Made by a program: the position numbers and the translations under genes. The notes beneath the pieces were generated by a model. The model had not been told where the DNA came from. It worked only from the letters and a program-made list of their open reading frames with translations, and ran no database searches. Below are positions 1 through 55,676 of a stretch of 55,676 nucleotides of DNA, piece after piece. The stretch is from positions 1-55,676 of the forward strand of contig JAGXFV010000037.1 of NCBI GenBank assembly GCA_024637095.1, written 5' to 3'. The DNA comes from Actinomycetes bacterium. GTDB taxonomy: Bacteria > Actinomycetota > Thermoleophilia > RBG-16-64-13. Each line of letters begins with the position of its first letter. Within the stretch, counting starts at the first letter, position 1.

Positions 1-486
1 ACCGAAGCGGACGGGAAACACCGCGGCGTCCTTGTTCTCGGGCATAGTTACCGGTCCCAGTCGGGTGAAACTGACGAAGTCCCGAGTGGTGGCGAGCGAG
101 ACCAAGGGTCCGGCCGCCGAGTAGGCGGTGTACGCCACCAGATAGGCCTCCAGGTCTTCCATCCAGGTGATCCGGGGATCCTCGATGCCCCAGAGTTCCT
201 CCGGGTGACCCGCAGGATCGGCGGGCAGGGTGGGCGCAGGGTCCACCCGCCAGTCCCCACGTCCGTCTGCGCTGCGGGCAACGGTCAGATGCGAGAGGCC
301 GCGGTGGTCCTCCACCCGCAAAAGCAGAAGGGTCTCGCCGTCCACCAAGGCCGCTGCCGCGTTGAAGACCGAGTTTGCCGGATAGGGAATGTCGGCCGCC
401 GTCAGGATTGGGTTATCGTCGTGTCGTTGGAACGGTCCGTCTACGACCGTCGTCGTTCCTCGCGCGATATTCCGAAGCGGGGTCAT
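1..486 (-). CDS. GH130-family glycosidase/phosphorylase, 3' end outside window
   Basis: The N-terminal 162 codons of a GH130 protein, running off the left edge. GH130 enzymes phosphorolyse or hydrolyse beta-mannosides. Visible motifs are DNPILTAADIPYPANSVFN near residue 22, a sugar-binding RVEDHRG stretch, EDPRITW and MPENKDAAVFP, all typical of the five-bladed propeller. The ATG (484-486) overlaps the TGA of the upstream glycosyltransferase (ATGA), so the two are translationally coupled and probably act on the same mannose-containing glycan or oligosaccharide. The exact substrate cannot be told from the sequence. The family assignment is firm, the reaction type is not. Confidence 0.85.
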   Translation of the reverse strand, partial: MTPLRNIARGTTTVVDGPFQRHDDNPILTAADIPYPANSVFNAAAALVDGETLLLLRVEDHRGLSHLTVARSADGRGDWRVDPAPTLPADPAGHPEELWGIEDPRITWMEDLEAYLVAYTAYSAAGPLVSLATTRDFVSFTRLGPVTMPENKDAAVFPVRFG

Positions 487-2843
487 CGGACGGACCCCGC
501 GGTCGGGACGGCCATGATTGCGGCGCTATCCACCGTCTTCAGGCGGGGGAGGTGCGCAAGGCTGCGGTCGGCCCTCAGCATGTGCATCTGGATCGAGGAG
601 AGCAGCCAGGCCAGGGTGGACTCCGCTCCCTGATTCAAATTCACCCCATCGGGTTGCAGGCCGTCGTAGCAGCCGCCTCCGCGCGGGTCGTAGAGCAGCG
701 CCCCGATATCGTTTTGGCCGAGGAACCACTGGAAGGCCAGCATGGCGGACTCCACCCACTGCTCGCCGCCGGTGACGGCGTTTGCGGTGATGCAGGCGTC
801 GATCAGGGAGTGGGCTTCCAGCGGCTGTTGATCGTAGCGGGCCCGATGCCCGTCTCGGGCGTACCAGCCGTTACTGCCCACCGGTACGAAGTAGCCGTTC
901 TCGGTTTGCAGGTCGACGAGCCATTGCAGGGCCCTGAGGCCGGTCTCCAGCATGTCTTCGCGTTCCATGGAATGACCGGCGAGCAACAGTGCGTGCGGAA
1001 TCTTGCCGTTGTCGTAGGTGACGATGTCCTCGGGCCACGGCCAAGCCGGCGTGGCGTGAGAGGAGAAGGAGTGCAGCAGACATTCTGCCAGGTAATTTCG
1101 CAGGCGTTTGGCTTCGCTGTCGCCCGAGAACCGCTCGAGGTAGGCCTCGAGGCCCAAAAGTGCCATGGCTTGGGTGCGCAGGTCGGTGAAGCGTTCGGTG
1201 TTGGGCATGGCCTGGTTGAACAAGGAGGTGGCCAGCCCGAGTTGGCCTCGGTCCGTGCTTTCCCGGATGGCTACGCCCAGACCCCAGAGGGCCCTTCCCT
1301 GGCTGTCCTCGGACCCCGTCTCTTCCACGAAGTGGCGGTCGTAGGGGAGGAAGTTGCGGAACCGGCCGGTTTCTTCCACCAGGGCATATTGCAGGAACGC
1401 CAGGTAGGTCCCGCGCAGAGACGAGATGGTGGTGTCCCCGGGGGTCACTTTCTCGGCCAGGGCGGCGACGATGAGCGCGCGGGCATTGTCGTCGGTGCAG
1501 TAGCCGTGGCGCAGGTCGGGCACATTGAAGGTGGCGTGCTGCAGAATGCCGGTATGGTCCGTCAAGCGGCGCAGGTGATCCAGGTTGAGTTCGGGCACGT
1601 CGGCGAACTCGGCCTGCAGGGTGCGCAGGTTGAAGGTGTTGCCCGACTGAAGATTGCGCTCCTCTTTGGCTTCTGCGAAAACCCGCAGGTACTGTTGGGC
1701 GACCTCGGGCCAAACCGCGTTCCGGCCGAAAAGGTAAGCCCGCTTGCGCATGGCGTTGGCCTCGACGGGGTTGTCGAACAGATCGAGAACCTGATGGGAG
1801 ATCGCTTCCGAGTCGTTGAAGGGAACCAGCCGGCCTCGCTCGACGGACAGCATCTCGGCGGCGTACCAGTAGGGGGTGGAGACGACGGCCTTACCGCTGC
1901 CCATGGCGTAAGCGAGGGTCCCCGACGAGATCTGTGCCTCGTTTACGTATGGGGTGACGTAGACGTCGGCGGCCCCCAGAAATTCCCTGAGCTCCTGCGG
2001 ATCGACGAAGCGGTTCTGGAAGATGATGTTGCCGTCGACGCCCAGACTCTTGGCGAGCTGCTGGAGCGAGAGCCGGTAGGCTTCGCCCTCGTTCCGCAAT
2101 ACGTGCGGGTGGGTCACGCCCAGGACGATGTATACGGTGTCGGGATAGCGCTCGACGATCGCGGGGAGCGCCCGGACCATGTGCTCTATGCCCTTGTTCG
2201 GGGAGAGCAGGCCGAAGGTGAGAACCACCCGGCGTCCCTCGACCCCAAACTGGTCTTTATAGTAGTTGGGGTCGACGAACGCGACATCGGGGATCCCGTG
2301 GTGAATGAAGGCGATCTTCTCTTCCGGTACACCGTAGATGTCCTGGAGCAACTGCCCCGCGGTGTGGCTAAGGACGATCAGCCGGTCGGAGAGATCGGCG
2401 AGCCTGCGCAGCGTATCCAGCTGTCCCGGCGTGGGCTCCTTGAGCACGGTATGTAGGGTGGTAACCACCGGCATCCGGAGTTCGCCCAGCAGGCCAAGAA
2501 TGTAGCGGCCGTCGGCTCCGCCGAAGATGCCGTATTCGTGCTGCAGGCAGACGACATCCACCTGGTTCATATTGAGGTACTCTGCGGCCAGGCGATAGTC
2601 GGTTAGCCGCGACTCGTCGAGTTCGAAGCGCACCCGCTGCGGGTAGTCGTAGCCGCCGGGTACGTCGTTCATCGCGATCGTCCAGAAGTCGGACATGGGC
2701 GCCTGTTCGGTGAGAGCGTCGGTTAGATCGGCGGTGAAGGTGGCGATGCCGCAGCGCCGCGGCGTGTGATTTCCGATGAGGGCGACCTTGTTGAGGCCTT
2801 CGCCCAGCGACGGGTTCACGAAATTCTTCGAGTTAACGTTCAT
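483..2843 (-). CDS. Two-domain GT4 glycosyltransferase with C-terminal (alpha/alpha)-type domain
   Basis: 786 residues. Residues about 12-400 form a GT-B fold GT4 glycosyltransferase: an N-terminal NHTPRRCGIATFT motif, LTFGLLSPNKGIEHM at the start of the second Rossmann half, and a nucleotide-sugar site around VTPYVNEAQISSGTLAYA. From about residue 420 a second domain begins (GILQHATFNVPDLRHGYC, TDDNARAL) that looks like a six-hairpin glycosidase-like fold; its role is unknown. The start is taken at 2843 because TGAGGAAA directly precedes this ATG and the protein then begins close to the family N-terminus; 47 extra upstream codons are probably not translated. It is co-transcribed with the GH130 gene. 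Substrate unknown. Confidence 0.85.
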   Translation of the reverse strand: MNVNSKNFVNPSLGEGLNKVALIGNHTPRRCGIATFTADLTDALTEQAPMSDFWTIAMNDVPGGYDYPQRVRFELDESRLTDYRLAAEYLNMNQVDVVCLQHEYGIFGGADGRYILGLLGELRMPVVTTLHTVLKEPTPGQLDTLRRLADLSDRLIVLSHTAGQLLQDIYGVPEEKIAFIHHGIPDVAFVDPNYYKDQFGVEGRRVVLTFGLLSPNKGIEHMVRALPAIVERYPDTVYIVLGVTHPHVLRNEGEAYRLSLQQLAKSLGVDGNIIFQNRFVDPQELREFLGAADVYVTPYVNEAQISSGTLAYAMGSGKAVVSTPYWYAAEMLSVERGRLVPFNDSEAISHQVLDLFDNPVEANAMRKRAYLFGRNAVWPEVAQQYLRVFAEAKEERNLQSGNTFNLRTLQAEFADVPELNLDHLRRLTDHTGILQHATFNVPDLRHGYCTDDNARALIVAALAEKVTPGDTTISSLRGTYLAFLQYALVEETGRFRNFLPYDRHFVEETGSEDSQGRALWGLGVAIRESTDRGQLGLATSLFNQAMPNTERFTDLRTQAMALLGLEAYLERFSGDSEAKRLRNYLAECLLHSFSSHATPAWPWPEDIVTYDNGKIPHALLLAGHSMEREDMLETGLRALQWLVDLQTENGYFVPVGSNGWYARDGHRARYDQQPLEAHSLIDACITANAVTGGEQWVESAMLAFQWFLGQNDIGALLYDPRGGGCYDGLQPDGVNLNQGAESTLAWLLSSIQMHMLRADRSLAHLPRLKTVDSAAIMAVPTAGSVR

Positions 2844-3213
2844 TTTCCTCAGTTGCAGTAAAGCCGTATGGCAAGCGATCGAAGCTGACTGCAAACGTGG
2901 CGGAGAGAACGGCGAAGAGCTCGGCGCAGCGCCTGGAGAGTATCCAAATCGGATGCTTGGCTTTACTTTAGCACAGCGAGCCATCGGCTCTACCGGGCCG
3001 TGCCGGAGTCGGGCGGTCAGGCCCCTTCGAACGACTGCCTGGTCTTTTCGAGGGAAGCTGTGGGAAAGACAATAATAGTATCGACCCGCCCACCGACGAG
3101 AGCTTCCCCTGAGGAGGTGCGACCGATTGTAGCTTGGCGGTCCCGGAGCCCCGCTCTAGAATGAATGACCGCTAGGGAGAGCACCACGGGCTGCAATGCG
3201 GCCGTGAGAAAGG
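2844..3213. other. Intergenic region, divergent promoters
   Basis: 370 bp between the leftward GT4/GH130 operon and the rightward ACT-DUF711 remnant. It should hold the promoter of the GT4 operon, but I see no convincing -35/-10 pair for that direction. The rightward promoter at 3134-3162 is listed separately. No small gene was recognised. Confidence 0.4.
3134..3162 (+). promoter_or_regulatory. Sigma70-type promoter upstream of the ACT-DUF711 remnant
   Basis: TTGGCG (3134-3139), 17 bp, TAGAAT (3157-3162). A TAGAAT also sits at 25044-25049, at the equivalent place before the intact ACT gene, which suggests the remnant kept its ancestral promoter. Confidence 0.45.
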
Positions 3214-3408
3214 ATGTCCATGCATACTCCGGCCGTAGTTTCGGTGCTCGGCGAAGACCCCGCGATTGGCAAGGGCGTTGGCGAGCGGGTGAGCTTCGGC
3301 GGTCTCTTGGGCGAGGCGCCCGTCATGGCGGTGAAAGACCGGGCGGGCACGGTGTTCGGGCGCCGGGGCGGCCGCTTTACGGTGCCGCTGGGCAGTCTGC
3401 GCAACTGA
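3214..3408 (+). pseudogene. In-frame deletion remnant of an ACT-DUF711 gene pair
   Basis: A 64-codon ORF whose first part ([13 protein letters not shown]) matches the start of the ACT protein at 25111, and whose remainder, from PAIGKGVGERVSFGG to the C-terminal PLGSLRN, matches the last ~48 residues of the DUF711 protein ending at 26804 ([15 protein letters not shown] ... PLGSLRN). The 3' part shows roughly three-quarters base identity by eye, so this is an old second copy, not a recent duplicate. About 1.5 kb covering most of both genes is missing and the junction (GED|PAIGK) is in frame. It can still be read as one small ORF with its own promoter, but it lacks both functional cores, so a pseudogene is the best call. 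Confidence 0.85.
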
Positions 3409-3409
3409 G

Positions 3410-4039
3410 ATGCCGGTCGGGCGCCGAGATGCGCGCGGCTGCGGCCGTTGGATTTCACTGCGTCGGCGGCGGGCCCCGGGAGGGCGGACCGTCAGGGATG
3501 TGCTGCCGCGGGCCGTCGTCGCCGTGGCTGTGACCGCCGTGCTGCTATTGGGGTTGGCGTGCGGGGACTCCATGGGAGGCACCGAGGCGTCCCAAACGAG
3601 TTCATCTGGAAGTGCGCAGGGAAGCGGCTCGACGGAGGATGCGGCAACCACAACACCGGGTGGCGGCTCATCTGAGAGGACGGGGAACGCCGACGTCGTG
3701 CACGTGGTTGCCACCCGGGTCAAGGACGGCACGTGGACCTTCGAGGTGACGGTCGAGCATCCGGATACCGGATGGAACGACTACGCCGACGGGTGGGACG
3801 TCGTGACGCCTGACGGCAGCGTCCTCAAGACTCGGTCCGACGACGCCTTCACTCGGGTGCTCCTGCATCCCCACTTCGACGAGCAGCCGTTCACCCGTCG
3901 CCAAGTGGGGATAGAGATGCCGGCCGGCGTCATCTCGGTCGTCGTCCGGGCGCACGACCATCCGGATGGTTACGGCGGCCGGGAGGTTACCGTCGATCTG
4001 GAGGCCGGTTCCGGACCGGGTTTCGAGGTCGTTCGCTAG
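3410..4039 (+). CDS. Secreted lipoprotein of unknown function
   Basis: A hydrophobic segment (AVVAVAVTAVLLLGLAC) ends in a lipobox, followed by a Ser/Thr/Gly-rich linker and a globular domain of about 110 residues (DTGWNDYADGWDVVTPDG, VLLHPHFDEQPFTRRQ, VVVRAHDHPDGYGG). The DEQPFTR and RAHD(M)HP-GYGG patterns recall a conserved uncharacterised family of exported proteins; no enzymatic motif is evident. Start uncertain: the ATG at 3410 lies 2 nt past the remnant ORF and has no clear ribosome site, giving a very long Arg-rich n-region. A GTG at 3500 would give a more normal signal peptide but also lacks a good ribosome site. Confidence 0.7.
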   Translation: MPVGRRDARGCGRWISLRRRRAPGGRTVRDVLPRAVVAVAVTAVLLLGLACGDSMGGTEASQTSSSGSAQGSGSTEDAATTTPGGGSSERTGNADVVHVVATRVKDGTWTFEVTVEHPDTGWNDYADGWDVVTPDGSVLKTRSDDAFTRVLLHPHFDEQPFTRRQVGIEMPAGVISVVVRAHDHPDGYGGREVTVDLEAGSGPGFEVVR

Positions 4040-4079
4040 ACCCGTGACACAGGACCTGTATCCCAACGGACGAGAACGA

Positions 4080-5261
4080 TCAGGTGCGCTGAATGATGTA
4101 TTCGAAGCAGGCGAGTGCGGCCCGCGCTCCCTGGCCGGCGGCCATGATTACCTGTTTGTCGTGCATGTCGATGACGTCGCCGGCGGCGAAGAGTCCGGGG
4201 ATACCCGTGCGGCCATGGCCATCGACCACGATTTCTCCGCGTTCATTCGTCTCCACGAGATCGAGCACGAAATCAGAGTGGGCGCGCAGGCCGATTTCGA
4301 CAAAGACGCCCTCGACGTCGAGAGTGGTCTCCGCTCCGGTTGCCCGCTCCCGCACCACCAGGCCGGTGACAGAATCATTGCCGAGAATCTTCACCGGTTC
4401 ATGGCCTTCGAGCACGGTTGTCGGCGAGGCCGCGACCTTGTCCTGGAGAACCTGATCTCCGGAAAGACCCGATCGAGACACCAGGGTCACATTGTCCGCG
4501 ATTCCCTCCATCTCGAGGGCGGCCTCCAGCCCGGAGTTGCCTCCTCCCACGATGGCTATGCTTAGGCGGCGAAAGAGGGGACCGTCGCAGGTCGAGCAGT
4601 AGACCACACCCCGGCCCGTGAGTTCGTGCTCGCCGGGGATTCCCAGGCGCCGTTTCTGAGCCCCGGATGCGATGACCACCGTCCTGCCGCACACTTCCTT
4701 GCCGGATTCCGTATCGCAGGTCACGATTCCCGGCATCAGGCGGAGGCCGACGACGCGTTCTCCCACGACCTCGTCGACGTCGTACTCGCGCAGTTGCTCA
4801 TACATCTCCTGGACGAGATCCGGGCCTGTGACCTGCCGCACGCCGGGATAGTTCGTCAGTTCTCGCGTGGTGCCCACCTGGCCCCCGATATCGAGGCTGA
4901 CGATGGCGGTCTCCAGATTCTTGCGCGCGGCGTAGAGGGCGGCTACGAGGCCTGCGGGACCGGCCCCGATGACGACCACGTCGTAGATAGCCCGGTAGTC
5001 CGTGACGGGAAGACCGAGGAGGCGATCGAGTTGCCCGCCGGCGTTGAGCGTAGCCAGGGCGTCGTAGCCGCCGATACTCTCGTCGTCGATGAAGATCTGG
5101 GGGACGGTGCGCAGCCCTGAGCGTTCGATCATTGCCTTCTCAGCGGCGCCGCCCGAGGTCACGTCTGTCTCGCGGAACTCCAGCCCTTTGGATCTGAGCA
5201 GCACCTTTGCCCGAGCGCAGTAGGGGCACCACTCCTTGGTGTAGATCTCGATGTTGAGCAT
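4080..5261 (-). CDS. Glutaredoxin-thioredoxin reductase fusion flavoprotein
   Basis: 393 residues. Residues 1-85 are a glutaredoxin/thioredoxin fold with C12-P-Y-C15 and the cis-proline segment RTVPQIFIDD. Residues 92-393 are a thioredoxin-reductase-type flavoprotein with the FAD Rossmann motif GAGPAG (99-104), the active-site C222-S-T-C225-D, NADPH-site GGGNSGLEAALEME, and the terminal FAD motif GLFAAGDV. The fusion would pass electrons from NAD(P)H through FAD and CSTC to the glutaredoxin CPYC in one chain, a self-contained disulfide reductase. The start at 5261 is chosen because GGAGGAAGGCC precedes the ATG; 14 codons upstream are spurious. Monocistronic, divergent from the GH15 gene. Confidence 0.92.
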   Translation of the reverse strand: MLNIEIYTKEWCPYCARAKVLLRSKGLEFRETDVTSGGAAEKAMIERSGLRTVPQIFIDDESIGGYDALATLNAGGQLDRLLGLPVTDYRAIYDVVVIGAGPAGLVAALYAARKNLETAIVSLDIGGQVGTTRELTNYPGVRQVTGPDLVQEMYEQLREYDVDEVVGERVVGLRLMPGIVTCDTESGKEVCGRTVVIASGAQKRRLGIPGEHELTGRGVVYCSTCDGPLFRRLSIAIVGGGNSGLEAALEMEGIADNVTLVSRSGLSGDQVLQDKVAASPTTVLEGHEPVKILGNDSVTGLVVRERATGAETTLDVEGVFVEIGLRAHSDFVLDLVETNERGEIVVDGHGRTGIPGLFAAGDVIDMHDKQVIMAAGQGARAALACFEYIIQRT

Positions 5262-5392
5262 GGCCTTCCTCCAGGAGATTTTCGCCGGCCGAGCCTCCAT
5301 CATGCGTTGGCGGAGTCCGGTCCGTCAAATGTGGGCATCTTCAAGGGGCCAACGGCCGGAAGGCAAACCGACAAATCACAGGGGTGGCTGCC

Positions 5393-7183
5393 ATGCCCGA
5401 TATAGAGGACTACGCGTTCCTATCCGATAGTCAAGGCGCTGCGCTCGTGTCCCGCGAAGGTGATGTCGAGTGGCTGTGCCTCCCCCGCTTCGACTCCCCC
5501 TCGGTGTTCGCGCGACTGCTGGACCCGGACGCCGGACACTGGTCTCTGGGGCCGGCCGCCCCCGGCGCTGCCACCCGCCGCTACCTCGAGGACACGTTGG
5601 TGTTGGAGACCGTCCACCGTCTCCCAGAGGGCGAGGCCGTCGTCCTGGACGCGCTGCTCCTCGGAATGGGCGAGCGAGGGCACCATATCGGTTTTTCTTC
5701 TCCGCATGTTCTCGTCCGCCGAGTTCAGGGTCGGAAGGGATCCGTTCCTATGAGGCTCGCGTACGCGCCCCGGCCGGAATACGGTCTCACGAGCCCCCGA
5801 CTCACGCGTGTCCCCGAGGGTGTCCGGGCGGTTGGCGGCCCGGTCGCGCTCACCCTGCTTGCCCCCGTCGCTCTCGATCTGCTGGACGATCAGGCAAACG
5901 CCGAGTTCACCGTGCGCGAGGGGGATGTCCTGACCTTTGCCCTCGTCTGCAGCCCGGCCTACGGGAGCGACCAGCAGCCACCCCCCTTCGCGAAACCGGA
6001 GGCCGCCCTCGGCGACACGATCGCCGCCTGGCGCTCGTGGTCGGAGTTGCACAACAATTATGATGGGCTTCACCGTGGCCTCGTCCGGACCAGCTCCCTG
6101 GTCCTGCAGGGCCTTACCTATCAGCCGAGCGGGGCTGTCGTCGCGGCGGCCACCACATCCCTTCCCGAAAGGATAGGTGGAGAGTGGAACTGGGACTATC
6201 GCTTCTGCTGGCTCCGAGATGCGAGCCTTATGATGCGTGCCCTCTGGGTGGCTGCCTGCCCGGATGAGCCCGAACGGCTCTTTCGCTTCGTCGAGCAGGC
6301 GGGAGGTCTTCTGGGCAGCGATGCCGTGCAGATCATGTACGGGGTGGAAGGCGAACGCCGGCTGCTCGAGGGCGAACTCGGCCATATGCGCGGCTTTGCC
6401 GACAGCCGACCGGTCCGCACGGGCAACGCGGCCTGGGAACAAAAGCAGCTGGACGTGCTGGGCGAGGTGCTCGACGCCGCCTACGTGCTGCGCGAGAAGC
6501 TGGGGGAGCTCGAGGAGGGTACCCGGCAGCTACTCACCGCCTTGGCCGACAGGGCGGCGGTCAGCTGGCAGGAGCCCGATGCGGGCATGTGGGAGGCACG
6601 GGACCGGGAGCGGCACTACCTCTCCTCGAAGGTTATGTGCTGGGTGGCCCTCGATCGGGCAATCGCTCTGGCCGACAGGCTTAGGGCAGACGATTCCCGC
6701 AGGGGCGAGTGGGCTTCCGCCCGCGATCAGGTAAAGAAATCGGTCTTGAAGAATGGGTGGAACGAAGATGTCGGCGCCTACGTGGGCGCCTATGGTTCCG
6801 ATCAGCTGGACGCTTCCGTCCTGCTCATGCCCCTCTTCGGCTTTCTCCCGGCCACCGACCCGAGGATGCGTTCGACCATAGAAGTTATCGACCGCGACCT
6901 GAACGACGAGGGGTTTGTCCGCCGCTGGAGCGAAGAGGAGAACGGCTTTCTGATCAGCAGCTACTGGCTGGTTCAGTGCCTGACTATGGCAGGCGAGGTG
7001 AAACGTGCGGAGAGGCTATTCGACCAGGTGGGCGGGGCGGCCAGCGATCTGGGCCTTCTCGCCGAGATGGCGGACCCCAGGACGGGCCGAATGCTCGGCA
7101 ACTATCCCCAGGCCTTTTCCCATGTGGGTCTGATCAACGCGGCTTGGAGACTGAGTGAGGCGATGGGTCGGGGCCAAAGCTAG
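5393..7183 (+). CDS. GH15-family glucoamylase/trehalase-like glycoside hydrolase
   Basis: 596 residues, the usual length of bacterial GH15 proteins of the IEDYAFLSD type. An N-terminal beta-sandwich domain ([39 protein letters not shown]) precedes an (alpha/alpha)6 barrel with the family hallmark [20 protein letters not shown] and the RTGNAA motif. Family members hydrolyse alpha-glucosides such as maltodextrins or trehalose; substrate cannot be decided here. No signal peptide, so cytoplasmic. The ATG at 5393 has AGGGG eight bases upstream; a GTG three codons earlier is less likely. Its stop codon overlaps the convergent zwf stop, so the pair may affect each other's 3' ends; both serve glucose catabolism. 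Confidence 0.9.
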
Positions 7184-8562
7184 GCCGAGCGCGGTTCGGT
7201 CCACGGGCCGTGATGACCGAGCAAAGCGTCGGCCTCCGCGGGACCCCAGCTGCCGGGATCGTACGAGATCGGAGGCGTGGCATCATCGTCCAGTACCGGC
7301 TCGACGATGCGCCAGGAGGCCTCCACGCCGTCCTCGCGGGCGAACAGCCCGCCGTCTCCCGCCAGGGCGTCTCCCAGCAGTCGCTCGTACGGAGCCATGT
7401 AGTCGGTCTTGCAGGAGGTGAGCGTCAGCTCGAGGTCCTCGCCGGCCAAAGCCTCTCCCGGTACCTTGACCCGCATGCCCATGGCGATCAGTACCTCGGG
7501 GTTGAGGCGGATGCGCCAGTGGCTCGAGGAGGTCGGCACTTTCTCACCGAAGGTCTCGCGGGGTGGGCGTTTGAACTGGACGACGATCTCTGTCGCGGTC
7601 AGGGGGAGCTCCTTACCCGTCCGAATGAACAGCGGCACGCCGGCCCAGCGCCACGTGTCGATCCACAGCCTCACGGCAACGAAAGTCTCGGTCGTTGAAC
7701 CCGCCGCCACGCCGGGTACGTCCTGATAACCGCGGTACTGACCGCGCACCACATCCCCCGGCGTCAGGGGCCTCACGGCCTTGAGCAGCCGTGCCCTCTC
7801 GTCGCGGATGGCTTCGGTCGTGGTACGTGTGGGCGGGTCCATGGTGGTGGTCGCCAATACCTGCAACAGGTGATTCTGGAGAACGTCCCGAATGGCTCCG
7901 ACCTCGTCGTAGAACCGTCCTCGGTCTCGCACCCCGAAGTCTTCTGCCATGGTTAACTGAATGCTGCTGACATGGTCTCGGTTCCAAATCGGTTCCAGCA
8001 GAGGGTTGGCAAACCGGGTGTAGAGGATGTTCAGCACCGGCTCCTTGCCCAAGAAGTGGTCGATGCGGAAGATGGCGTGCTCCGGAAGGTGGGCGTGGAG
8101 GGTATTGTTGAGCGCCCGGGCCGAGGCCTCGTCGCGTCCGAACGGCTTCTCCACCACGACCCGCGCCCCTTCAATGCAGTCCGCGGCGGCCAAGCCCTGG
8201 ACGACCACACCGAACATCTTGGGAAGGATGGCCAGGTAGTGCAGTGGGCGTTGGGCCTCACCCAACTCGGAGCGAAGACGCGTGTAGGTGTCGGGATCCT
8301 CGTAGTCGCCGTCCACGTAGCGCAACAGCGAGAGCATTCTGTCGAGAGCCTTTTGGTCCGGCTCGCCTCCTTCCCGTACGCTTTTCGTCGCTCGGTCTCT
8401 CAACTGCTCGATCGTCCACCCCGACTTCGCCACGCCCACGATGGGCATGTCCAGCGAATGGTCGCTGACAAGCGCGAAGAGTGCCGGGAAGATCTGCTTA
8501 TAGGCGAGGTCGCCGGACGCCCCGAAGAACACGAAGCCGTCGGATGGCGGGGCTTTTGTCAT
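7180..8562 (-). CDS. zwf: Glucose-6-phosphate 1-dehydrogenase
   Basis: 460 residues. Oxidises glucose 6-phosphate to 6-phosphogluconolactone with NAD(P)+, the entry step of the oxidative pentose phosphate pathway. The Rossmann motif G14-ASGDLA is near the N-terminus, EKPFG is at 138-142, and the substrate signature R166-IDHFLGKE differs from the usual RIDHYLGKE only by Tyr to Phe. The catalytic stretch [19 protein letters not shown] followed by QNH is intact. Start at 8562: GGAGGG lies eight bases upstream, and the preceding 52 codons are low-complexity Arg-rich. The stop codon overlaps that of the convergent GH15 gene. No other pentose phosphate gene is adjacent. Confidence 0.96.
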
Positions 8563-8795
8563 GCCGTTCCCTCCATGTGGTCGAGTCCGTCGGCGGCCGC
8601 TCCGAGGAGCGCGGCGCGCATCACGGTCAGGCGCACTCAGTCCGCGGCGGGCTGGGTGTCGCAAATGGAAGTGTACTCCCTTCGAAGTTGGCAGCGGTCG
8701 CGAGCGCCTGCTTCGCAAGGAAGCTCACCAAGGGCGGTTATGATGAGCAGAGGGAGGACAAGCGAGACGGCCGTGGAGCCCAAGAGAGGGCGCGC

Positions 8796-9821
8796 ATGAG
8801 CGAGATCCCCGTGCTGACCACAGACCAAATGCGCGAAGTCGACCGGGCCATGGTCGAGGACTACCATATCGACCTGGTCCAGATGATGGAGAACGCCGGA
8901 CGGCATCTTGCCGGACTCGCGCGCGAGCGCCTCCTGCAGGGCAACCCCCAAGGCCGTTCGGTGCTGGTTTTCTGCGGTACCGGAGGGAACGGGGGCGGCG
9001 GCCTCGTGGCCGCTCGGAGGTTGCACGGCTGGGGAGCGCAGGTTCTGGTGCGGCTCGCGAGGCCGGTCGGCGACTATGGCGGGGTTCCTGGGCATCAGTT
9101 AGACATCGCCCAGCGGGTGGGTGTTGGGATCGAAGTGCCCCCGTATCCAGAGTCGGCGGCCACTCGTCAGCAACCGGACGTGCTGATCGACGCCCTGGTG
9201 GGTTACGGCCTTCAGGGCGCCCTGAAGGGTGAGACGGCGCGTCTAGTAGACCAGATCAACGGACTCGGGGCCTCGGTGCTGAGCCTCGACGCCCCGTCGG
9301 GACTGGATTCCACCTCGGGGAGGCCTTACGGGGCATGCGTGCGGGCCGACGCCACGCTCACTTTGGCCTATCCGAAGACAGGTCTCTTCGCCCGGGGAGC
9401 GGAGGAGTACACCGGTGAGCTCTATCTTGCCGACATTGGCGTACCTCACGCACTCATAGCCGCCGAGCCGCTTGATCTGCAACCGGAGGTGGTTTTCGCT
9501 CGGAGCGAGGTGCTGCGTCTCGATCGTGGCCCAGGACTGTCGGAGCCTGCCACGGCGGCGGCGGTGGAAGCGCTGCTCACGGCGACGTCGAATGCCCATC
9601 ACAAGACCTTTGCACGCACAGATGGCGTCGATCCGAAATGGGCCGCGTGGTATGCCCACTATGCGGGTGCTGCCCTAGAGGGACTGCTCGGGGTCACCGT
9701 GGCCGAGGAGCGGTTTGCCGGGCTGCTCACCGAATTCGCCGAGGCGCCGAACTCGGACGATGAGGGCTCCGATTGGGCGTCCTCTTACTCGCGGCTACTC
9801 ATGCAGCGTCTGCGCGTCTGA
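8796..9821 (+). CDS. nnrE: NAD(P)H-hydrate epimerase with extra C-terminal domain
   Basis: 341 residues. Residues 1-235 are a YjeF_N/AIBP domain that epimerises damaged NAD(P)HX: VLTTDQMREVDRAMVED, the MENAGR motif, FCGTGGNGGGGLVAAR, and DALVGYGLQG-ALKGE followed by LDAPSGLDS. The fused dehydratase half found in many bacterial NnrD/E proteins is absent. Instead, about 90 residues from TATSNAHHKTFARTDGVDP to the end (KWAAWYAHYAGAALEGLLG) form a small acidic helical domain that I do not recognise by name. The ATG at 8796 follows GAGAGGG. Divergent from zwf, a neighbour that generates the NADPH pool it would repair. Confidence 0.85.
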   Translation: MSEIPVLTTDQMREVDRAMVEDYHIDLVQMMENAGRHLAGLARERLLQGNPQGRSVLVFCGTGGNGGGGLVAARRLHGWGAQVLVRLARPVGDYGGVPGHQLDIAQRVGVGIEVPPYPESAATRQQPDVLIDALVGYGLQGALKGETARLVDQINGLGASVLSLDAPSGLDSTSGRPYGACVRADATLTLAYPKTGLFARGAEEYTGELYLADIGVPHALIAAEPLDLQPEVVFARSEVLRLDRGPGLSEPATAAAVEALLTATSNAHHKTFARTDGVDPKWAAWYAHYAGAALEGLLGVTVAEERFAGLLTEFAEAPNSDDEGSDWASSYSRLLMQRLRV

Positions 9822-9844
9822 GCTTGCGCGAGCGGGAGCGTGAG

Positions 9845-10663
9845 CTATCCGCCCGCCCGGGGGAGCACGAAGCGCTCCACGGCGAGGGCGAAGCCCTCCT
9901 CGCTGTTCGAAGAGGTCACCTCAGTTGCCGCGGCTTTGACGTCGTCGCCCGCGTTGCCCATGGCAATGCTCAAACCGCTCTCCCGGAACATCAGCACGTC
10001 GTTGGGCATATCGCCGATGGTGGCTATCTGTGCGACCGCGACGCCCAGCATGTCTCGCAGGCGGAGGACCACGGCGCCTTTGTTGGCGTCTGGGTGGGTG
10101 ATGTCGACGTAGTACGGCTGTGAGCGGGCGGCGGACGCGCTCTTGCCACAGACCTCCTGGGCATGCCGTTCGGCTTTGGCCACCGCGTCGAAATCATCAC
10201 TTATCCCCACGATCTTCACCACGCGGTCGAGCACGTCATCGAAGTTGGTCACCTCCACGGGCTCGAACCGGACCGTCTGCGACTCGTGCTCGACGTGGGC
10301 GGCGTGCTTATCGCGGACATACCACTCGGTCCCGCAATAGACCCACACATCCAGGCCGTCGTCTGCGAGAGTGTCGATCGCGACGCGGGCTACGTCAGTG
10401 GGTAACAGTGATTCGCTGAGCACGGAGAGGTCGGGTCTCATGAACAAACCGCCGTTGAAGGCCGCGATAGGCGTGGTGATCCGGAGAGGCGCGACGATCG
10501 ACTCTATGCCGCGGGGAGGCCGGCCGCTGGTGATGGCAAAGGCGATTCCGGCGGCGTCGAGGGTCGCCACCGCCTCGAGGGTCCGTTGCGTGAGCGCCTT
10601 CTCGGGGGTGACCAGCGTCCCGTCCACGTCGGCCAGCAGTAGTTTGATGGTTCTAGAGGTCAT
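9845..10663 (-). CDS. HAD-superfamily Cof-type phosphatase
   Basis: 272 residues, standard length for HAD IIB (Cof/YbiV) enzymes, which dephosphorylate sugar phosphates or flavin/pyridoxal cofactors. Motif I is DVDGTL near residue 13, motif II is TSGRP, the cap starts near residue 85, motif III is the Lys in HPDANKGAVV and motif IV is GDMPNDVLMF. All catalytic residues appear present. GGAGGGAGAT precedes the ATG. It lies 18 bp downstream of the disulfide reductase gene on the same strand, so the two may be co-transcribed. Actual substrate unknown. Confidence 0.92.
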   Translation of the reverse strand: MTSRTIKLLLADVDGTLVTPEKALTQRTLEAVATLDAAGIAFAITSGRPPRGIESIVAPLRITTPIAAFNGGLFMRPDLSVLSESLLPTDVARVAIDTLADDGLDVWVYCGTEWYVRDKHAAHVEHESQTVRFEPVEVTNFDDVLDRVVKIVGISDDFDAVAKAERHAQEVCGKSASAARSQPYYVDITHPDANKGAVVLRLRDMLGVAVAQIATIGDMPNDVLMFRESGLSIAMGNAGDDVKAAATEVTSSNSEEGFALAVERFVLPRAGG

Positions 10664-10681
10664 ATCTCCCTCCGGGTCGCC

Positions 10682-12103
10682 TCAGGACGCTTCCGGCATC
10701 TTCGCGTCCGAAGGTGCCGAGAGCGAGCCGAACAGATTATTCATGGCCTCAGCCAGGGTTGGATGAGCGAAGATGGCCTCGCGGAGCACGCTCGCCGTCA
10801 GCTTGCCCAGCATGGCGGTTTCCAGAATCGCCATGATCTCCCCGCCCTCGATACCGAGGACGGCCGCACCGAGGATCTCATCGGACTCGGCGTCGACGAT
10901 GACCTTCATCAAACCCCGGGTTTCGTCCGTCTCGAGAGCGCGGGCGACAGAGGACATGGGCATCTGTCCCACCAGGAATCTGTGACCGCGGTCGACGGCC
11001 TGCCGTTCGTTGAGCCCTACCCGGCCCAACTGAGGGTCCATGAAGACGACATAGGGCACCAGCCGTCCCTCGGTGCCCGCCTGGCCTCCCTCGAGAAGAT
11101 TGGTCTTGAGGATGCGGTAGTCGTCGTAGGAAATATGCGTGAGGGCGGGCCCGCCATTGATGTCACCGATGGCGTACACGCCGGACACGTTGGACTCTAG
11201 CCGGTCGTCAACGGTCACGAAGCCGCCGTGATCGGCGAGAATCCCGGCGCTCTCCAAGTTGAGGCCCTCGGTATTCGGGGTGCGCCCGGTGGCGACGAGC
11301 AGGTGGGAGCCGCTCAACACCCGCGTACCGTTCGATATCTCTACCTCCAATTCGACGCCGGCCTGCCCGGTTTGCCCCACCTGCTGCGCAGTGGACTCGG
11401 TTAGTACCTCCAAGCCGTCCTCTCGCAAGATCTCGGCGATCGCTTCGGAGACGTCCTCATCCTCCTGTGAGAGCAGGTGCGGGTTCCTCTCTACGATCGT
11501 CACGCGGCTGCCGAAACGGCGGAACATCTGGCCGAACTCGACGGCCACGTAGCCCCCGCCCAGGATGAGAAGGTGCTCGGGAACTTCGGCCAACTCCATG
11601 ATCGAGGTCGAGGTCAGATAGGGGACGTCCTCGAGTCCGGGCAGCGGCGGGATCGAGGGCCGCGTGCCGGCATCGATCACGATGATCGGGGCGGATAGCT
11701 CCAGTTCATCTTCGGGGCTCCCGGCGGGGGTCACCGCGAGCGTTTGGGGACCGGTGAAGCGGGCGTCACTCCTGACCAGGGTAAGACCATCGGTGGCTTC
11801 GATTCCGTCCTCGGAACCGGTCCGCCACGATTCGACGATATCGCGCTTACGCTGACGGACCCGTTCAAGGTCCACCTCCACGGTTCCGGTGCGGACGCCG
11901 TAGTCGGGCCCTCGTTGGGCGAGGTGGGCCACCCGGGCGCTTGCGATCATCGTCTTGGTGGGCGTGCAGCCCTCGTTGATGCAGGTTCCCCCCACGTGCT
12001 CGCGCTCGATTAGAGCGGTCTTGCGCCCGTTCGCTGCAGCCTCCCTCGCAAAAGGAATACCGCCCTGGCCGGCTCCGATGACGATGACGTCGTATTCTTG
12101 CAT
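10682..12103 (-). CDS. Class I flavoprotein disulfide reductase (dihydrolipoamide dehydrogenase/mercuric reductase-like)
   Basis: 473 residues. FAD motif GAGQGG, redox-active cysteines in GGTCINEGCTPTK (C-x4-C), NAD(P) motif GGGYVAVEFGQMF, the second FAD motif YAIGDINGG, and the C-terminal dimerisation HPTLAE with its catalytic His-Glu pair. These mark a dihydrolipoamide dehydrogenase/mercuric reductase/glutathione reductase-type enzyme. There is no N-terminal HMA domain and no C-terminal Cys pair, so it is not a canonical mercuric reductase. No 2-oxo acid dehydrogenase genes are nearby; a lipoyl (GcvH-like) domain is encoded at 28.4 kb, but a link is speculative. ATG 12103 has AGGTG upstream; the in-frame ATG at 12118 has none. 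Confidence 0.88.
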   Translation of the reverse strand: MQEYDVIVIGAGQGGIPFAREAAANGRKTALIEREHVGGTCINEGCTPTKTMIASARVAHLAQRGPDYGVRTGTVEVDLERVRQRKRDIVESWRTGSEDGIEATDGLTLVRSDARFTGPQTLAVTPAGSPEDELELSAPIIVIDAGTRPSIPPLPGLEDVPYLTSTSIMELAEVPEHLLILGGGYVAVEFGQMFRRFGSRVTIVERNPHLLSQEDEDVSEAIAEILREDGLEVLTESTAQQVGQTGQAGVELEVEISNGTRVLSGSHLLVATGRTPNTEGLNLESAGILADHGGFVTVDDRLESNVSGVYAIGDINGGPALTHISYDDYRILKTNLLEGGQAGTEGRLVPYVVFMDPQLGRVGLNERQAVDRGHRFLVGQMPMSSVARALETDETRGLMKVIVDAESDEILGAAVLGIEGGEIMAILETAMLGKLTASVLREAIFAHPTLAEAMNNLFGSLSAPSDAKMPEAS

Positions 12104-12167
12104 TCTGAGGCACCTCATTTCCCGCGCGGGGCTCCGCCCCGCGCTTTTCGGTCGTACGCGACGGAGT

Positions 12168-12554
12168 TCAGCGGACGCTGACTCCTTTCCAAAAGGCGAC
12201 GTGGTCCTTGATCTCCGCGGCCGCTTCCTTAGGCTCCGGATACGACCAAGCTGCGTCCTGATTCAGGCTGTCTCCCACCTTGACGTGGTAGTAAACGGCC
12301 TCGCCTTTCCACGGGCAGACGGTCCGGTGCTCGCTCGGGACGAAGTACTCCCAGCGTATCGCTTCGGGCGGGAAGTAGCGGTTACCCTCGATCTCGACGG
12401 TGTGGTTGCTTTCTGCCAGGACGACGCCGTTCCAGGTGGCCGCAAGGGCTCCCTCGCGTGACGGCGCTTCGGAATCCGATCTCGTGACAATGGTTTCTTG
12501 CCCGTGCTCCTTGGCGCGGAGAAGCGCGAGTGCCTGTGCGTATCCATTGAGCAT
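12168..12554 (-). CDS. DUF427-domain protein
   Basis: 128 residues. The DUF427 core is clear: ATWNGVVLAESNHTVEIEG, NRYFPPEAI, VCPWKGEAVYYHV and the C-terminal AAWSYPEPKEAAAEIKDHV-AFW. Function of the family is unknown; it is a small beta-rich cytoplasmic protein. GGAGGG precedes the ATG. It is divergent from an HxlR regulator, and the spacer holds several palindromes, so redox or electrophile control through that regulator is plausible. Confidence 0.9.
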   Translation of the reverse strand: MLNGYAQALALLRAKEHGQETIVTRSDSEAPSREGALAATWNGVVLAESNHTVEIEGNRYFPPEAIRWEYFVPSEHRTVCPWKGEAVYYHVKVGDSLNQDAAWSYPEPKEAAAEIKDHVAFWKGVSVR

Positions 12555-12571
12555 GACTCGATCCCTCCAGT

Positions 12572-12620
12572 TACTAGTAGTAAGTATTAGGGGTTATTCC
12601 CCGAAGTTATTAATGATAAC
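12572..12620. promoter_or_regulatory. Two short dyads upstream of the DUF427 gene
   Basis: TACT-agt-AGTA (12572-12582) and GTTAT-taatg-ATAAC (12606-12620) are short inverted repeats in an AT-rich patch just upstream of the DUF427 ATG. TACT...AGTA half-sites resemble operators described for some HxlR-family proteins. They could be operator sites of the adjacent regulator. Confidence 0.4.
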
Positions 12621-12725
12621 CTCCCGGCCCATTAGCGGCCGAAAGGTCGTCGGCACCGCACCCGCCGCTAGGGTATTTCGAGCGCGCCAACCACCATGGG
12701 TTTGCCTCGCTCTTACTTCTGGTAA

Positions 12726-12780
12726 CTACTGACTAGTCACGGACCTACTGACGTCACGGACCTACTGACTAGTCACGGAC
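12726..12780. repeat. Three tandem palindromic repeats upstream of the HxlR gene
   Basis: Three head-to-tail copies of 19, 17 and 19 bp (12726-12744, 12745-12761, 12762-12780), unit CTACTGACTAGTCACGGAC. Copies 1 and 3 contain the perfect palindrome TGACTAGTCA; copy 2 lacks TA and contains the perfect palindrome TGACGTCA. They end 41 bp before the HxlR ATG, a natural place for autoregulatory operators acting on both divergent genes. Confidence 0.8.
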
Positions 12781-12821
12781 GTTGGCCGGTCAGGCTTGGG
12801 CCGCATGTTTGGGGCGAGAAG

Positions 12822-13166
12822 ATGAGGGTCAAGAAGATCCCGCATTCCGAGAGCTTTCCCGATCCACACTACTGCCCGCATTTTCAGGGCACGGTCGAAT
12901 TGATCGGCAGGCGCTGGACGGCCGCCATACTCCGTTGTCTCTTCGCCGGTGACGACAGATTCTCGGACATACTCAAGGTGGTCCCGGGCCTTTCCGCCCG
13001 ATTGCTCACGGAACGTCTGTACGAGCTCATCGAGGCCGGAGTCGTGATGACCCCTAAAGGCGGGCCCCGGGGCAGGTATTTCCTCACCGCGAAGGGCGAG
13101 GACCTCCGCGAGGCGTTTGTTGCTCTCGAGGCGTGGAACGAGCGCTGGGCCACCACTGCTCCGTAG
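12822..13166 (+). CDS. HxlR-family winged-helix transcriptional regulator
   Basis: 114 residues, standard HxlR length. Single winged helix: GTVELIGRRWTAAILRCLF, RFSDILKVVPGLSARLLTERLYEL recognition region, and wing GPRGRYFLTAKGEDL. A Cys sits in PHYCPHF near the N-terminus, the position used as a thiol sensor in several redox- and quinone-responsive family members. It is divergent from the DUF427 gene across a 267-bp spacer with multiple palindromes, which suggests autoregulation and control of DUF427 in response to electrophiles or oxidants. The inducer is unknown. Confidence 0.92.
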   Translation: MRVKKIPHSESFPDPHYCPHFQGTVELIGRRWTAAILRCLFAGDDRFSDILKVVPGLSARLLTERLYELIEAGVVMTPKGGPRGRYFLTAKGEDLREAFVALEAWNERWATTAP

Positions 13167-13209
13167 CTCGTGTTTCACCTGTTCGGATGATTCGTAAGAG
13201 GTGTTCCCG

Positions 13210-14271
13210 ATGAGAATCATGTTGTTGGCCTTGCTGCTCGCGCTTGTCGCGGTGGGAGTTTCGGCCTGCGGCTCCGGCGACGATCAGTCCGCCCAGCCTA
13301 CTGAGTCCACCGGACCGGCCACCGCGGATGATGCCCAAGAAGCCGGGGACGAAGCCGGAGGCGAGGGGGAGAGAGCCTCGAACCCGGCGCAGCTCGAGCA
13401 GGCGCACAAGCTCTTCGAGCGCACCGGTCTGAGTACCGACCCGTCCAAGAGTTCAGTCGATCTCTCGCAGTTGATCGGTGGGGGGCCGCCCAAGGACGGC
13501 ATTCCCGCGCTGACAAACCCTGGGTACGTAACCGGGGACGAGGCACCCGAGGCCGGCGAGGTGCGCGGGCTGCTGGTTGATTTCGAAGGCGAGCAACGCT
13601 TCTATCCCTTCAACATAATGGTCTGGCACGAAGTGGTGAACGACTCCATCGGCGACGTCCACTACGCGGTGACCTTCTGCCCTCTTTGTGGGTCGGGGAT
13701 AGTGTTTGACCGGGATCTCGGCGGTGAGGTGGTCGAGTTTGGGGTCAGCGGGCTTCTTTGGGAGTCGAATCTCGTCATGTATGACCGGGGGACCGAGAGT
13801 CTCTGGTCGCAGACCCTAGGTGAGGCGATCGTGGGTCCCTTCACCGGGACACGGCTCGAACTCCTGCCCGTGCAACTTTTGACGATGGAGCAGGTGCGCG
13901 ATGGCCATCCGGACGCTCTGGTTCTGAGCCGGCAGACGGGTCACAACCGCGACTACGAGCGCAACCCGTATGGTGACTATGACACGAGCGAACGTCTGCT
14001 GTTCCCTGTCGGAGACCAGGACGACCGGTTCTTCGCCAAAGAGTTGTTCTGGGTGTTCTGGGCCGGGGAGACCTCAGTGGCCTTTCCCATGGAGCGCCTC
14101 GGAGACAAACCGCGGACCACGACCATCGCCGGTCACGAGATCGAAGCCCGGAGTGACGGCGGCTCCATCGACGTGACGGTGGACGGTCGGATGGTGCCCG
14201 GCTACGTCGAGATGTGGTTCTCCTGGATAAGCACGCACGCCGACGATGGCGTTGTCTGGAACCTCGAATAG
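13210..14271 (+). CDS. DUF3179-domain lipoprotein
   Basis: 353 residues. Signal peptide MRIMLLALLLALVAVGVSAC with lipobox VSAC, then an acidic low-complexity linker (residues 20-65), then a DUF3179 domain with hallmark VTFCPLCGSGIVFDR, GVSGLLWESNLVMYDR and SLWSQTLGEAIVG. The CPLC dithiol suggests a metal- or redox-linked role, but the function is unknown. Probably anchored outside the membrane. AAGAGGTG lies ahead of ATG 13210, which is preferred over the GTG three codons earlier. Confidence 0.9.
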   Translation: MRIMLLALLLALVAVGVSACGSGDDQSAQPTESTGPATADDAQEAGDEAGGEGERASNPAQLEQAHKLFERTGLSTDPSKSSVDLSQLIGGGPPKDGIPALTNPGYVTGDEAPEAGEVRGLLVDFEGEQRFYPFNIMVWHEVVNDSIGDVHYAVTFCPLCGSGIVFDRDLGGEVVEFGVSGLLWESNLVMYDRGTESLWSQTLGEAIVGPFTGTRLELLPVQLLTMEQVRDGHPDALVLSRQTGHNRDYERNPYGDYDTSERLLFPVGDQDDRFFAKELFWVFWAGETSVAFPMERLGDKPRTTTIAGHEIEARSDGGSIDVTVDGRMVPGYVEMWFSWISTHADDGVVWNLE

Positions 14272-14304
14272 GAAGGGGCTATCCGGGTCGAGGGCACGGC
14301 TATC

Positions 14305-14340
14305 CAGATCCACGGTAGCATTCAGATCCGCGGTAGCATT
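14305..14340. repeat. Two 18-bp tandem repeats
   Basis: CAGATCCACGGTAGCATT is followed directly by CAGATCCGCGGTAGCATT (one mismatch), 45 bp before the QueG-like gene. Could be slippage or a pair of binding sites. Confidence 0.75.
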
Positions 14341-14384
14341 GCAGAGGAACACGAGCCGGATCGCCGGACCAGGGGGACAAGGTC

Positions 14385-15095
14385 ATGGAGCAGCTGCAAG
14401 AACGAATCGTCGAAGCCGCGATCTTGACCGGCGCGGCCGACGTCGGCATCGCAGATTTGACGACGGTTGGGGCCGGCGATCTCATTGCCCGTCAGGGCGG
14501 TCGGTGGTTGGCCGGCTTTCCCCGGGCGGTCAGTTTCACCTATCGGCTCCAGGACGCATTGGTCGATCCTCTCCCTGAGGCCCACCAGCAGACGGTTCCC
14601 GCCCGCCTCTACGATCGGCACGTGTACCGAGGCGCAAATGACACCCTGGACGACATCGCCCACGCGGTGGCAACGGAGCTGCAAGGGGCCGGCTACAAGG
14701 CCCTGCCGCTACCGGCATCCATGTACATCGACGAAGAAGACCTGCTCGGCCCGTTGCCCCACAAGCTGCCCGCCCACCTGGCCGGCCTCGGATGGATCGG
14801 CAGGAGCTGCCTGCTGATCACACGGCGGCACGGTCCCCGCGTGCGCCTGGGCACGGTGCTGACCGACGCCGCCCTCAGCGCCGGCGAACCCGGCAAGAAT
14901 TTCTGCGGCTCTTGCGAGGACTGCGTGGAGGCCTGCCCGGCGGGCGCCTTTACCGGCCGGCCATTCGACCCTGACGAAGCGGTGGAGGAGCGCATGGACG
15001 TGCGCGCCTGCCGCGGCTATCGGCAGGGCGTGAAGAAGCAGACCGGTGTCATGACCTGCGGTGTGTGCGTGGCCGTTTGCCCCCACGGGCGGTAG
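14385..15095 (+). CDS. QueG-like 4Fe-4S iron-sulfur protein
   Basis: 236 residues. The C-terminal third holds two ferredoxin-type cysteine clusters, CGSCEDCVEACPAGA and TCGVCVAVCPHG, for two [4Fe-4S] centres. The middle has PHKLPAHLAGLGWIGRSCLLIT, as in epoxyqueuosine reductase and reductive-dehalogenase-like proteins. It is shorter than true QueG (about 350 residues) and lacks its HEAT-like tail, and the cobalamin-site residues cannot be confirmed, so queuosine biosynthesis should not be assumed. A general corrinoid/Fe-S reductase role is possible. The next gene, on the opposite strand, is another Fe-S reductase. Confidence 0.82.
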   Translation: MEQLQERIVEAAILTGAADVGIADLTTVGAGDLIARQGGRWLAGFPRAVSFTYRLQDALVDPLPEAHQQTVPARLYDRHVYRGANDTLDDIAHAVATELQGAGYKALPLPASMYIDEEDLLGPLPHKLPAHLAGLGWIGRSCLLITRRHGPRVRLGTVLTDAALSAGEPGKNFCGSCEDCVEACPAGAFTGRPFDPDEAVEERMDVRACRGYRQGVKKQTGVMTCGVCVAVCPHGR

Positions 15096-15135
15096 CCTGA
15101 GCCGGAAGTTCTGAGCCCGGCCCCTCCCGGTCGAT

Positions 15136-15194
15136 GCGCGTGAACTTGGCCCTGGCGCGTGAACTTGGCCCTCGCGCGTGAACTGCGTGAACTG
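15136..15194. repeat. Imperfect tandem repeats between convergent Fe-S genes
   Basis: GCGCGTGAACTTGGCCCT occurs at 15136-15153 and 15155-15172, followed by two partial copies, GCGCGTGAACT (15174) and GCGTGAACT (15185). It ends just before the stop codon of the aldo/keto reductase. No hairpin with a T-tract is visible, so it is not an obvious terminator. Confidence 0.7.
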
Positions 15195-15197
15195 TAC

Positions 15198-16346
15198 CTA
15201 GTCTTCGAACAACTGCCTGGCCTCTTCGAGTAGTTGGCGGATGGGCAGGTCCTGCGGGCACGCCTCTTCGCAATCGGCGCACTGTTCGCAGAGCGAAGCC
15301 TTCCCCGCAACAGTGTTGTAGAGCCAGCGCGAAGCCGCCGGATCCTCGTACTGGCTGACATCGTTGAGCGCTGCCATGATCCCCGGGATGTCGACTCCGG
15401 CCGAACAGGGCAGGCAGTAGCGGCAGGCGGTGCAGTCGGCCTTGGTGCGCGCTCGGTAGACGGAGCGGGCCTTGCCGAAGAGCGCCGCCTCCTCGTCGCT
15501 TAGCCCGGCGGCCAGCCCGAACCGGTCGGCCGCCTCCAGATTCTCGACCACCTGCTCCATGTTGCTCATCCCGCTGAGGAGCAGACTCACTCCCGGCTGG
15601 CTCCAGACAAAGCGAAGCGCCGAGGCGATGGGATCACGGGGAGGCTCTGCCCGCTCCCATATCTCCCGCACGCCCGAGGGGATCCGGTTCGCGAGGCGCC
15701 CCCCTTTGAGGGGCTCCATAACGACGACGGCCAGTCCGCGCTCAACCGCGTAATCCAACCCTGCCTGGCCGGCTTGGTAGTCGAGGTCCATGTAGTTGTA
15801 CTGAATCTGGCAGAAGTCCCAGTCATGGCTGTCCACGATGGGCGCGAATACGGCCCCATCGTCGTGGAAGGAGAAACCGGCGTGGCGGATGCGTCCGTCG
15901 GCCCGGGCCCGGTCGAGAAACTCCAGGGCCCCCAGCTTGGCCACCTTGTCCCAGCTGCCGGCGTTCAGACCGTGAAGCAGGTAGCAGTCTATGCGGTCGG
16001 TCGCCAGCCGCTCGAGTTGATGATCGAGGATGCGGTCCATGTCGCCCGCACTCTGGACGCTCCACACGGGGAGCTTGGTCGCGAGCAGCACCCGCTCCCG
16101 GTAACCGTCGCTCAGCGCCCGGCCCACGAAGGGCTCGCTCTCGCCGGGGGAGCCCATGGTGACGCTGTGGTAGGGATAGGCGGTGTCGACGTAGTTGACC
16201 CCGTGGTCGATGGCGTGGCGAAGCATGGCCGTGGCCAGGGGTTCGTCGATTCTGTCCTGGCGCTCACCCAGCACCGGCAGGCGCATGCAGCCGAAGCCGA
16301 GAGCCGAGATCAGTTCTCCGGTGCGTCCGAAGGTACGGTAGCGCAT
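15198..16346 (-). CDS. Aldo/keto reductase with C-terminal 4Fe-4S domain
   Basis: 382 residues. Residues 1-285 form an AKR (beta/alpha)8 barrel: YRTFGRTGELISALGFGCMRLP, catalytic Asp-Tyr in NYVDTAYPYH, substrate His in DCYLLHGL, and an NADP-site near the end. The C-terminal 95 residues carry CTACRYCLPC and CEQCADCEEACP, two ferredoxin-type [4Fe-4S] motifs. This architecture is a common AKR-ferredoxin fusion; electrons may flow between NADPH and ferredoxin, but substrates are unknown. AGGAGG precedes the ATG. Confidence 0.92.
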   Translation of the reverse strand: MRYRTFGRTGELISALGFGCMRLPVLGERQDRIDEPLATAMLRHAIDHGVNYVDTAYPYHSVTMGSPGESEPFVGRALSDGYRERVLLATKLPVWSVQSAGDMDRILDHQLERLATDRIDCYLLHGLNAGSWDKVAKLGALEFLDRARADGRIRHAGFSFHDDGAVFAPIVDSHDWDFCQIQYNYMDLDYQAGQAGLDYAVERGLAVVVMEPLKGGRLANRIPSGVREIWERAEPPRDPIASALRFVWSQPGVSLLLSGMSNMEQVVENLEAADRFGLAAGLSDEEAALFGKARSVYRARTKADCTACRYCLPCSAGVDIPGIMAALNDVSQYEDPAASRWLYNTVAGKASLCEQCADCEEACPQDLPIRQLLEEARQLFED

Positions 16347-16411
16347 GAGCCTCCTATGTCATCTTCTACACTGAATACTACATGCCCAGTACTTGCTCGG
16401 ATGCGGTCCCA

Positions 16412-18199
16412 CTAACCTGCCCCGACCTCGACGATGCGGTCTTGGGGCTGATAGACGGTGCGGATCGTCTGGGTTTCCTCGCCGCCTTCGATCAGCCCTA
16501 CAGTCCGGGTGACGGTCACCGTGAAGCCACGTTTGCCGGATTGGATCACCCTCTCTCGGCCGGGGGAGAGCTCGCTGGTGTTGCGCCGGATCTCGGTCGG
16601 CTCGGTGGGATTGGTCGGCTCGCCGTGGGAGGCGCGGACCGTCTCGGCGAGAGGCCGCCCATAGAGAGAGACGGTTATGGAGCCGGAGGTGTAGGTCGTC
16701 TTGACGACTATGGCCCCGGCGGTGTTGTTGGTGAAGCGGACGTCGAGCGCCGGATAGCTGAGCGTTGCCTCTCGCCCCATGGGGTAGCGCGAGATGTACC
16801 AGCTGTGCGCCCTCCACCGATCGAGCTGGACTCCGGCGAAGAAGGCGGCGTTGAAGGTGGTCGTGCCGAACTGAGAGGTGCCGCCTCCGCAGGTGTCCTC
16901 CAATTCGCCCTGGATGATCGTCGGCGCGGGCACGTAGCCCTTGTCACAACTGCGGGGGCCGGAGATCTCGTTGATCGAGAACTGTTCTCCGGGCAGAACG
17001 AGCGTGCCGTCGATGACGTCGGCGAGCTTTTGAATGTTCTGTACGCGTGGCTCCCCGGCGGCATGATAGGTGGTGAAGGTTCCGATGAGGTGGGTGGGCC
17101 TGAGCTGCTGGGCCTCTTCCTCGGTAAAGTCAGGCGGAATCCGCTCCACGGGCAGCTCTCCTTGGCGCGTGCCCTCGCGCAGAAGGGCCGCGATCCGTTC
17201 GGCCGCCGGCGCCGCATCGAACTGCGTGCCGACGCGCCCGGGCCTCAACCCGGCCTCGGCGGGTACGGGGGAGAAGCCCGTGCTGCCCTGGGCATCGAAG
17301 GTGCGGGGCGGGACGCGGCCCACCTCGTAGCCGAAGTTCTCGGGGCTGCGTTGGATCCGGCCGAGGATCTCCTCTCCAATCACATCTCCGAGCCGTTCGC
17401 TGCTGACCACGAGCTCGAGGGTGGCCCCGCCCGCCTCGGTTTCGCGTCCACGGGATTCGATGATGCGGGCGAGGTCGGCCGGCGCGAGGCTGAACTCCTC
17501 ACCGGCTGCCGTCAGCTGAAGGGGTGCGGCGACGGACCGCTCGGCCTGGGCCGCCACGGCTCGGACGTCCTCTTCGGGCACGTGCGGAGGTTCCGTGTCA
17601 ACCGGCAGGTCGAGTTCCTCCCGGCCTGGTCTGCGTACGGCTGCGGTTAACAGACCGACCGCTTCCTCCTGGCGCACTCGCGCGCTGCCGTGGGGCATTT
17701 GCACCTCGACCTCGAGAGTGTCGGGGTTGACGCGCACCTCACCGGGAGAGCGGTCTCGATCCACGGCGCTCGAGAGGTTGGATATCCGGACACGGACCAG
17801 TTCCTCGTCGTAGGTATCGACTGGCTCCAGGTCAACCGCTCTATATAGAGAGCGAACCCGCTCGAATAGGTCTCCCGGCAGCCCGTTGCGGCCACGGGAC
17901 ATCGCTGCATCGGCGCTGGCCTCGACGTTGATCTGGTAGGCGACCTCAGAGGGGAGAATCTCGTGGCGCTCGTCTTCGAAGGCGAAGACCACCGGCTGCG
18001 CCCCGAGCTCGTCGACCAGGGTCGCGAGTTCCTCCTCGACCTCGTCGCGGCTCATCAGCGAGACGTCGTGGCCCGCCACGGAGGTATTGGGCAGCACGCG
18101 CCCCGCCTGAACTCCCCAGAGCACCCCGGTTAACAACAGGCTGAGCGCCAAAAGAGCCGCGAGCCCGTAGGCGGCGTAAATGAGTCGGCGGCGGGTCAT
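16412..18199 (-). CDS. VanW-family cell-wall protein
   Basis: 595 residues. A short cytoplasmic Arg-rich N-terminus and one membrane segment (YAAYGLAALLALSLLLTGVLW) lead to an extracytoplasmic region with two PG_binding_4-type domains (roughly 35-330), then the VanW domain: IGTFTTYHAAG, LPGEQFSINEISGPRS, GGGTSQFGTTTFNAAFFAG, SWYISRYPMGREATL. The C-terminus is a beta-rich tail. VanW occurs next to vancomycin-resistance genes in some bacteria but is widespread in actinobacteria with no such link, and no other van gene is here, so a general wall role is likely. Confidence 0.93.
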   Translation of the reverse strand: MTRRRLIYAAYGLAALLALSLLLTGVLWGVQAGRVLPNTSVAGHDVSLMSRDEVEEELATLVDELGAQPVVFAFEDERHEILPSEVAYQINVEASADAAMSRGRNGLPGDLFERVRSLYRAVDLEPVDTYDEELVRVRISNLSSAVDRDRSPGEVRVNPDTLEVEVQMPHGSARVRQEEAVGLLTAAVRRPGREELDLPVDTEPPHVPEEDVRAVAAQAERSVAAPLQLTAAGEEFSLAPADLARIIESRGRETEAGGATLELVVSSERLGDVIGEEILGRIQRSPENFGYEVGRVPPRTFDAQGSTGFSPVPAEAGLRPGRVGTQFDAAPAAERIAALLREGTRQGELPVERIPPDFTEEEAQQLRPTHLIGTFTTYHAAGEPRVQNIQKLADVIDGTLVLPGEQFSINEISGPRSCDKGYVPAPTIIQGELEDTCGGGTSQFGTTTFNAAFFAGVQLDRWRAHSWYISRYPMGREATLSYPALDVRFTNNTAGAIVVKTTYTSGSITVSLYGRPLAETVRASHGEPTNPTEPTEIRRNTSELSPGRERVIQSGKRGFTVTVTRTVGLIEGGEETQTIRTVYQPQDRIVEVGAG

Positions 18200-18581
18200 G
18201 TTCGTCTCCGGCCGGCCGGCGGCGGTTGCGCCGGAATTGTCGAGATTTTAGCTATACTGCCTCGTCCAGCGCGGTTAGATCCTCATATGTGGGTCGAGCA
18301 CGGTCGTCACTCCCCGACCGTATGCGCCGATTTCCTGCCCGATCCCGCCAAAGAAGGTGGGAAAGGCGTAGATCATGCTTCATTGAGCTCCTCCTGGTCG
18401 TCCCTTCTCTCCAGGGATCGCGAGCATTGACTTCTAAATCGCCTTCCCTGCTTCCTGCGGCTCCAAGCACGGTCTTCGGGAATACGGGGTCTGAGTTCGC
18501 TTTACATCCCTTGCCGGGTACATGGGAAGCGGCCAGCGCGGCGGTGGCCACGGGCCACTCGATCCGCAGCAGGAAGGAATC
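18200..18581. other. Intergenic region upstream of VanW and BenE genes
   Basis: About 380 bp between divergent genes. Several ORFs cross it, but their compositions look like noise and none has homologous-looking motifs. It should carry the vanW promoter (AT-rich patch 18240-18260) and the transporter promoter. No riboswitch or tRNA-like fold was recognised. Confidence 0.4.
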
Positions 18582-18692
18582 GTGACGGTGATCTGGGCGG
18601 TGGGCCACGCTTTCAACTTCGGTTTGGTCAAGCCATCGGTCTTGGCTGAATTTGGTTACCCGATCGCCTCGCTGATCGCAGCAGATGGCTGA
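18582..18692 (+). CDS. Possible 36-residue leader ORF ahead of the transporter
   Basis: A GTG with AGGAAGG six bases upstream opens a 36-codon ORF (MTVIWAVGHAFNFG ... PIASLIAADG) whose stop overlaps the transporter start by eight bases, so it could couple translation. The peptide is hydrophobic and unlike known leaders. It may equally be a degenerate gene end. Confidence 0.3.
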   Translation: MTVIWAVGHAFNFGLVKPSVLAEFGYPIASLIAADG

Positions 18693-19893
18693 GAGAAAAG
18701 CTTCGCGCTTTCGCGAGCGGGTGCTTGCCCCGTGGAGCGCCGGGGTTTCGATGGTGGTCATCATGCTCTCGGTCCTGAGCATCCCGCTCGCGGCCGCGTC
18801 CCAACTGGAACTCTCGCCAGAAGAGGTCACAGCCTGGATTCTGGTGTTGTTCGGCCTGGGCGGCCTGCTCGCGCTGGTACTGTCCGTCCGCTACCGGCAG
18901 CCTCTGCTGGTGACCGGCAACGTGTTCATCATGATATTCGTGGCCTCATTGGGAACTCAGTTGAGCTGGTCGGAACTTGTTGGTGCGTCCCTGCTTGCCG
19001 GCGGATTTGTTTTGCTGCTTGGGGCCCTCGGCCTGACCGGGCGGTTGGCGCTCTGGCTGCCCGCTCCCATCGTCTATGGGTTGCTGGCGGGCGCGATCCT
19101 GCCCTTCTTCGTAGATCTCTTCGTCGCGCTGGGCGAGGAACCGGTCCCAGTCGGCATAATCTTGGGGACCTATTTGGTGGGGGCGCTGCTCCTCGGTGGG
19201 CGAGTTCCTCCGATTTTGCCGGCCATGGTCGTCGCCTTCGCGGTCGCCGCCGTGACCGGCGAGGTGAGGGTCATTCCCGAAGGGGCGGCGTTTTTGGCGC
19301 CCGCCGTGACTATCCCTGTCTTTTCCCTGGATGCGATGCTTGCCGCCACGCCGGTCATGGTTGTGCTGATCACGCTTCAGGCCAACGTGCCCTCAATCGC
19401 ATTTCTCAAAGCACAAGGGTATACGCCGCCGGAGCGGGTCGTTACGATGGTAAGCGGCGTTGGAACGCTGGCAGGTTCCCTGCTCGGCCCGATAGGGATC
19501 TCGCTCTCGTTGCCGGCAACCGCGATAGTGGGGGGTGAAGCTTCCGGGGACCGGGATGTCCGTTACTGGGGCGCGTCCCTGGTGGGTTTGGCCGCGCTAC
19601 TCGTTGGGATTCTCGCCCCCTTCGCGGCGGAGTTTGCGGGAAGCGTGCCCCAGCCGCTGCTGGACGCGGTCGTCGGTCTGGCCGTCATCGGCGTGCTGGC
19701 CAACGCCCTTCGAGCGGCCACCCGGGGGCCCCTTGTGTTGGGGCCGATGTTTGCCTTCGCCGTCTCCCTATCGGGTCTCTCCCTCTTCGGGCTTGGTCCG
19801 TTCTTCTGGGCGCTGGCCCTCGGCCTGGTCGCTTCCTTCTTCCTTGAAGGAGCCGGATGGAAGGAGCTTCGGCAGGGCGAGAGCGCCTCCTAA
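18685..19893 (+). CDS. BenE-family membrane transporter
   Basis: 402 residues with about 11-12 hydrophobic segments and a short positively charged N-terminus. Organisation and motifs such as QPLLVTGNVFIMIF, LPAPIVYGLLAGAILPFF, ITLQANVPSIAFLKAQGY and the GPIGISLSLPATAIVGGEAS helix match the BenE (benzoate/H+ symporter, NCS2-like) family. Family members import benzoate or related carboxylates, but no aromatic catabolism genes lie nearby and the substrate is open. The ATG lies inside the possible leader ORF. Confidence 0.85.
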   Translation: MAERKASRFRERVLAPWSAGVSMVVIMLSVLSIPLAAASQLELSPEEVTAWILVLFGLGGLLALVLSVRYRQPLLVTGNVFIMIFVASLGTQLSWSELVGASLLAGGFVLLLGALGLTGRLALWLPAPIVYGLLAGAILPFFVDLFVALGEEPVPVGIILGTYLVGALLLGGRVPPILPAMVVAFAVAAVTGEVRVIPEGAAFLAPAVTIPVFSLDAMLAATPVMVVLITLQANVPSIAFLKAQGYTPPERVVTMVSGVGTLAGSLLGPIGISLSLPATAIVGGEASGDRDVRYWGASLVGLAALLVGILAPFAAEFAGSVPQPLLDAVVGLAVIGVLANALRAATRGPLVLGPMFAFAVSLSGLSLFGLGPFFWALALGLVASFFLEGAGWKELRQGESAS

Positions 19894-19918
19894 CCTTCCG
19901 TTGGCGGAGCTCCGACAC

Positions 19919-20497
19919 CTACTTCGCAAAGAGTGAGAGGTAGTGGTAGGGGCCGACATCAATCAATTCGGTGAAGTCGAAGCCGAACTTCTTCACGATC
20001 TGCTCGAGCTCTGCGGGATTAAGCCTGATGTCGATCGGCGGACCCGGCGGACCCTCTACCTTCTCGAACTCGACCACCGCCAGAATGCCGTCGCCTCTTA
20101 GGACGCGGCGCATCTCGCGGAGCGCGCCTTCGTGCGTTCCGTCCAGCACCAGATCATGAAGCACCGTCGCGATCAGACAGACGTCAATGCTCTCGTCATC
20201 CACCGGAATGGTCGAGCCCACGTCGGCCACCATCGGCACTATCCGCGTGACTCCCCTTAGGGTCGCCTCTGCCTCGAGGGCGGCGATGCCCTCCTTCCAG
20301 AGATCGACCGCGTATATCCGGCCGTTCCCTTCGGTACCCATGCGTCCGGCCGCGGCCAGGGTGTAGTTGCCCACGCCGCTCCCCACGTCCAGCAGGTTGG
20401 TTTCCGGCCCGAGGCTCAAGTTCTCGAACAGTCGCTCGGCATCGACCAGATCGAAAGTGCTCTTGCCCGCAGCTGTGGGTCCCGGCTCACTCGACAT
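19919..20497 (-). CDS. Class I SAM-dependent methyltransferase
   Basis: 192 residues. Motif I LLDVGSGVGNYTLAAA, an acidic post-I loop (YAVDLW), motif II VCLIATVLHDLV and DGILAVVEF. This is the UbiE/MenG-like small-molecule methyltransferase fold. The acceptor is unknown; there are no paired cysteines as in arsenite methyltransferase. AAGGAGG precedes the ATG. Its 5' end faces the 3' end of terC 25 bp away on the same strand, so the two may be co-transcribed. Confidence 0.88.
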   Translation of the reverse strand: MSSEPGPTAAGKSTFDLVDAERLFENLSLGPETNLLDVGSGVGNYTLAAAGRMGTEGNGRIYAVDLWKEGIAALEAEATLRGVTRIVPMVADVGSTIPVDDESIDVCLIATVLHDLVLDGTHEGALREMRRVLRGDGILAVVEFEKVEGPPGPPIDIRLNPAELEQIVKKFGFDFTELIDVGPYHYLSLFAK

Positions 20498-20522
20498 GGG
20501 GCCTCCTTATGGGGGAGTAGCA

Positions 20523-21254
20523 TTAAATGGGAGTACGCGGTCTCTCTTGGTCGATATTACTGCGCCGACGGAAGTTGAGAGCCTCCACCGCGAGGGCGAA
20601 GAGGATGGCCGCGTAGACGTAGCCCCGCTCGACATGCTGGCCGAAGCCGTCCAGGAACAGCATCATTCCGACCAAGAGCAGGAAAGAGAGCGCCAGCAGC
20701 TTCACGCTCGGATGCTTGCCGATGAAGCGGGAGAGGGGCGCGGCGTAGAACATCATGATGGCGATGGCGATGCCGATCGCGATGACGATGATGGGGATGT
20801 TCTTGGTGAGCCCAACCGCTGTCAGAACGGAATCGATCGCGAAGATCATGTCGATCACCAGAATGAGGGCGATCACTCCGGCGAACGAGGCGGATTTGCG
20901 CGCTCCAGGCTCCTCCTCCTTGAGTTCGGTGGTGTTGAAAATCTCTCGCGTCGCTTTGTAGATAAGGAAGAGACCGCCACCAATCAGCACCAGGTCGCTG
21001 ACGCTGAACTCGTTGCCGGAGACGGTGAACAGGGGCTCCTCGAACTGCAGGAGCAGAGAGACCCCGAACACCAGGGCCACCCGGCCAAAGAGCGCGAGAC
21101 CCAGACCGATCCGCTGCGCCGGCACACGCTTCTCCTCCGGCAGGCCTTCGGTCGCGATGGCGATGAAGACCACGTTGTCGATCCCCAACACGATCTCGAG
21201 GATTGTCAGGGTCAGCAGGGCAACGAGACCCTGTGTGCTCAGCAGCTCTTCGAT
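20523..21254 (-). CDS. TerC-family integral membrane protein, apparent ATC start
   Basis: 243 residues if read from 21254. TerC hallmark LEIVLGIDNVVFIAI at the N-terminus, followed by about seven membrane spans, with the second acidic helix VIDMIFAIDSV. TerC proteins are linked to tellurium resistance and, in several bacteria, to manganese export and metalation of exoenzymes. The only standard start in frame (GTG, 21191) would delete the first helix and the conserved Glu. Upstream, a perfect GAGGAGG (21262-21268) sits seven bases from an ATC codon (21252-21254), then codons for EELLSTQGLVALLTLTILE, just what the family has. So initiation seems to be at ATC, or an ATG was mutated or misread. 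Confidence 0.8.
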   Translation of the reverse strand: MEELLSTQGLVALLTLTILEIVLGIDNVVFIAIATEGLPEEKRVPAQRIGLGLALFGRVALVFGVSLLLQFEEPLFTVSGNEFSVSDLVLIGGGLFLIYKATREIFNTTELKEEEPGARKSASFAGVIALILVIDMIFAIDSVLTAVGLTKNIPIIVIAIGIAIAIMMFYAAPLSRFIGKHPSVKLLALSFLLLVGMMLFLDGFGQHVERGYVYAAILFALAVEALNFRRRSNIDQERPRTPI

Positions 21255-21502
21255 CTTCCGGCCTCCTCAGCCCCCGCATTTCCCGGCTCCGAAGGGTCTT
21301 TACCCGATGCGGCGGTTTCGATTCGAGAGTTCGCCCGCTGATCCGGCGCCTCGGATTCATCAGTCCTTAAGGGCAACGAAAGAAATAGGCAATATCTGGG
21401 GGGGATGCTGTCGAGTGCAAGAGCTTCCGCCTCGCAGGCAGCAGGCGGAAGCCGACGACCGAAGGGCAGACCCTCTCACCAAGGGAGAGGGGAGAGAGGA
21501 AG

Positions 21503-22555
21503 ATGAAGATGGAGACGAAGACAAAAAGGGCATCACTGCTCGCGCTCGCGGCGCTCGCGATCCTGGTATTGGTCGCGGTGGTGATCGTCGGCTGCGGTGA
21601 TGACGGAGACGACACGGCCACGACCATGGTGGACGAGACGACGACCACCGTGGCCGCGGAAACAACGACGACGGTGATGGACGAGATGACGGCGGTAGAT
21701 CCCGCGACCGCTCCCCGCGCCTCGATCGACCGGTTCAGCATGGAGGCGGGGACGCTTCAGGTGCGGGACGAGTCCAACGGGCTCCCCGGGGCGAATGAAC
21801 CGATCGACTTCGATCAAGGCCCCTTCATAACCCAGGGACTGGGTCCCAATGGCGAGATCGTGAAGTATTACAACTTTGACGTTCAGCCGACCACGGCGGC
21901 GCCCATCTATGCGCTCTTCAAAGAGGGTGAGGACGTCCCGATCGAAGGTCAGTTGAACATCGTCGGGGTCATTCCCGGGGACCCGGGCTACAACGACTTC
22001 TGGCACGTGAACAAGGTGACCGTATCGGACGACTACGTTGCCAACTCGATCACCAACGTTGGAGAACTCATGGACTCCGGCTACCCGATCGAGGCCACCG
22101 GCATCATCGTCAATTGCCCGGTGGTTCCGGACGGCTCGACCGCGGAACTCAGACTGACCGATGAGGAGGACCTGGGGCTGACCATGGGCTGGTATGAGGA
22201 CCAGGTGATCTACTACTTCAACTTCTCAGAGAAGATGTTGAGCGTCACCCCGCCCGCCGAGGGCCAGCCTGAAGTGCCGACCGCGGACATTCTCGTGACC
22301 TTCAACGTCAATCCCGACCAACCCAATGGTGGTCCGGTCTCGGGCTTCATGACCGAGATGGGGAGCGGGCAGACCCATAACGTGGTCGCGACCCTTCCCA
22401 GCGATCCGGGGTACTCCCCTCTCTGGGACGTTGACGTCTACGACAACGCGGAGTTCAGCTCGGTTAGCGATCTGGCCTCCGCCCAGGCCGCCCCGGCCCT
22501 GGCCATGGGCGTTGCGTTGGTCAATTGCCCGATAGTGTCGGTGGAGATGAGGTAG
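21503..22555 (+). CDS. Secreted lipoprotein with duplicated domain
   Basis: 350 residues. Lys-rich n-region, hydrophobic stretch LALAALAILVLVAVVIVGC with lipobox, then a Thr-rich linker (TTTTVAAETTTTV). The mature part has two related halves: VKYYNFDVQPTTAAPIYALF ... GDPGYNDFWHVNKVTV and VIYYFNFSEKMLSV ... SDPGYSPLWDVDVYDN, each ending in a NCPxV motif. I do not recognise the family. GAGGAAG precedes the ATG. The GDPGY-x-W-V repeats suggest a two-lobed beta domain. Ends in a strong hairpin. Confidence 0.8.
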   Translation: MKMETKTKRASLLALAALAILVLVAVVIVGCGDDGDDTATTMVDETTTTVAAETTTTVMDEMTAVDPATAPRASIDRFSMEAGTLQVRDESNGLPGANEPIDFDQGPFITQGLGPNGEIVKYYNFDVQPTTAAPIYALFKEGEDVPIEGQLNIVGVIPGDPGYNDFWHVNKVTVSDDYVANSITNVGELMDSGYPIEATGIIVNCPVVPDGSTAELRLTDEEDLGLTMGWYEDQVIYYFNFSEKMLSVTPPAEGQPEVPTADILVTFNVNPDQPNGGPVSGFMTEMGSGQTHNVVATLPSDPGYSPLWDVDVYDNAEFSSVSDLASAQAAPALAMGVALVNCPIVSVEMR

Positions 22556-22585
22556 ACGGCTCCAGAGGCACCGGTGACAGGAAGG

Positions 22586-22619
22586 ACGGCGGGAAGTGGC
22601 GATGATCGCTTCCCGCCGT
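22586..22619 (+). terminator. Hairpin after the duplicated-domain lipoprotein
   Basis: Perfect 11-bp arms ACGGCGGGAAG (22586-22596) and CTTCCCGCCGT (22609-22619) around a 12-nt loop, 30 bp past the stop. No T-tract follows, so it may stabilise the 3' end more than terminate. Confidence 0.55.
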
Positions 22620-22647
22620 TCGAGTCCGCTTCCGGTATCCTCGGGGA

Positions 22648-23073
22648 GTGAACGGCCAGCAGCCTCCGTCTTTTAACTCCCGGCGCCCACGTGGGGTGAC
22701 CATCATGGCATTACTGCTGATGGTCCAGGCCACTCTGTGGGGGCTGGCCGGCTCACTGGATCTATTGGAGGCGCGGCCTGCTTTCCCGCTGGCCGAGGAC
22801 CTGTCGCCTGCCACCCTCGCCCTGGCGGCCCTGAACATCGCGGTCGCTGTGGGCATGCTCCTGCTGCGGCCGTGGGCGTGGCTCGCGGCCATCAGCCTCC
22901 AGGGGGTCATTCTGGCCTGGGGTCTACTGACCTATTTTCGCGGAGACCCGCACTATCTGGCCATGGCCGTCGCCGTCTCCCTGGTGCTCTACCTAAACCT
23001 GAGGGAGGTTAGGCGGCCGTTCGGCGCGGAGGAGTTGCATCCTCGGAGGGTCATGCGCGAGAGGGAGTTATGA
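22648..23073 (+). CDS. Small four-helix membrane protein
   Basis: 141 residues with a GTG start. Four hydrophobic segments (VTIMALLLMVQATLWGLAG, LALAALNIAVAVGMLLL, WLAAISLQGVILAWGLL, LAMAVAVSLVLYLNL) between charged ends. Resembles uncharacterised DUF2127-like small membrane proteins, but the match is weak. No functional motif. Confidence 0.7.
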   Translation: MNGQQPPSFNSRRPRGVTIMALLLMVQATLWGLAGSLDLLEARPAFPLAEDLSPATLALAALNIAVAVGMLLLRPWAWLAAISLQGVILAWGLLTYFRGDPHYLAMAVAVSLVLYLNLREVRRPFGAEELHPRRVMREREL

Positions 23074-23095
23074 CGCCGGCGCCGGGACCAGCCCT

Positions 23096-24931
23096 ATGAG
23101 TGCCGAGTCGAGTCACATGCCCGCGGAACCCGTCGCTGATCTCGAGCTTTTGCGCCGCTTTGAGCCTCAGCTGCGTCTCACCCGGGGTGAGCATTTCCAG
23201 CCCATGGGGATCGACACCTACCTGGGGCTGACCGATCTCGTCGCGAGGCGCGCAGGGAAAGAGCCCGAAGTAGTGGTGCCCCGGCCCGCGGTGACCCAGG
23301 AGGTGCTGGCGAAATGGGGAGGCGGGCCTGCCGACGCCGTCAGTTACCTGCAGTTCGTCCGGCGGCCGCTCAACGCTCTGGAACTGGTCAGGTTTCGAAC
23401 CCAGCAGTCGCCCAGTAGGCAGTTCCACCGAGGAACGTTGCGCCTGGCTCGCGTGGGGCTGGCGGGGCGCCTCCTCGATGCAGCCTTCGCTCTGTCTTTC
23501 CTAGCCCGGGGGCGCGTTCCCGGCGGCGTGGCCGCCGCCGCGGCAGCCACCAACCGCCAGACCGTGGGCGACGACCTGCCCGTCTACTACGGCCGCGTCA
23601 CCCGCACGCCGAGCTACACAGTCCTTCAGTACTACTTCTTCTACGCCTACAACGATTACCGCAGTCACTACCGCGGGGCCAACGATCATGAAGGCGACTG
23701 GGAGCTGGTTAGCCTGTATCTTTCCGAGGACCGCGATGAGGGGCCGACCTTGGAGTGGGCCGCTTTTGCGGCCCACGACCGCTCGGGGCCGGACTTGCGG
23801 CGCCGCTGGGACGATCCTGAGCTGGAACGTGTCGGGGAGCACCCGGTCCTCTACGTGGGCGCGGGCAGCCATGCCGGCTTCTTCGCTCCTGGCGATTACC
23901 TGATCCGTATCGAGCTTCGCCCCCTGGCTCGTCTGCGAGAGCACCTGGAGGAACTGCGCGATGCGTGGCGTTGGCTGCTTCGCCAGAGGGGGAGCGTCGA
24001 CAGTGAGCCGGAGGACCGAAGATTGGCGCTGGCTTTCGTCGATTACGCCCGGGGAGACGGTCGGATGCTTGGGCCGCGAACCGAGCACCCGTTCGGGGCT
24101 CGCCTGGTCGAGGAGCAGCCGGCCCTTCTCGAATACGCAGGCCTTTGGGGCCGCTACTCCCAGGACTTCTTGCGGGGAGAGGACGCGCCGACGGGACCCC
24201 GGTTCAATCCGGACGGTTCCCTACGCACCTCCTGGTACGACCCGGTGGGCTGGGCCGGGCTGCACGGGGTTCCGCCTCTCTCTCAGGAGGCGGAGATGAT
24301 TTCGGAGGAGTTGGAGAAGCTGGTTTCGTCCCGCCTGGCCACGGAGGAAGCGGCGGCTGCGGCGGCCGAGGCCGAAGGGTTGGGGGTTCGACTGGCGGCC
24401 CTGGAGCAGCTTCCCGCCCCTCCTGCCGAGCTCGAAGGGCGGGCCGTCGAGTTGGAAAAGGCGACGCGGCGGGCGCAGGCACTCCTTCGCGAGCTCGGCG
24501 AGCAGGACAGGCTGATAGAGGCCCTACAGGAGCGGCGAACACAGTTGCTCGCCGGGGAGCGGGAAGATCCGAGGGCCCACCTGAGGCAGCCGGCGATCCC
24601 CGAGACAGCGGAAGGACCCCGCTTGAGGCGCTTGGCCGAGACCTGGAGCGCCCTCAGTGCCGGGCTGCTCCTGCTTGGCGGTGTGGCGGTGGCCGGTGTC
24701 TTTAGGGTGAGTCCCCTGCCCTTGCTGCTCCTTCTGGGAGGCTTCATCTTCGTCGAGTCTCTCTTCTCCCGCAGACTCGTCGTCTTCGTCCACGCTCTGG
24801 TCCTGGGGCTGGCCTTGGTGACTCTCGCGATCCTCGTGTGGGAGTTCTGGTGGCCGATCTTTATCGCCCTCACGGCGGCTCTGGGTGTATATCTCATCTG
24901 GAGTAACCTGGCTGAACTGCGGGGGCGCTGA
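23096..24931 (+). CDS. Vps62-like protein with coiled coil and C-terminal membrane helices
   Basis: 611 residues. An N-terminal domain (residues 15-110) precedes a region like the Vps62 domain: DDLPVYYGRVTR, VLQYYFFYAYNDYR, NDHEGDWELVSLYL, HPVLYVGAGSHAGFFAPGDY. Residues 400-490 form an Ala/Glu-rich coiled coil, and residues 515-605 carry four hydrophobic segments ending in YLIWSNLAELRGR. Vps62 domains are found in eukaryotic vacuolar sorting proteins and in bacterial proteins of unknown function. The HEGDWE and GSHAGFF motifs look like a possible metal or active site; no activity is established. Confidence 0.75.
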   Translation: MSAESSHMPAEPVADLELLRRFEPQLRLTRGEHFQPMGIDTYLGLTDLVARRAGKEPEVVVPRPAVTQEVLAKWGGGPADAVSYLQFVRRPLNALELVRFRTQQSPSRQFHRGTLRLARVGLAGRLLDAAFALSFLARGRVPGGVAAAAAATNRQTVGDDLPVYYGRVTRTPSYTVLQYYFFYAYNDYRSHYRGANDHEGDWELVSLYLSEDRDEGPTLEWAAFAAHDRSGPDLRRRWDDPELERVGEHPVLYVGAGSHAGFFAPGDYLIRIELRPLARLREHLEELRDAWRWLLRQRGSVDSEPEDRRLALAFVDYARGDGRMLGPRTEHPFGARLVEEQPALLEYAGLWGRYSQDFLRGEDAPTGPRFNPDGSLRTSWYDPVGWAGLHGVPPLSQEAEMISEELEKLVSSRLATEEAAAAAAEAEGLGVRLAALEQLPAPPAELEGRAVELEKATRRAQALLRELGEQDRLIEALQERRTQLLAGEREDPRAHLRQPAIPETAEGPRLRRLAETWSALSAGLLLLGGVAVAGVFRVSPLPLLLLLGGFIFVESLFSRRLVVFVHALVLGLALVTLAILVWEFWWPIFIALTAALGVYLIWSNLAELRGR

Positions 24932-25110
24932 GCTCCGTCACCTCCACGGCATTCCGATGGCCGGACGCGAGGTCTCCAATGATCTGAGGGCCTTCGCCCT
25001 AGGGGACGGGCGGCGCGGTATGGATCGGGAGGGGGCGGCGCACTAGAATACCGACGAGCAAGAAGGCACCGATGGGCGGACCGCGAATCGCCCCACCAGG
25101 AAGGAAGCCA

Positions 25111-25386
25111 ATGCACACTCCCGCCGTCGTCTCGGTTCTCGGAGAGGACCGGGTTGGTATCGTGGCCGCTGTCGCGACCGCGCTGGCAGAAGCTCAGGCC
25201 AACATCGAAGACATCCGGCAGACCATCATCGGGGGGATCTTCTCCATGACCATGCTCGTGACGGTGCGCGAAGAGGCCGTCGCCTTCGACGAACTTCAGC
25301 GCCGGTTGGCCCGGACCGCCGAAGACATTGGCGTGCAGATCACACTCCAGCGCGAGGACGTCTTCCGCTACATGCATCGCATCTAG
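25111..25386 (+). CDS. ACT-domain protein (UPF0237 type)
   Basis: 91 residues consisting of one ACT domain: [35 protein letters not shown], a ligand-binding regulatory fold for amino acids or similar. AGGAAGGAAG precedes the ATG at 25111. It lies 53 bp before the DUF711 gene; the ACT-DUF711 pair is a conserved arrangement, and a second, mostly deleted copy lies at 3214-3408. The ligand is unknown. Confidence 0.93.
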
Positions 25387-25439
25387 GCACAGCTCCGCCC
25401 TCCCCCGTCCTCTCAAATCCGTCTCCAGGAGGTCCGCTC

Positions 25440-26804
25440 GTGTACATCTCGCCGGAAGAGATCGTCGAGACGCTCACGATGATCACGCAGCAGAACCTCG
25501 ACGTCCGCACGGTGACGCTCGGCCTTTCCCTCTCCGGCTGTACCCACCCCGACGTCGAGGTCATGGCGCAGCGGATCTACGAGCGCGTTACCTCCGCGGC
25601 CGAGAGACTCGTGCCCGTCGCCAAGCAGATCGAGCGGGAGTATGGCCTCCCCATCGTGAATGAGCGGATCGCCGTCACTCCCATCGCCCAACTGGCGGAT
25701 GCCACCACCGCCGAAGACCTCACCCCGCTCGCCGTTGCGCTCGACCGGGCCGCCCTCGAGGTGGGAGTCGACTTCCTCGGGGGGTTCTCGGCTCTCGTGC
25801 AGAAGGGGATCGGCGACGGCGACCGCCGCCTCATCGCCTCGATCCCCGCAGCTCTGGCGGCCACGGAGCGGGTATGCGCGTCGGTCAACGTCGCCTCCAC
25901 CCGCACCGGGATCAATATGGACGCTGTGCTGCAGATGGCCGCGGTTATCCGGGGCACCGCGCTGGCGACGGCAGACCAGAACAGCATCGGCTGCGCCAAG
26001 CTCGTGGTGTTCGCCAACATGGTGGAAGACAATCCCTTCATGGCCGGGGCCGTGCATGGCTCCGGCGAGCCCGATGCGGTCATCAACGTGGGGATTTCCG
26101 GGCCGGGAGTGGTGCGCGCTGTGGTCTCCTCCCTACCGGCCGACGCCGACCTGACCAGCGTGGCCGAGGCGATCAAAGCGACTGCCTTCAAGATAACCCG
26201 CGTGGGCGAACTGGTCGCCCGCGAGACGGCGCATCGGCTGGGCGTGGCCCGCGGCATCGTCGATCTATCGCTCGCGCCCACCCCGGCTGAGGGCGATTCG
26301 GTCGCCGAGATCATCGAGGCGATGGGCGTGGGCCGTTGCGGGGGGCCCGGCACCACCGCGGCGCTCGCGCTCCTCAACGACGCGGTCAAAAAGGGAGGCG
26401 CCATGGGCACCAGTTCGACCGGCGGCCTCTCCGGTGCCTTCATCCCGGTTTCCGAGGACGCCGGCATGATTCGCGCGGTGGAGTCGGGAGCGCTTTCGCT
26501 CGAGAAGCTCGAGGCTCTGACCAGCGTCTGCTCGGTGGGGCTCGACATGATCGCCATACCGGGAGACACCGCTACCGAGACCATCGCCGGCATCATCGCG
26601 GACGAGTGCGCCATCGGCGTGATCAACGCCAAGACCACGGCGGTGCGCCTGATTCCGGCGGTCGGGAAGAAGCTCGGCGATCGGGTGCACTTCGGCGGCC
26701 TGCTGGGAGAAGCGCCCGTGATGGCGGTCAACGAGTGGGCGGGCACCGTCTTCGCGCGGAGGGGCGGACGCTTCCCGGCGCCGCTGGGGAGTCTGCGCAA
26801 CTGA
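25440..26804 (+). CDS. DUF711/UPF0210 PFL-fold protein
   Basis: 454 residues, normal family length. Starts [16 protein letters not shown] at a GTG with CCAGGAGGTCC upstream. Contains the family blocks [47 protein letters not shown] and [17 protein letters not shown], and the C-terminal [14 protein letters not shown]. The fold is related to pyruvate formate-lyase/ribonucleotide reductase barrels but the glycyl radical site is not expected; biochemical role unknown. Operonic with the ACT-domain gene, which probably regulates it. Confidence 0.94.
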
Positions 26805-26984
26805 CGTTCCTATCCCGCACGCGATTCCCGGGGCCGCGGTCATCGTCACCACCCGAACTCGTTTGAGATTCCCCTCCCCGGGAAGAGCGGGCGCCAAAGC
26901 GGTCCGGCGGTAGAGTGCGAGTCAGTCGAGCGCCTGTAAGCGATTCTGCTGCCGCCCGGGGGCAACACGGATGAGGAGGCAGCG

Positions 26985-27206
26985 ATGGCGAAGGTTCCGG
27001 ACGAACAGCAATACATGGAGCGGTGCATCTGCGGCAACTGTCCGAGCTACCCGGGCGAGGGTGGCTTCTTCTGCGCGAAAGGGAAGAGCAGTCAGCCGAT
27101 CACGCGCCGAGGCTGCATCTGCGGAGACTGCGAGAACTTCAAAGAGTTCGACCTGAAAGACGGGTACTACTGCGCCGACGGCGCGGCCGGTGAAGGACCC
27201 CAGTAG
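26985..27206 (+). CDS. DUF2769-type cysteine-rich small protein
   Basis: 73 residues with two repeated cysteine modules: CICGNCPSYPGEGGFFC and CICGDCENFKEFDLKDGYYC. Each has C-x-C-x2-C plus one distal Cys, able to bind metal (Zn or Fe). DUF2769 is best known in methanogens and anaerobes; function unknown. A GAGGAGG site precedes the ATG, and a strong bidirectional-looking hairpin follows, separating it from the convergent selenoprotein operon. Confidence 0.85.
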   Translation: MAKVPDEQQYMERCICGNCPSYPGEGGFFCAKGKSSQPITRRGCICGDCENFKEFDLKDGYYCADGAAGEGPQ

Positions 27207-27235
27207 AGAGGCTGGAATACGTGCGCCCTTTGCCC

Positions 27236-27270
27236 TGCCGCACCGCCGCCTGAGGGGTGGCGGTGCGGCA
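27236..27270. terminator. Strong hairpin between convergent operons
   Basis: 12-bp perfect arms TGCCGCACCGCC (27236-27247) and GGCGGTGCGGCA (27259-27270) with an 11-nt loop, followed by TTTCT on the plus strand. It lies between the DUF2769 gene and the end of the convergent membrane selenoprotein gene and may terminate both. Confidence 0.8.
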
Positions 27271-27284
27271 TTTCTCATCTCCTG

Positions 27285-28445
27285 TCAGGCGGCTGCGAGC
27301 CTCTCCTCAATAACGCGATGCGCCTTCACGAATTTGCTCAAGATGAAGAGGTAGATGAGGATCGCCAAGTACACGCTGATGTAGTTGAGGGCCGAGATTC
27401 CGCTGTACTGGACGAAGAACCCGTAGACGTACACTCCCAAGACCTGGGAGCCGACAAAGGCTCACACGAATCCCCACTGAGATGGAGCAAAAGCCGTCTT
27501 GGAAAACTCCGTCTTCAGGTAGTCACGGACCACGTACACCGCCGCCACCCCCCAGCCAATGGCCAGGACGTAGGAGCCGGTTATCAGCAGCGACGTCGAC
27601 CCCGGCACGTTCAAGGAGACCTGAGGCTGCACGTACTCGGCCACGCGATAGGCACCCAGTCCCAGCAGGCAGGAGATGGGCACGACCAAGAAGAAGCCGG
27701 GCAGTATTGGGTTGGGGGGCAATTCTCGCGCCTTGATATGCGTGTAGAGTAGGAACCCCAGCTTGGCGACCAACATCAGGACTCCGATCGCCAGGGCAAA
27801 TATCGTCCCCGCGGCGGCGATACCGGCAACGACGTCGTTCTGGGCCATCGAGGTGATCCCGGAGCCGGTGAGCGTCACCAGGCCAAAGGCGAAGACGTCG
27901 AGCAGCCAGATGAAGTTGAACTGGGTGAGGTCGACGCCTTCCGAGAACCAGGTTCGGCCGACCGTGACTTCGAGGAAGACGAGAATGGCCAGAAGCAGGC
28001 CAAAGACGATCAGCGAAGGAAGCATGAACGCCTGCATGTGCGTGCTCATTTGCGGCACGAAGAAGCCGAAGGGAGCCCAGAAGACGTTCACCGTCATGGC
28101 GAGGGAAGCCACTATGGCGAAGATCCCCGCGTTCTGATTCTTGTGGGGATTGTTCACGAAGGCTCGGTAGGCTCCCGGCTCCCTGAGCCAACCCCACAGC
28201 CGACCGACGAAATATACCGTGAGCCCGAAGTTGATGAGTGTGAAGGCGAGCAATATGGCCACCAGGGGCAGGTAGAGGGCGCTCTCAGCGCCGGACAGGG
28301 TTCCCCAGGTGACATTGGACAGAGTGATGAGACCTTCGCCGTGGGGGATGGCGAACTGCAGGTAGTTGAAGGCCATGAGCGCGATGCCGCCCGCGGCCAG
28401 GGAGGACTGGAACAGCAACGGATGAAACGGGATCCGCAGTCTCAC
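27285..28445 (-). CDS. Polytopic membrane protein with in-frame TGA, probable selenoprotein
   Basis: Read through the TGA at 27462-27464 (codon 328), this is one 386-residue protein. It has a GTG start with AAGGAGGG located in the end of the upstream gene, and about nine or ten hydrophobic helices. The 58 codons after the TGA continue the same membrane-protein style (AFVGSQVLGVYVYGFFVQYSG, YLAILIYLFILSKFVKAHR) and end in TGA at 27285. Seventeen bases after the TGA starts the loop of a SECIS-like hairpin (27434-27450). Both observations favour Sec insertion over a nonsense mutation. The local motif is GFV-U-AF. The fold may be distantly related to SLAC1/TehA-type transporters, which is uncertain. 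Third gene of the operon, 2 bp after the ArsR-lipoyl gene. I recall automated annotation using a TsoY (seleno)protein family name for such proteins, which I could not check. Confidence 0.82.
27434..27450 (-). promoter_or_regulatory. Bacterial SECIS element in the membrane protein gene
   Basis: Minus-strand CTCCCA (27450-27445), loop GGTCT (27444-27440), TGGGAG (27439-27434): a perfect 6-bp stem capped by GGUCU, beginning 17 nt after the in-frame UGA. As I remember it, the E. coli fdhF SECIS also carries GGUCU at its tip, 18 nt after its UGA; the G and U there contact SelB. Confidence 0.85.
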
Positions 28446-28447
28446 CG

Positions 28448-29329
28448 TTAGCCCTCCTTGATCCCGCTGTAGACGGATTTGCAGGTGGGCGAGCTCTTGC
28501 CGGTCTTCGCCGCCTCCGCCGCTGCCGGAGTAGCGTGCTCCGTGCCCCCGAGTCGCCGAGCGTATGCCTCAGCGTCGAGTAGCTGGGCTTCCCACCCTTC
28601 TGTCGGCCGAATCTTGACCAGCCAGGTCTCCTGCGGATTTTCGTTGACCGCCGCCGCGGTGGCCTCGGGGTTGGCTTCCAGGGCCTGCCCGGCGAGGGGG
28701 CTGAGGAAGTACTTCATGTTCTTCTTGGTCGTGGCGAAGGCGATCTCCTGATCCACGACCAGCTCCTCGCCGGCCTCGGGAAAAACCTCGAGCTCGATGA
28801 GGCCGCCCATCAGGGCCACTCCCGGCTCGGACACTCCGACCACTACCGTGTCCCCGTCGGCGCCGGTCTCGCTCTTCACCCAGTACTGGCGTGCACCGTC
28901 GTAGAGCCGGTCTCCGGGCAAGTCGAAGTCCTTTCCCAGGAAGCCTTCGAGTTTTGCCATGATCTCCCCCTTGTCGTCTTTGGCCCACCTCGCGGCGAGC
29001 CCGTCTCCCGTTCTCAACTGCTCCTGGAGCACCTCGCGCAGAAGGTCGCAGGCCTGGACCATCTTCGGGTAGGCCACGCGGTAGTAGATCTCATTGCCGT
29101 CCCTGCGTGTGCGCACGAGGCCCAGGTGCCGCAATACGGCGAGGTGCTGGGAAACGAGTGGTTGCCTTGTTCCCACCATCTCCGCCAGGTCGTTCACCCT
29201 GCGTTCGCCGTCGCTCAGAACCTTCATCAGCTCTACGCGCAGGGGGTGGGCCAGGGTCTTGCACACCTCGGCGTGCATCTCGTAGAGTCTTGGGTCTATG
29301 CGCCTCTCTGCCGAATCGAACAGGGCCAT
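28448..29329 (-). CDS. ArsR-type repressor fused to a GcvH-like lipoyl domain
   Basis: 293 residues. Residues 18-105 are an ArsR winged helix (AHPLRVELMKVLSDGERRVN, RQPLVSQHLAVLRHLGLV, wing RRDGNEIYYRV) with Cys23 and Cys94, a possible dithiol/persulfide sensor pair. Residues 130-265 are a glycine-cleavage-H-like domain: YWVKSETGADGDTVVVGVSE, then TTKKNMKYFLSPLAG, where Lys203 aligns with the lipoylated lysine, and NENPQETWLVKIRP. The C-terminal tail holds Cys283. Lipoate carriers related to GcvH serve sulfur oxidation (LbpA of the sHdr pathway) as well as glycine cleavage. No glycine cleavage genes are nearby. It sits between two selenoprotein genes (19 bp and 2 bp gaps) and could sense the sulfur status through its own lipoyl group. 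Confidence 0.88.
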   Translation of the reverse strand: MALFDSAERRIDPRLYEMHAEVCKTLAHPLRVELMKVLSDGERRVNDLAEMVGTRQPLVSQHLAVLRHLGLVRTRRDGNEIYYRVAYPKMVQACDLLREVLQEQLRTGDGLAARWAKDDKGEIMAKLEGFLGKDFDLPGDRLYDGARQYWVKSETGADGDTVVVGVSEPGVALMGGLIELEVFPEAGEELVVDQEIAFATTKKNMKYFLSPLAGQALEANPEATAAAVNENPQETWLVKIRPTEGWEAQLLDAEAYARRLGGTEHATPAAAEAAKTGKSSPTCKSVYSGIKEG

Positions 29330-29348
29330 CAGCTCCTCAGACGTGTTG

Positions 29349-29702
29349 CTAGTAGATGAGTACCTTGTCCGCCTCCATCGTCCACTCGGCGAGTAGATCC
29401 AGGGAGCCGCGGACCGTGCCGTCGATCATGGGTAGGGACGCCAGGCCACGGGCGTCCATGCAACTGCCTCATAACCCGATATCGGCCTTCTTCGCCACGA
29501 GGCCCTTCAGCATGCGCTCCATGGAGTAGTAGCCTTCGGGCGGAGACTGGCCGGCCAGGGCGCAGGCGGTGGCGTCCGCCGTCAGGAAGACCTTCACCCT
29601 TGCGTCATCCTGCTTGGCCACGGCCAGCGCGTGGCGTAAAGCGTTGTATGAGCGCTCAGACCCGTACGGTGCGTCGTTGAGAACGAAGAGCACTGATGGC
29701 AT
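29349..29702 (-). CDS. DsrE-family protein with in-frame TGA, probable selenoprotein
   Basis: 117 residues when read through the TGA at 29469-29471 (codon 78). The N-terminal part VLFVLNDAPYGSERSYNALR, FLTADATACALAGQ, GYYSMERMLKGL is a DsrE/DsrF-like fold used for sulfur relay. After the TGA the frame continues GSCMDARGL ... SLDLLAEWTMEADKVLIY, which completes the family. Cys homologues, as I recall them, have C-G-T-C-MDARG here, so the TGA replaces the first Cys of a CxxC redox motif: U-G-S-C. A SECIS-like hairpin follows (29436-29457). First gene of the operon; the ATG is at 29702 with GGGGGGA upstream. Likely handles persulfide or selenium-bound sulfur. Confidence 0.9.
29436..29457 (-). 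promoter_or_regulatory. Bacterial SECIS element in the DsrE gene
   Basis: Minus-strand GGACGCC (29457-29451), loop CGTGGCCT (29450-29443), GGCGTCC (29442-29436): a perfect 7-bp stem, loop starting 18 nt after the in-frame UGA, with G near the start of the loop. Confidence 0.78.
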
Positions 29703-29742
29703 TGTGGTCCCCCCGGTAGGCCAGTGGTCGGACCAGCAGCAT

Positions 29743-29777
29743 ATCGCATTATCGCGATGTTGCAATCCCATTGTCAG
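29743..29777 (-). promoter_or_regulatory. Promoter with ArsR-like operator of the selenoprotein operon
   Basis: On the minus strand: -35 CTGACA (29777-29772), 18 bp, -10 GATAAT (29753-29748). The -10 overlaps the dyad ATCGC-n6-GCGAT (29743-29758), a plausible operator for the ArsR-lipoyl repressor encoded second in the operon. A weaker alternative is TTGCAA with TATGCT, 16 bp apart. Confidence 0.55.
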
Positions 29778-29821
29778 GCTTGGCGGAACGACCCCGGTCG
29801 ACCGCGTTCAATGGGGCTGCG

Positions 29822-31168
29822 TCAAGATCCGAACGCGAAGAGGGGCGGGAGGACGACGACTACGCCGGCGGCCCAGAGGGCGAAGACCGGGAGGTACCTC
29901 GTCTGCCAACGCGCCAGGCGATGGAAGGTGGCTCGCCCGGTGAGCAGCCGGAGAGAGAGCCAGGCAGCCGCGATCAGGTTCACCAGCAGTACCAGGTTGA
30001 GGCCGAGCGCGGCCACGCGGTTGGGGGTGAACCCGAGGTCGCCGACCCGGGCAAGCATCGAAGTGAGCACCATCATGTCGAGAACCAGGGCGGCGGCGAC
30101 CGCCACGAGCTGGACAACGTCCATGAAGCCGGCTCTCTGCGTCGACTCTCGTGCCGAAAGCCCGTAGAGAACGAGTCCGAGGACCACGATCAGCAAGACG
30201 TCGAAGACGGCGAGCTGTTCCCGGTCGAACTCACTACCGAGCCCGGATACCGCGTAGGTGAGGGCGGAGCCGGTCAACATCAGCGCGAACAGCGGGGTGA
30301 AGACCATGGTGAGCACGGGCGCCATGTTCTCGACAACGCTCTGCTTGGCTCCGACCAGCCAGGCGGCCACGATCACCGCGCCGGCAGCTCCCGAGGGAAT
30401 TACCCACTCGATGACGCTCTCGCCCAGGCCCGCCCGCACCGGTTCGAGGACGGCCAAGGTGAGCCCCATCAACACCCCTCCGCCGAGGGCGATGAGGACG
30501 TAGTAGATGAACCACTCCCCGCTGAAGCGCACGAAGTCCATGCGCCGCTCGTGAGAGCGCCACTCGCCGCCCACGTATGTGTAACCTACGGCGAACCACA
30601 GCGCCACGGGCAGGTGCAGCGCCGCGAGCATCTCGGTGGAAGATTCCGGGTCGAAGGGATAGAGGTTCATGACGAGGGCGCCCAGCACAAAGGGTGTGGC
30701 CGTCAGCAGGCTCTGCCGGAGGGGCAGCCCGCGTTGTTGGGCGAAGTACCAGGCGAGGAAAGGCAGCACAAAGAGGCTGACGTTGCGCATAAACCACGGC
30801 GAGGGATCACCCGACCAGCCGTCTCCTCTGAGCGCGATCTGGATCGTGACGGCTGCGGCGACGGCAAAGAGGAGTGCTTCGACCAGACCGTTCGAGGTGC
30901 GCCCCGACTCGGCCTTGGACGGCAACACGAGCTGTTTCCAGAGCCGGTCGCTGTGCTCCAGCGCGAACTCCCGGGACAGCCCGTCGATGTCGCCCATCCG
31001 CTTGACGGCGACCAGAAAGGCCTCGTCGGCGCTGAGACCGCCCGCTCCCAGGTCGGCCATCTGATCGCGCAGATGGGTTTCCAGCTCATCGATGTCAGGA
31101 TCAGCGACGGTCCGCGAACGGCCGACGTAGGCCCGCCATTCGGCGATCCGTGACTCGAGAACGTCCAT
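29822..31168 (-). CDS. Permease-prefix-domain membrane protein
   Basis: 448 residues. Residues 1-75 form a cytoplasmic permease prefix domain (IAEWRAYVGRSRTVADPDID, ELETHLRDQMADL, DEAFLVAVKRMGDIDGLSREFA), then about ten membrane helices of no recognised family. It lies 4 bp downstream of a PadR-type regulator, a frequent pair in which PadR controls the membrane gene. It may belong to an envelope-stress system. Confidence 0.85.
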   Translation of the reverse strand: MDVLESRIAEWRAYVGRSRTVADPDIDELETHLRDQMADLGAGGLSADEAFLVAVKRMGDIDGLSREFALEHSDRLWKQLVLPSKAESGRTSNGLVEALLFAVAAAVTIQIALRGDGWSGDPSPWFMRNVSLFVLPFLAWYFAQQRGLPLRQSLLTATPFVLGALVMNLYPFDPESSTEMLAALHLPVALWFAVGYTYVGGEWRSHERRMDFVRFSGEWFIYYVLIALGGGVLMGLTLAVLEPVRAGLGESVIEWVIPSGAAGAVIVAAWLVGAKQSVVENMAPVLTMVFTPLFALMLTGSALTYAVSGLGSEFDREQLAVFDVLLIVVLGLVLYGLSARESTQRAGFMDVVQLVAVAAALVLDMMVLTSMLARVGDLGFTPNRVAALGLNLVLLVNLIAAAWLSLRLLTGRATFHRLARWQTRYLPVFALWAAGVVVVLPPLFAFGS

Positions 31169-31172
31169 CTCT

Positions 31173-31541
31173 TTATACCTCCCCGGTTGCCGGCACGAGG
31201 TCGAACCGGGTCCAGGCGTCGTTTAGGGCGCGGGTGACCGCCGCCCACTGTCGTTTCTGCTCGGCGAGGGCCGCCTGGCCCTCCTCGGTGATCGCGTAGT
31301 ATTTGCGTCGGCGGCCTTCGGGTGGGATCCGCCAGTCAGTGGTCACGTAACCCAGGCGGTGGAGACGGTGGAGGAGCGGGTAGAGCATCCCGTCGGTCCA
31401 CTCCAGCTCTCCTCCGGATAGCTCCCGCACCCGCTTCAAAATTGCATATCCGTAGCTCTCGCCCTCATCGAGGATGGCGAGCACGAGCGGAGTGGCCGAC
31501 GCCGCCACTAGATCTTTGTCGATGTGTATCCGGCTGCTCAT
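31173..31541 (-). CDS. PadR-family transcriptional regulator
   Basis: 122 residues: VAASATPLVLAILDEGESYGYAILKRV, ELEWTDGMLYPLLHRLHRLGYV, and wing GRRRKYYAITEEGQ, the classic PadR-s1 winged helix, followed by a C-terminal dimer helix. The start at 31541 (MSSRIH) is chosen as the position where the conserved fold begins; twenty upstream codons are spurious. Operonic with the permease-prefix membrane gene; a dyad just upstream (31562-31578) could be its operator. Confidence 0.94.
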   Translation of the reverse strand: MSSRIHIDKDLVAASATPLVLAILDEGESYGYAILKRVRELSGGELEWTDGMLYPLLHRLHRLGYVTTDWRIPPEGRRRKYYAITEEGQAALAEQKRQWAAVTRALNDAWTRFDLVPATGEV

Positions 31542-31561
31542 TCCACTGGGTACTCTAGCAC

Positions 31562-31578
31562 CACTATACATAGCAGTG
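31562..31578. promoter_or_regulatory. Candidate PadR operator
   Basis: CACTATACATAGCAGTG: core CTAT-ac-ATAG dyad flanked by CAC/GTG, 20 bp upstream of the PadR ATG and near a TTGCAC/TAGAGT promoter on the minus strand. Confidence 0.45.
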
Positions 31579-31685
31579 CAAGGTGTTAGGGGGACGGCCA
31601 ACCAGCATACGGCACTGCGGGAGCGAGCGGCATGGTGTCATCGAGATCGGTAGGCCGGCAAGTGACTGAAGCCGTGGTAGTTTGA

Positions 31686-31707
31686 GTATTACTTGCAGCA
31701 GTAATAC
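31686..31707. promoter_or_regulatory. Operator-like dyad before the AbrB/PIN pair
   Basis: Perfect 8-bp arms GTATTACT (31686-31693) and AGTAATAC (31700-31707) around TGCAGC, 35 bp before the antitoxin ATG. The arms share GTATTAC/GTAATAC with the mazEF dyad at 44257-44276. Confidence 0.65.
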
Positions 31708-31742
31708 CGACTCGGCGGAGTCGCCACCTGAAGGGACCCAGC

Positions 31743-31982
31743 ATGCGCATCACCACCAAAGGGCAGGTGACCATTCCCCAACCGATCCGCGAACGGCTGG
31801 GGCTCCTACCTCATACCGAGGTTGCCTTCGTGCTCGAGGGCGGCCGAGTTTATTTCGAGAAGGTCGAAGGCCGTGAAACTGCCGGACATTCCCGTGGCAG
31901 AACCCTGGTCGAACGGATGCGGCGGCCTTCGGCTGTTGCGATGACCACCGACGAGATAATGGCCTTGACCCGGGGCGACTAG
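31743..31982 (+). CDS. AbrB/MazE-type antitoxin
   Basis: 79 residues: N-terminal swapped-hairpin DNA-binding domain (MRITTKGQVTIPQPIRERLGL ... VYFEKVEG) followed by a tail (ERMRRPSAVAMTTDEIMALTRGD) that would bind the toxin. Immediately upstream of a PIN-domain gene (7 bp). A perfect inverted repeat precedes it, consistent with autoregulation. Confidence 0.92.
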   Translation: MRITTKGQVTIPQPIRERLGLLPHTEVAFVLEGGRVYFEKVEGRETAGHSRGRTLVERMRRPSAVAMTTDEIMALTRGD

Positions 31983-31988
31983 GACATC

Positions 31989-32432
31989 GTGGCTCTTCTA
32001 CCGGAGGAGGGGACGGTCGAGCTGCAACCCGTGCTGGTGGACAGCAACGTGCTCCTGGACGTGATCTCTGAGGATCCGGCCTGGTTCGAATGGTCCAGCG
32101 GGCAGCTGGTCAGGGAGGCAGAACGATCTGCCCTCGTCATCAACCCCATCATCTACGCCGAGGTTTCCGTCGGTGTTGCTGAGATCGAGTTGCTCGAAGA
32201 GCTCCTACCGGCCGAGTTCTACGTGCGCGCCCCGTTGCCATGGGAAGCTGCGTTCCTGGCCGGTAAGGCATTCCTACGATACCGTCGCCAGGGCGGGAAT
32301 CGGCAGCGGCCTCTACCGGACTTTTTCATCGGCGCGCATGCCGCCGTTCGCGGGCTGCGCCTGCTGACTCGGGACGCCGGGCGCTACGCGAGCTACTTTC
32401 CCACCGTTGAACTGATTGCGCCGCCTCAATGA
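31989..32432 (+). CDS. PIN-domain toxin (VapC-type)
   Basis: 147 residues with a GTG start. The PIN acidic residues are present: LVDSNVLLDV (first Asp), INPIIYAEV (Glu), PDFFIGAHAAVRGLRLLTRDAGRY (Asp pair), so it should be an active magnesium-dependent RNase. Partner AbrB antitoxin 7 bp upstream. The start may instead lie downstream near VLVDSN. Confidence 0.88.
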   Translation: MALLPEEGTVELQPVLVDSNVLLDVISEDPAWFEWSSGQLVREAERSALVINPIIYAEVSVGVAEIELLEELLPAEFYVRAPLPWEAAFLAGKAFLRYRRQGGNRQRPLPDFFIGAHAAVRGLRLLTRDAGRYASYFPTVELIAPPQ

Positions 32433-32551
32433 GTCACCTAAACAGGCGGAATAGCCACCGCGCCCACGTCTTGTCAACCGGGGTACAGCTTTCGGGGTGT
32501 AGTAGGCGTAGCTCGGCTCAGCAGGACCAACGGGAGGAAGTCGTAGCGTAG

Positions 32552-33127
32552 GTGGAAACCGAACTCGACACGCCTGCCCTAGTGATGGCCGACGATTCGC
32601 GACGTGACGGCCAAATGGAGCGCTCCTTCCGCTACGCCACCCCCGAGGCGCTCTTCCGGGCGGAGCACGAGAAGCTGGTCAAAGCCCTCGCGCTGGTGGC
32701 GGACGGGGATCGGGAGGCGGCCCGGGATGCGGTGCAGGAGGCATACGTGCAGCTCTGCCTCAACTGGAAGAAGGTGCGAGAGTACGACGACCCGAGCGCC
32801 TGGGTGCGCCGAGTGGCGATCAATCGGCTGAGGAACCAGCAACGGAGCTACCGCCGGGGACTACGGGCGGTGAGCCGTCTCGCCGGTGAACGCGCACCGG
32901 CAGAGTCTTCCCCGCCACCGCCGACTCAGGATCTGCGCCGAGAGCGCGTGCTGGCTGCGCTCAAAGCCCTGCCCGAGCGGCAACGTACCGCCGCCGCTCT
33001 CTACTATGTGGCCGACCTGTCGGTTGCCGAAGTGGCCCGCTCGATGGGGGTGCGCGAGGGCTCGGTCAAGACGCACCTCTTCCGCGCCCGCGAGACTCTC
33101 AAGTCGCTGCTGGAGGATGAGCGATGA
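32552..33127 (+). CDS. ECF-type RNA polymerase sigma factor
   Basis: 191 residues. Sigma-2 region (ATPEALFRAEHEKLVKALAL, DAVQEAYVQLCLNWKKV) and sigma-4 region (LKALPERQRTAAALYYVADL, VAEVARSMGVREGSVKTHL). Similar to actinobacterial SigE-like ECF factors. Its TGA overlaps the ATG of a membrane-anchored partner (ATGA) that probably acts as anti-sigma. Start uncertain: GTG 32552 is used, ATG 32585 also possible. A paralogous pair is at 50122-52228. Confidence 0.9.
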   Translation: METELDTPALVMADDSRRDGQMERSFRYATPEALFRAEHEKLVKALALVADGDREAARDAVQEAYVQLCLNWKKVREYDDPSAWVRRVAINRLRNQQRSYRRGLRAVSRLAGERAPAESSPPPPTQDLRRERVLAALKALPERQRTAAALYYVADLSVAEVARSMGVREGSVKTHLFRARETLKSLLEDER

Positions 33128-35577
33128 GGGATTCGGAAGAGAGAAAGAAGCCGGCCGAGGATCGCCGGCTGGGACAGCTCCTGAGCCAGGCCGCCCCCAG
33201 TGCCCGGCTCGATTGGGGAGCAGTCCAGGCCGAGGCGGAGAGGCGGCGCCGCCGGCGACTGGCCACGCGATCGGCTTTCTCGCTCGCCGCCGCACTCCTG
33301 CTGGCACTGGGCGGGTGGGCGTTCTGGCAGGAGTTCCTGGTCGCCGAGGACGTGGTGGTGATCACCGACGATGTCGTGGGCGACGACTCAGGAGCCGCCT
33401 CGGAGTGGGACACACCACCGAGCACTGTGGCCGTCTCCGAAGAGTCGAGCTGGGAGATAACGCAGATAAGCGATAATCCGGGGATGGACATGGTCCCCTG
33501 GTTGGAGGGTGACTACCTAGCCTGGCGCTCGCACGACGGGCAGGACTGGGAGATCTTCCTCGAGAACCTCGAGGACGGGACCGAGCAGAACCTCACCGAT
33601 GACGAGCAGGACCAGTGGGAGCCGCGGATGTCCGGAGGCTGGATCGTCTGGCAGGAGGGCGACTCGGGCGGTCCATATCGGCTATGGGCGTACAACCACG
33701 TTAGCGGGGAGCGCCGCGAGCTTGGCAGCCTTGATTGGTACGGCCAGTACGTGATCGCTGGTGACCTGGTGGTTTGGCCGGATTACTCCCGTTCGAAGGT
33801 GGGCTTCAAGGTGCACAGCTTCAGTACCGGGGAGACGCGTGAAGTCGAACTCGGCGAGTACGAGGAGGTCTGGCCCACGACCGATGGTGTCCAGGTCGGG
33901 GTTCAGGCAGTCGATTCCCGCGGTGACGGGGATCTCTTCTTGTATGAGTGGCAGACCGGGAGTCTCGAGATAATCGCGCCCGCTGTCCGGGGATTGGCCC
34001 GAGGCTCCTGGACCGAGGACAACTGGGTTGCAGACGGCCGGGTCGTCTGGAGCATGCTCGAGGGGGAAGATCGGGAGATCTTCTTCTACGACTCGAGAAC
34101 GGGGCGGAGGGAGCAGCTGACCGACAACGAAGTCGATGACGTCGCCCCCGTACTCGGCGGCCCCACCCTAGTCTGGTATCAGATGCAAGGGGAGGCCTAC
34201 GATCCGATCGGACCTCCCAGTCCCAATCGGTCTGTCCAAATGCGGGATCTGTCGACTGGCGAGACCGTTGTTCTCCCCGGTGCCTTCGCCTGGCTCCAAC
34301 AAGACGGCGATCTGCTGGCGACGGCCTCCTGGCCTCAGAAATGGGAGGAGATGTACCTCTACCAGGTCGAAAGTGGCCGCCTTGAGCGTATCGCCCGGGA
34401 CGGTAAGGTGGGCAGCTGGATTCAGTTGGCTGGAGGAAGGGCCACCTGGTACTGGGAGGACGCGGATCCGGAGGGGCCGACGGCTGAGGTCATGCTCGCT
34501 CGTCCTGTCATTCCCGGCGCGGCAGCCGGTTCCCAGCCTTGGCGACCGCTCGACGAGCCTCCCGAACTGGCCGGGGTGGAAGCGGTGCCCCCGGGTTTCG
34601 CGGTGCAGGTCCGGGCGTCCACCTCCACCTCCGGCTCAGCTGGCGAAGAGACCGAGTCGCTGGTGATACCGGAGACCGAGAGCTACCGGCTTCAGCGCAC
34701 TGATCACGGACCTGAAGGGAGGGAGCCTTTTTCAACCCTTGAAGTCCGGACTCCAGGGGGCATCCTAACTTACTCAGAAGGTATCGGCGTGCGGCGAGGC
34801 CAGCCGATGGGGCCCGGCGAGTCGGCTGACGCGCTCGAGTGGGCATTCCAACAAGTAGTCGGTCCCGACCTCTTGCCCGGCGCGAGTTGGGAGCGTTCGG
34901 GTAACCGCTACCGGGCCGAAGCCACCCTCAGGCCTCCTCCAAGCGCCGAAGCGCCAAAGAACTTCACGGCGGAAGTGACTCTCGAGATGCTAGTGGATGA
35001 AGGCACGCGCATCCCGCTGTACTCCCGGCTGGCAGTGCGGGACACGAAAGATGCGGAGGAGGTGACCGAAGTGCAGCGCACGTTGATTCCACTGGCGGCC
35101 GTCACCGATCCACCCTCTCTAGACGACGTTAGGGAGTTTGCGGCGAAGCGGTGGCGGAGCGAGATAGAGGCGGCCCGGGCGCTCCCCTACCAGGCGGTAG
35201 GTTTGGACTATCCGGGACTAAGGCTGAACGTCATCCGTACAACTGCTGCTAACGGGCTGAGGCTGGAGTACGGCCTTCCCGACAAACCCGTGACCGCGGT
35301 GATCATCGAGCACTTCCCCGCTGCCACTCCCGAAGCCAGGAAGGAGCTGGAGCGGTGGGAGGAGCCAACCTACGACGAAGGTTCGCTGGTGACGGCCTTT
35401 GCCCGGGGAGACGCCGTCGTCCGCCTTATACTCATGGACGGTTCGACAATGGGCCTTCCCGAAGACCCACTCGCCCACCTCGATCTCAGCCTCGATAAGG
35501 TCAAGGGTGCCCTCGTACCTCTCGACCAACTGCCGCCGTCGCACTTCGACCCGCCTGAGGGCTGGCTGGAAAACTAG
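33124..35577 (+). CDS. Membrane-anchored anti-sigma-like protein with TolB-like propeller
   Basis: 817 residues. Residues 1-50 are a charged cytoplasmic segment (LLSQAAPSARLDWGAVQAEAE) placed like an anti-sigma domain, residues 52-72 one membrane helix (FSLAAALLLALGGWAFW). Residues 115-450 carry TolB/WD-like repeats (WEIFLENLEDGTEQNLTDDE, VWSMLEGEDREIFFYD, REQLTDNEVDDVAPV), and a C-terminal domain of unknown fold follows. Translationally coupled to the sigma factor, so it probably holds it at the membrane and releases it on an outside signal. The sensor ligand is unknown; no zinc-binding HxxxCxxC is seen. Confidence 0.75.
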   Translation: MRDSEERKKPAEDRRLGQLLSQAAPSARLDWGAVQAEAERRRRRRLATRSAFSLAAALLLALGGWAFWQEFLVAEDVVVITDDVVGDDSGAASEWDTPPSTVAVSEESSWEITQISDNPGMDMVPWLEGDYLAWRSHDGQDWEIFLENLEDGTEQNLTDDEQDQWEPRMSGGWIVWQEGDSGGPYRLWAYNHVSGERRELGSLDWYGQYVIAGDLVVWPDYSRSKVGFKVHSFSTGETREVELGEYEEVWPTTDGVQVGVQAVDSRGDGDLFLYEWQTGSLEIIAPAVRGLARGSWTEDNWVADGRVVWSMLEGEDREIFFYDSRTGRREQLTDNEVDDVAPVLGGPTLVWYQMQGEAYDPIGPPSPNRSVQMRDLSTGETVVLPGAFAWLQQDGDLLATASWPQKWEEMYLYQVESGRLERIARDGKVGSWIQLAGGRATWYWEDADPEGPTAEVMLARPVIPGAAAGSQPWRPLDEPPELAGVEAVPPGFAVQVRASTSTSGSAGEETESLVIPETESYRLQRTDHGPEGREPFSTLEVRTPGGILTYSEGIGVRRGQPMGPGESADALEWAFQQVVGPDLLPGASWERSGNRYRAEATLRPPPSAEAPKNFTAEVTLEMLVDEGTRIPLYSRLAVRDTKDAEEVTEVQRTLIPLAAVTDPPSLDDVREFAAKRWRSEIEAARALPYQAVGLDYPGLRLNVIRTTAANGLRLEYGLPDKPVTAVIIEHFPAATPEARKELERWEEPTYDEGSLVTAFARGDAVVRLILMDGSTMGLPEDPLAHLDLSLDKVKGALVPLDQLPPSHFDPPEGWLEN

Positions 35578-35649
35578 GTTCCGGGAATAGTGTGAGTCGA
35601 ACTGCTTGCGCCGCGAGAATTGGTGTGCGGAGGGAGTATGCTGCCATAC

Positions 35650-35877
35650 ATGAAACGCACGACAGTGAAGATCCCGGACGAACTGGACGCCCGCCTGCGC
35701 CGTGAGGCCGAGCGGCGCGGCGCTACCGTTTCCGCCCTGACGCGCGAAGCACTAGAGCAGTACCTGAGGGGCTCGCGGCGGTTGGGCGCGGCTGCTGCGG
35801 GCCGAAGCCGCCACTCCGACATCTCCGAACGGATTGAGGAGATCCTGGCGGAGGAGGGGCGCGGATACCTCTCGTAG
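35650..35877 (+). CDS. Ribbon-helix-helix (CopG-type) antitoxin-like protein
   Basis: 75 residues. MKRTTVKIPDELDARLRREAERRGATVSALTREAL is an RHH DNA-binding domain, then a tail (HSDISERIEEILAEEGRGYL) of the toxin-binding kind. No partner toxin follows on this strand; the next gene (hepT pseudogene) is opposite. It may be an orphan antitoxin. An in-frame ATG at 35638 has a GGAGGG just upstream and is an alternative start. Confidence 0.82.
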   Translation: MKRTTVKIPDELDARLRREAERRGATVSALTREALEQYLRGSRRLGAAAAGRSRHSDISERIEEILAEEGRGYLS

Positions 35878-35895
35878 CGAGCGTTCGGTGAAGAG

Positions 35896-36222
35896 CTAGG
35901 CCTCGGAGGACAGAATGCGCTGGATGGCCTGTCGGAGCGGCGGGATATGTTTCTGCACCACTTCCCAGACTAGCGTGTGGTCCACTCCGAAGTACCCGTG
36001 GATGAGCCGGTCCCGCATGCGTGCCATAGAGCTCCACTCAACTTCCGGATGCACCGACCGGAACTCCTCCGGCAGCTTCTTCGTGGCTTCGCCGATGACT
36101 TGCAGACTGCGCACGAACGCACGCTGTAGGGTCGGGTCGGCCAGAAAACGCTCGAGGGCGACTCCCTGGGCTCTCCTGGACCAGATAGTCGGCTTCGATC
36201 AGGATATGCCGGAGTCACTCAC
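35896..36222 (-). pseudogene. hepT: Frameshifted HepT (HEPN/DUF86) toxin
   Basis: The C-terminal ~80 residues are intact in one frame (AQGVALERFLADPTLQRAFV, LQVIGEATKKLPEEF, RMRDRLIHGYFGV with the HEPN RNase motif R-x4-H). The preceding HILIEADYLVQES segment is in another frame, and the GTG that overlaps the mntA stop (GTGA) opens a third. At least one indel lies near 36162-36180 and another near 36205, so the full toxin cannot be made from a normal reading. Its neighbour mntA is intact. Confidence 0.85.
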
Positions 36223-36536
36223 GCGGCTCGAAGGACATCCGCCGCTTCCGCCAGTATGTGGGGGCCGATGTAGGGGGAGAGCGCTTCCGTGGTGACAAGC
36301 TCAACCGGGTGCTCGAGAGTGGCCTCGAGCAGGTCGGCGAGAGACATGAAATGCTCGAGAGACTTCTGCGCCGGATCGAACTCGACCAGCACGTCGACGT
36401 CGCTGTCGGGACGGGATTGATTCCGCAGGACGGAGCCGAAGAGGGCAAGGCGACGCACACCGAGGGCGCGTATGTCGGCCTCGATGGCTTCGAGTCGGGA
36501 AATCGCCTCTTCGCGGGAGAGAACACTCGGGCTCAT
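36219..36536 (-). CDS. mntA: MntA-type minimal nucleotidyltransferase antitoxin
   Basis: 105 residues. Minimal nucleotidyltransferase with GSVLRNQSRPDSDVDVLVEF, the G-S-x10-D-x-D catalytic signature. In HepT-MntA systems this enzyme AMPylates and silences the HEPN RNase. Here the toxin gene downstream is broken while this gene appears whole. Stop overlaps the toxin start (GTGA). Confidence 0.92.
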   Translation of the reverse strand: MSPSVLSREEAISRLEAIEADIRALGVRRLALFGSVLRNQSRPDSDVDVLVEFDPAQKSLEHFMSLADLLEATLEHPVELVTTEALSPYIGPHILAEAADVLRAA

Positions 36537-36645
36537 GCGAGGAATCTACCGCATGCCGAAGCCGTAGGCCAGACGCACGGCGTAGTTGGGCGGGGAAGCT
36601 CCTGCGGCGACGGAAGTAGGATAGGGCGCGGAAGCGGCGAAGGGA

Positions 36646-36971
36646 ATGTCTGCGATAGAGATCGTGGTGGCGGAGGAAGGCGGCGGCCGTGAGGTGATCC
36701 TCAACGAGGAAGACCGGGTCGAGTGGATATCGCGTCTTGTCGACGGCTATCGTGGGTCGTGGACGGAGGCCCTGAGTGGTGAAGTCGCCTCGGTGATGTC
36801 TTGGATGTCAGGCTTCACAGAGATCGGGGCCGCGACGTTTCTCTAGCCTGGAGTGGCGGTTCGGTTGCGAACGGGGTGAGCGTCGTCTCCTTTAGCGGAG
36901 GACGCTACTGGGTCGACGGAGACCAGCCCCTGAACCGGGAGTTGGCCGCGCTTTATGAGGTGGTGAAGTGA
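36646..36971 (+). pseudogene. Frameshifted paralogue of the lipoprotein at 37437
   Basis: First frame (MSAIEIVVAEEGG ... EEDRVEWISRLVDGYRGSWTEA) and, after a frameshift near 36785, the second frame (LHRDRGRDVSLAWSGGSVANG ... GRYWVDGDQPLNRELAALYEVV) align along their length with the intact lipoprotein at 37437-37880 (AKWIERLAEAYRGSW, ENDWGRDVTLRWYGGPVEQG, GNYHVQGEHPLTRALAEL). The N-terminal signal is missing. Its stop overlaps the next gene by 4 bp. Confidence 0.8.
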
Positions 36972-37433
36972 CGGTGGTGGGTCGACCAGAACGAGCGGAA
37001 GCTGAGGGGCCGCGACAGAGGACCCCGCTGAACATCCTCCTTCTGCTCGCCGCCGCTTCGATCCTCGTCCTCTTGCTCTGGGGGCCGCTGCTGGTCACCT
37101 CCCCTGAGGAAGCGGTGTCAGCTGTTCAGAATGCAGAGGACCATTACTTCGGGGGGGCTGACTTACGGAGACGTGGTCAGAGCTCACGAAGCGTCGGTCG
37201 GCGCTCGGGGCGAGTGGTCGGTCGAACAGAACGAGTTCTACGACTCGTTCTTTGAGGGCGATGAGGGGGGGTTCTTCTGGATCGTTACCTACAATGCCCC
37301 TGGAACCGACGAAACGCGAGAACTTGAGTTCTTCGTGAAGCGGTACACCGGGGACATCTCGTTGAGTGAACCGAACTGGTCGTTCCTACCCGAGCACCAA
37401 CTGCAAGAGTACTTGGCGAGGGGGAAGGAGTAG
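36968..37433 (+). pseudogene. Membrane-anchored protein frameshifted at a G7 run
   Basis: Begins at a GTG (GTGA overlap). The first frame has a Pro/Arg-rich start, a membrane helix (NILLLLAAASILVLLLWG) and NAEDHYFGG; beyond seven Gs (37151-37157) the sensible protein continues in the next frame (LTYGDVVRAHEASVGARG ... FFWIVTYNAPGTDETRELEF ... HQLQEYLARGKE). One base in the G-run decides it. Could be a sequencing or assembly error, phase variation or a real mutation. Family not recognised. Confidence 0.65.
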
Positions 37434-37436
37434 CCG

Positions 37437-37880
37437 GTGGCGGAGCCGGCCCGGATGCTCGTCCTTGTGCTTCTCTTGGCCCTGGCGCTTCTCTCAGCCG
37501 GTTGCTCGAAAGCCACCCTCCTCGCACCACGACTCCAACCAGACGATGTTAGCGGCATCAGGATTTCGCTCGTCGAAGCTAATGAGGTCGAACTGGACGA
37601 GGCCGCGCAGGCCAAGTGGATCGAGCGCCTGGCCGAGGCCTACCGGGGATCCTGGGGCCAGGGGGAGACCGGATTCGAGATAACTTCCCCAGGAGTGATG
37701 CTCGTCGAGCTGGAAAACGACTGGGGACGGGACGTTACTCTCCGATGGTACGGTGGGCCGGTCGAGCAGGGCGCCGTCCGCGTCGACTATCGTGGAGGTA
37801 ACTACCACGTTCAAGGAGAGCATCCACTGACCCGCGCGCTCGCGGAACTAGAGGCGGAGCTCAGGACGGGCGACTTCTAA
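37437..37880 (+). CDS. Small lipoprotein of unknown function
   Basis: 147 residues. Signal MLVLVLLLALALLSAGC with lipobox, then a globular domain: SGIRISLVEANEVELDEAAQ, AKWIERLAEAYRGSWGQ, ENDWGRDVTLRWYGGPVEQG, GNYHVQGEHPLTRALAELEAEL. GTG start at 37437 or ATG at 37455. A frameshifted paralogue lies at 36646. Possibly a binding or inhibitor-like domain; no enzymatic motif seen. Confidence 0.75.
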   Translation: MAEPARMLVLVLLLALALLSAGCSKATLLAPRLQPDDVSGIRISLVEANEVELDEAAQAKWIERLAEAYRGSWGQGETGFEITSPGVMLVELENDWGRDVTLRWYGGPVEQGAVRVDYRGGNYHVQGEHPLTRALAELEAELRTGDF

Positions 37881-37890
37881 GAGGGGAGCT

Positions 37891-38491
37891 ATGAGACTTC
37901 GACGACGACTGCTTACGCTCACCGCGGCCTGCCTGCTCCTGCTCGGACTGGCGATCCTCTCGCTGCAGGACACGGAAGCCTTCTCTCTGGTCAACCTGGT
38001 CATGTTTCTGCTTGTGCCGGCGGTGTGGCTGGGCGGCGTGGTCTGGCTTTTGCTGGGGAGGCTCCGAGGAGTTGCACCAATCCTGGGACTGCTGGTAGGG
38101 CTGATGGTGGTGGTAGGCGGAGTGCATGTTGTCTTCGATCTGAGCAATGTCACCTCTCTGCCGATAGAGGACGGTACTGACGCCGTGAGCGTCGTCCAAT
38201 CGGAGCCTGTGCCGGGAACGAGCCGCACGGTGCACGAAATTCTCGCTTCCTCGGATGCAGCTGCCGGGGGATGCGTCTGACCGCTGGGAGGCCGAGAGGC
38301 TGAACCCGGAGTGGAGCGGCGCGGAGCGCTGGGAAGTCCGGTGGACGCCGGGCGAGGCAAGTCAATTCGAGCCGCTGCTCTTCCGCGTCACCGTCACGGG
38401 CGGCGTGCGGTTCGAGGTCACGATCTCCGGAGCGCATTCTGACGCTGCCGCTCAACTGCGTGCCCTTGCTCCCGGATCGGCTGGGGCATGA
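37891..38491 (+). pseudogene. Membrane protein frameshifted at a G5 run
   Basis: The first frame encodes three membrane helices (LTLTAACLLLLGLAIL, LVMFLLVPAVWLGGVVWLLL, LGLLVGLMVVVGGVHVV) and ends VHEILASSDAAAGG-CV just past GGGGG (38266-38270). The next frame continues with a globular part (DASDRWEAERLNPEWSG, WEVRWTPGEASQFEPLLFRV, VTGGVRFEVTISG) that lacks its own start and signal. So one ~200-residue membrane protein, split by a 1-bp event at the G-run, is likelier than two genes. Confidence 0.6.
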
Positions 38492-38679
38492 AGCGGGAAC
38501 CCCCCGAACGACTGGCGCTGGCCCTTACTGCCCTCAGCGCGTCGGTCCTCGCCGGCTACGTCCTTTTGGCCCACCTCGTCCTCGTACCCTTTCACCTGGC
38601 GGCGGCTTCCCTGATCCAGGCGGCTCTGCTATCGGATGGAAAGGATCTGGAGCTGGCGAAGGCGAAACTTCAATCATGA
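38488..38679 (+). CDS. Small membrane protein
   Basis: 63 residues with ATGA-type overlaps at both ends. One long hydrophobic region (LALALTALSASVLAGYVLLAHLVLVPFHLAAASLIQAALL, probably two helices) and a short charged tail. No family recognised. Position between coupled genes argues it is real. Confidence 0.55.
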   Translation: MKREPPERLALALTALSASVLAGYVLLAHLVLVPFHLAAASLIQAALLSDGKDLELAKAKLQS

Positions 38680-40271
38680 GGAGGAGGCTCAAAGCAAGAG
38701 ATTGCAACCACGTGCTCCTGCTGATGGCGATGGCCTTCGCCATGGCCGCGCTGGCGACGGGGTGTGGCAACCGGGATGAGCCCGCGACGACCTCTGTTTC
38801 GGCGCCTCCGATCGAAGTGGGTCAGGAAAGCGGCGAGCAGCCTTCCCTCGAAACGGCCGACGCGCAGGCGGTGCTCGACGGGCTGCTCGAGTGGATCCGG
38901 GCGGAGCCCAGCCTGGGGGAATACGGCGGAGCCTATGTGTGGACATACGGGCAGGGAGGGCAGCCCCGACGCGTCGAGCGAGGCGAGAATCTGCACGAGT
39001 CCCTCATCTCCACGCCTGCATTCGTGTCGGGGGACAACTACTTCATCGATCTGGGCCGCGATGGCTGGACGCGCATGAGCCCTGACATTGCTCGCCGAGC
39101 CTACGAGATGGAGGACGTGGCCCAACCTGAGCGTATGCAGCCCGCCTTCCTCGTCGCCGCCCTGCGCTATTTCGATCCTCTTCGTGTGCTCGAGCAACTG
39201 CGGCCGGGCATCGCCGTCGACGCCGGCGAGAACTGGTACCTGGCCGGGACCGTCTCCCTAACCGATCTTCTCGGAATGGACCTCCCAAACTTCATCTACC
39301 GGCAGCGGGAGTTCAACCTTTTCGCGCCCGAACTGACCGTGACCGGATTCGTGCGGAAGTCGGACCACCGGCCGGTGCGCCTCTGGCTCCAGGAACTCGA
39401 CCCCGGCCGCGGCCCCGAGGCATTGGACTGGTCCCGAACGACGGACGCGCCCGAGCTGCCGGCGGACGCCACCCCTTACCTGGGCATCGACGACGGCAGC
39501 TACGAGGACGCGGAACTCTCCTTTGAGCAGCTGACCGAGCGCATGCTCGAGCGCGCCTGGGGCAACCTCGTGCTACGGGGGAGCGGACGCGAGGTGACCA
39601 TCGGACCGGCGGGAACCGAGGTTCGCCTGGTCGAGACCGGCGAAGCGCCGATTGTCGGGGTGGGCGGCACGGTCTTGTTCCGCGAGGGCGGCCATCAACG
39701 GGGCGGATCGGTTTCGGAGATCTATTGGCCGCAGGACCTTGAGTCCGAGCGTTTAGTGATCTCGCTCGAAGAGCTCGCGCAGGCCTTCGCCTCGTCCCCG
39801 CCGGCTGGGCGCCTGGAGTTACTGTTGGAGGCGCGGGACCGCTTCCTGCTCGCTCTGCTGAACGACCCCTACCTGGTGTTGTCGGTGACGGAGTGGAGCG
39901 AGGAGGTGGCGTCAGCGCCGCGGGATACCTCGCTGAACGAAGGTGCGAAGTGGCGGCTCAGCGGGACGGCGGATGTGCGAGAAGTGCTTGGCGCGGGGCG
40001 AGACGGCGAGGCTGTCCTGCGGATGGTGGACGCGAGCGTTGGCGCCGCGGCAGTCGGCTTGGCCGAGGAGAATCCCCCGGTCCTCGACGCCCGATATCAG
40101 GTCACGATGGACGTGGCCGCGGACGGACGCCCGGTTTACTGGCGACGAACTCTCGACCCACCGCTCCCGGAGGGGGAGTTCACGCCGTGGCACCATGTTC
40201 AAGGCGAGGCGCAGTTCATCGGCCAAGAGGTCGAGTTGGGACCCCTGCCCGAAGCAAAGCCGATCGAGTGA
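38676..40271 (+). CDS. Large lipoprotein of unknown function
   Basis: 531 residues. Signal peptide with LLLMAMAFAMAALATGC lipobox, then an extracytoplasmic protein with two similar parts (WIRAEPSLGEYGG..., ENWYLAGTVSLTDLLGMDLP; AKWRLSGTADVREVLGAGRD, VDASVGAAAVGLAEENPPVLDARYQV). A repeat of a LppX/LolA-like beta-sheet domain is possible but not certain. The ATG overlaps the previous TGA. The gene cluster 36.6-42.9 kb is rich in lipoproteins, all on one strand. Confidence 0.78.
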   Translation: MRRRLKARDCNHVLLLMAMAFAMAALATGCGNRDEPATTSVSAPPIEVGQESGEQPSLETADAQAVLDGLLEWIRAEPSLGEYGGAYVWTYGQGGQPRRVERGENLHESLISTPAFVSGDNYFIDLGRDGWTRMSPDIARRAYEMEDVAQPERMQPAFLVAALRYFDPLRVLEQLRPGIAVDAGENWYLAGTVSLTDLLGMDLPNFIYRQREFNLFAPELTVTGFVRKSDHRPVRLWLQELDPGRGPEALDWSRTTDAPELPADATPYLGIDDGSYEDAELSFEQLTERMLERAWGNLVLRGSGREVTIGPAGTEVRLVETGEAPIVGVGGTVLFREGGHQRGGSVSEIYWPQDLESERLVISLEELAQAFASSPPAGRLELLLEARDRFLLALLNDPYLVLSVTEWSEEVASAPRDTSLNEGAKWRLSGTADVREVLGAGRDGEAVLRMVDASVGAAAVGLAEENPPVLDARYQVTMDVAADGRPVYWRRTLDPPLPEGEFTPWHHVQGEAQFIGQEVELGPLPEAKPIE

Positions 40272-40357
40272 GTTTGGGGTGACGTCAACCGAACTCAAGG
40301 CCCCGAAGCGCGTTCTCCTCGTTCGGCTGCGCCGAGCGGTGAGGAGATGGTAGAGCC

Positions 40358-42211
40358 ATGAGCGACGACCGGGAACTCGAGGAGCTGCGGCGAGAGGTCG
40401 CCCATCTGAACGAGCGTCTCTCGGCGCTCGAGGAGCTACTCGGCGCGCCTGAGCCGGAACCGGTGCTGCAGGCGGAGGCCGAGGCGGAGGCCTGGCCGGC
40501 CGTTACTCTCTACGCGCCCACTCCCACGGCGTCGCCACCGGAACCCGTCGGCCGCCCTGTCCAGTCCTTCCGCCGCACCGCCACCGCCCGGGAGCCAGAA
40601 CGCCGTGAACTGGAGAACCTCATCGGCTCCACCTGGCTAAACCGGCTCGGCATCATCGCCCTCTTCGTGGCCACGGCCTTCTTCCTGCGCTACGCTTTTG
40701 AAAACGACTGGATCGGCCCGTGGGGCAGGGTGGCGATCGGGCTGGTCGCTGGGGCGGGCGTGATCCTCTGGGGTGAACGCTTCCGCCGCCGCGGCTACAC
40801 CGCCTTCTCCTGGTCTCTCGACGCGCTCGGGATCGGAGTGCTGTATCTCTCGCTATGGGCCGCGTTCGACCATTACGAACTGATACCTCAGTGGCTGGCC
40901 CTCGCAGCGATGGTGCTGGTCACCGCGACCATGACCATCCGCGCCGTCTACCTGCAGGCGCAGCCGATTGCCCTTTTCGCGCTGCTGGCCGGCTACGCAG
41001 CACCGGTGCTGGTCTCACTGGGAGAGGGTCAGCACGTTGCGCTCTTCTCCTATCTGCTCATCCTCAACCTCGGCGCCTTTGCGGTGGTCCGGATGCGGGG
41101 CTGGCTGCCGGTCGCTCTCGAGGCTTTTCTGGCCACCACCATGATCCTCTGGGGTTGGCGCGCGTTCGACTATTCCAGCGGGCTCCTGGAGGTGACGCTC
41201 GGTTTTGCCTCGGTGTTCTTCCTGCTCTTCGCGGTGGCACCGCTGGTGGTCCGCCGCCTCCCCGAAAGTGAAGCCCCCGGCCCGGCCAGCGCACGGCTTG
41301 AGCCCAACATCCTCCTCCTGCTGCCTCCGGCGAACGCGGGAGCCTACTTTCTCTTCGCGCGGGAACTGCTGCAGACCCAGGGGCGGCCGGCCCAGGCGTT
41401 GGTCGCGGCGGGGATCGCCGCGGTGGCATTCGGGGTGGGCGTGGGGATTGGCCGGCGCTCGAGCGGGGGAGGCAGCATCCGCGGACTGCTCCAGGGTCTG
41501 CACTGGTCGCTCGCCGTTTTGTTCTTGGCCGGCGCTATCGAACTCCGCTTCCAGACTCCCTGGGCGAGTGTGCTCCTGCTGCTCGAGGCTTTGGCCGTCA
41601 CCGCCGTGGGCTATCTCCGCCGTCACCGCTTCGCGCTCGTCCTGGCTGCGCTGGTGCTCGGACTGGCGGTGGCCCGGCTCGCGCTCTATGACCAGTTCGA
41701 CCCATCGCGCCTGCTGCTGAACGCCCGCTTCGGTACCTACCTGCTGGCCGTTGGAGTAACCCTGGCGCTCTGGCGGGCGGCGACGCTCTTGGTGGAGGAT
41801 CGGCGGCGCGAACTGCTCTGGGCCGCCACCATGACGGTCAACGCTCTCGCTCTGCTCGCGCTTACTTTGGAGGTGCACCACTTCTTCCAAAGTACCGGCG
41901 GCCTTCGCCCGAGTCGCTTCGCCAACTATCACCTCGTGCGCGACTTTGCCTACTCCGCTCTCTGGTTGATCTATGGGGCCGGTCTGATGGCGGTGGGCTT
42001 CTGGCGGCACCTCGACGTCTTCCGATGGCAGGCGCTGGGGGTTATCGCGGCCACCGCGGTCAAGGCCTTCGTCTACGACGTCGCCGAACTGGAGCAGGTC
42101 TACCGCATTCTGAGCTTCTTCTTCCTCGGTGTCGTGCTGCTCGTGGTGTCCTTTGCCTACCAGCGCGACTGGCTGCGGCTAGAGCGGGCGGAGAAGCAGG
42201 GAGGGGGATGA
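40358..42211 (+). CDS. DUF2339 multi-spanning membrane protein
   Basis: 617 residues. N-terminal coiled coil (ELEELRREVAHLNERLSALEELL), a Pro-rich spacer, then the DUF2339 motif ELENLIGSTWLNRLGIIALFVATAFFLRYAFENDWIG and about 16-18 membrane helices with conserved YLSLWAAFDHYELI and FAVVRMRGW. Function unknown; DUF2339 proteins are widespread and linked to envelope functions. Its TGA overlaps the next lipoprotein start. Confidence 0.88.
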   Translation: MSDDRELEELRREVAHLNERLSALEELLGAPEPEPVLQAEAEAEAWPAVTLYAPTPTASPPEPVGRPVQSFRRTATAREPERRELENLIGSTWLNRLGIIALFVATAFFLRYAFENDWIGPWGRVAIGLVAGAGVILWGERFRRRGYTAFSWSLDALGIGVLYLSLWAAFDHYELIPQWLALAAMVLVTATMTIRAVYLQAQPIALFALLAGYAAPVLVSLGEGQHVALFSYLLILNLGAFAVVRMRGWLPVALEAFLATTMILWGWRAFDYSSGLLEVTLGFASVFFLLFAVAPLVVRRLPESEAPGPASARLEPNILLLLPPANAGAYFLFARELLQTQGRPAQALVAAGIAAVAFGVGVGIGRRSSGGGSIRGLLQGLHWSLAVLFLAGAIELRFQTPWASVLLLLEALAVTAVGYLRRHRFALVLAALVLGLAVARLALYDQFDPSRLLLNARFGTYLLAVGVTLALWRAATLLVEDRRRELLWAATMTVNALALLALTLEVHHFFQSTGGLRPSRFANYHLVRDFAYSALWLIYGAGLMAVGFWRHLDVFRWQALGVIAATAVKAFVYDVAELEQVYRILSFFFLGVVLLVVSFAYQRDWLRLERAEKQGGG

Positions 42212-42888
42212 TGGGGCGACTTGGTTTTGGAGGTGGAGGCGGGTTTCGACTCGCCTTGCTGCTGATCGCGGTCGTCGTGCTCGCCGGGAGCTGCGGAGAG
42301 CCCCAAAGCGAAAGCGCCTCGCCGGTTTCGCAAACCGAGCCGGGTCGGCCGTCACCCACCTCAACCGTTCTGGCGGGTCCGGGGGAGTCGGCAGTGGAAC
42401 CCGCTCTGAGTTCTGCGCAGCAGCTGGGGATCACCGAACTCCCTCCGGAGATGCCGGAGGATTTCTGGTTCGCCGGCTTTTCCAGCACCGATTCGACATG
42501 GGCTCTTGAGGTGCGGCCGCAGGGCGACGGGCCGTGGCAGGCGAGTTACCGCCGCGAGGGCTCCTACGCGGAGTGGGCGATGGGCGCCGAGGAGCAAACC
42601 GCCACTCTGTCGCGGGAGGAGGTGCAGCGGATCTACGAGCGCCTGCAGGCGATTGACTTTCTCCAGTATCCGGTCGAGCCGGGGCCCTCGCCCGAACCCG
42701 CCGCCACAGACCCCCAGTCCCCGGAGGATATCGAGGATCTCAAGGCCTTCGTGTTGAGCGCGGGCTGGGGGCAGGTGGAGCACGGCGTGCGATGGTGGGG
42801 TGGACCGGACGCTGAAGGGGCTGAACTGGAGCCGCTCCAAGAGACGCTCGCCCAGATCGAGCAGTTGGCACGGGAGAAGTTCGAGTAG
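42208..42888 (+). CDS. Lipoprotein of unknown function
   Basis: 226 residues. Signal FRLALLLIAVVVLAGSC lipobox, Pro/Ser-rich linker, then a globular domain (TWALEVRPQGDGPWQASYRR, LSREEVQRIYERLQAIDFLQYP, GWGQVEHGVRWWGGPDAEG). The domain resembles small inhibitor-like extracytoplasmic modules; no function assigned. Start chosen as the first of two ATGs after GAGGGGG, overlapping the DUF2339 stop. Confidence 0.75.
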   Translation: MMGRLGFGGGGGFRLALLLIAVVVLAGSCGEPQSESASPVSQTEPGRPSPTSTVLAGPGESAVEPALSSAQQLGITELPPEMPEDFWFAGFSSTDSTWALEVRPQGDGPWQASYRREGSYAEWAMGAEEQTATLSREEVQRIYERLQAIDFLQYPVEPGPSPEPAATDPQSPEDIEDLKAFVLSAGWGQVEHGVRWWGGPDAEGAELEPLQETLAQIEQLAREKFE

Positions 42889-42901
42889 GGGAGAACTTCG
42901 C

Positions 42902-43324
42902 TCAGGTCTTGAGTCCGAGGACCTCGAGCATCTCAGCGACAGTCACGACCTCGAGGCCGGGGAGCTCAACTCGAAGTAGTTCCTTATCCCCTGTGACCAA
43001 ATATGGGGCGCCTCCGACCAGCGCCGTTTCGATGACCGGATCATCGGCGGGGTCGGTCCACCACCGCTTGGTGGACTCTTCCACGGGAAGGACCTCGTTG
43101 AAGGCCGCGATTTGAAGAGCTAGCGTCTGAGCTAGTGAAGGGCTGATCTCGAAGTTGGGGCGCCGGAGAACCGCTTGAAACTCTTCGAGGATGTAGAGTG
43201 AGGTTACGCCGTGCAACAGCCCAGAGCGGGCCGACTCGAGGAGTGTCGCAGGCGCGCCATCGAAGAGTACGCCCGAGACGAGGACGTTAGTGTTGAGGAC
43301 TGCCCTGGGGGCGCTTCCGTCCAC
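42902..43324 (-). CDS. PIN-domain protein, first catalytic Asp replaced by Asn
   Basis: 140 residues. PIN fold of the putative-toxin (COG1569) type: AVLNTNVLVSGVLF, SLYILEEFQAVLRR, ADDPVIETALVGGAPYLVTGDKELLR. The usual LDTNVLVS has become LNTNVLVS (GAC to AAC), which removes a metal ligand and should weaken or abolish nuclease action. The other acidic residues remain. Its start lies inside the upstream AbrB antitoxin gene (38-bp overlap). Confidence 0.88.
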   Translation of the reverse strand: MDGSAPRAVLNTNVLVSGVLFDGAPATLLESARSGLLHGVTSLYILEEFQAVLRRPNFEISPSLAQTLALQIAAFNEVLPVEESTKRWWTDPADDPVIETALVGGAPYLVTGDKELLRVELPGLEVVTVAEMLEVLGLKT

Positions 43325-43559
43325 GGATCTCTGCGATCGCTTCGTCCACGTCTCTCTCGGTCAGTCCTTGCCGTTCTGCGGTTGCGCGAACCTCGGCCAC
43401 CAGTCTGTCCCAGGGGGAGGCAACGGGGGTGACGATGACCGAGTCCTCCCGGACTTCGAGCTCGACCTCAGATTCGGGGGTGATCGCCAGCGTCTCTGCC
43501 ATCTCCTTCGGAATGGTCACCGCGATGCTGTTGCCGACCTTGCGTGCCTTGACTCTCAC
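43287..43559 (-). CDS. AbrB/SpoVT-type antitoxin
   Basis: 90 residues. MRVKARKVGNSIAVTIPKEMAETLAI is a swapped-hairpin AbrB DNA-binding domain; the tail (DRLVAEVRATAERQGLTERD) should bind the PIN protein. Stop lies inside the PIN gene. Perfect palindrome at 43577-43595 in its promoter. Confidence 0.9.
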   Translation of the reverse strand: MRVKARKVGNSIAVTIPKEMAETLAITPESEVELEVREDSVIVTPVASPWDRLVAEVRATAERQGLTERDVDEAIAEIRGRKRPQGSPQH

Positions 43560-43576
43560 TGTCCGTCACCTCCTGG

Positions 43577-43595
43577 CGTATATACTGAATATACG
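43577..43595. promoter_or_regulatory. Operator-like palindrome of the AbrB/PIN operon
   Basis: CGTATAT (43577-43583), ACTGA, ATATACG (43589-43595): 7-bp arms directly upstream of the ribosome site; AT-rich and may overlap the -10. Confidence 0.6.
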
Positions 43596-43601
43596 CGGAA
43601 C

Positions 43602-43616
43602 GCGCGACTTTCGCGC
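43602..43616 (+). terminator. Terminator-like hairpin
   Basis: GCGCGA (43602-43607), CTT, TCGCGC (43611-43616), then TTTT on the plus strand. No plus-strand gene ends just upstream, so its role, if any, is unclear; it may also insulate the AbrB/PIN operon. Confidence 0.3.
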
Positions 43617-43650
43617 TTTTGACCTAGCTTGGATTTGCGCCGAGCGCCTC

Positions 43651-44016
43651 TCACTGTGCAAGATCGGCGGCGGGTTCGCGAAGCCCAAGAACCTGGCGCA
43701 GGCCGATTTCAACCCGCGATCGGTCCTCGGGTCGGAGTGACCCCAGACGGCGCAGGATCAGGCTCTGGTCTAGAGTGAAGAGCTTGAAGCGAACCAGAGA
43801 CGGCGACGTAATCCCGGCCTCCTTGTGCCGCACGAGGCTGACATCGCTCGGCCAGCGTGACCTTTGGGCAGACGTGATCATGGCGAGAACGCTATGCCCG
43901 GATGTCTCCCCGAATCCGCTATTCGAAAGAACCAAGGCGGGGCGGCGCTTCGACGACTCCCGGTCGGTGAACGGGAACGGAACGACCACGACGGACCAGC
44001 GTTCAAAGGTCCCCAT
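43651..44016 (-). CDS. mazF: MazF/PemK-family toxin
   Basis: 121 residues. MazF fold: FERWSVVVVPFPFTDRESSKRRPALVLSN with the catalytic Arg region, then LAMITSAQRSRWPSDVSL. Sequence-specific mRNA endonuclease; active-site residues look intact. Start at 44016 (MGTFERW), 14 bp inside the antitoxin gene. Confidence 0.93.
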   Translation of the reverse strand: MGTFERWSVVVVPFPFTDRESSKRRPALVLSNSGFGETSGHSVLAMITSAQRSRWPSDVSLVRHKEAGITSPSLVRFKLFTLDQSLILRRLGSLRPEDRSRVEIGLRQVLGLREPAADLAQ

Positions 44017-44245
44017 AGGCCTCCTCGTCTTCCCGCGATAGCCACTCTTCGAGCGTTGAAGAGAGCGCTTCGAGATGCTCCACATCCACCGGCAGGGCCT
44101 TCCCAAGGACTACCCGACCCGATTCGTCGAACTCAAACGACACAAGATCACCCTGCTCCAGCCCTAGAGCATCTCGCACCGGCTTGGGAACCGTGGCCTG
44201 GTACTTCTTGGTCAATCGGCTCACGGTATGCCTCTCGTCTGGCAT
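44003..44245 (-). CDS. mazE: AbrB/MazE-type antitoxin
   Basis: 80 residues. Swapped-hairpin domain VSRLTKKYQATVPKPVRDALGLEQGDLV, then toxin-binding tail (LEALSSTLEEWLSREDEEAYGD). Preceded by a perfect 9-bp inverted repeat and a GGAGGAAGCG ribosome site. Overlaps mazF by 14 bp. Confidence 0.92.
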   Translation of the reverse strand: MPDERHTVSRLTKKYQATVPKPVRDALGLEQGDLVSFEFDESGRVVLGKALPVDVEHLEALSSTLEEWLSREDEEAYGDL

Positions 44246-44256
44246 CGCTTCCTCCT

Positions 44257-44276
44257 GGTATTACCGAGGTAATACC
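44257..44276. promoter_or_regulatory. Operator of the mazEF pair
   Basis: Perfect arms GGTATTACC (44257-44265) and GGTAATACC (44268-44276) with GA between, ending 11 bp from the antitoxin ATG. The GTATTAC/GTAATAC core recurs at 31686-31707. Confidence 0.75.
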
Positions 44277-44444
44277 AATGTACCCTCTTATCACCAGTCT
44301 AGGAAGTCGGGAGATAGTTAGTTACGAATACGCCGAAGGACCCGGTGTGGCGCCTGCAGAACGAGGCACTGTCTCCCGGACCCTGGATCGATCCTGATTG
44401 CGCGCCGGCCGCTACGGATATAGATTGGGAACCGCCGCCGACTG

Positions 44445-44473
44445 CCCTAAGATGGTGGTAACTAATCTTAGGG
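44445..44473. promoter_or_regulatory. Perfect dyad upstream of the HEPN-MNT pair
   Basis: CCCTAAGAT (44445-44453), 11 nt, ATCTTAGGG (44465-44473). The right arm merges with the ribosome site AGGGAG of the HEPN gene, so it could act at DNA level as operator or in RNA as a stem hiding the ribosome site. Confidence 0.6.
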
Positions 44474-44483
44474 AGACGGCAAG

Positions 44484-44870
44484 TTGGCGAACCGAGCGCA
44501 GGACTGGATTGCGCAGGCCGAACGGGACCTCGAACAGGCCCGCTCGTCACGGCGTGAGGAGCGGCACGAGTGGGCCTGCTTTGCCGGCCAACAGGCGGCT
44601 GAGAAAGCAGTCAAGGCACTACACCTGCACCTCGGCCAAGATGCCTGGGGTCACGTGGTTGCCCGACTTCTCACCGAACTGCCGGTTCCGGTGCCCGACC
44701 TACTACTGGAGAAAGGACGCGTTTTGGACACCTTCTATGTGGCCACGCGGTACGCGAACGGTCACGTAGAAGGCGCGCCCTTCGAACACTACGGAACCCT
44801 GCAAAGCCAGGAGGCTATCCGTTATGCCGGTGAGATCCTCGAGTTCGTCCGTTCTCAAATGGCCCAATAG
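44484..44870 (+). CDS. HEPN-domain protein
   Basis: 128 residues with a TTG start. HEPN domain: DWIAQAERDLEQARSSRRE, ACFAGQQAAEKAVKALHLHLG, RYANGHVEGAPFEHYGT. HEPN proteins of this type pair with a minimal nucleotidyltransferase as toxin-antitoxin or tRNA-acting modules. The downstream MNT gene starts 47 bp before this stop. Confidence 0.88.
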   Translation: MANRAQDWIAQAERDLEQARSSRREERHEWACFAGQQAAEKAVKALHLHLGQDAWGHVVARLLTELPVPVPDLLLEKGRVLDTFYVATRYANGHVEGAPFEHYGTLQSQEAIRYAGEILEFVRSQMAQ

Positions 44871-45204
44871 GGACACTGTCGACCGGGCGGTTCGCGCCTG
44901 GTCGGCGGATCTGATCCCCACTCATCCTGCCGTCGAACGTGTGGGGTATTTCGGCTCCTACGCTCGGGGCGACTGGGGGGTGGGAAGCGATCTCGACCTG
45001 ATAGTTATAGTCGACCGCAGCGCTGAGCCTTTCACCCGCCGGGCTCTGGCGTTTGACACGCTCGGGTTGCCGGTGCCCACCGACCTGCTTGTCTACACCG
45101 TCGGCGAGTGGCGTCGGATGCGAGACGAGGGTGTTTCTTTCGCAGCCCGAGTTGAGCGGGAGGCCATGTGGGTGCTGGAGGCAGGGGAGTCGGACGCCAA
45201 CTGA
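44824..45204 (+). CDS. Minimal nucleotidyltransferase (MNT) protein
   Basis: 126 residues. GYFGSYARGDWGVGSDLDLIVIV holds the G-S...D-x-D nucleotidyltransferase signature. Partner of the preceding HEPN protein and probably modifies it or an RNA. Start uncertain because it overlaps the HEPN gene; a later start near residue 20 is possible. Confidence 0.87.
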   Translation: MPVRSSSSSVLKWPNRDTVDRAVRAWSADLIPTHPAVERVGYFGSYARGDWGVGSDLDLIVIVDRSAEPFTRRALAFDTLGLPVPTDLLVYTVGEWRRMRDEGVSFAARVEREAMWVLEAGESDAN

Positions 45205-45231
45205 GGCCTGGACTCCCGAGAGCTGACCCGC

Positions 45232-45498
45232 TCACCCGAACCGCTGTTCCGCCCGCAGGCGCGCCTTGGCCGCCTCCACCTCGCGGTTCTTGGGGGGTGC
45301 CGCGGTCACCAGCGACTCCAGCAGCCGCTCCGAGGCTTCCGCCACCTCCTCCACCGCCCGGTCGAAGGCCTCCTCGTTGGCCGCCGAGGGCTTCGAGTAG
45401 CCGCTGATCTTGCGCACGTACTGCAGGGCCGCCGCCCGGACCTCCTCGGAGGTCGCGGGCGGGTCGTAGTTGTAGAGGGTGTGGATGTTCCTACACAC
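45232..45498 (-). CDS. DUF2277 protein
   Basis: 88 residues. Opens with MCRNIHTLYNYDPPATSEEV and continues AALQYVRKISGYSKPSAANEEAF, the DUF2277 signature. GTG start at 45498 with AGGAGG seven bases upstream; it overlaps the SRPBCC stop. Function unknown; frequently found next to ArsR-SRPBCC genes as here. Confidence 0.93.
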   Translation of the reverse strand: MCRNIHTLYNYDPPATSEEVRAAALQYVRKISGYSKPSAANEEAFDRAVEEVAEASERLLESLVTAAPPKNREVEAAKARLRAEQRFG

Positions 45499-46015
45499 GC
45501 GGCGCCTCCTGGGAAGCTTCCTGCGAGGCCTCTCGCCCCGCCTGCTTGGTGACCAGTTCCTCGAGTTGATCGTAGGTCTCGGCCGCGCCTTCCTCCATGC
45601 CCGACTGGAGCATGCCGTCCCGATCCTCGAACGAATCAAAGCGCGAGACCGCCGTGATCTTGGTCCGCCCGTCTTCCTCCCCGAGAGTCATGGTGTCCAC
45701 CGAGATGTGCCCCGGCATGCCCTCGAACTCGAAGGTCTGGGTCACCCTCTCGGGCGGCACGATCTCGCGGAACTCCCCGCGGAAGGCCCAGTCGTTACCA
45801 TCGCTGTCATGCTCGACGAAGCGCCAACGGCCTCCGGGACGCACGTCCATCTCGTCCACCTCGGTGGTCGTTCGGCGCCGGCCCCACCACTTGGGGATCA
45901 GCTCGGGATCGGTCAAGGCGGCAAAGACCAACTCTCGGGGAGCGTCGAAGGTACGCGTCAGGATGATCACCGGCTCGTCGGCCGGCACGCTGACGTTGAG
46001 TTTGTCGGCGTTCAT
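45491..46015 (-). CDS. SRPBCC/AHSA1-domain protein
   Basis: 174 residues. VIILTRTFDAPRELVFAALTDPELI, WWGRRRTTTEVDEMDVRPGGRWRFV, then WAFRGEFREIVPPERVTQTF, the START-like AHSA1 fold that binds hydrophobic ligands. C-terminal Gln/Ala/Glu-rich tail. ATGA overlap with the ArsR gene upstream. Ligand unknown. Confidence 0.93.
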   Translation of the reverse strand: MNADKLNVSVPADEPVIILTRTFDAPRELVFAALTDPELIPKWWGRRRTTTEVDEMDVRPGGRWRFVEHDSDGNDWAFRGEFREIVPPERVTQTFEFEGMPGHISVDTMTLGEEDGRTKITAVSRFDSFEDRDGMLQSGMEEGAAETYDQLEELVTKQAGREASQEASQEAPRV

Positions 46016-46404
46016 GGTGTCTCCTTGTTACTTGATGGGCCGGAGTCGAGAGCCTCCCCGCCCACGACCTCCCGCCGACTGCGGCCCTGAGTCTCCCGAA
46101 GGTAGTCGTCCAGGCGATCGAACCGCTCCTCCCAGAATTCCCGGTAGCGCTCGAGCCAATCGGAGGCGTCCTTCAACGGTTCCGCCTCGAGCCGGGCCGG
46201 CCGCCATTGAGCTTCCCGGCTGCGCTTGACCAGTCCGGCCCGCTCCAGCACCTTGAGATGCTTGGATACCGCGGGCAGGGAGATGTCGAAGGGCTCGGCG
46301 AGTTCGGTGACCGAAGCCTCCCCCTGGGACAGCCGGAGGAGAATAGCCCGGCGGGTGGGGTCGCCCAGGGCGGCGAAGGTCTCGCTGAGTTGGTCGGCGC
46401 TCAT
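46012..46404 (-). CDS. ArsR-family regulator paired with SRPBCC
   Basis: 130 residues. MSADQLSETFAALGDPTRRAILLRL, VTELAEPFDISLPAVSKHLKVLERAGLV, then a C-terminal AEPLKDASDWLERYREFWEE segment, typical of the ArsR subgroup that controls AHSA1/SRPBCC genes. It lacks metal-binding cysteines. First gene of a three-gene overlapping operon. Start from the conserved MSADQ. Confidence 0.94.
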   Translation of the reverse strand: MSADQLSETFAALGDPTRRAILLRLSQGEASVTELAEPFDISLPAVSKHLKVLERAGLVKRSREAQWRPARLEAEPLKDASDWLERYREFWEERFDRLDDYLRETQGRSRREVVGGEALDSGPSSNKETP

Positions 46405-46614
46405 TTCCTCTTTAACCAATTGGATAATTAACCTATACGGAAAATACCCGACCCGAGGGAGGAGCAAACCGTACGGATACCGCGAGCGCTTACAGGAGCG
46501 CGCGCATGCCAATCGGCATAGCCGTCGTCAACTTACGTGAGCACCCCTGCCCGCGGTTCGATCTTGGGCTTCGTAATGAGCAAGTTCTGGAGAGCGGCCG
46601 AGTCCGTCCTTGAG

Positions 46615-46832
46615 CTACCCGAATTCGTCGGCGGTGAGATCCGCATCCCTCATGATCGAGGCTATGACCTTGGGGTGAAGGGTCTTGCCGGAGTGCATTG
46701 GTACCGTCACTCGGACACCCGTGGCGTTAGGAGTATGCAGTGGCTTCCCCTCTGACGCACGATGCGGAAGCCGTGAGATTGAAGAACCCGTAAGGCCTGC
46801 GCTCCGGTAACGCGCGGAGCCCGAGGGGTCAT
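46615..46832 (-). pseudogene. hicA: Frameshifted HicA toxin
   Basis: ATG overlaps the hicB stop (ATGA). The frame MTPRAPRVTGAQALRVLQSHG, FRIVRQRGSHCILL is a HicA start with the G-S-H catalytic His; it hits a stop soon after. The rest (VRVTVPMHSGKTLHPKVIASIM ... ADEFG) is in another frame. The total 218 bp is not a multiple of three, so a single indel around 46700 disrupts the dsRBD-like RNase. Confidence 0.85.
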
Positions 46833-47053
46833 ACGGCTACGTTCAGCGTGAGGAGACTGACGCTGTCGCTCTTAGGTACATCCTCCCCGCAGTCGAGGCG
46901 ATCCTCGATGTGAAGGGTGATCGCCTCCCGGAGATTCTGAACCGTCTCCTCGTATGTGTCGCCCTGGGTGTAGCAACCCTGGAGTTCAGGGCACTCCGCC
47001 CAGTAGCCATCCTCGTCGTGTCCGATTATGCCTGTCAATCGGTACTCGCTCAT
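46829..47053 (-). CDS. hicB: HicB-type antitoxin
   Basis: 74 residues. YRLTGIIGHDEDGYWAECPELQGCYTQGDTYEETVQNLREAITLHI is the HicB RNase H-like fold. It is truncated of a DNA-binding tail, as in many short HicBs. The partner hicA next to it is frameshifted. Gene order HicB-HicA. Confidence 0.92.
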   Translation of the reverse strand: MSEYRLTGIIGHDEDGYWAECPELQGCYTQGDTYEETVQNLREAITLHIEDRLDCGEDVPKSDSVSLLTLNVAV

Positions 47054-47351
47054 TCCAGGACCTCACAGGGGTTTGCCGTACTCGAATCATACACGAGGGC
47101 GCCTGGCACACTGGCAAATGTGGCCTGGGCAACCAAGGGATCAGGCGCCCAGCTAGTCCTGAGCGAGGAAGTCGCCGTGCCTTGTGCATCGGAGGCGCGC
47201 ATGTTGAGTTATCCCTCTGACGCCGGGCATGCTAGCCCCAAGGCCGCAACTCGGACAAGTGTCGTGAACCAAACCTACCGTGCGTACGTCTGGGGATTGT
47301 GAAACGCTAAGAGGGGTGTGACGGGGTAGGGCGGCCTAAAGGAGAGCATTG

Positions 47352-48512
47352 ATGAGGGTCAGACGCACAACCGCTGCCACTGCGGCGCTGGTCACAGTGA
47401 TGCTGCTCCTTCTCTCGTCGGCGCCCGCGCTTGCGTTTCCGCCCGACACGCCTCCCTTCAGCGACGTCGACTCCTCGACCGACTTCGGCTTAGCGATAAC
47501 CAGCCTGGAACAGGCGGGCGTGGTGGAGGGCTACGGAGACGGAACTTTCCATCCAGAAGCGAGCCTCTTACGGGCGCAGATGGCAAAGATGCTGGTAGCC
47601 GCGCTCGGTCTGCCGGTCAGGGAAGACTACCCACTCCCGCCGTTTACCGACTTAGGGCCCGACGATCCGGCGAGTCTCTATCCCCACGAGTACGTCAAAG
47701 TGGCCAAGGACTTCGGTATCACGAACGGAACCAGCGCCACCACCTTCGCCCCCTACGTCGCCATCCCTCGCTGCCAGGCCGTGACCATGGCGGTGCGGGC
47801 GGTCGACGACTGGGGCCTGAGCATACCGCCGACCATCGAGAGCCTGCTCTCGCCCTGGGGACTCTTCAGCGCAACCCACGAGATCTCGGCGAACATCGCC
47901 GCCCTTAACTCCATCTCCTACGGGCTCCACTTCGAGACGGACGCCGCCGACCCCTGGGACCCCATGACCCGGGCAGAAGCCGCGCTGCTCGCCGACAACG
48001 TGAGAAAGACTCAGGCGTCCGCGGCCATCACCGACCTCAACTGGCCCGGCCCGGATAGCGGCTACAGCACGGCCCAGCTCATCGCCAACCACTTCCCCAC
48101 GGTGCTTCGCCCGCCTCTGTTCCTCCCCCTGGAGCTACCCGCCGGTTTCTCCGAGGGCGATGTCGCCGCTCTCGGGACCGCCCTCTCCTACACCCCCTTG
48201 GCCCCTGCGCCGCATATCGGCTTTGCGGACACGACCGCGTACGGCGTCGGCTTTACCAACGGCACCGACCAAGTGCTCCTCGCGGTAAACCCCGGAGCCG
48301 ATGTGGCCGAATCCGAGGGTCTGGAGACGCCGACCACTCTTGAAGGCACCCCCTTCTATTCCTACGACCTGGGAGACCGCTTGCTGCTCCAGGCGAAGAG
48401 CGAGGGTCAGGGGACTGTAGCTCTGGTAGCCTCCGCCGGCACCGACCCGGCCGTACTCACGGCTTTCGCCGAGCAACTGTCGCGCATCAGCTGGCAGGTG
48501 CCCGAGCGCTGA
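47352..48512 (+). CDS. S-layer homology (SLH) domain protein
   Basis: 386 residues. Signal peptide (VTVMLLLLSSAPALA), then SLH repeats: FSDVDSSTDFGLAITSLEQAGVVEGYGDGTFHPEA (37-90) and FTDLGPDDPASLYPHEYVKVAKDFGITNG (100-150) and a weaker third to about 225. The C-terminal half has no known family. SLH repeats bind the cell-wall polymer in Gram-positive bacteria, so the protein should be surface-attached. ATG 47352 follows AAAGGAGAG. Confidence 0.9.
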   Translation: MRVRRTTAATAALVTVMLLLLSSAPALAFPPDTPPFSDVDSSTDFGLAITSLEQAGVVEGYGDGTFHPEASLLRAQMAKMLVAALGLPVREDYPLPPFTDLGPDDPASLYPHEYVKVAKDFGITNGTSATTFAPYVAIPRCQAVTMAVRAVDDWGLSIPPTIESLLSPWGLFSATHEISANIAALNSISYGLHFETDAADPWDPMTRAEAALLADNVRKTQASAAITDLNWPGPDSGYSTAQLIANHFPTVLRPPLFLPLELPAGFSEGDVAALGTALSYTPLAPAPHIGFADTTAYGVGFTNGTDQVLLAVNPGADVAESEGLETPTTLEGTPFYSYDLGDRLLLQAKSEGQGTVALVASAGTDPAVLTAFAEQLSRISWQVPER

Positions 48513-48571
48513 TCTCGGACGAGAAGGGTCAAGTTGTGGCGGCCAAAGCAGCCTTCTTCTGTCGAGAAACC

Positions 48572-48859
48572 TCAGGCGACGGTCACAAGAGGTGGGATCG
48601 GCGCCGCCGGACGACTGCGGGCAAGGTCATAGGCCGCCTGGAGGTTGATCCAGAACTCAGGCGTAGTGTTGAGCGCTTCGGAGAGCAGCCACGCGGTCTC
48701 CGGCGTGACACCTCGCTTGCCACGCACAATCTCGTTGATACGTTGCACCGGCACGCCGAGATGCGCCGCGAAGGCGATCTGGGATACACCCAGCGGAAGG
48801 AGGAACTCCTCGCGGAGGACCACCCCCGGATGGGTGGGTATGCGGTTCTCCGGGATCAT
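48572..48859 (-). CDS. higA: HigA-type antitoxin
   Basis: 95 residues. RIPTHPGVVLREEFLLPLGVSQIAFAAHLGVPVQRINEIVRGKRGV is the HigA/VapI helix-turn-helix. Follows higB by 10 bp, the inverted order typical of higBA loci. Autorepresses at the palindrome described below, by inference. Confidence 0.94.
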   Translation of the reverse strand: MIPENRIPTHPGVVLREEFLLPLGVSQIAFAAHLGVPVQRINEIVRGKRGVTPETAWLLSEALNTTPEFWINLQAAYDLARSRPAAPIPPLVTVA

Positions 48860-48869
48860 GCCATACCTC

Positions 48870-49163
48870 CTAGCGGTGATAGTCCACTAACCGGACTTCA
48901 TGCGGAGCGTTATTCTCCCACCGGAACAGGAGCCGCCACTGATCGTTCACCCGGATCCAATTAAAGCCCGCTAGATCGCCTTTGAGGCCCTCCAGCCGGT
49001 TGCCGGGGGGCGACCTCAGGTCGAGTATGGCCGACGCCGCGTTCAGCATGTCCAGCTTTACCAGAGCAGGCGCCACGATGCCCCGTGGAAAGCGCCGCGC
49101 GCGGGCAGTGGGGCGACCATGGCAAAGATCCTCCGTCCCCCGGTCACCGAACGACACGATCAA
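48870..49163 (-). CDS. higB: HigB-type RelE-superfamily toxin
   Basis: 97 residues with a TTG start. IVSFGDRGTEDLCHGRPT, LDMLNAASAILDLRSPPGNRLEGLKG, WIRVNDQWRLLFRWENN, ending DYH: a HigB ribosome-dependent mRNase. The fold and key basic residues appear intact, unlike several toxins nearby. Confidence 0.92.
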   Translation of the reverse strand: MIVSFGDRGTEDLCHGRPTARARRFPRGIVAPALVKLDMLNAASAILDLRSPPGNRLEGLKGDLAGFNWIRVNDQWRLLFRWENNAPHEVRLVDYHR

Positions 49164-49186
49164 CGGGCCTCCCTTACTCCAAGATG

Positions 49187-49216
49187 AGTATACACGCTAA
49201 CACGGTTACCGTGTAA
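49187..49216 (-). promoter_or_regulatory. higBA promoter and operator
   Basis: Minus strand: -35 TTACAC (49216-49211), 18 bp, -10 TATACT (49192-49187). The perfect palindrome ACACGGT-T-ACCGTGT (49200-49214) covers most of the -35 and spacer, an ideal place for HigA autorepression. The stretch 49217-49475 (about 260 bp) shows nothing else. Confidence 0.7.
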
Positions 49217-49475
49217 GACGGAGCCAGCTCGTCGCAACCACACCTCGAGCCGCCAGCCCCCGCGTCCCGAACGTAGAGTATCCCGGCGGGAGAGTACGGA
49301 CATAGGCCCAAGGTTGGAACTTGCCGGCACAAGCCCCCGAGAGGCTTTCGAGATCGCTGTCAATTTGCCCGTGTCCCTGCGGTGTTATCGTTGGTTTCAT
49401 AGGTCATCAAACCGGAAGGATGACGGCGAGACGTGGACGGGCACTTACGCTACTGCATCGGAGACCGTATCCACC

Positions 49476-49694
49476 ATGGCTGCTAAGAAACGGAGAAACG
49501 AGGGACCCGAGCGGCGGAAGAAGGTCAGGCGCGGCTATCGGGAGCTTTCCCGGGAATCGGAACGCTGGACCTGGGGCAACAGCCCGAGTCAGTGGCCGCG
49601 GTGGGACGATCTGGGCAACCGTTGGTTCTGGCTGCTGATCGGCGCTCTGCTGGTCGCGAACATAGTGTTCCGGCTTTTCGGTGGCGAGAGCTGA
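49476..49694 (+). CDS. Small basic membrane protein
   Basis: 72 residues: Lys/Arg-rich N-terminus (MAAKKRRNEGPERRKKVRRGY), a Trp-rich middle, and one C-terminal helix (FWLLIGALLVANIVFRLF). A longer frame from 49314 is less likely. No family recognised. Confidence 0.5.
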   Translation: MAAKKRRNEGPERRKKVRRGYRELSRESERWTWGNSPSQWPRWDDLGNRWFWLLIGALLVANIVFRLFGGES

Positions 49695-49810
49695 GCATCA
49701 TTGGGCGGAAGCACTGGTCTGCGGTGATCACCTACCGGGAGGATCGTGTGCGAATAATCTCGGTCCGCAGGGCACGCGAAGAGGAGGTGGCTTTGTATGA
49801 AGGCCAGTGA
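49686..49810 (+). pseudogene. brnT: C-terminal remnant of a BrnT toxin
   Basis: Only the last ~40 codons of a BrnT-type toxin remain (HWSAVITYREDRVRIISVRR, AREEEVALYEGQ). The N-terminal half, with most of the RelE-like fold, is missing and is replaced by the small membrane gene. Its stop overlaps the antitoxin start by 14 bp as in intact brnTA. Confidence 0.75.
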
Positions 49811-50018
49811 ATTCGGCGAGAGGTTCGATCGCGGTGAGGACGTTACGGACGAACTGGACCTCGATGAGAGCCGCCACCCGCTGCTGGAGGCAAAGCGGGT
49901 CAACGTCGACTTTCCGCTGTGGGTGGTCGAGTCTCTTGATCGTGAGGCAAAGCGCCTGGGCGTTACCCGCCAGTCTGTCATCAAGGTCTGGATCGCGGAG
50001 CGTCTCGAGCAAGGGTAG
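49797..50018 (+). CDS. brnA: BrnA-type antitoxin
   Basis: 73 residues. An acidic leader then VNVDFPLWVVESLDREAKRLGVTRQSVIKVWIAERLEQ, a ribbon-helix-helix domain as in BrnA/CopG antitoxins. Complete although its toxin partner is truncated. Confidence 0.85.
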   Translation: MKASEFGERFDRGEDVTDELDLDESRHPLLEAKRVNVDFPLWVVESLDREAKRLGVTRQSVIKVWIAERLEQG

Positions 50019-50121
50019 CCTCACTAGCCCCGATAGCTACGCTGCATGAGGCAAATCCATGTCAACCCGCGAACCCCCTCTGTCGTGTACCTTGTGTAGC
50101 AGCTGAACGGGTAGCGGTGCA

Positions 50122-50745
50122 GTGCGGCCGCTTTCCTCGCCGAAGGAAGGGGAGCGAAGCATCGAAGGTACGGCGGACACGCTGAACGCGGGCGGGGAGA
50201 AGCCGGCGGAGCCCGGGCGCCGCTGGCCGCGCCGCAAGGAGACGGAGGACCGGGTCACTTCCCGCTACGCCTCCCCCGAAGCCCTCTTTGCCCGCGAGTA
50301 CGCCTCGCTCTCGCGTGCCCTGGCGCTCGTCACCGGTAACCTGGAATCCGCCGAAGACGCGGTCCAGGAAGCCTTCGCCGAGCTCTGCAAGAACTGGCGC
50401 AAGATCTCGGAGTATGAAGACCAGGCCGCCTGGGTCCGGCGGGTGGCGATCAACAAGGCCAAGGACCAGAAGCGCTCGCTCCGCCGCCGCGCCACCGCCT
50501 TGGTCCGCCTCGAGGCCGAGCCCCGCTACTCGGCTCAGGCCCAGCTCCCCGACACCGAGCTTCACCGCGCCCTTCGCCGCCTGCCCCTCAAGCAGCGCAC
50601 GGCGGTTGCGCTCTTTTACCTGGCGGATCTTTCCGTGGCGGAGGTGGCCGAGGCCATGCAGGTCTCCGAGGGTACGGTCAAGCGGCACCTGGACCGGGGC
50701 CGGGAGACCTTGAGAAGCACCTTGAAAGCAGGACGTGATGAGTAG
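50122..50745 (+). CDS. ECF-type RNA polymerase sigma factor
   Basis: 207 residues. Sigma-2 (ASPEALFAREYASLSRALALV, AEDAVQEAFAELCKNWRKI) and sigma-4 (LRRLPLKQRTAVALFYLADL, VAEVAEAMQVSEGTVKRHLDRG). Strongly like the factor at 32552, so the two pairs are paralogous. Start uncertain (GTG 50122 used; the conserved fold begins near residue 48). Overlaps the next gene by 8 bp. Confidence 0.88.
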   Translation: MRPLSSPKEGERSIEGTADTLNAGGEKPAEPGRRWPRRKETEDRVTSRYASPEALFAREYASLSRALALVTGNLESAEDAVQEAFAELCKNWRKISEYEDQAAWVRRVAINKAKDQKRSLRRRATALVRLEAEPRYSAQAQLPDTELHRALRRLPLKQRTAVALFYLADLSVAEVAEAMQVSEGTVKRHLDRGRETLRSTLKAGRDE

Positions 50746-52228
50746 AACCCCGCAGACAGCCTTCGACCCCGAACTGCGCGCGGCCCTCGACCGACTGGTG
50801 CCCGAGGTGCAGACCGGAGGCAAGTGGCACGGGGTCGAGGCCAAGCTCAAGCACAAGCGCCGCCAGAGTCGCATCGTGCAGGCGGTGGCTCTCACCGGCG
50901 CAGTGGTGCTGCTCGTGGCCTTCGGCACCTGGGCCGCCGACTTCTTCCGGCAGCCCGACCTGATTGTGATCGATGATCGGGACACGGACGAGGTGGGGGG
51001 ATCGGAGGCGACTCAAGAGGTCACGCCGACATCAGAGGAGGAGCTCCTGCAGACGATTCAGGAACTGATCGCGTTTCTAGAGGCAGGAGAGATCGAGCTA
51101 ACTCGGGACCCGGAGGAGGAGAGCGGTGTGACGGAGCCGCTTGCCGTCCGTGCGCTTCGAAGCTGGGAAAAGCACCTGCTGGCGCCCGATATGACCCTTA
51201 TTCTGCAGCCCGACGCCAACCAAGAGGATATCGCACGTCTTCGCCAGGAGATCGAGTCCTTGCCGCAGGTTGAGCGATACGAATACCTGAGCTCGGATGA
51301 GGCCCTCAAGAAGCTGGGCGACGAGATGGGCGAGCAGGCTACCGGCGAGGGGACCGAGGCGCCGACGGGTGAGGGCGAGTTCGAGCCGCCGCCGGCCCGC
51401 TTCGAAATCTGGCTGTTGGATGGGCCGGCCGAACTTAACGAGGCGCCGACGTCAACGCTTCCCTCGGGTCCAGCAACCCTGTCTGCTGACTCAGCGGTCG
51501 CGTCCGAAACCTACAGTCCTCCCAACCTGCCCGAGATCCGTGAAGGGGTCGAGGAGATGTTGTCTCACGCTGAGCCTCGGACGGCGGAGGCGAAAGCCTG
51601 GCTTGAGCAACACCTCGAGTCCGCCGATTCGGAAGGCGCATCTGCGTTCCCCCCCGTCGTCCCCGCAACAGAGGGGGATCCTTTTGGCCCTGGTCCCGGC
51701 AACACCGGCGACCGGCCCGGATATCTGACGGCCTGGCCGGACCTCTCGCTGGAGGAACTCCGGCGGCGGGTCGTCGATCAGGTCGAGGCGCCCGTCAATC
51801 CCGACACCGGCCGAAGCTATGTCTACCTTCCGTCCGAGCTGCCCGGGGACTTCCTACCCGCGGGAGCTTGGGGCGAGAAGCTGGGGAGCTACCACAACCC
51901 CGCCGTCGACGGCGCCTTCTACGGGGCGGCCTTCTCCAACAACGAAACCGCGATCCGCCTGGTCGTAAATCCCGACTTGGCGGCGCCCAGCTTCACACTC
52001 GGCGCTCTGACCTCGCCTGACGTCCGAGACAACCACGAGCTGTGGAAGGCCACGGGCGCGAGCGTCATGGGCCGGGAGGCTTACGATCTCGTCCGCGATG
52101 GCATTGTCTACTTCCGGTTTGAGCTGCCGGAGAGCACCGTCTACTTGTACGGGCCCGAGGAGATCCGGTCACAGATCTGGAAGCTCGCCGAATCGCTGGC
52201 GCCGGTGGCCGTTGAGCCCCCCGCCTAG
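50738..52228 (+). CDS. Membrane-anchored anti-sigma-like protein with FtsX-extracellular-like domain
   Basis: 496 residues. A short cytoplasmic part (ELRAALDRLVPEVQTGGKWHG), one membrane helix (IVQAVALTGAVVLLVAFGTWA), then an extracytoplasmic region. Residues about 145-185 (MTLILQPDANQEDIARLRQE, IESLPQVERYEYLSSDEALKKL) resemble the FtsX extracellular domain, which in FtsX docks peptidoglycan hydrolase partners. The C-terminal ~170 residues are a second, uncharacterised domain. Coupled to the ECF factor, so a cell-wall-sensing anti-sigma is a reasonable guess. Confidence 0.72.
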   Translation: MSRTPQTAFDPELRAALDRLVPEVQTGGKWHGVEAKLKHKRRQSRIVQAVALTGAVVLLVAFGTWAADFFRQPDLIVIDDRDTDEVGGSEATQEVTPTSEEELLQTIQELIAFLEAGEIELTRDPEEESGVTEPLAVRALRSWEKHLLAPDMTLILQPDANQEDIARLRQEIESLPQVERYEYLSSDEALKKLGDEMGEQATGEGTEAPTGEGEFEPPPARFEIWLLDGPAELNEAPTSTLPSGPATLSADSAVASETYSPPNLPEIREGVEEMLSHAEPRTAEAKAWLEQHLESADSEGASAFPPVVPATEGDPFGPGPGNTGDRPGYLTAWPDLSLEELRRRVVDQVEAPVNPDTGRSYVYLPSELPGDFLPAGAWGEKLGSYHNPAVDGAFYGAAFSNNETAIRLVVNPDLAAPSFTLGALTSPDVRDNHELWKATGASVMGREAYDLVRDGIVYFRFELPESTVYLYGPEEIRSQIWKLAESLAPVAVEPPA

Positions 52229-52309
52229 ATGCCCGAGCCATGACCACTATTTGCGCTGCTACAGTGGGAGACAAGTGCCTCGTCCCCAACCTCTCGGCAG
52301 GGGGTTCCG

Positions 52310-52411
52310 CTAGTCAGCGACCTGCGCTACGGCCGCGGCGAATCGGTCGAGGTCCTCGAGGGAAGTCTGCAGGCGGGCGAGCAGTTCCGTTATCTTCGGG
52401 CTGTCGATCAC
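52310..52411 (-). pseudogene. hepT: HepT-like toxin reduced to its first 33 codons
   Basis: GTG (52409-52411) overlaps the TGA of the MNT gene (GTGA). The 33-residue peptide (MIDSPKITELLARLQTSLED, LDRFAAAVAQVAD) has the look of the first helix of a HepT/HEPN protein and ends in TAG; no HEPN sequence follows before the plus-strand anti-sigma gene. Probably a truncation at an insertion or deletion boundary. Confidence 0.65.
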
Positions 52412-52839
52412 ACAAGCCCCTCTTCGGCGTGGTGGCGCAGTCTGAGGCGCCGGAGCTCCTGGAACTCGGCCTTCCGGTCGTGATAGCGAGAGAGGAGTTC
52501 GCGTTCCAGGGCCACCCGTTCGACGTCGTCGCCGGAGAACACCCTCACCCCCTTTTCGAGAACCCTTCCCCGGGCCTCGAGGGGCGCCGGACCCAGGTTG
52601 CGGAGGTCGACGTCGACCCCCACCTCGCGGGAGAGGCGATCGGCGAGGAGCATCTCGGTCTTTATCGCAAGTTGCTCGCCCTCGCGATATCCGTACAAGT
52701 AGTAGCCGACGTCGAGGTCGCTGTCCGGGCGGGGCGTGCCGAAAGTACGGCTACCGTGGGCGTAGGCCACGAGCACCCCGTGCTCGGGGAAGTGACGTTC
52801 CGCCGCCTGTCGGAGTCGTTCAATGAGCTGGGTATCCAT
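52408..52839 (-). CDS. MntA-type nucleotidyltransferase antitoxin
   Basis: 143 residues. LVAYAHGSRTFGTPRPDSDLDVGYYL carries the nucleotidyltransferase signature; the C-terminal part (VERVALERELLSRYHDRKAEFQELRRLRLRHH) is alpha-helical. Partner HepT downstream is truncated. Like the mntA at 36219 but only distantly similar. Confidence 0.9.
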   Translation of the reverse strand: MDTQLIERLRQAAERHFPEHGVLVAYAHGSRTFGTPRPDSDLDVGYYLYGYREGEQLAIKTEMLLADRLSREVGVDVDLRNLGPAPLEARGRVLEKGVRVFSGDDVERVALERELLSRYHDRKAEFQELRRLRLRHHAEEGLV

Positions 52840-52964
52840 GCGCTACCAGCTTTAGTGCCCATGCGCGGTCGGGGGCAAGCGGCATACGTGAATGCACACT
52901 CGGCCGCATTCTCGATAGTGAGGTGCACGAGGGAGATGTTGGTGTTCCCCAGTGATGAGGGAGG

Positions 52965-53174
52965 CTGAAATGGGCCGGAGCCATTCACGACCTCCGGCAT
53001 AACCCGGATTTCCCGGTTGTCGGGCTCGAGGACGCCATCACGCAGCAGTTGGACGCCGTCGACCAGGTGCTGCGGTTCGTCGTCGACGACGTTGGGGTCG
53101 AGGTGCAGGTGCGTACCGACAAAGTCGACCTGTCGGCCGTGGAAATCGCCAAAAACCTGGGCAGAGTCAACTAG
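52965..53174 (+). pseudogene. Orphan gene fragment without clear start
   Basis: A clean coding-like frame, LKWAGAIHDLRHNPDFPVVG, LEDAITQQLDAVDQVLRFVV, DDVGVEVQVRTDKVDLSAVE, IAKNLGRVN, ends at TAG 53172. It has no ATG/GTG/TTG at its front; a ribosome site GAGGGAGG points to an ATG in another frame. Perhaps a frameshifted small gene. Family unknown. The rest of 52840-53238 shows nothing else. Confidence 0.4.
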
Positions 53175-53238
53175 GAGGCTGGAGGTCGCCCGCGGCTACT
53201 GGCGAACCTTGTCGGAGGACAGTTAAGGGGGTGGCGGC

Positions 53239-53790
53239 TTGAACGGCGGCAGCGGCAAAGCGGGAATGAGTAAGATCTCGACCGACGCGCAGCGGCGACT
53301 GCTCGCCCACGATGCGGCAAGGGACCGGAAGAGGCGGAGCGGGAGAGGCAGCCGCCGCCGCGCTCTGCTGGAGCGCAACCGGCTACTCGCGATGGCCAGA
53401 GTCGCGGGCCTTCTCCGGGCTGCCCTGGACTTCGGTCTCTTCGCTCTCCTCATGCTGATCACACAGGGACCGCTGAGAGAGCGCGATTTTGAGTGGCTGT
53501 TCGGGGACCTCGTCGAGCCGATTCTGACTCCACTCCCTTTTCTCGTCTTCGCCGCGGTTGGCGCGCTCGCCGCCGCCATTGCCCGGGAACACTCCCGCAT
53601 CTCGTTCGTCCTGTTTCTGGCTCTGGCTGTGCCCGCCTACGCCGCGGTCAGGGACGCTCGTGAGGGTGCCGTTGACGCGCTTCCCATCCTGGTGATCACT
53701 TTGTTCTACCTTGCGCCCGTGGCGCTCTTGGCCTTGGCGCTCGTCACCAGGGTGCGGCGGACGAATCGGGAGGGAGAGGAGGGACGGTGA
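53239..53790 (+). CDS. Membrane protein of unknown function
   Basis: 183 residues with a TTG start (or ATG 53266). Basic N-terminus (residues 20-50, DRKRRSGRGSRRRALLERNR) and four hydrophobic segments (LRAALDFGLFALLMLIT, LPFLVFAAVGALAAAI, ISFVLFLALAVPAYAAV, LVITLFYLAPVALLALALV). Overlaps the next membrane gene by 4 bp. No family recognised. Confidence 0.65.
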   Translation: MNGGSGKAGMSKISTDAQRRLLAHDAARDRKRRSGRGSRRRALLERNRLLAMARVAGLLRAALDFGLFALLMLITQGPLRERDFEWLFGDLVEPILTPLPFLVFAAVGALAAAIAREHSRISFVLFLALAVPAYAAVRDAREGAVDALPILVITLFYLAPVALLALALVTRVRRTNREGEEGR

Positions 53791-54200
53791 TGATGGAGGA
53801 TGATGTGCCCGACCTTACAGCGGCGGAAGGAAACGGCGTCGAGATCGTGCCCACACGGCTTCTTCGCGCGGAGATCATGCTCGCCCTCGTACTGGTCGTA
53901 GCGGGCACGCTCGCACCGCTCCTGGTCCTGAGTCTGGCCGACCTGGATTCCGCCGACGGCCTGTTCGTCATCGTGGCGAGTGCGGCATTCCTCGCCGGTT
54001 CCGCCTCGCTGTTCTACGGACTTTGGCTGCTGCTCCGATCCAGGGAGAGTGGCCCTGAGCGGAGTACCGGGGGCAGCGCCGAGGACCTCGTCGAACGCTC
54101 CCGGGGATGGCTGTGGCTTGCCGTCGGGGCCTTCCTTGTCGTCTGGCAGGTCGGGGTCTTCGGGATAGGGTTTCTGTTGTTCTTCGCGAATAGCCGGTGA
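53787..54200 (+). CDS. Small membrane protein
   Basis: 137 residues, GTG start in a GTGATGATG cluster overlapping the previous TGA. Three hydrophobic helices (IMLALVLVVAGTLAPLLVL, LFVIVASAAFLAGSASLFYGLW, LWLAVGAFLVVWQVGVFGIG). Function unknown, co-transcribed with the preceding gene. Confidence 0.65.
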   Translation: MMMEDDVPDLTAAEGNGVEIVPTRLLRAEIMLALVLVVAGTLAPLLVLSLADLDSADGLFVIVASAAFLAGSASLFYGLWLLLRSRESGPERSTGGSAEDLVERSRGWLWLAVGAFLVVWQVGVFGIGFLLFFANSR

Positions 54201-54203
54201 CAG

Positions 54204-54449
54204 ATGTCAGGGGCACCCGGAGGATTCGGATGCGAACCGTCCTCCGTCCCCGATCCGCTCTGGGTCTTCGCAGATGAACTCGACAAGCAGCGGCTTGACC
54301 AGGTTGTTGCTGAGGCGATCGCCGAGGGTCGAGTGGTGGTCGTCTATGCCCGCCGCTACTCCAGCCTGGTGGGGACGGTCGGCCCGTCCAATCCCTTCGA
54401 CGAGCCCACCATGCGCAGTTACGGCATGTCCCTCACCTGGGCGCCGTAG
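54204..54449 (+). CDS. Small hypothetical protein
   Basis: 81 residues, ATG 3 bp after the membrane gene stop. Middle part DELDKQRLDQVVAEAIAEGR, VVVVYARRYSSLVGTV looks protein-like; no family recognised. May be the last gene of the operon. Confidence 0.4.
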   Translation: MSGAPGGFGCEPSSVPDPLWVFADELDKQRLDQVVAEAIAEGRVVVVYARRYSSLVGTVGPSNPFDEPTMRSYGMSLTWAP

Positions 54450-54468
54450 AACGAGTCCTCCCCCCGCA

Positions 54469-54579
54469 TGAGCTCGCCCTATTGGTCGACCCCTCCGGAA
54501 GCCGGAGAACCGACCCGCGAAGCGGTATACGCTCTCATGGCCATGGAGACGGTGGCGGAGAAGGTGGCCGATGAGTGAA
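54469..54579 (+). CDS. Possible 36-residue ORF
   Basis: MSSPYWSTPPEAGEPTREAV, YALMAMETVAEKVADE. Codons look normal and a second frame starting with the overlapping ATG at 54571 continues, but with a break near 54617 (a sensible RQTFLVDLIWGKLEGQARWP lies in another frame). Possibly the decayed end of a gene pair. Low confidence. Confidence 0.25.
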
Positions 54580-54721
54580 GCGCTGCCCGGGCTGGCCGGC
54601 GAAGTGGGGGTAAGAATGGGGTCGCCAAACCTTCCTGGTCGACCTCATCTGGGGAAAGCTGGAGGGACAAGCGCGGTGGCCCAAGGGAACGGGATTAGGC
54701 TGGAGCGGTACTCGTGTTACG

Positions 54722-54949
54722 ATGTCTTACATGAAGACGACGCTGACCATCCGCCTCGACGAAGATCTGCAGCGCGAACTCGATCGCCTGGCCGCCGAAA
54801 CCGGACGCACCCGGAGCGACATCGCGAGGGACGCTCTTCGTCGCCAGCTCGCGCTTCTTCGGTTTGAGCAACTTCGAGGCCGAGTCCTGCCCTTCGCCGA
54901 GGCGCGCGGCCTCCTCACCGACGAGGATGTATTCGACATCATCTCGTGA
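54722..54949 (+). CDS. Ribbon-helix-helix antitoxin
   Basis: 75 residues. MKTTLTIRLDEDLQRELDRLAAETGRTRSDIARDALRRQ is a CopG/RHH fold, followed by a toxin-binding tail. ATG 54722 or 54731. Its TGA overlaps the PIN gene start (GTGA). Confidence 0.92.
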   Translation: MSYMKTTLTIRLDEDLQRELDRLAAETGRTRSDIARDALRRQLALLRFEQLRGRVLPFAEARGLLTDEDVFDIIS

Positions 54950-55371
54950 AGGTGTTTCTCGACACGAACGTGCTGGTGGGCGCGTTCGCCGCTCGAGGTC
55001 TCTGCGCCGATCTGTTGCGGTACGTGCTGGCCGAACACGAACTCCTGGTCGGGGAGGTCGTTCTCGCTGAACTCCGGCGGGTTCTGACCGATCGCCTGGG
55101 CGTTCCTGCGGCTGCCGTCGCCGAGATCGAGCAACTGCTCAGGAGCCAAACCGTGGTCCCTCGCCCTCCTCATCACCTCGCGCTCGGCCTCCGCGATCCC
55201 GACGACGAGTGGGTGGTTGCATCCGCCAAAGCCGGCGGAGCGGAAGCACTGGTGACCGGTGACGATGACATTCTCGCCGAGAGGCAGAGACTGAGTATCC
55301 CGGTCTACTCCCCAAGAGAATTCTGGGAATCGCAGCGCCGGCCCCCGCTGGAGGAAGGGGAGACGTCCTGA
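54946..55371 (+). CDS. PIN-domain toxin (VapC-type)
   Basis: 141 residues with GTG start. KVFLDTNVLVGAFAARG, VVLAELRRVLTDR, LRDPDDEWVVASAKAGGAEALVTGDDDIL: all four acidic positions of a PIN nuclease look present. Partner RHH antitoxin directly upstream, overlapping by 4 bp. Confidence 0.92.
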   Translation: MKVFLDTNVLVGAFAARGLCADLLRYVLAEHELLVGEVVLAELRRVLTDRLGVPAAAVAEIEQLLRSQTVVPRPPHHLALGLRDPDDEWVVASAKAGGAEALVTGDDDILAERQRLSIPVYSPREFWESQRRPPLEEGETS

Positions 55372-55381
55372 GCGAGAATCG

Positions 55382-55676
55382 TTAGCTGCGTTCGCCCAGC
55401 CACTGCGACGGCGTGAACGCCCCGAAACGCTCGAGCAGTTCGCTGTCCCACGAGACCAAGCGGCCGTCTGGGACCAATAAGGTAGTTGCGGCGTAGATGG
55501 CATCCGCCGCCCGCAGTCCGAGTTCCGTTCCGAGGCGGAGGGCTTCCGAAAGAAGTGGCTCTGTCAACGGTTCGATCCGGAGAAGGCCTGGCTCGGTTAG
55601 GGCCGCGGCCGCTCTCCGACCCACGGACGAGTTCTGGAAGCGGCGGGAGAGCGCGCAGCCCACTTCTAGCACGACG
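55382..55676 (-). CDS. PIN-domain protein, 5' end beyond window
   Basis: The frame remains open to the right edge (VVLEVGCALSRRFQNSS ... LRAADAIYAATTLLVPDGRLVSWDSELLERF), so the N-terminal catalytic Asp is outside the window. The C-terminal acidic positions (AADAIYAA, SWDSELL) fit a VapC-type PIN domain. Antitoxin presumably lies further right. Confidence 0.8.
   Translation of the reverse strand, partial: VVLEVGCALSRRFQNSSVGRRAAAALTEPGLLRIEPLTEPLLSEALRLGTELGLRAADAIYAATTLLVPDGRLVSWDSELLERFGAFTPSQWLGERS

Follow-up and report, generated by a model that had tools for sequence, protein, structure and literature searches.

Three genes on the minus strand of the window (the whole 55,676-nt stretch of DNA that was analysed) appear to form an operon. 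They would encode a selenocysteine (Sec)-containing DsrE-like sulfur/selenium (S/Se) carrier, an ArsR repressor-lipoyl carrier fusion, and the membrane protein TsoY (Table 1). The fusion gene stops 2 nt before the start codon of tsoY, a GTG at 28445 with AAGGAGGG standing just before it. The initial annotation had described the tsoY frame as a membrane protein interrupted by an in-frame TGA, with a GGUCU loop on a 6-bp stem 17 nt further on and 58 downstream codons to a natural stop. The minus-strand reading bore out each of these statements, the terminal codon being the TGA at 27287–27285. Because the internal and the terminal codons are both TGA, TGA is also a normal stop in this gene. The comparison with E. 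coli fdhF was right as well: in that gene the TGA is codon 140, and GGTCT follows it at 18 nt. The Sec motif of the window TsoY is U-A-F-V. A small Cys-rich open reading frame with repeated C-I-C-G-x-C motifs, recognised by eye, lies convergent with tsoY (26985–27206, plus strand).

Table 1. Features of the tsoY locus in the window
Feature	Position	Strand	Details
tsoY, 386-residue selenoprotein with ten predicted transmembrane helices and likely SLAC1/TehA fold	27285..28445	-	NF047643 516.8 bits; predicted model
UGA codon 328 of tsoY, almost certainly read as Sec, aligned with the SLAC1/TehA gating Phe	27462..27464	-	
tsoY SECIS hairpin	27434..27450	-	CTCCCA-GGTCT-TGGGAG; begins 11 nt past the UGA
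ArsR-type HTH (residues ~20–100) fused to GcvH-like lipoyl domain (~127–292)	28448..29329	-	
DsrE-like selenoprotein gene, 117 residues	29349..29702	-	UGSCMDARGL; stop TAG; PF02635 73.3 bits when read through
UGA codon 78 of the DsrE-like gene	29469..29471	-	
Candidate SECIS hairpin of the DsrE-like gene	29436..29457	-	GGACGCC-CGTGGCCT-GGCGTCC; begins 11 nt past the UGA

The read-through protein matched the NCBIfam model NF047643 'selenoprotein TsoY' at 516.8 bits (cut-off 250; 510 bits on the genome DNA) and the TsoY_fam model NF047644 at 319 bits, and the name that the initial annotation had tentatively mentioned is the correct one. Its label of a new-type selenoprotein did not hold, the family being catalogued under both models and given as 'Selenoprotein TsoY, UxxV' in Table 1 of a 2026 review that cites Haft and Tolstoy, 2025; the review calls the functions of most predicted selenoproteins unclear (PMC13188914). 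The window gene is a further member of this named, uncharacterised family. Like known TsoY proteins, it scores far over the cut-off, has the U-x-x-V Sec motif and carries the UGA at the same column; unlike them, it belongs to an uncultured actinomycete lineage and has an ArsR-GcvH fusion gene and the gene of a Sec-containing DsrE beside it. Membership of the TsoABC operon was considered and rejected: TsoB, the rhodanese/DsbD-like member of that operon, stayed below its 805-bit cut-off in all 17 tsoY genomes, including the window's own.

A contig scan with the read-through protein yielded 15 relatives, and three family searches added more. Genomes with a TsoY_fam score over the cut-off numbered 3 of 396 in Actinomycetota, 13 of 398 in the phylum to which a Thermincola MAG belongs, and 6 of 193 in the family of Mesobacillus selenatarsenatis. 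Duplicates (loci L009, L023, L024, L056, L060, L062, L070, L071 and L073), sub-threshold matches (L025, L026, L065 and L072) and two incomplete copies (L029, which ends before codon 328, and L041, with a broken frame) were left out, and the alignment comprised 24 close and 5 distant proteins. At codon 328, where the initial annotation had proposed to align homologues, all 29 proteins have Sec or Cys and none stops: 23 of the 24 close homologues carry TGA, the remaining one (L035, Trichococcus) has Cys, and so do the five distant proteins (19–21% identity). The 23 distinct TGA-bearing genes come from several phyla, and one of them, that of the relative L027, is 92% identical and was assembled separately. 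The proposed search of the genome returned all four genes, namely selA (555 bits, over cut-off), selB (also over cut-off), the tRNA-Sec gene selC (74.9 bits, gathering 47) and a selD (397 bits) that itself has an in-frame TGA and is thus Sec-containing.

The hairpin carries less weight in the window gene than had been claimed. The statement that a nonsense mutation would not produce such a structure is too strong for this gene alone, since under a synonymous-codon null the hairpin arises by chance at P = 0.069, favoured by the GSQVLG protein motif and by GC-rich codons. Among the UGA-bearing tsoY genes the same null gave per-gene P values of 0.013–0.105, which are not to be multiplied because the genes are related. 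The six pairs are kept in 22 of these 23 genes, L053 keeping five, and the close Cys homologue L035 keeps three. It is because the hairpin is conserved together with the TGA that it amounts to more than chance. An Rfam scan of 26900–31700 returned no SECIS family and three sub-threshold matches of the chance type.

Taken from these sequence comparisons, it is nearly certain that UGA 328 encodes Sec, and SelB and tRNA-Sec would read it so under the guidance of the downstream hairpin. The selenoprotein call of the initial annotation is supported: none of the findings it had named as refuting (homologues that all stop at the codon, a genome lacking selB or selC, reads showing another codon) was obtained. 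That tsoY is a pseudogene, whether by nonsense mutation or by sequencing error, has the TGA itself and nothing else in its favour; it is refuted by the homologues, with the same TGA and a matched hairpin in 23 distinct genes, and we give it practically no credence.

The DsrE-like gene is a second UGA gene in the operon, separated from tsoY by the ArsR-GcvH fusion, and was absent from the initial annotation. Its UGSC motif and its DsrE domain make it like the DsrE-like UxxC selenoproteins (PF02635) listed in Table 1 of PMC13188914; it differs from those in lying within a tsoY operon, where Sec and Cys versions alternate among the neighbours of tsoY. Among ten tsoY-linked DsrE homologues, TGA is found in seven (the window, L027, L077, L078, L079, L081 and L082) and a Cys codon in three (L032, L033 and L088). 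A hairpin follows the TGA in all seven, with per-gene P values of 0.012–0.21 (0.106 in the window; 0.012–0.034 in L077, L078, L079 and L081 under the synonymous null), and in the three Cys genes it does not stand out (P = 0.54–0.82). A second DsrE type, which has Cys only, adjoins other tsoY copies.

The middle gene of the operon joins an ArsR-type domain (HTH_metalloreg 84.5 bits, cut-off 55) to a lipoyl domain (GCV_H 41.6 bits, cut-off 22.2) in which the lipoyl-type Lys is kept, the Lys of ESVK in E. coli GcvH being aligned with a Lys. The best equivalog for the ArsR domain was the BigR sulfite sensor, at 64.8 bits and below its cut-off of 155. It is possible that the fusion is a repressor sensing the state of a lipoyl-bound sulfur carrier. 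An ArsR-GcvH fusion is also present at L027 (5087–5998), and other tsoY loci have ArsR-rhodanese fusions instead.

An AlphaFold2 model of TsoY (pLDDT 86.3, pTM 0.88), built from the alignment of 29 rows, contains ten long helices, and residue 328 lies on the ninth of them (321–343, local pLDDT ~81). The ten best PDB matches of the model in Foldseek were all of the SLAC1 family. With VIA-align, the model aligned with SLAC1 (7en0) at Z 31.9 (rmsd 3.0, 303 residues aligned) and with HiTehA (3m71) at Z 29.9 (rmsd 3.0, 304 aligned); among the matches listed, 22 SLAC1/TehA-family entries had Z values of 26.6–31.9 and the first unrelated entry 16.5. In sequence comparisons, Pfam SLAC1 (PF03595) scored a marginal 29.6 bits against a gathering threshold of 27.9, identity to solved SLAC1/TehA members is 9–16%, and an hmmsearch profile search of PDB sequences with TsoY gave no match up to E = 1.

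In HiTehA, the odd-numbered helices line the pore and Phe262 on TM9 is the gate (PMC11050165). We compiled 27 Actinomycetota PF03595 proteins and E. coli TehA as a SLAC1 set, and the gate column was Phe in 28/28 sequences. When TsoY was aligned to this set with hhalign (three set-ups, global and local; probability 40–81%, E 1.3e-4 to 2.6e-6), residue 328 fell on the gate Phe in 6/6 runs, and W324 fell on the Trp four residues before it in the same six. The segment F-A-P-S-Q-W-x3-U of TsoY thereby faces F-N-A-S-F-W-x3-F of E. coli TehA. The hhalign comparison of TsoY with the single E. coli TehA sequence gave no useful alignment, and the five distant Cys forms alone gave none with the SLAC1 set.

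These data suggest that (i) TsoY likely has the SLAC1/TehA fold, as far as a predicted model can tell; and (ii) Sec328 likely occupies the gate position held by Phe262 in HiTehA, to judge by remote profile alignments and the same model. TsoY resembles the SLAC1/TehA (TDT) anion channels of PF03595 in its predicted fold, its ten transmembrane helices and the W-x3-[gate] pattern on TM9, and differs from them in having Sec or Cys, not Phe, as the gate residue and in its very low sequence identity. A literature search found no paper joining selenocysteine and SLAC1, the content of Haft and Tolstoy, 2025, being outside its coverage. A redox pair of Sec328 with Cys259 on TM7 was also considered. All 24 close homologues retain Cys259, where the distant ones have Thr; a direct bond is not supported, because Cys259 aligns with C212 of E. 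coli TehA, ~9 residues beyond the HiTehA pore residue Ile203.

The predicted fold also bears on the reading of the UGA as a real or regulated stop, by which the 327-residue product would be functional or read-through would report selenium status. Standard gene calling does end at the UGA, but the cut would remove TM9 and TM10, the gate helix included, all 24 close homologues show good conservation beyond the UGA, and the frame of the Cys homologue runs on without a break; we hold such a stop to be very improbable.

Neighbouring genes were compared at 26 close tsoY loci, with flanks of up to ~7 kb and longest-ORF gene calls; the counts are lower bounds, because many loci stop at contig ends. 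A selD gene was found near 12 of the 26 (L031–L034, L041 and L075–L081), a DsrE-like gene near 16, a LysR gene near 11, and a cysteine desulfurase near 8 (a 41-bit match at L038 was not counted). The best match of the LysR proteins of L031, L077 and L080 was NF040786 'selenium metabolism-associated', at 219–226 bits and under the cut-off of 250. A truncated, catalytically dead SelD beside tsoY was rejected as a gene-calling artefact: at 11 of the 12 loci the gene encodes a complete SelD and contains a UGA of its own, the start at L041 not being visible. The tsoY-linked selD is often a second copy in its genome (L031–L034 and L075–L081), and some Bacillota have three UGA genes per cluster, selD, dsrE and tsoY (e.g., L077–L079 and L081).

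Within the above 398 genomes of the Thermincola MAG phylum, at least two selD matches were present in 8 of 11 selD-positive genomes with UGA-type tsoY vs. 16 of 249 without it (Fisher P = 2e-7, phylogeny ignored); in a twelfth genome with tsoY (G399), selD was not seen. YedE (E ≤ 1e-40) was present in 2 of the 11, both proteins being carried by these two genomes, vs. 144 of the 249 without tsoY (Fisher P = 0.012, phylogeny ignored). An earlier model of bacterial selenium handling groups the candidate selenium transporter YedE with SelD, Sec lyase, LysR_Se and YedF, the last of which has a DsrE-like domain (PMC5322559). As in that system, TsoY is a ten-TM protein, and its gene has selD, LysR, desulfurase and DsrE-type genes as neighbours; unlike YedE (TIGR04112), it is of a different family and carries Sec, and YedE is rarer in company with tsoY among selD-positive genomes. 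TsoY thus seems to be in the place of YedE in some lineages. In the genome to which the window belongs, tsoY (contig C9) is not near selD (contig C40), so that the connection with selenium comes from the Bacillota loci.

The Cys-type relatives lie in other company. Four of the five distant TsoY_fam genes (L084–L087) adjoin a gene for an FAD protein like sulfide:quinone reductase (SQR), and the fifth (L083) adjoins a CoA-disulfide-reductase-like gene; the FAD proteins of L084 and L086 matched only the type III sulfide:quinone reductase model, at 67–73 bits against a cut-off of 525. At L084, two SQR-like copies flank the TsoY-family gene. Among L036, L078 and L079, the surroundings of tsoY include dihydrolipoyl dehydrogenase, a GcvH-like gene (L036) and, downstream, electron-transfer genes of the NarI and TfrB/DsrK kinds, a set reminiscent of sulfur oxidation that uses lipoate.

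The main rival explanation keeps Sec and the fold but has TsoY serve sulfur only, moving sulfide, persulfide, sulfite or thiosulfate within a lipoate/DsrE route of sulfur oxidation or detoxification, the selD link merely showing how Sec-decoding genes travel. The neighbours in the window are of the sulfur type (DsrE, lipoyl domain, ArsR) and speak for this explanation at least as strongly; the SQR-like genes at 4/5 distant Cys loci and the ArsR-rhodanese fusions near other tsoY copies agree with it, as does the placing of lipoate-binding proteins in the Hdr-like sulfur-oxidation pathway (PMC6067878). However, the UGA-type tsoY genes of Bacillota occur together with selD, a selenium-type LysR gene and a second copy of selD, and we regard a sulfur-only role as a serious contender that probably falls short. 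A channel for resistance to metals or metalloids (of the tellurite, arsenite or mercury type), in which Sec would bind a soft metal, would suit the TehA-like fold, the ArsR HTH upstream and an ACR3-like gene at the edge of L075. The recurrent partners, however, are S/Se carriers and selD rather than any metal-binding protein, and the ArsR domain scores best with a sulfite sensor, which makes a resistance channel improbable.

We therefore propose, with a probability of about one half, that TsoY is a SLAC1-fold channel or transporter for small Se/S anions with a chalcogen residue at its gate; we infer that it conducts or transports such anions in their small reduced forms. According to the profile alignment, Sec on TM9 would replace the pore-blocking Phe of TehA and SLAC1. 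Being nucleophilic and redox-active, Sec (Cys in relatives) could serve as a gate or substrate relay rather than as a passive aromatic plug, and might react either with the substrate or a redox partner. Candidate cargoes are selenide, sulfide, persulfide, or selenite/sulfite, which TsoY may pass to, or take from, the cytoplasmic DsrE carrier, with the ArsR-lipoyl protein as a putative load sensor. In Bacillota, TsoY would be tied to selenium supply through selD, and the distant Cys-type members would be tied to sulfide oxidation. A bolder version, which we put forward tentatively and think rather unlikely as it stands, is that of a selenocysteine-gated channel, in which Sec reacts reversibly with reduced Se/S to open the pore or relay atoms; TsoY would then be a dedicated importer or exporter of Se/S anions, feeding the Sec-containing DsrE and SelD and replacing YedE.

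The selenoprotein family itself was already named, and what is added here is the predicted fold, the likely placing of Sec at the gate, a second gene with an in-frame UGA, and the link to selD. If Sec truly stands at a SLAC1-type gate, TehA and SLAC1, with their solved structures and electrophysiology, would offer a direct test bed. TsoY would then also point to a route by which Bacillota and Actinomycetota handle selenium or sulfide at the membrane.

Follow-up and report, generated by a model that had tools for sequence, protein, structure and literature searches.

What does an operon that sets two selenoproteins on either side of a repressor joined to a lipoyl-carrier-like domain handle, and how might it do so? 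The question is raised by three minus-strand genes (27285-29702) in the window, that is, in the whole 55,676-nt stretch of DNA that was analysed. In transcription order they encode a DsrE protein, an ArsR-GcvH fusion and the membrane protein TsoY, with gaps of 19 nt between dsrE and the fusion gene and 2 nt between the fusion gene and tsoY. An earlier note on this DNA had described them as one operon under a single promoter, and had proposed an undescribed, self-regulated unit for sulfur or selenium trafficking with a candidate lipoyl carrier. That interpretation as a whole is partly supported by our analysis. The coordinates, the strand and both in-frame TGA codons were reproduced, and a self-regulated trafficking unit is still the reading that we support, now leaning to selenium and with its candidate lipoyl position kept; the system is not undescribed, as the membrane protein belongs to a family that already has a name.

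Two selenoproteins in one operon

The features of the two selenoprotein genes are as follows.

29349..29702 (including the stop), minus strand: dsrE/ychN-type gene, 117 aa, Sec78 in the motif UGSC (PF02635 and YchN matches)
29469..29471, minus strand: DsrE Sec codon TGA, in frame, Sec78
29436..29457, minus strand: weak hairpin candidate following the Sec codon of DsrE
27285..28445, minus strand: tsoY, SLAC1-fold membrane protein, 386 aa, Sec328 (NF047643 match; stop TGA at 27285-27287)
27462..27464, minus strand: TsoY Sec codon TGA, in the column of the TehA gate residue Phe262 (from homologues and alignments)
27433..27451, minus strand: bSECIS-like hairpin following the Sec codon of TsoY (from conserved pairing)

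The first protein is a member of the DsrE family (PF02635, 73.3 bits against a cut-off of 22.7) and aligns over its whole length with Escherichia coli YchN (PDB 1jx7; 100 bits), while its score for TusD was 23 bits against a cut-off of 89.25 (TIGR03012). Across 12 homologues the column of its in-frame TGA holds TGA in six, Cys in six and nothing else, and in the alignment with E. coli YchN, Sec78 takes the place of the acceptor Cys. The hairpin after this codon, taken alone, did no better than shuffled or synonymous-codon controls.

The membrane protein is a selenoprotein TsoY by its match to NF047643 (516.8 bits against a cut-off of 250), and carries its in-frame UGA within the UxxV motif, here UAFV. 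The name TsoY reportedly comes from Haft and Tolstoy in 2025, and we know of no assay of the protein. A 2026 review lists the TsoY family with the motif UxxV, and Sec DsrE-like proteins also appear in its selenoprotein list (PMC13188914). Each protein family of the operon is already known by name, and parts of the TsoY neighbourhood may already be described by Haft and Tolstoy; in an incomplete literature search we found no earlier report of an ArsR-GcvH fusion alongside TsoY, of a SLAC1 gate occupied by Sec, or of the clade of TsoY-linked SelDs described below. Profile scores gave no match to TsoA, TsoB or TsoC among the three operon proteins, and TsoR (NF045707) scored 46.2 bits against a cut-off of 115. 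No relatives of TsoY were found in viral contigs.

Support for selenocysteine in TsoY comes from conservation of the codon (TGA in 36 of 37 readable homologues, TGC in the other) and of a 7-pair hairpin directly after it, in which 98.5% of pair cells are kept across 29 sequences. Under synonymous-codon reshuffling the median p was 0.08 at this hairpin, against 0.50 at control positions, and the single homologue with TGC (Cys) has a degraded stem. A three-gene operon of the same make-up, with both in-frame TGAs, is present in a sister species (L009/L025). The Sec and lipoate machinery on which the earlier note had made its proposal depend was also found in the genome of the source organism, where tRNA-Sec, SelD, SelB and LipB (via PF21948) are all present. 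A PF03099 match elsewhere in that genome is probably a biotin ligase, and was set aside as a lipoate protein because a BioY-like ORF comes next (judged by eye). Searched with Rfam at the gathering threshold, the window gave no match.

Selenocysteine at the apparent gate of a putative SLAC1/TehA-fold channel

The earlier note had left the role of the membrane protein among exporter, importer and reductant channel, and this can be narrowed: the protein is predicted to have the SLAC1/TehA fold, and its Sec appears to sit where these channels have their gate. An AlphaFold2 model of TsoY has ten helices (pLDDT 87.7, pTM 0.89) and matches SLAC1/TehA structures with Z scores of 26-32 over ~300 residues; the highest-scoring unrelated chain reached 17. 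The ten-helix fold is joined by a PF03595 score of 29.7 bits, just above the cut-off of 27.9, in placing TsoY within the SLAC1/TehA superfamily; a TsoY profile searched against PDB sequences gave nothing even at E 10.

TehA carries its gating residue, Phe262, on TM9, and its pore is lined by the odd-numbered transmembrane helices (PMC11050165). In the TsoY model, Sec328 is carried by the ninth long helix. A profile comparison with TehA as the sole partner did not succeed, so the profile alignment was made with nine SLAC1/TehA proteins, each of which has Phe in the gate column. Sec328 falls in the column of Phe262 in two of three MAFFT modes and in the full-length profile alignment, an equivalence that rests on alignment at ~10-15% identity; the third MAFFT mode left TehA and TsoY unaligned. 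The gate Phe on TM9 is a mechanistic trait of these channels rather than a rule of membership, and in TsoY its place appears from the alignments to be taken by Sec. Cys259, on predicted TM7, is invariant in 35 TsoYs and might pair with Sec328.

Yeast Ssu1 also belongs to the TDT/SLAC1 superfamily. It offers a precedent, since selenite leaves the cell through this pump with sulfite as a competitor (PMC10269739).

TsoY neighbourhoods across genomes

When GTDB genomes were scanned with the TsoY alignment, 38 loci emerged, which were grouped by hand from their record titles into ~30 lineages that span Bacillota, relatives of Desulfobacterota, Anaeromyxobacter, Actinomycetota, Coriobacteriia and Fusobacteria, among others. 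Within 9 kb of TsoY we found DsrE in 21 of the 30 lineages (including a few weak matches, L052 and L055), ArsR in 17, a NifS/IscS-like cysteine desulfurase in 16, selD in 12, LysR in 11 and CGGC proteins in 6, where the chance of a given gene lying that close to an arbitrary gene is ~0.5%, as estimated for a 3-4 Mb genome. The co-occurrence that the earlier note had called for is seen, with TsoY, DsrE and ArsR recurring together across phyla. In Candidatus Solincola, for example, consecutive genes encode an ArsR-rhodanese, a DsrE (Cys), TsoY (Sec) and a cysteine desulfurase. ArsR is fused to rhodanese in seven TsoY loci in all, and together with the ArsR-GcvH fusion this means that a chalcogen-carrier domain has been joined to ArsR in two unrelated ways.

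These neighbourhoods bear on the idea that the three genes merely share a promoter for redox housekeeping and serve no one pathway, with the SelD, NifS and srd neighbours reflecting a general clustering of selenium genes. One genome of a sister family (G040) would suit it, since TsoY stands there without partners; in another (G070), where a contig edge cuts the locus, TsoY likewise has no adjoining DsrE or fusion. At least one recurring family lies near TsoY in 28 of 30 lineages, however, and the core selD-DsrE-TsoY-DsrE cluster is present twice in Mesobacillus selenatarsenatis. Moreover, selA and selB are close by in only 1 of 38 loci, so the TsoY cluster is not simply a general Sec-decoding cassette. 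We regard the housekeeping explanation as improbable.

The ArsR-GcvH fusion and its candidate operator

Between the two selenoprotein genes and upstream of dsrE lie the following features.

28448..29329, minus strand: ArsR-GcvH fusion gene, 293 aa (NF033788 and PF01597 matches)
28721..28723, minus strand: codon of Lys203, the lipoyl-lysine position (aligned to the ESVK lysine of GcvH)
29748..29777, minus strand: promoter-like site CTGACA-18-GATAAT (one found against 0.4 expected in a 3-kb region)
29743..29758, no strand: palindrome ATCGCGATAATGCGAT, candidate ArsR operator (overlaps the -10 box; conserved in the sister species)

The fusion belongs to the ArsR/SmtB family by its first half (NF033788, 84.5 bits against a cut-off of 55), and its second half matches GcvH (PF01597, 41.6 bits). 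This second half is a close relative of the GcvH-related family NF045810, scoring 93.6 bits against a cut-off of 150, and falls below the cut-off for the GcvH of glycine cleavage (TIGR00527, 35.5 against 115.85 bits), for which the genome holds a separate, stronger match. Its C-terminal SPTCKSVY follows a motif, SPTCxSVY, that is also found in unfused GcvH-related proteins from bacteria of the same family. Judged by its alignment, Lys203 is a candidate lipoylation site.

The score of the fusion for the BigR/SqrR persulfide sensors was 64.7 bits against a cut-off of 155 (NF040642). In its ArsR half, Cys residues lie at the end of the first helix and in the last helix, a placement that differs from the classical ArsR motif ELCVCDL. 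This placement tells against a module for arsenic or metalloid resistance, in which ArsR would sense As(III), TsoY would export a metalloid anion, and DsrE and GcvH would be accessory. The ArsR half itself would suit such a module, as would the arsenate-reducer names of two TsoY hosts and a GcvH-ArsM-like fusion carried by this genome. With neither an arsenite pump nor an arsenate reductase noticed beside TsoY in the loci read by eye, we consider arsenic resistance a highly improbable function.

Between 27000 and 30000 there is one promoter match, upstream of dsrE, in agreement with the single promoter described in the earlier note. The palindrome ATCGCGATAATGCGAT is the sole perfect match to its pattern in the whole window, and with up to one mismatch the pattern is not rare (three found against 1.45 expected in the window). 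In the sister species the palindrome stretch is kept and the DNA ahead of it has diverged. Its overlap with the -10 box would suit control of the operon by its own ArsR half, and on these grounds the palindrome is a candidate operator.

The link to lipoate that the earlier note had suggested looking for appears in another phylum. In Thermincola (L046), the gene order is SelD, DsrE (Sec), GcvH, LipS1, LipS2, LplA-like, dihydrolipoyl dehydrogenase, a further enzyme gene that looks citrate-synthase-like by eye, and TsoY, so that a lipoate gene set joins TsoY and DsrE. This is independent support for a lipoyl carrier that works with DsrE and TsoY; the GcvH is of the canonical and not the fused type, and the Lpd/LipS set also fits other lipoyl enzymes. 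Elsewhere in the lineage of the source organism, GcvH-related proteins are accompanied by a domain resembling arsenite methyltransferase or by a putative zinc-binding protein, and not by TsoY, which speaks against such a partnership. A co-occurrence search with NF045810 was too broad, matching 272 of 299 genomes at E 0.001 and none over the cut-off. No sHdr genes were seen in or beside the operon.

A link to selenium

All 18 TsoY-linked SelDs form one clade (support 100/100), apart from 16 other SelDs, and in each of six genomes checked the TsoY-linked SelD is additional to at least one further SelD, as assigned by position and score. M. selenatarsenatis has three SelDs, two of which lie inside its two TsoY clusters. 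The linkage to SelD was seen only in Bacillota loci, and the Actinomycetota and Desulfobacterota TsoY loci are without it, a point against the module proposed below. A LysR tested from the TsoY loci had the selenium-metabolism LysR as its best match, with 222 bits, below the cut-off of 250.

The selenate reductase operon srdBCA of M. selenatarsenatis has been reported on contig BSSF00031 (PMC4319585). Within a few kilobases after one TsoY cluster of this species (L039, contig BASE01000031) we found genes for an Fe-S, an NrfD-like and a Mo subunit in the order B-C-A, which from contig, order and family are apparently srdBCA. Trichococcus, a host of Cys-TsoY, has a selD above the cut-off and no selB above it, and selenium use would thus be kept where Sec is not. 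Taken together, the dedicated SelD paralogue, the selenium-type LysR and the apparent srdBCA neighbour lean the evidence to selenium, which we consider probable, over sulfur, as the substrate of the module.

DsrE, rhodanese, NifS and lipoyl carriers belong to families that work chiefly with sulfur, and to that extent speak against a selenium reading.

In a sulfur unit that handles persulfide or sulfite, sulfane sulfur would be passed along by DsrE and the lipoyl arm in the manner of sHdr/LbpA or Dsr, with TsoY exporting sulfite or sulfide and Sec serving as no more than a faster Cys. DsrE, rhodanese and NifS/IscS-like proteins would then act as the sulfur carriers they are elsewhere, many TsoY hosts are sulfate reducers to judge from their names, ArsR-type repressors that respond to sulfane sulfur exist (PMC12423496), and yeast Ssu1 was known first as a sulfite pump (PMC10269739). 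Such a unit would leave the dedicated SelD clade and selenium-type LysR that accompany TsoY, the apparent srdBCA neighbour, and the selD kept in Trichococcus without a selB above the cut-off unaccounted for, and we think it rather unlikely.

A proposed route for selenium

We slightly favour, with doubt nearly as strong, a module that handles a chalcogen, most likely selenium, under its own repressor, and in which TsoY is a Sec-gated channel and DsrE and a lipoyl arm form a relay. TsoY would be an anion channel of SLAC1/TehA fold that passes a selenium or sulfur anion, e.g. HSeO3-, HSe- or HSO3-, and Sec at its constriction would react with the passing chalcogen or shut the pore in a redox-dependent manner. 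The YchN-type DsrE, with Sec at the acceptor position, would take up the chalcogen as perselenide or persulfide, as its family suggests. Judging from the parts that are swapped among loci, the GcvH-like arm, if lipoylated on Lys203, could accept or reductively release the chalcogen through its dithiol, and a rhodanese or cysteine desulfurase may fill the same role in relatives. The product would pass to SelD, a flux suggested by the SelD paralogue observed in Bacillota clusters. Finally, the operon would be repressed by the ArsR half that it encodes, acting at the palindrome that overlaps the -10 box, and perhaps the fusion of this half to a carrier domain lets the repressor read the load of the carrier.

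It is tempting to go further and speculate that TsoY is a Sec-gated channel whose reactive SLAC1-pore gate recognises selenium (or sulfur) anions covalently. In Bacillota, together with a SelD paralogue of its own, such a channel would give environmental selenium a dedicated path to selenophosphate; here it would work with a lipoyl/repressor fusion that reports load. We offer this fuller version tentatively, as more likely wrong than right. If it is true, TsoY would be a selenocysteine-gated channel, and to our knowledge no other is known. The bacterial route of selenium to SelD is unclear, and candidates of the YedE type rest on gene neighbourhoods (PMC5322559). For TsoY, the gene neighbourhood is now joined by a predicted fold and a probable, precise location of its Sec, namely the gate of the channel, and it includes a dedicated SelD paralogue and what appears to be a selenate reductase nearby.

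Comparison with known systems

The operon DsrE is of the same family as E. coli YchN and the Sec DsrE-like proteins, and differs from YchN in having Sec for the first Cys of CxxC and TsoY as its partner. The fusion shares a GcvH-like domain and lipoyl Lys with the NF045810 GcvH-related proteins and the LbpA of sHdr; unlike these, it falls below the NF045810 cut-off and is joined to ArsR. TsoY has the ten-helix fold in common with the SLAC1/TehA/TDT channels (PF03595), from which it is set apart by Sec in place of the gate Phe, an invariant Cys259 and an identity of ~10-15%. A parallel in gene neighbourhood exists with the selenium-associated genes YedE, YedF and LysR_Se (PMC5322559). Like TsoY, these occur in the vicinity of selD; YedF contains a DsrE-like CGxC domain, and TsoY loci include a LysR that resembles the selenium-metabolism type. 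In contrast to YedE, TsoY has the SLAC1 fold, and the SelD linked to it is a separate paralogue.

The only cysteine form among the TsoY homologues found belongs to Trichococcus (locus L044), and its host genome encodes SelD; the search of this genome returned no SelB over the cut-off. Mesobacillus selenatarsenatis carries two TsoY clusters within one genome (loci L038 and L039), each with a SelD paralogue of its own.

At locus L068 (genome G000, contig C24, near 37600), the GcvH-related domain is fused to an arsenite-methyltransferase-like domain, and the alignment shows that its lysine is kept. The GcvH-related protein of locus L070 (contig C3 of the same genome, near 18000) has a residue other than lysine at the lipoyl lysine position. 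Stand-alone GcvH-related genes occur at four loci, L079 to L082; a gene for a putative zinc-binding protein adjoins that of L079 and of L080, and the proteins of L081 and L082, the two read for this feature, end in an SPTCRSVYGG tail.

Besides the operon, the window holds, among other genes:

25072-26804, plus strand: an ACT-domain protein, then a DUF711 protein

26986-27206, plus strand: a gene convergent with the operon, encoding a small protein that is rich in Cys and contains the stretch CICGxC twice

Follow-up and report, generated by a model that had tools for sequence, protein, structure and literature searches.

A predicted YchN-like DsrE selenoprotein encoded with an ArsR-GcvH fusion and the selenoprotein TsoY in an actinobacterial genome

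The operon and its products

The window analyzed here is a 55,676-nucleotide stretch of an Actinomycetes genome (GenBank assembly GCA_024637095.1, contig JAGXFV010000037.1), and its minus strand carries an operon in the order dsrE, ArsR-GcvH fusion, TsoY (Table 1). The dsrE frame contains a single in-frame UGA, at codon 78 in the context GL-U-GSC-MDARGL; read through this codon, its product is MPSVLFVLNDAPYGSERSYNALRHALAVAKQDDARVKVFLTADATACALAGQSPPEGYYSMERMLKGLVAKKADIGL-U-GSCMDARGLASLPMIDGTVRGSLDLLAEWTMEADKVLIY, followed by TAG. Standard ORF calling yields a 100-amino-acid ORF that starts at an upstream ATG and stops at the UGA. An initial annotation, made from the sequence alone, had proposed a DsrE-family selenoprotein here, and both the TGA within a UGSCMDARGL motif and the normal completion of the frame in EADKVLIY-TAG are present as it described them.

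Table 1. Features of the dsrE operon within the window
Feature	Position	Strand	Details	Basis
dsrE/ychN-like selenoprotein gene (predicted)	29349..29702	-	117 residues, Sec at 78, stop TAG	Pfam DsrE, YchN match, fold
UGA codon, predicted to be read as Sec78	29469..29471	-		aligned with first Cys of CxxC in Cys homologues
Cys81 codon, partner in the U-x-x-C pair	29460..29462	-		C81 invariant in 24-sequence alignment
Putative bacterial SECIS-type apical stem-loop	29436..29457	-	7 bp, loop CGUGGCCU	comparison and folding
Palindromic site TTGCAACATCGCGATAATGCGATAT	29741..29765	-	contains -35-like TTGCAA, extends to -10-like TATGCT	
ArsR-type repressor fused to GcvH-like (lipoyl-carrier-like) domain	28448..29329	-		profile matches, comparison
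TsoY selenoprotein, SLAC1-like membrane protein	27285..28445	-	Sec at codon 328, TGA stop codon 387	NF047643
TsoY UGA codon, predicted to be read as Sec	27462..27464	-	codon 328	
TsoY SECIS-type stem-loop	27433..27451	-	apical loop GGUCU	RNA folding

The dsrE product matches the Pfam DsrE profile (PF02635; 73.3 bits, cut-off 22.7). Its AlphaFold model (mean pLDDT 96.8) is of the DsrE/YchN fold and most closely resembles YchN (1JX7; Z 21.3 over 116 residues), followed by TusD (2D1P_A; 18.1) and DsrE (2HY5_A; 17.6), with residue 78 placed where a strand ends and a short helix begins. Escherichia coli YchN is also the closest solved relative (E 6e-28), and its CKTC aligns with U-G-S-C. We classify the protein by profile as YchN-type rather than TusD, because it scores 23 bits with the TusD/DsrE equivalog model TIGR03012, under the cut-off of 89.25.

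In the second gene, the solved structures closest to the ArsR domain include BigR and SqrR, which sense sulfane sulfur. Its two cysteines, C23 and C93, have counterparts in the ArsR proteins of almost every other locus with a Sec-encoding dsrE, and the first of them is off the BigR/SqrR position in the alignment. The GcvH-like part matches NF045810 at 93.6 bits, under the cut-off of 150; read by eye, the lysine of the lipoyl motif seems to be retained (ATTKKNM). At three other actinobacterial loci (L050, L059, and L076), dsrE is likewise followed by ArsR and then by a GcvH-like gene; wherever the ORFs are readable these two are unfused, and the fusion so far appears confined to the source genus.

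The third gene is a full member of the TsoY family, scoring 446 bits with NF047643 (cut-off 250) on the part before its UGA, and the family match runs on through this one TGA. The GGUCU loop of its hairpin resembles the SECIS loop of E. coli fdhF. The second UGA/SECIS pair that the initial annotation had counted in the operon is real, and it belongs to TsoY. The palindrome TTGCAACATCGCGATAATGCGATAT upstream of dsrE, probably the ArsR operator and promoter of the operon, overlaps the promoter-like hexamers; the sister species retains it, and a looser form occurs in other actinobacteria. When the regions preceding the dsrE genes of the other phyla were scanned for palindromes, no common site emerged.

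Decoding of the in-frame UGA

A lack of Sec machinery had been named as grounds for rejecting the initial annotation. The source genome, 2.47 Mb in 49 contigs and 96.6% complete, encodes all of SelA, SelB, SelD, and tRNA-Sec. Contig C45 carries selA (555 bits), selB (325 bits, rising to 352 when its C-terminal piece is included), and tRNA-Sec (74.9 bits; cut-off 47), and selD (397 bits; G000:C40:12598-13521) has one TGA inside its own frame and so is itself probably a selenoprotein gene. A genome-wide reassignment of UGA to an ordinary amino acid is extremely improbable and was excluded, because UGA also works as a normal stop, ending both the gene upstream of dsrE (29822-31168) and TsoY at codon 387; the selA and selB frames, moreover, contain no UGA, and a tRNA-Sec is encoded.

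To place the UGA in an evolutionary context, we compared the gene with its homologues. Relatives occur in 21 of the 396 genomes of our Actinomycetota sample. Two of these, the source genome and a genome of the same genus (88% identical), have TGA at the site, and the other Actinomycetota relatives all have a Cys codon. The initial annotation had expected CGTCMDARG in Cys homologues and would have been undermined by homologues lacking this Cys; every collected homologue with a sense codon has Cys there, in CGTC or the kindred motifs CGSC, CATC, CTTC, CGIC, and CGVC, or in the CKTC of E. coli YchN. Across a 24-row alignment, positions 78 (Cys or Sec) and 81 (Cys) are invariant. We then scanned about 85,000 species genomes with the degenerate codon pattern TGA-G-[ST]-C-[ML]-[DE]-A-R-[GA], which detects only Sec forms with this motif and leaves Cys forms uncountable, and obtained 30 matches. 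Complete or end-cut YchN-like frames with the UGA at the same place account for 27 of them, including the same-genus genome (L069), and these come from Actinomycetota, Chloroflexota, Bacillota (Thermincola, Herbinix, Peptococcaceae, and others), and Fusobacteriota. The remaining three (L052, L058, and L073) are chance matches and not Sec-encoding dsrE genes. The protein tree calls for three changes of the Sec/Cys state, and well-supported branches force no fewer than two of these, which implies that Sec and Cys were swapped more than once.

The 100-amino-acid ORF returned by standard calling would fit a true stop at the UGA, in which case dsrE would be truncated, decayed to a pseudogene, or affected by a sequencing error. 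We regard this as very improbable, given that the UGA is kept in four phyla and that the frame beyond it is constrained as much as the part before it: when nine Sec genes from actinobacteria were pooled, pN/pS was 0.230 up to the UGA and 0.239 beyond it. Such equality argues against a genuine stop, because one would free the 39 downstream codons. The truncation reading is further contradicted by a covarying SECIS-type stem.

That stem is as the initial annotation described it, a perfect 7-bp helix whose arms (GGACGCC/GGCGTCC) enclose an 8-nt loop starting 18 nt past the UGA. Taken by itself as proof, however, it falls short, since the DNA is GC-rich and the energy from single-sequence folding was not significant (z of -0.28 and +0.41). 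An Rfam scan of the window gave no match. The stronger evidence is comparative. Of the 28 Sec genes, 21 have an apical hairpin of at least six Watson-Crick pairs after the UGA, and 0 of 19 Cys genes have one after the corresponding codon; synonymous resampling predicts 1.6 and 0.3, respectively. Actinobacterial stems show a compensatory change from C-G to U-A, and in clostridial and fusobacterial stems one pair occurs as U-A, C-G, or G-C and another changes from C-G to A-U. The covariation score of the latter set was reached in 0 of 500 shuffles, a kind of test whose counts are inflated by sequence kinship, so that the contrast between Sec and Cys genes carries more weight. The pairing register varies among phyla and the position of the hairpin is constant. 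This comparison across genes strongly supports a SECIS hairpin immediately 3' of the UGA. On the comparative evidence as a whole, the conclusion holds that the gene is predicted to encode a selenoprotein in which Sec replaces the nucleophilic Cys of a conserved CxxC.

Recurrent neighbors across phyla

TsoY exceeds its cut-off in only 3 of the 396 Actinomycetota-sample genomes, and in each of them the cluster also contains a YchN-like dsrE, with Sec in two and Cys (CGTC) in the third, whose ArsR carries a fused rhodanese and whose cluster continues with a cysteine desulfurase. In the Bacillota sample, 8 of the 14 genomes with TsoY above cut-off have an adjoining dsrE (six Sec and two of a distant Cys form), a proportion that is not independent because several of these genomes were first found via their DsrE. 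The two selenoproteins are not obligate partners, given that TsoY is present in just 9 of the 24 genomes with Sec-DsrE loci. The other recurrent neighbors of Sec-encoding dsrE or of TsoY are a NifS-type cysteine desulfurase, dihydrolipoyl dehydrogenase, GcvH, and an SQR-like flavoprotein; SelD and a YedE-like protein were each a neighbor in one locus. These sets vary between phyla, which means that donor and acceptor are not fixed.

Several individual loci are also worth recording. An ArsR-rhodanese fusion (4481-5152 of L117, genome G155) heads a cluster of DsrE(Cys), TsoY(Sec), and cysteine desulfurase genes; like the ArsR of the window, it is fused to a domain of the sulfur-carrier type, yet a different one. 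In a Thermincola genome (L051, 2250-3203, minus strand), the gene immediately preceding that of the DsrE selenoprotein is selD, and genes for GcvH and a radical SAM-like protein come next.

Proposed function and known systems

DsrE-like selenoproteins have been reported from the Sargasso Sea in 2005 (PMC1088965), from Desulfovibrio vulgaris (PMC1794560), and, as DsrE 1 and DsrE 2, from GOS (PMC2398784), and the initial annotation was right that metagenome surveys had reported them. They are now listed as an established group, defined by a PF02635 domain with Sec in UxxC (PMC13188914), and the window protein has both features when set against this definition. TsoY (NF047643) is listed in the same source after Haft and Tolstoy 2025. 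Both families are therefore already known, and the window gene adds a further member. Compared by description, the published DsrE-like selenoproteins share with ours the PF02635 fold family, Sec in U-x-x-C, and a downstream SECIS, but the excerpted descriptions do not mention a TsoY/ArsR/GcvH neighborhood. We found no statement of a DsrE-TsoY linkage in the literature examined, and the linkage may already have been published where TsoY was defined. No NCBIfam selenoprotein model matched the window's branch of DsrE, so standard annotation is likely to truncate such genes at the UGA.

Among characterized relatives, E. coli YchN (1JX7) has Cys where the window protein would have Sec. The TusD and DsrE subunits of TusBCD and DsrEFH (2D1P, 2HY5) have the same fold (Z of about 18) at about 20% identity; they differ in that the window protein has UxxC and its operon has no TusB or TusC partners. 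In our reading, which goes with a weak profile match, the first Cys position of the window protein may be that of the sulfur-carrying Cys of TusD/DsrE. YedF (PMC5322559) combines a DsrE domain, CGxC, and a link to selenium genes, whereas the window protein has no SirA domain and Sec in place of Cys. A closer parallel in gene content is the sHdr sulfur-oxidation set, in which the ArsR-type sHdrR/SoxR, DsrE3, and the lipoate-binding LbpA2 act together (PMC10451225). The two sets have similar kinds of parts, namely an ArsR-type sulfane-sulfur repressor (putative in the window), a DsrE-family sulfur carrier (likewise putative there), a lipoyl-carrier protein, and a membrane protein. In the window, however, the DsrE and membrane proteins are predicted selenoproteins and the ArsR is fused to a GcvH-like domain, and since the operon has no sHdr enzyme, we would say that it works like sHdr rather than that it is sHdr.

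We put at roughly three in four the probability that the DsrE selenoprotein, decoded by SelB, tRNA-Sec, and its SECIS, serves as a sulfane-sulfur or selenium carrier under ArsR control together with the lipoyl carrier and TsoY. A carrier role with Sec78 and Cys81 as a redox pair is the most likely one. In such a scheme, Sec would be inserted at UGA codon 78 by SelB and tRNA-Sec with the downstream SECIS hairpin; a cysteine desulfurase, a rhodanese, polysulfide, or a comparable donor would load Sec78 with sulfane sulfur (or selenium); Cys81 would resolve the bound atom; and the atom or electrons would pass on to the lipoyl carrier (GcvH-like domain) or to TsoY in the membrane. The ArsR-type sensor would repress the operon and release it when reactive sulfur, or else a related metalloid, appeared.

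The same Sec78-Cys81 couple could instead work as a thioredoxin-like U-x-x-C pair in a thiol-disulfide oxidoreductase or peroxide reductase, with no sulfur atom carried. UxxC is described as the usual selenoprotein redox motif (PMC1088965), both of its residues are invariant here, and a thioredoxin reductase-like gene lies near one locus (L048). We nevertheless consider this rather unlikely, as the fold is that of DsrE/TusD, a sulfur-relay fold and not thioredoxin, and sulfur-transfer genes are the recurrent neighbors. It is unlikely, too, that the system is devoted to selenium, with DsrE carrying or sensing selenium and either supplying SelD or guarding against excess selenide, and TsoY moving selenium species across the membrane. 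The Thermincola selD, the YedE-like protein near L048, and the established tie of YedF, a SirA/DsrE fusion with CGxC, to selenium metabolism (PMC5322559) are consistent with such a role, but the SelD linkage is found in a single locus, most neighbors are generic sulfur genes, and a Cys version of DsrE also occurs beside TsoY.

Returning to the ArsR-controlled carrier that we favor, no function has been attached to DsrE-like selenoproteins in the 20 years since they were first listed, and we found no account of the role of TsoY, a membrane selenoprotein named only recently. The recurrent pairing of the two across phyla is a lead on the function of both, and their repeated adjacency, in the company of genes for cysteine desulfurase, ArsR, lipoyl carriers, and SelD, provides a testable sulfur/selenium-transfer hypothesis for two orphan families. 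A more speculative version, which we hold only tentatively and think doubtful, is that Sec-DsrE and TsoY form one dedicated two-selenoprotein pathway in several phyla, running from cysteine desulfurase through the Sec carrier and a lipoyl protein to the SLAC1-like TsoY, switched by ArsR and moving sulfane sulfur or selenium, with ArsR fused to the lipoyl carrier in the source genus.

Two kinds of gene at these loci deserve a description. A flavoprotein gene adjoins the DsrE selenoprotein gene in divergent orientation in L057 (800-2068, plus strand) and also in L059, L061, and L063; its product has a sub-threshold match (115 bits) to the type III sulfide:quinone reductase model NF049943, to which it is related. 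In Clostridia, a Cys-rich protein of 110 amino acids with a CGGCPG motif is encoded next to TsoY in L067 (1204-1536, plus strand), L070, L092, L106, and L112; it has no NCBIfam match, and a cysteine desulfurase gene usually lies alongside.
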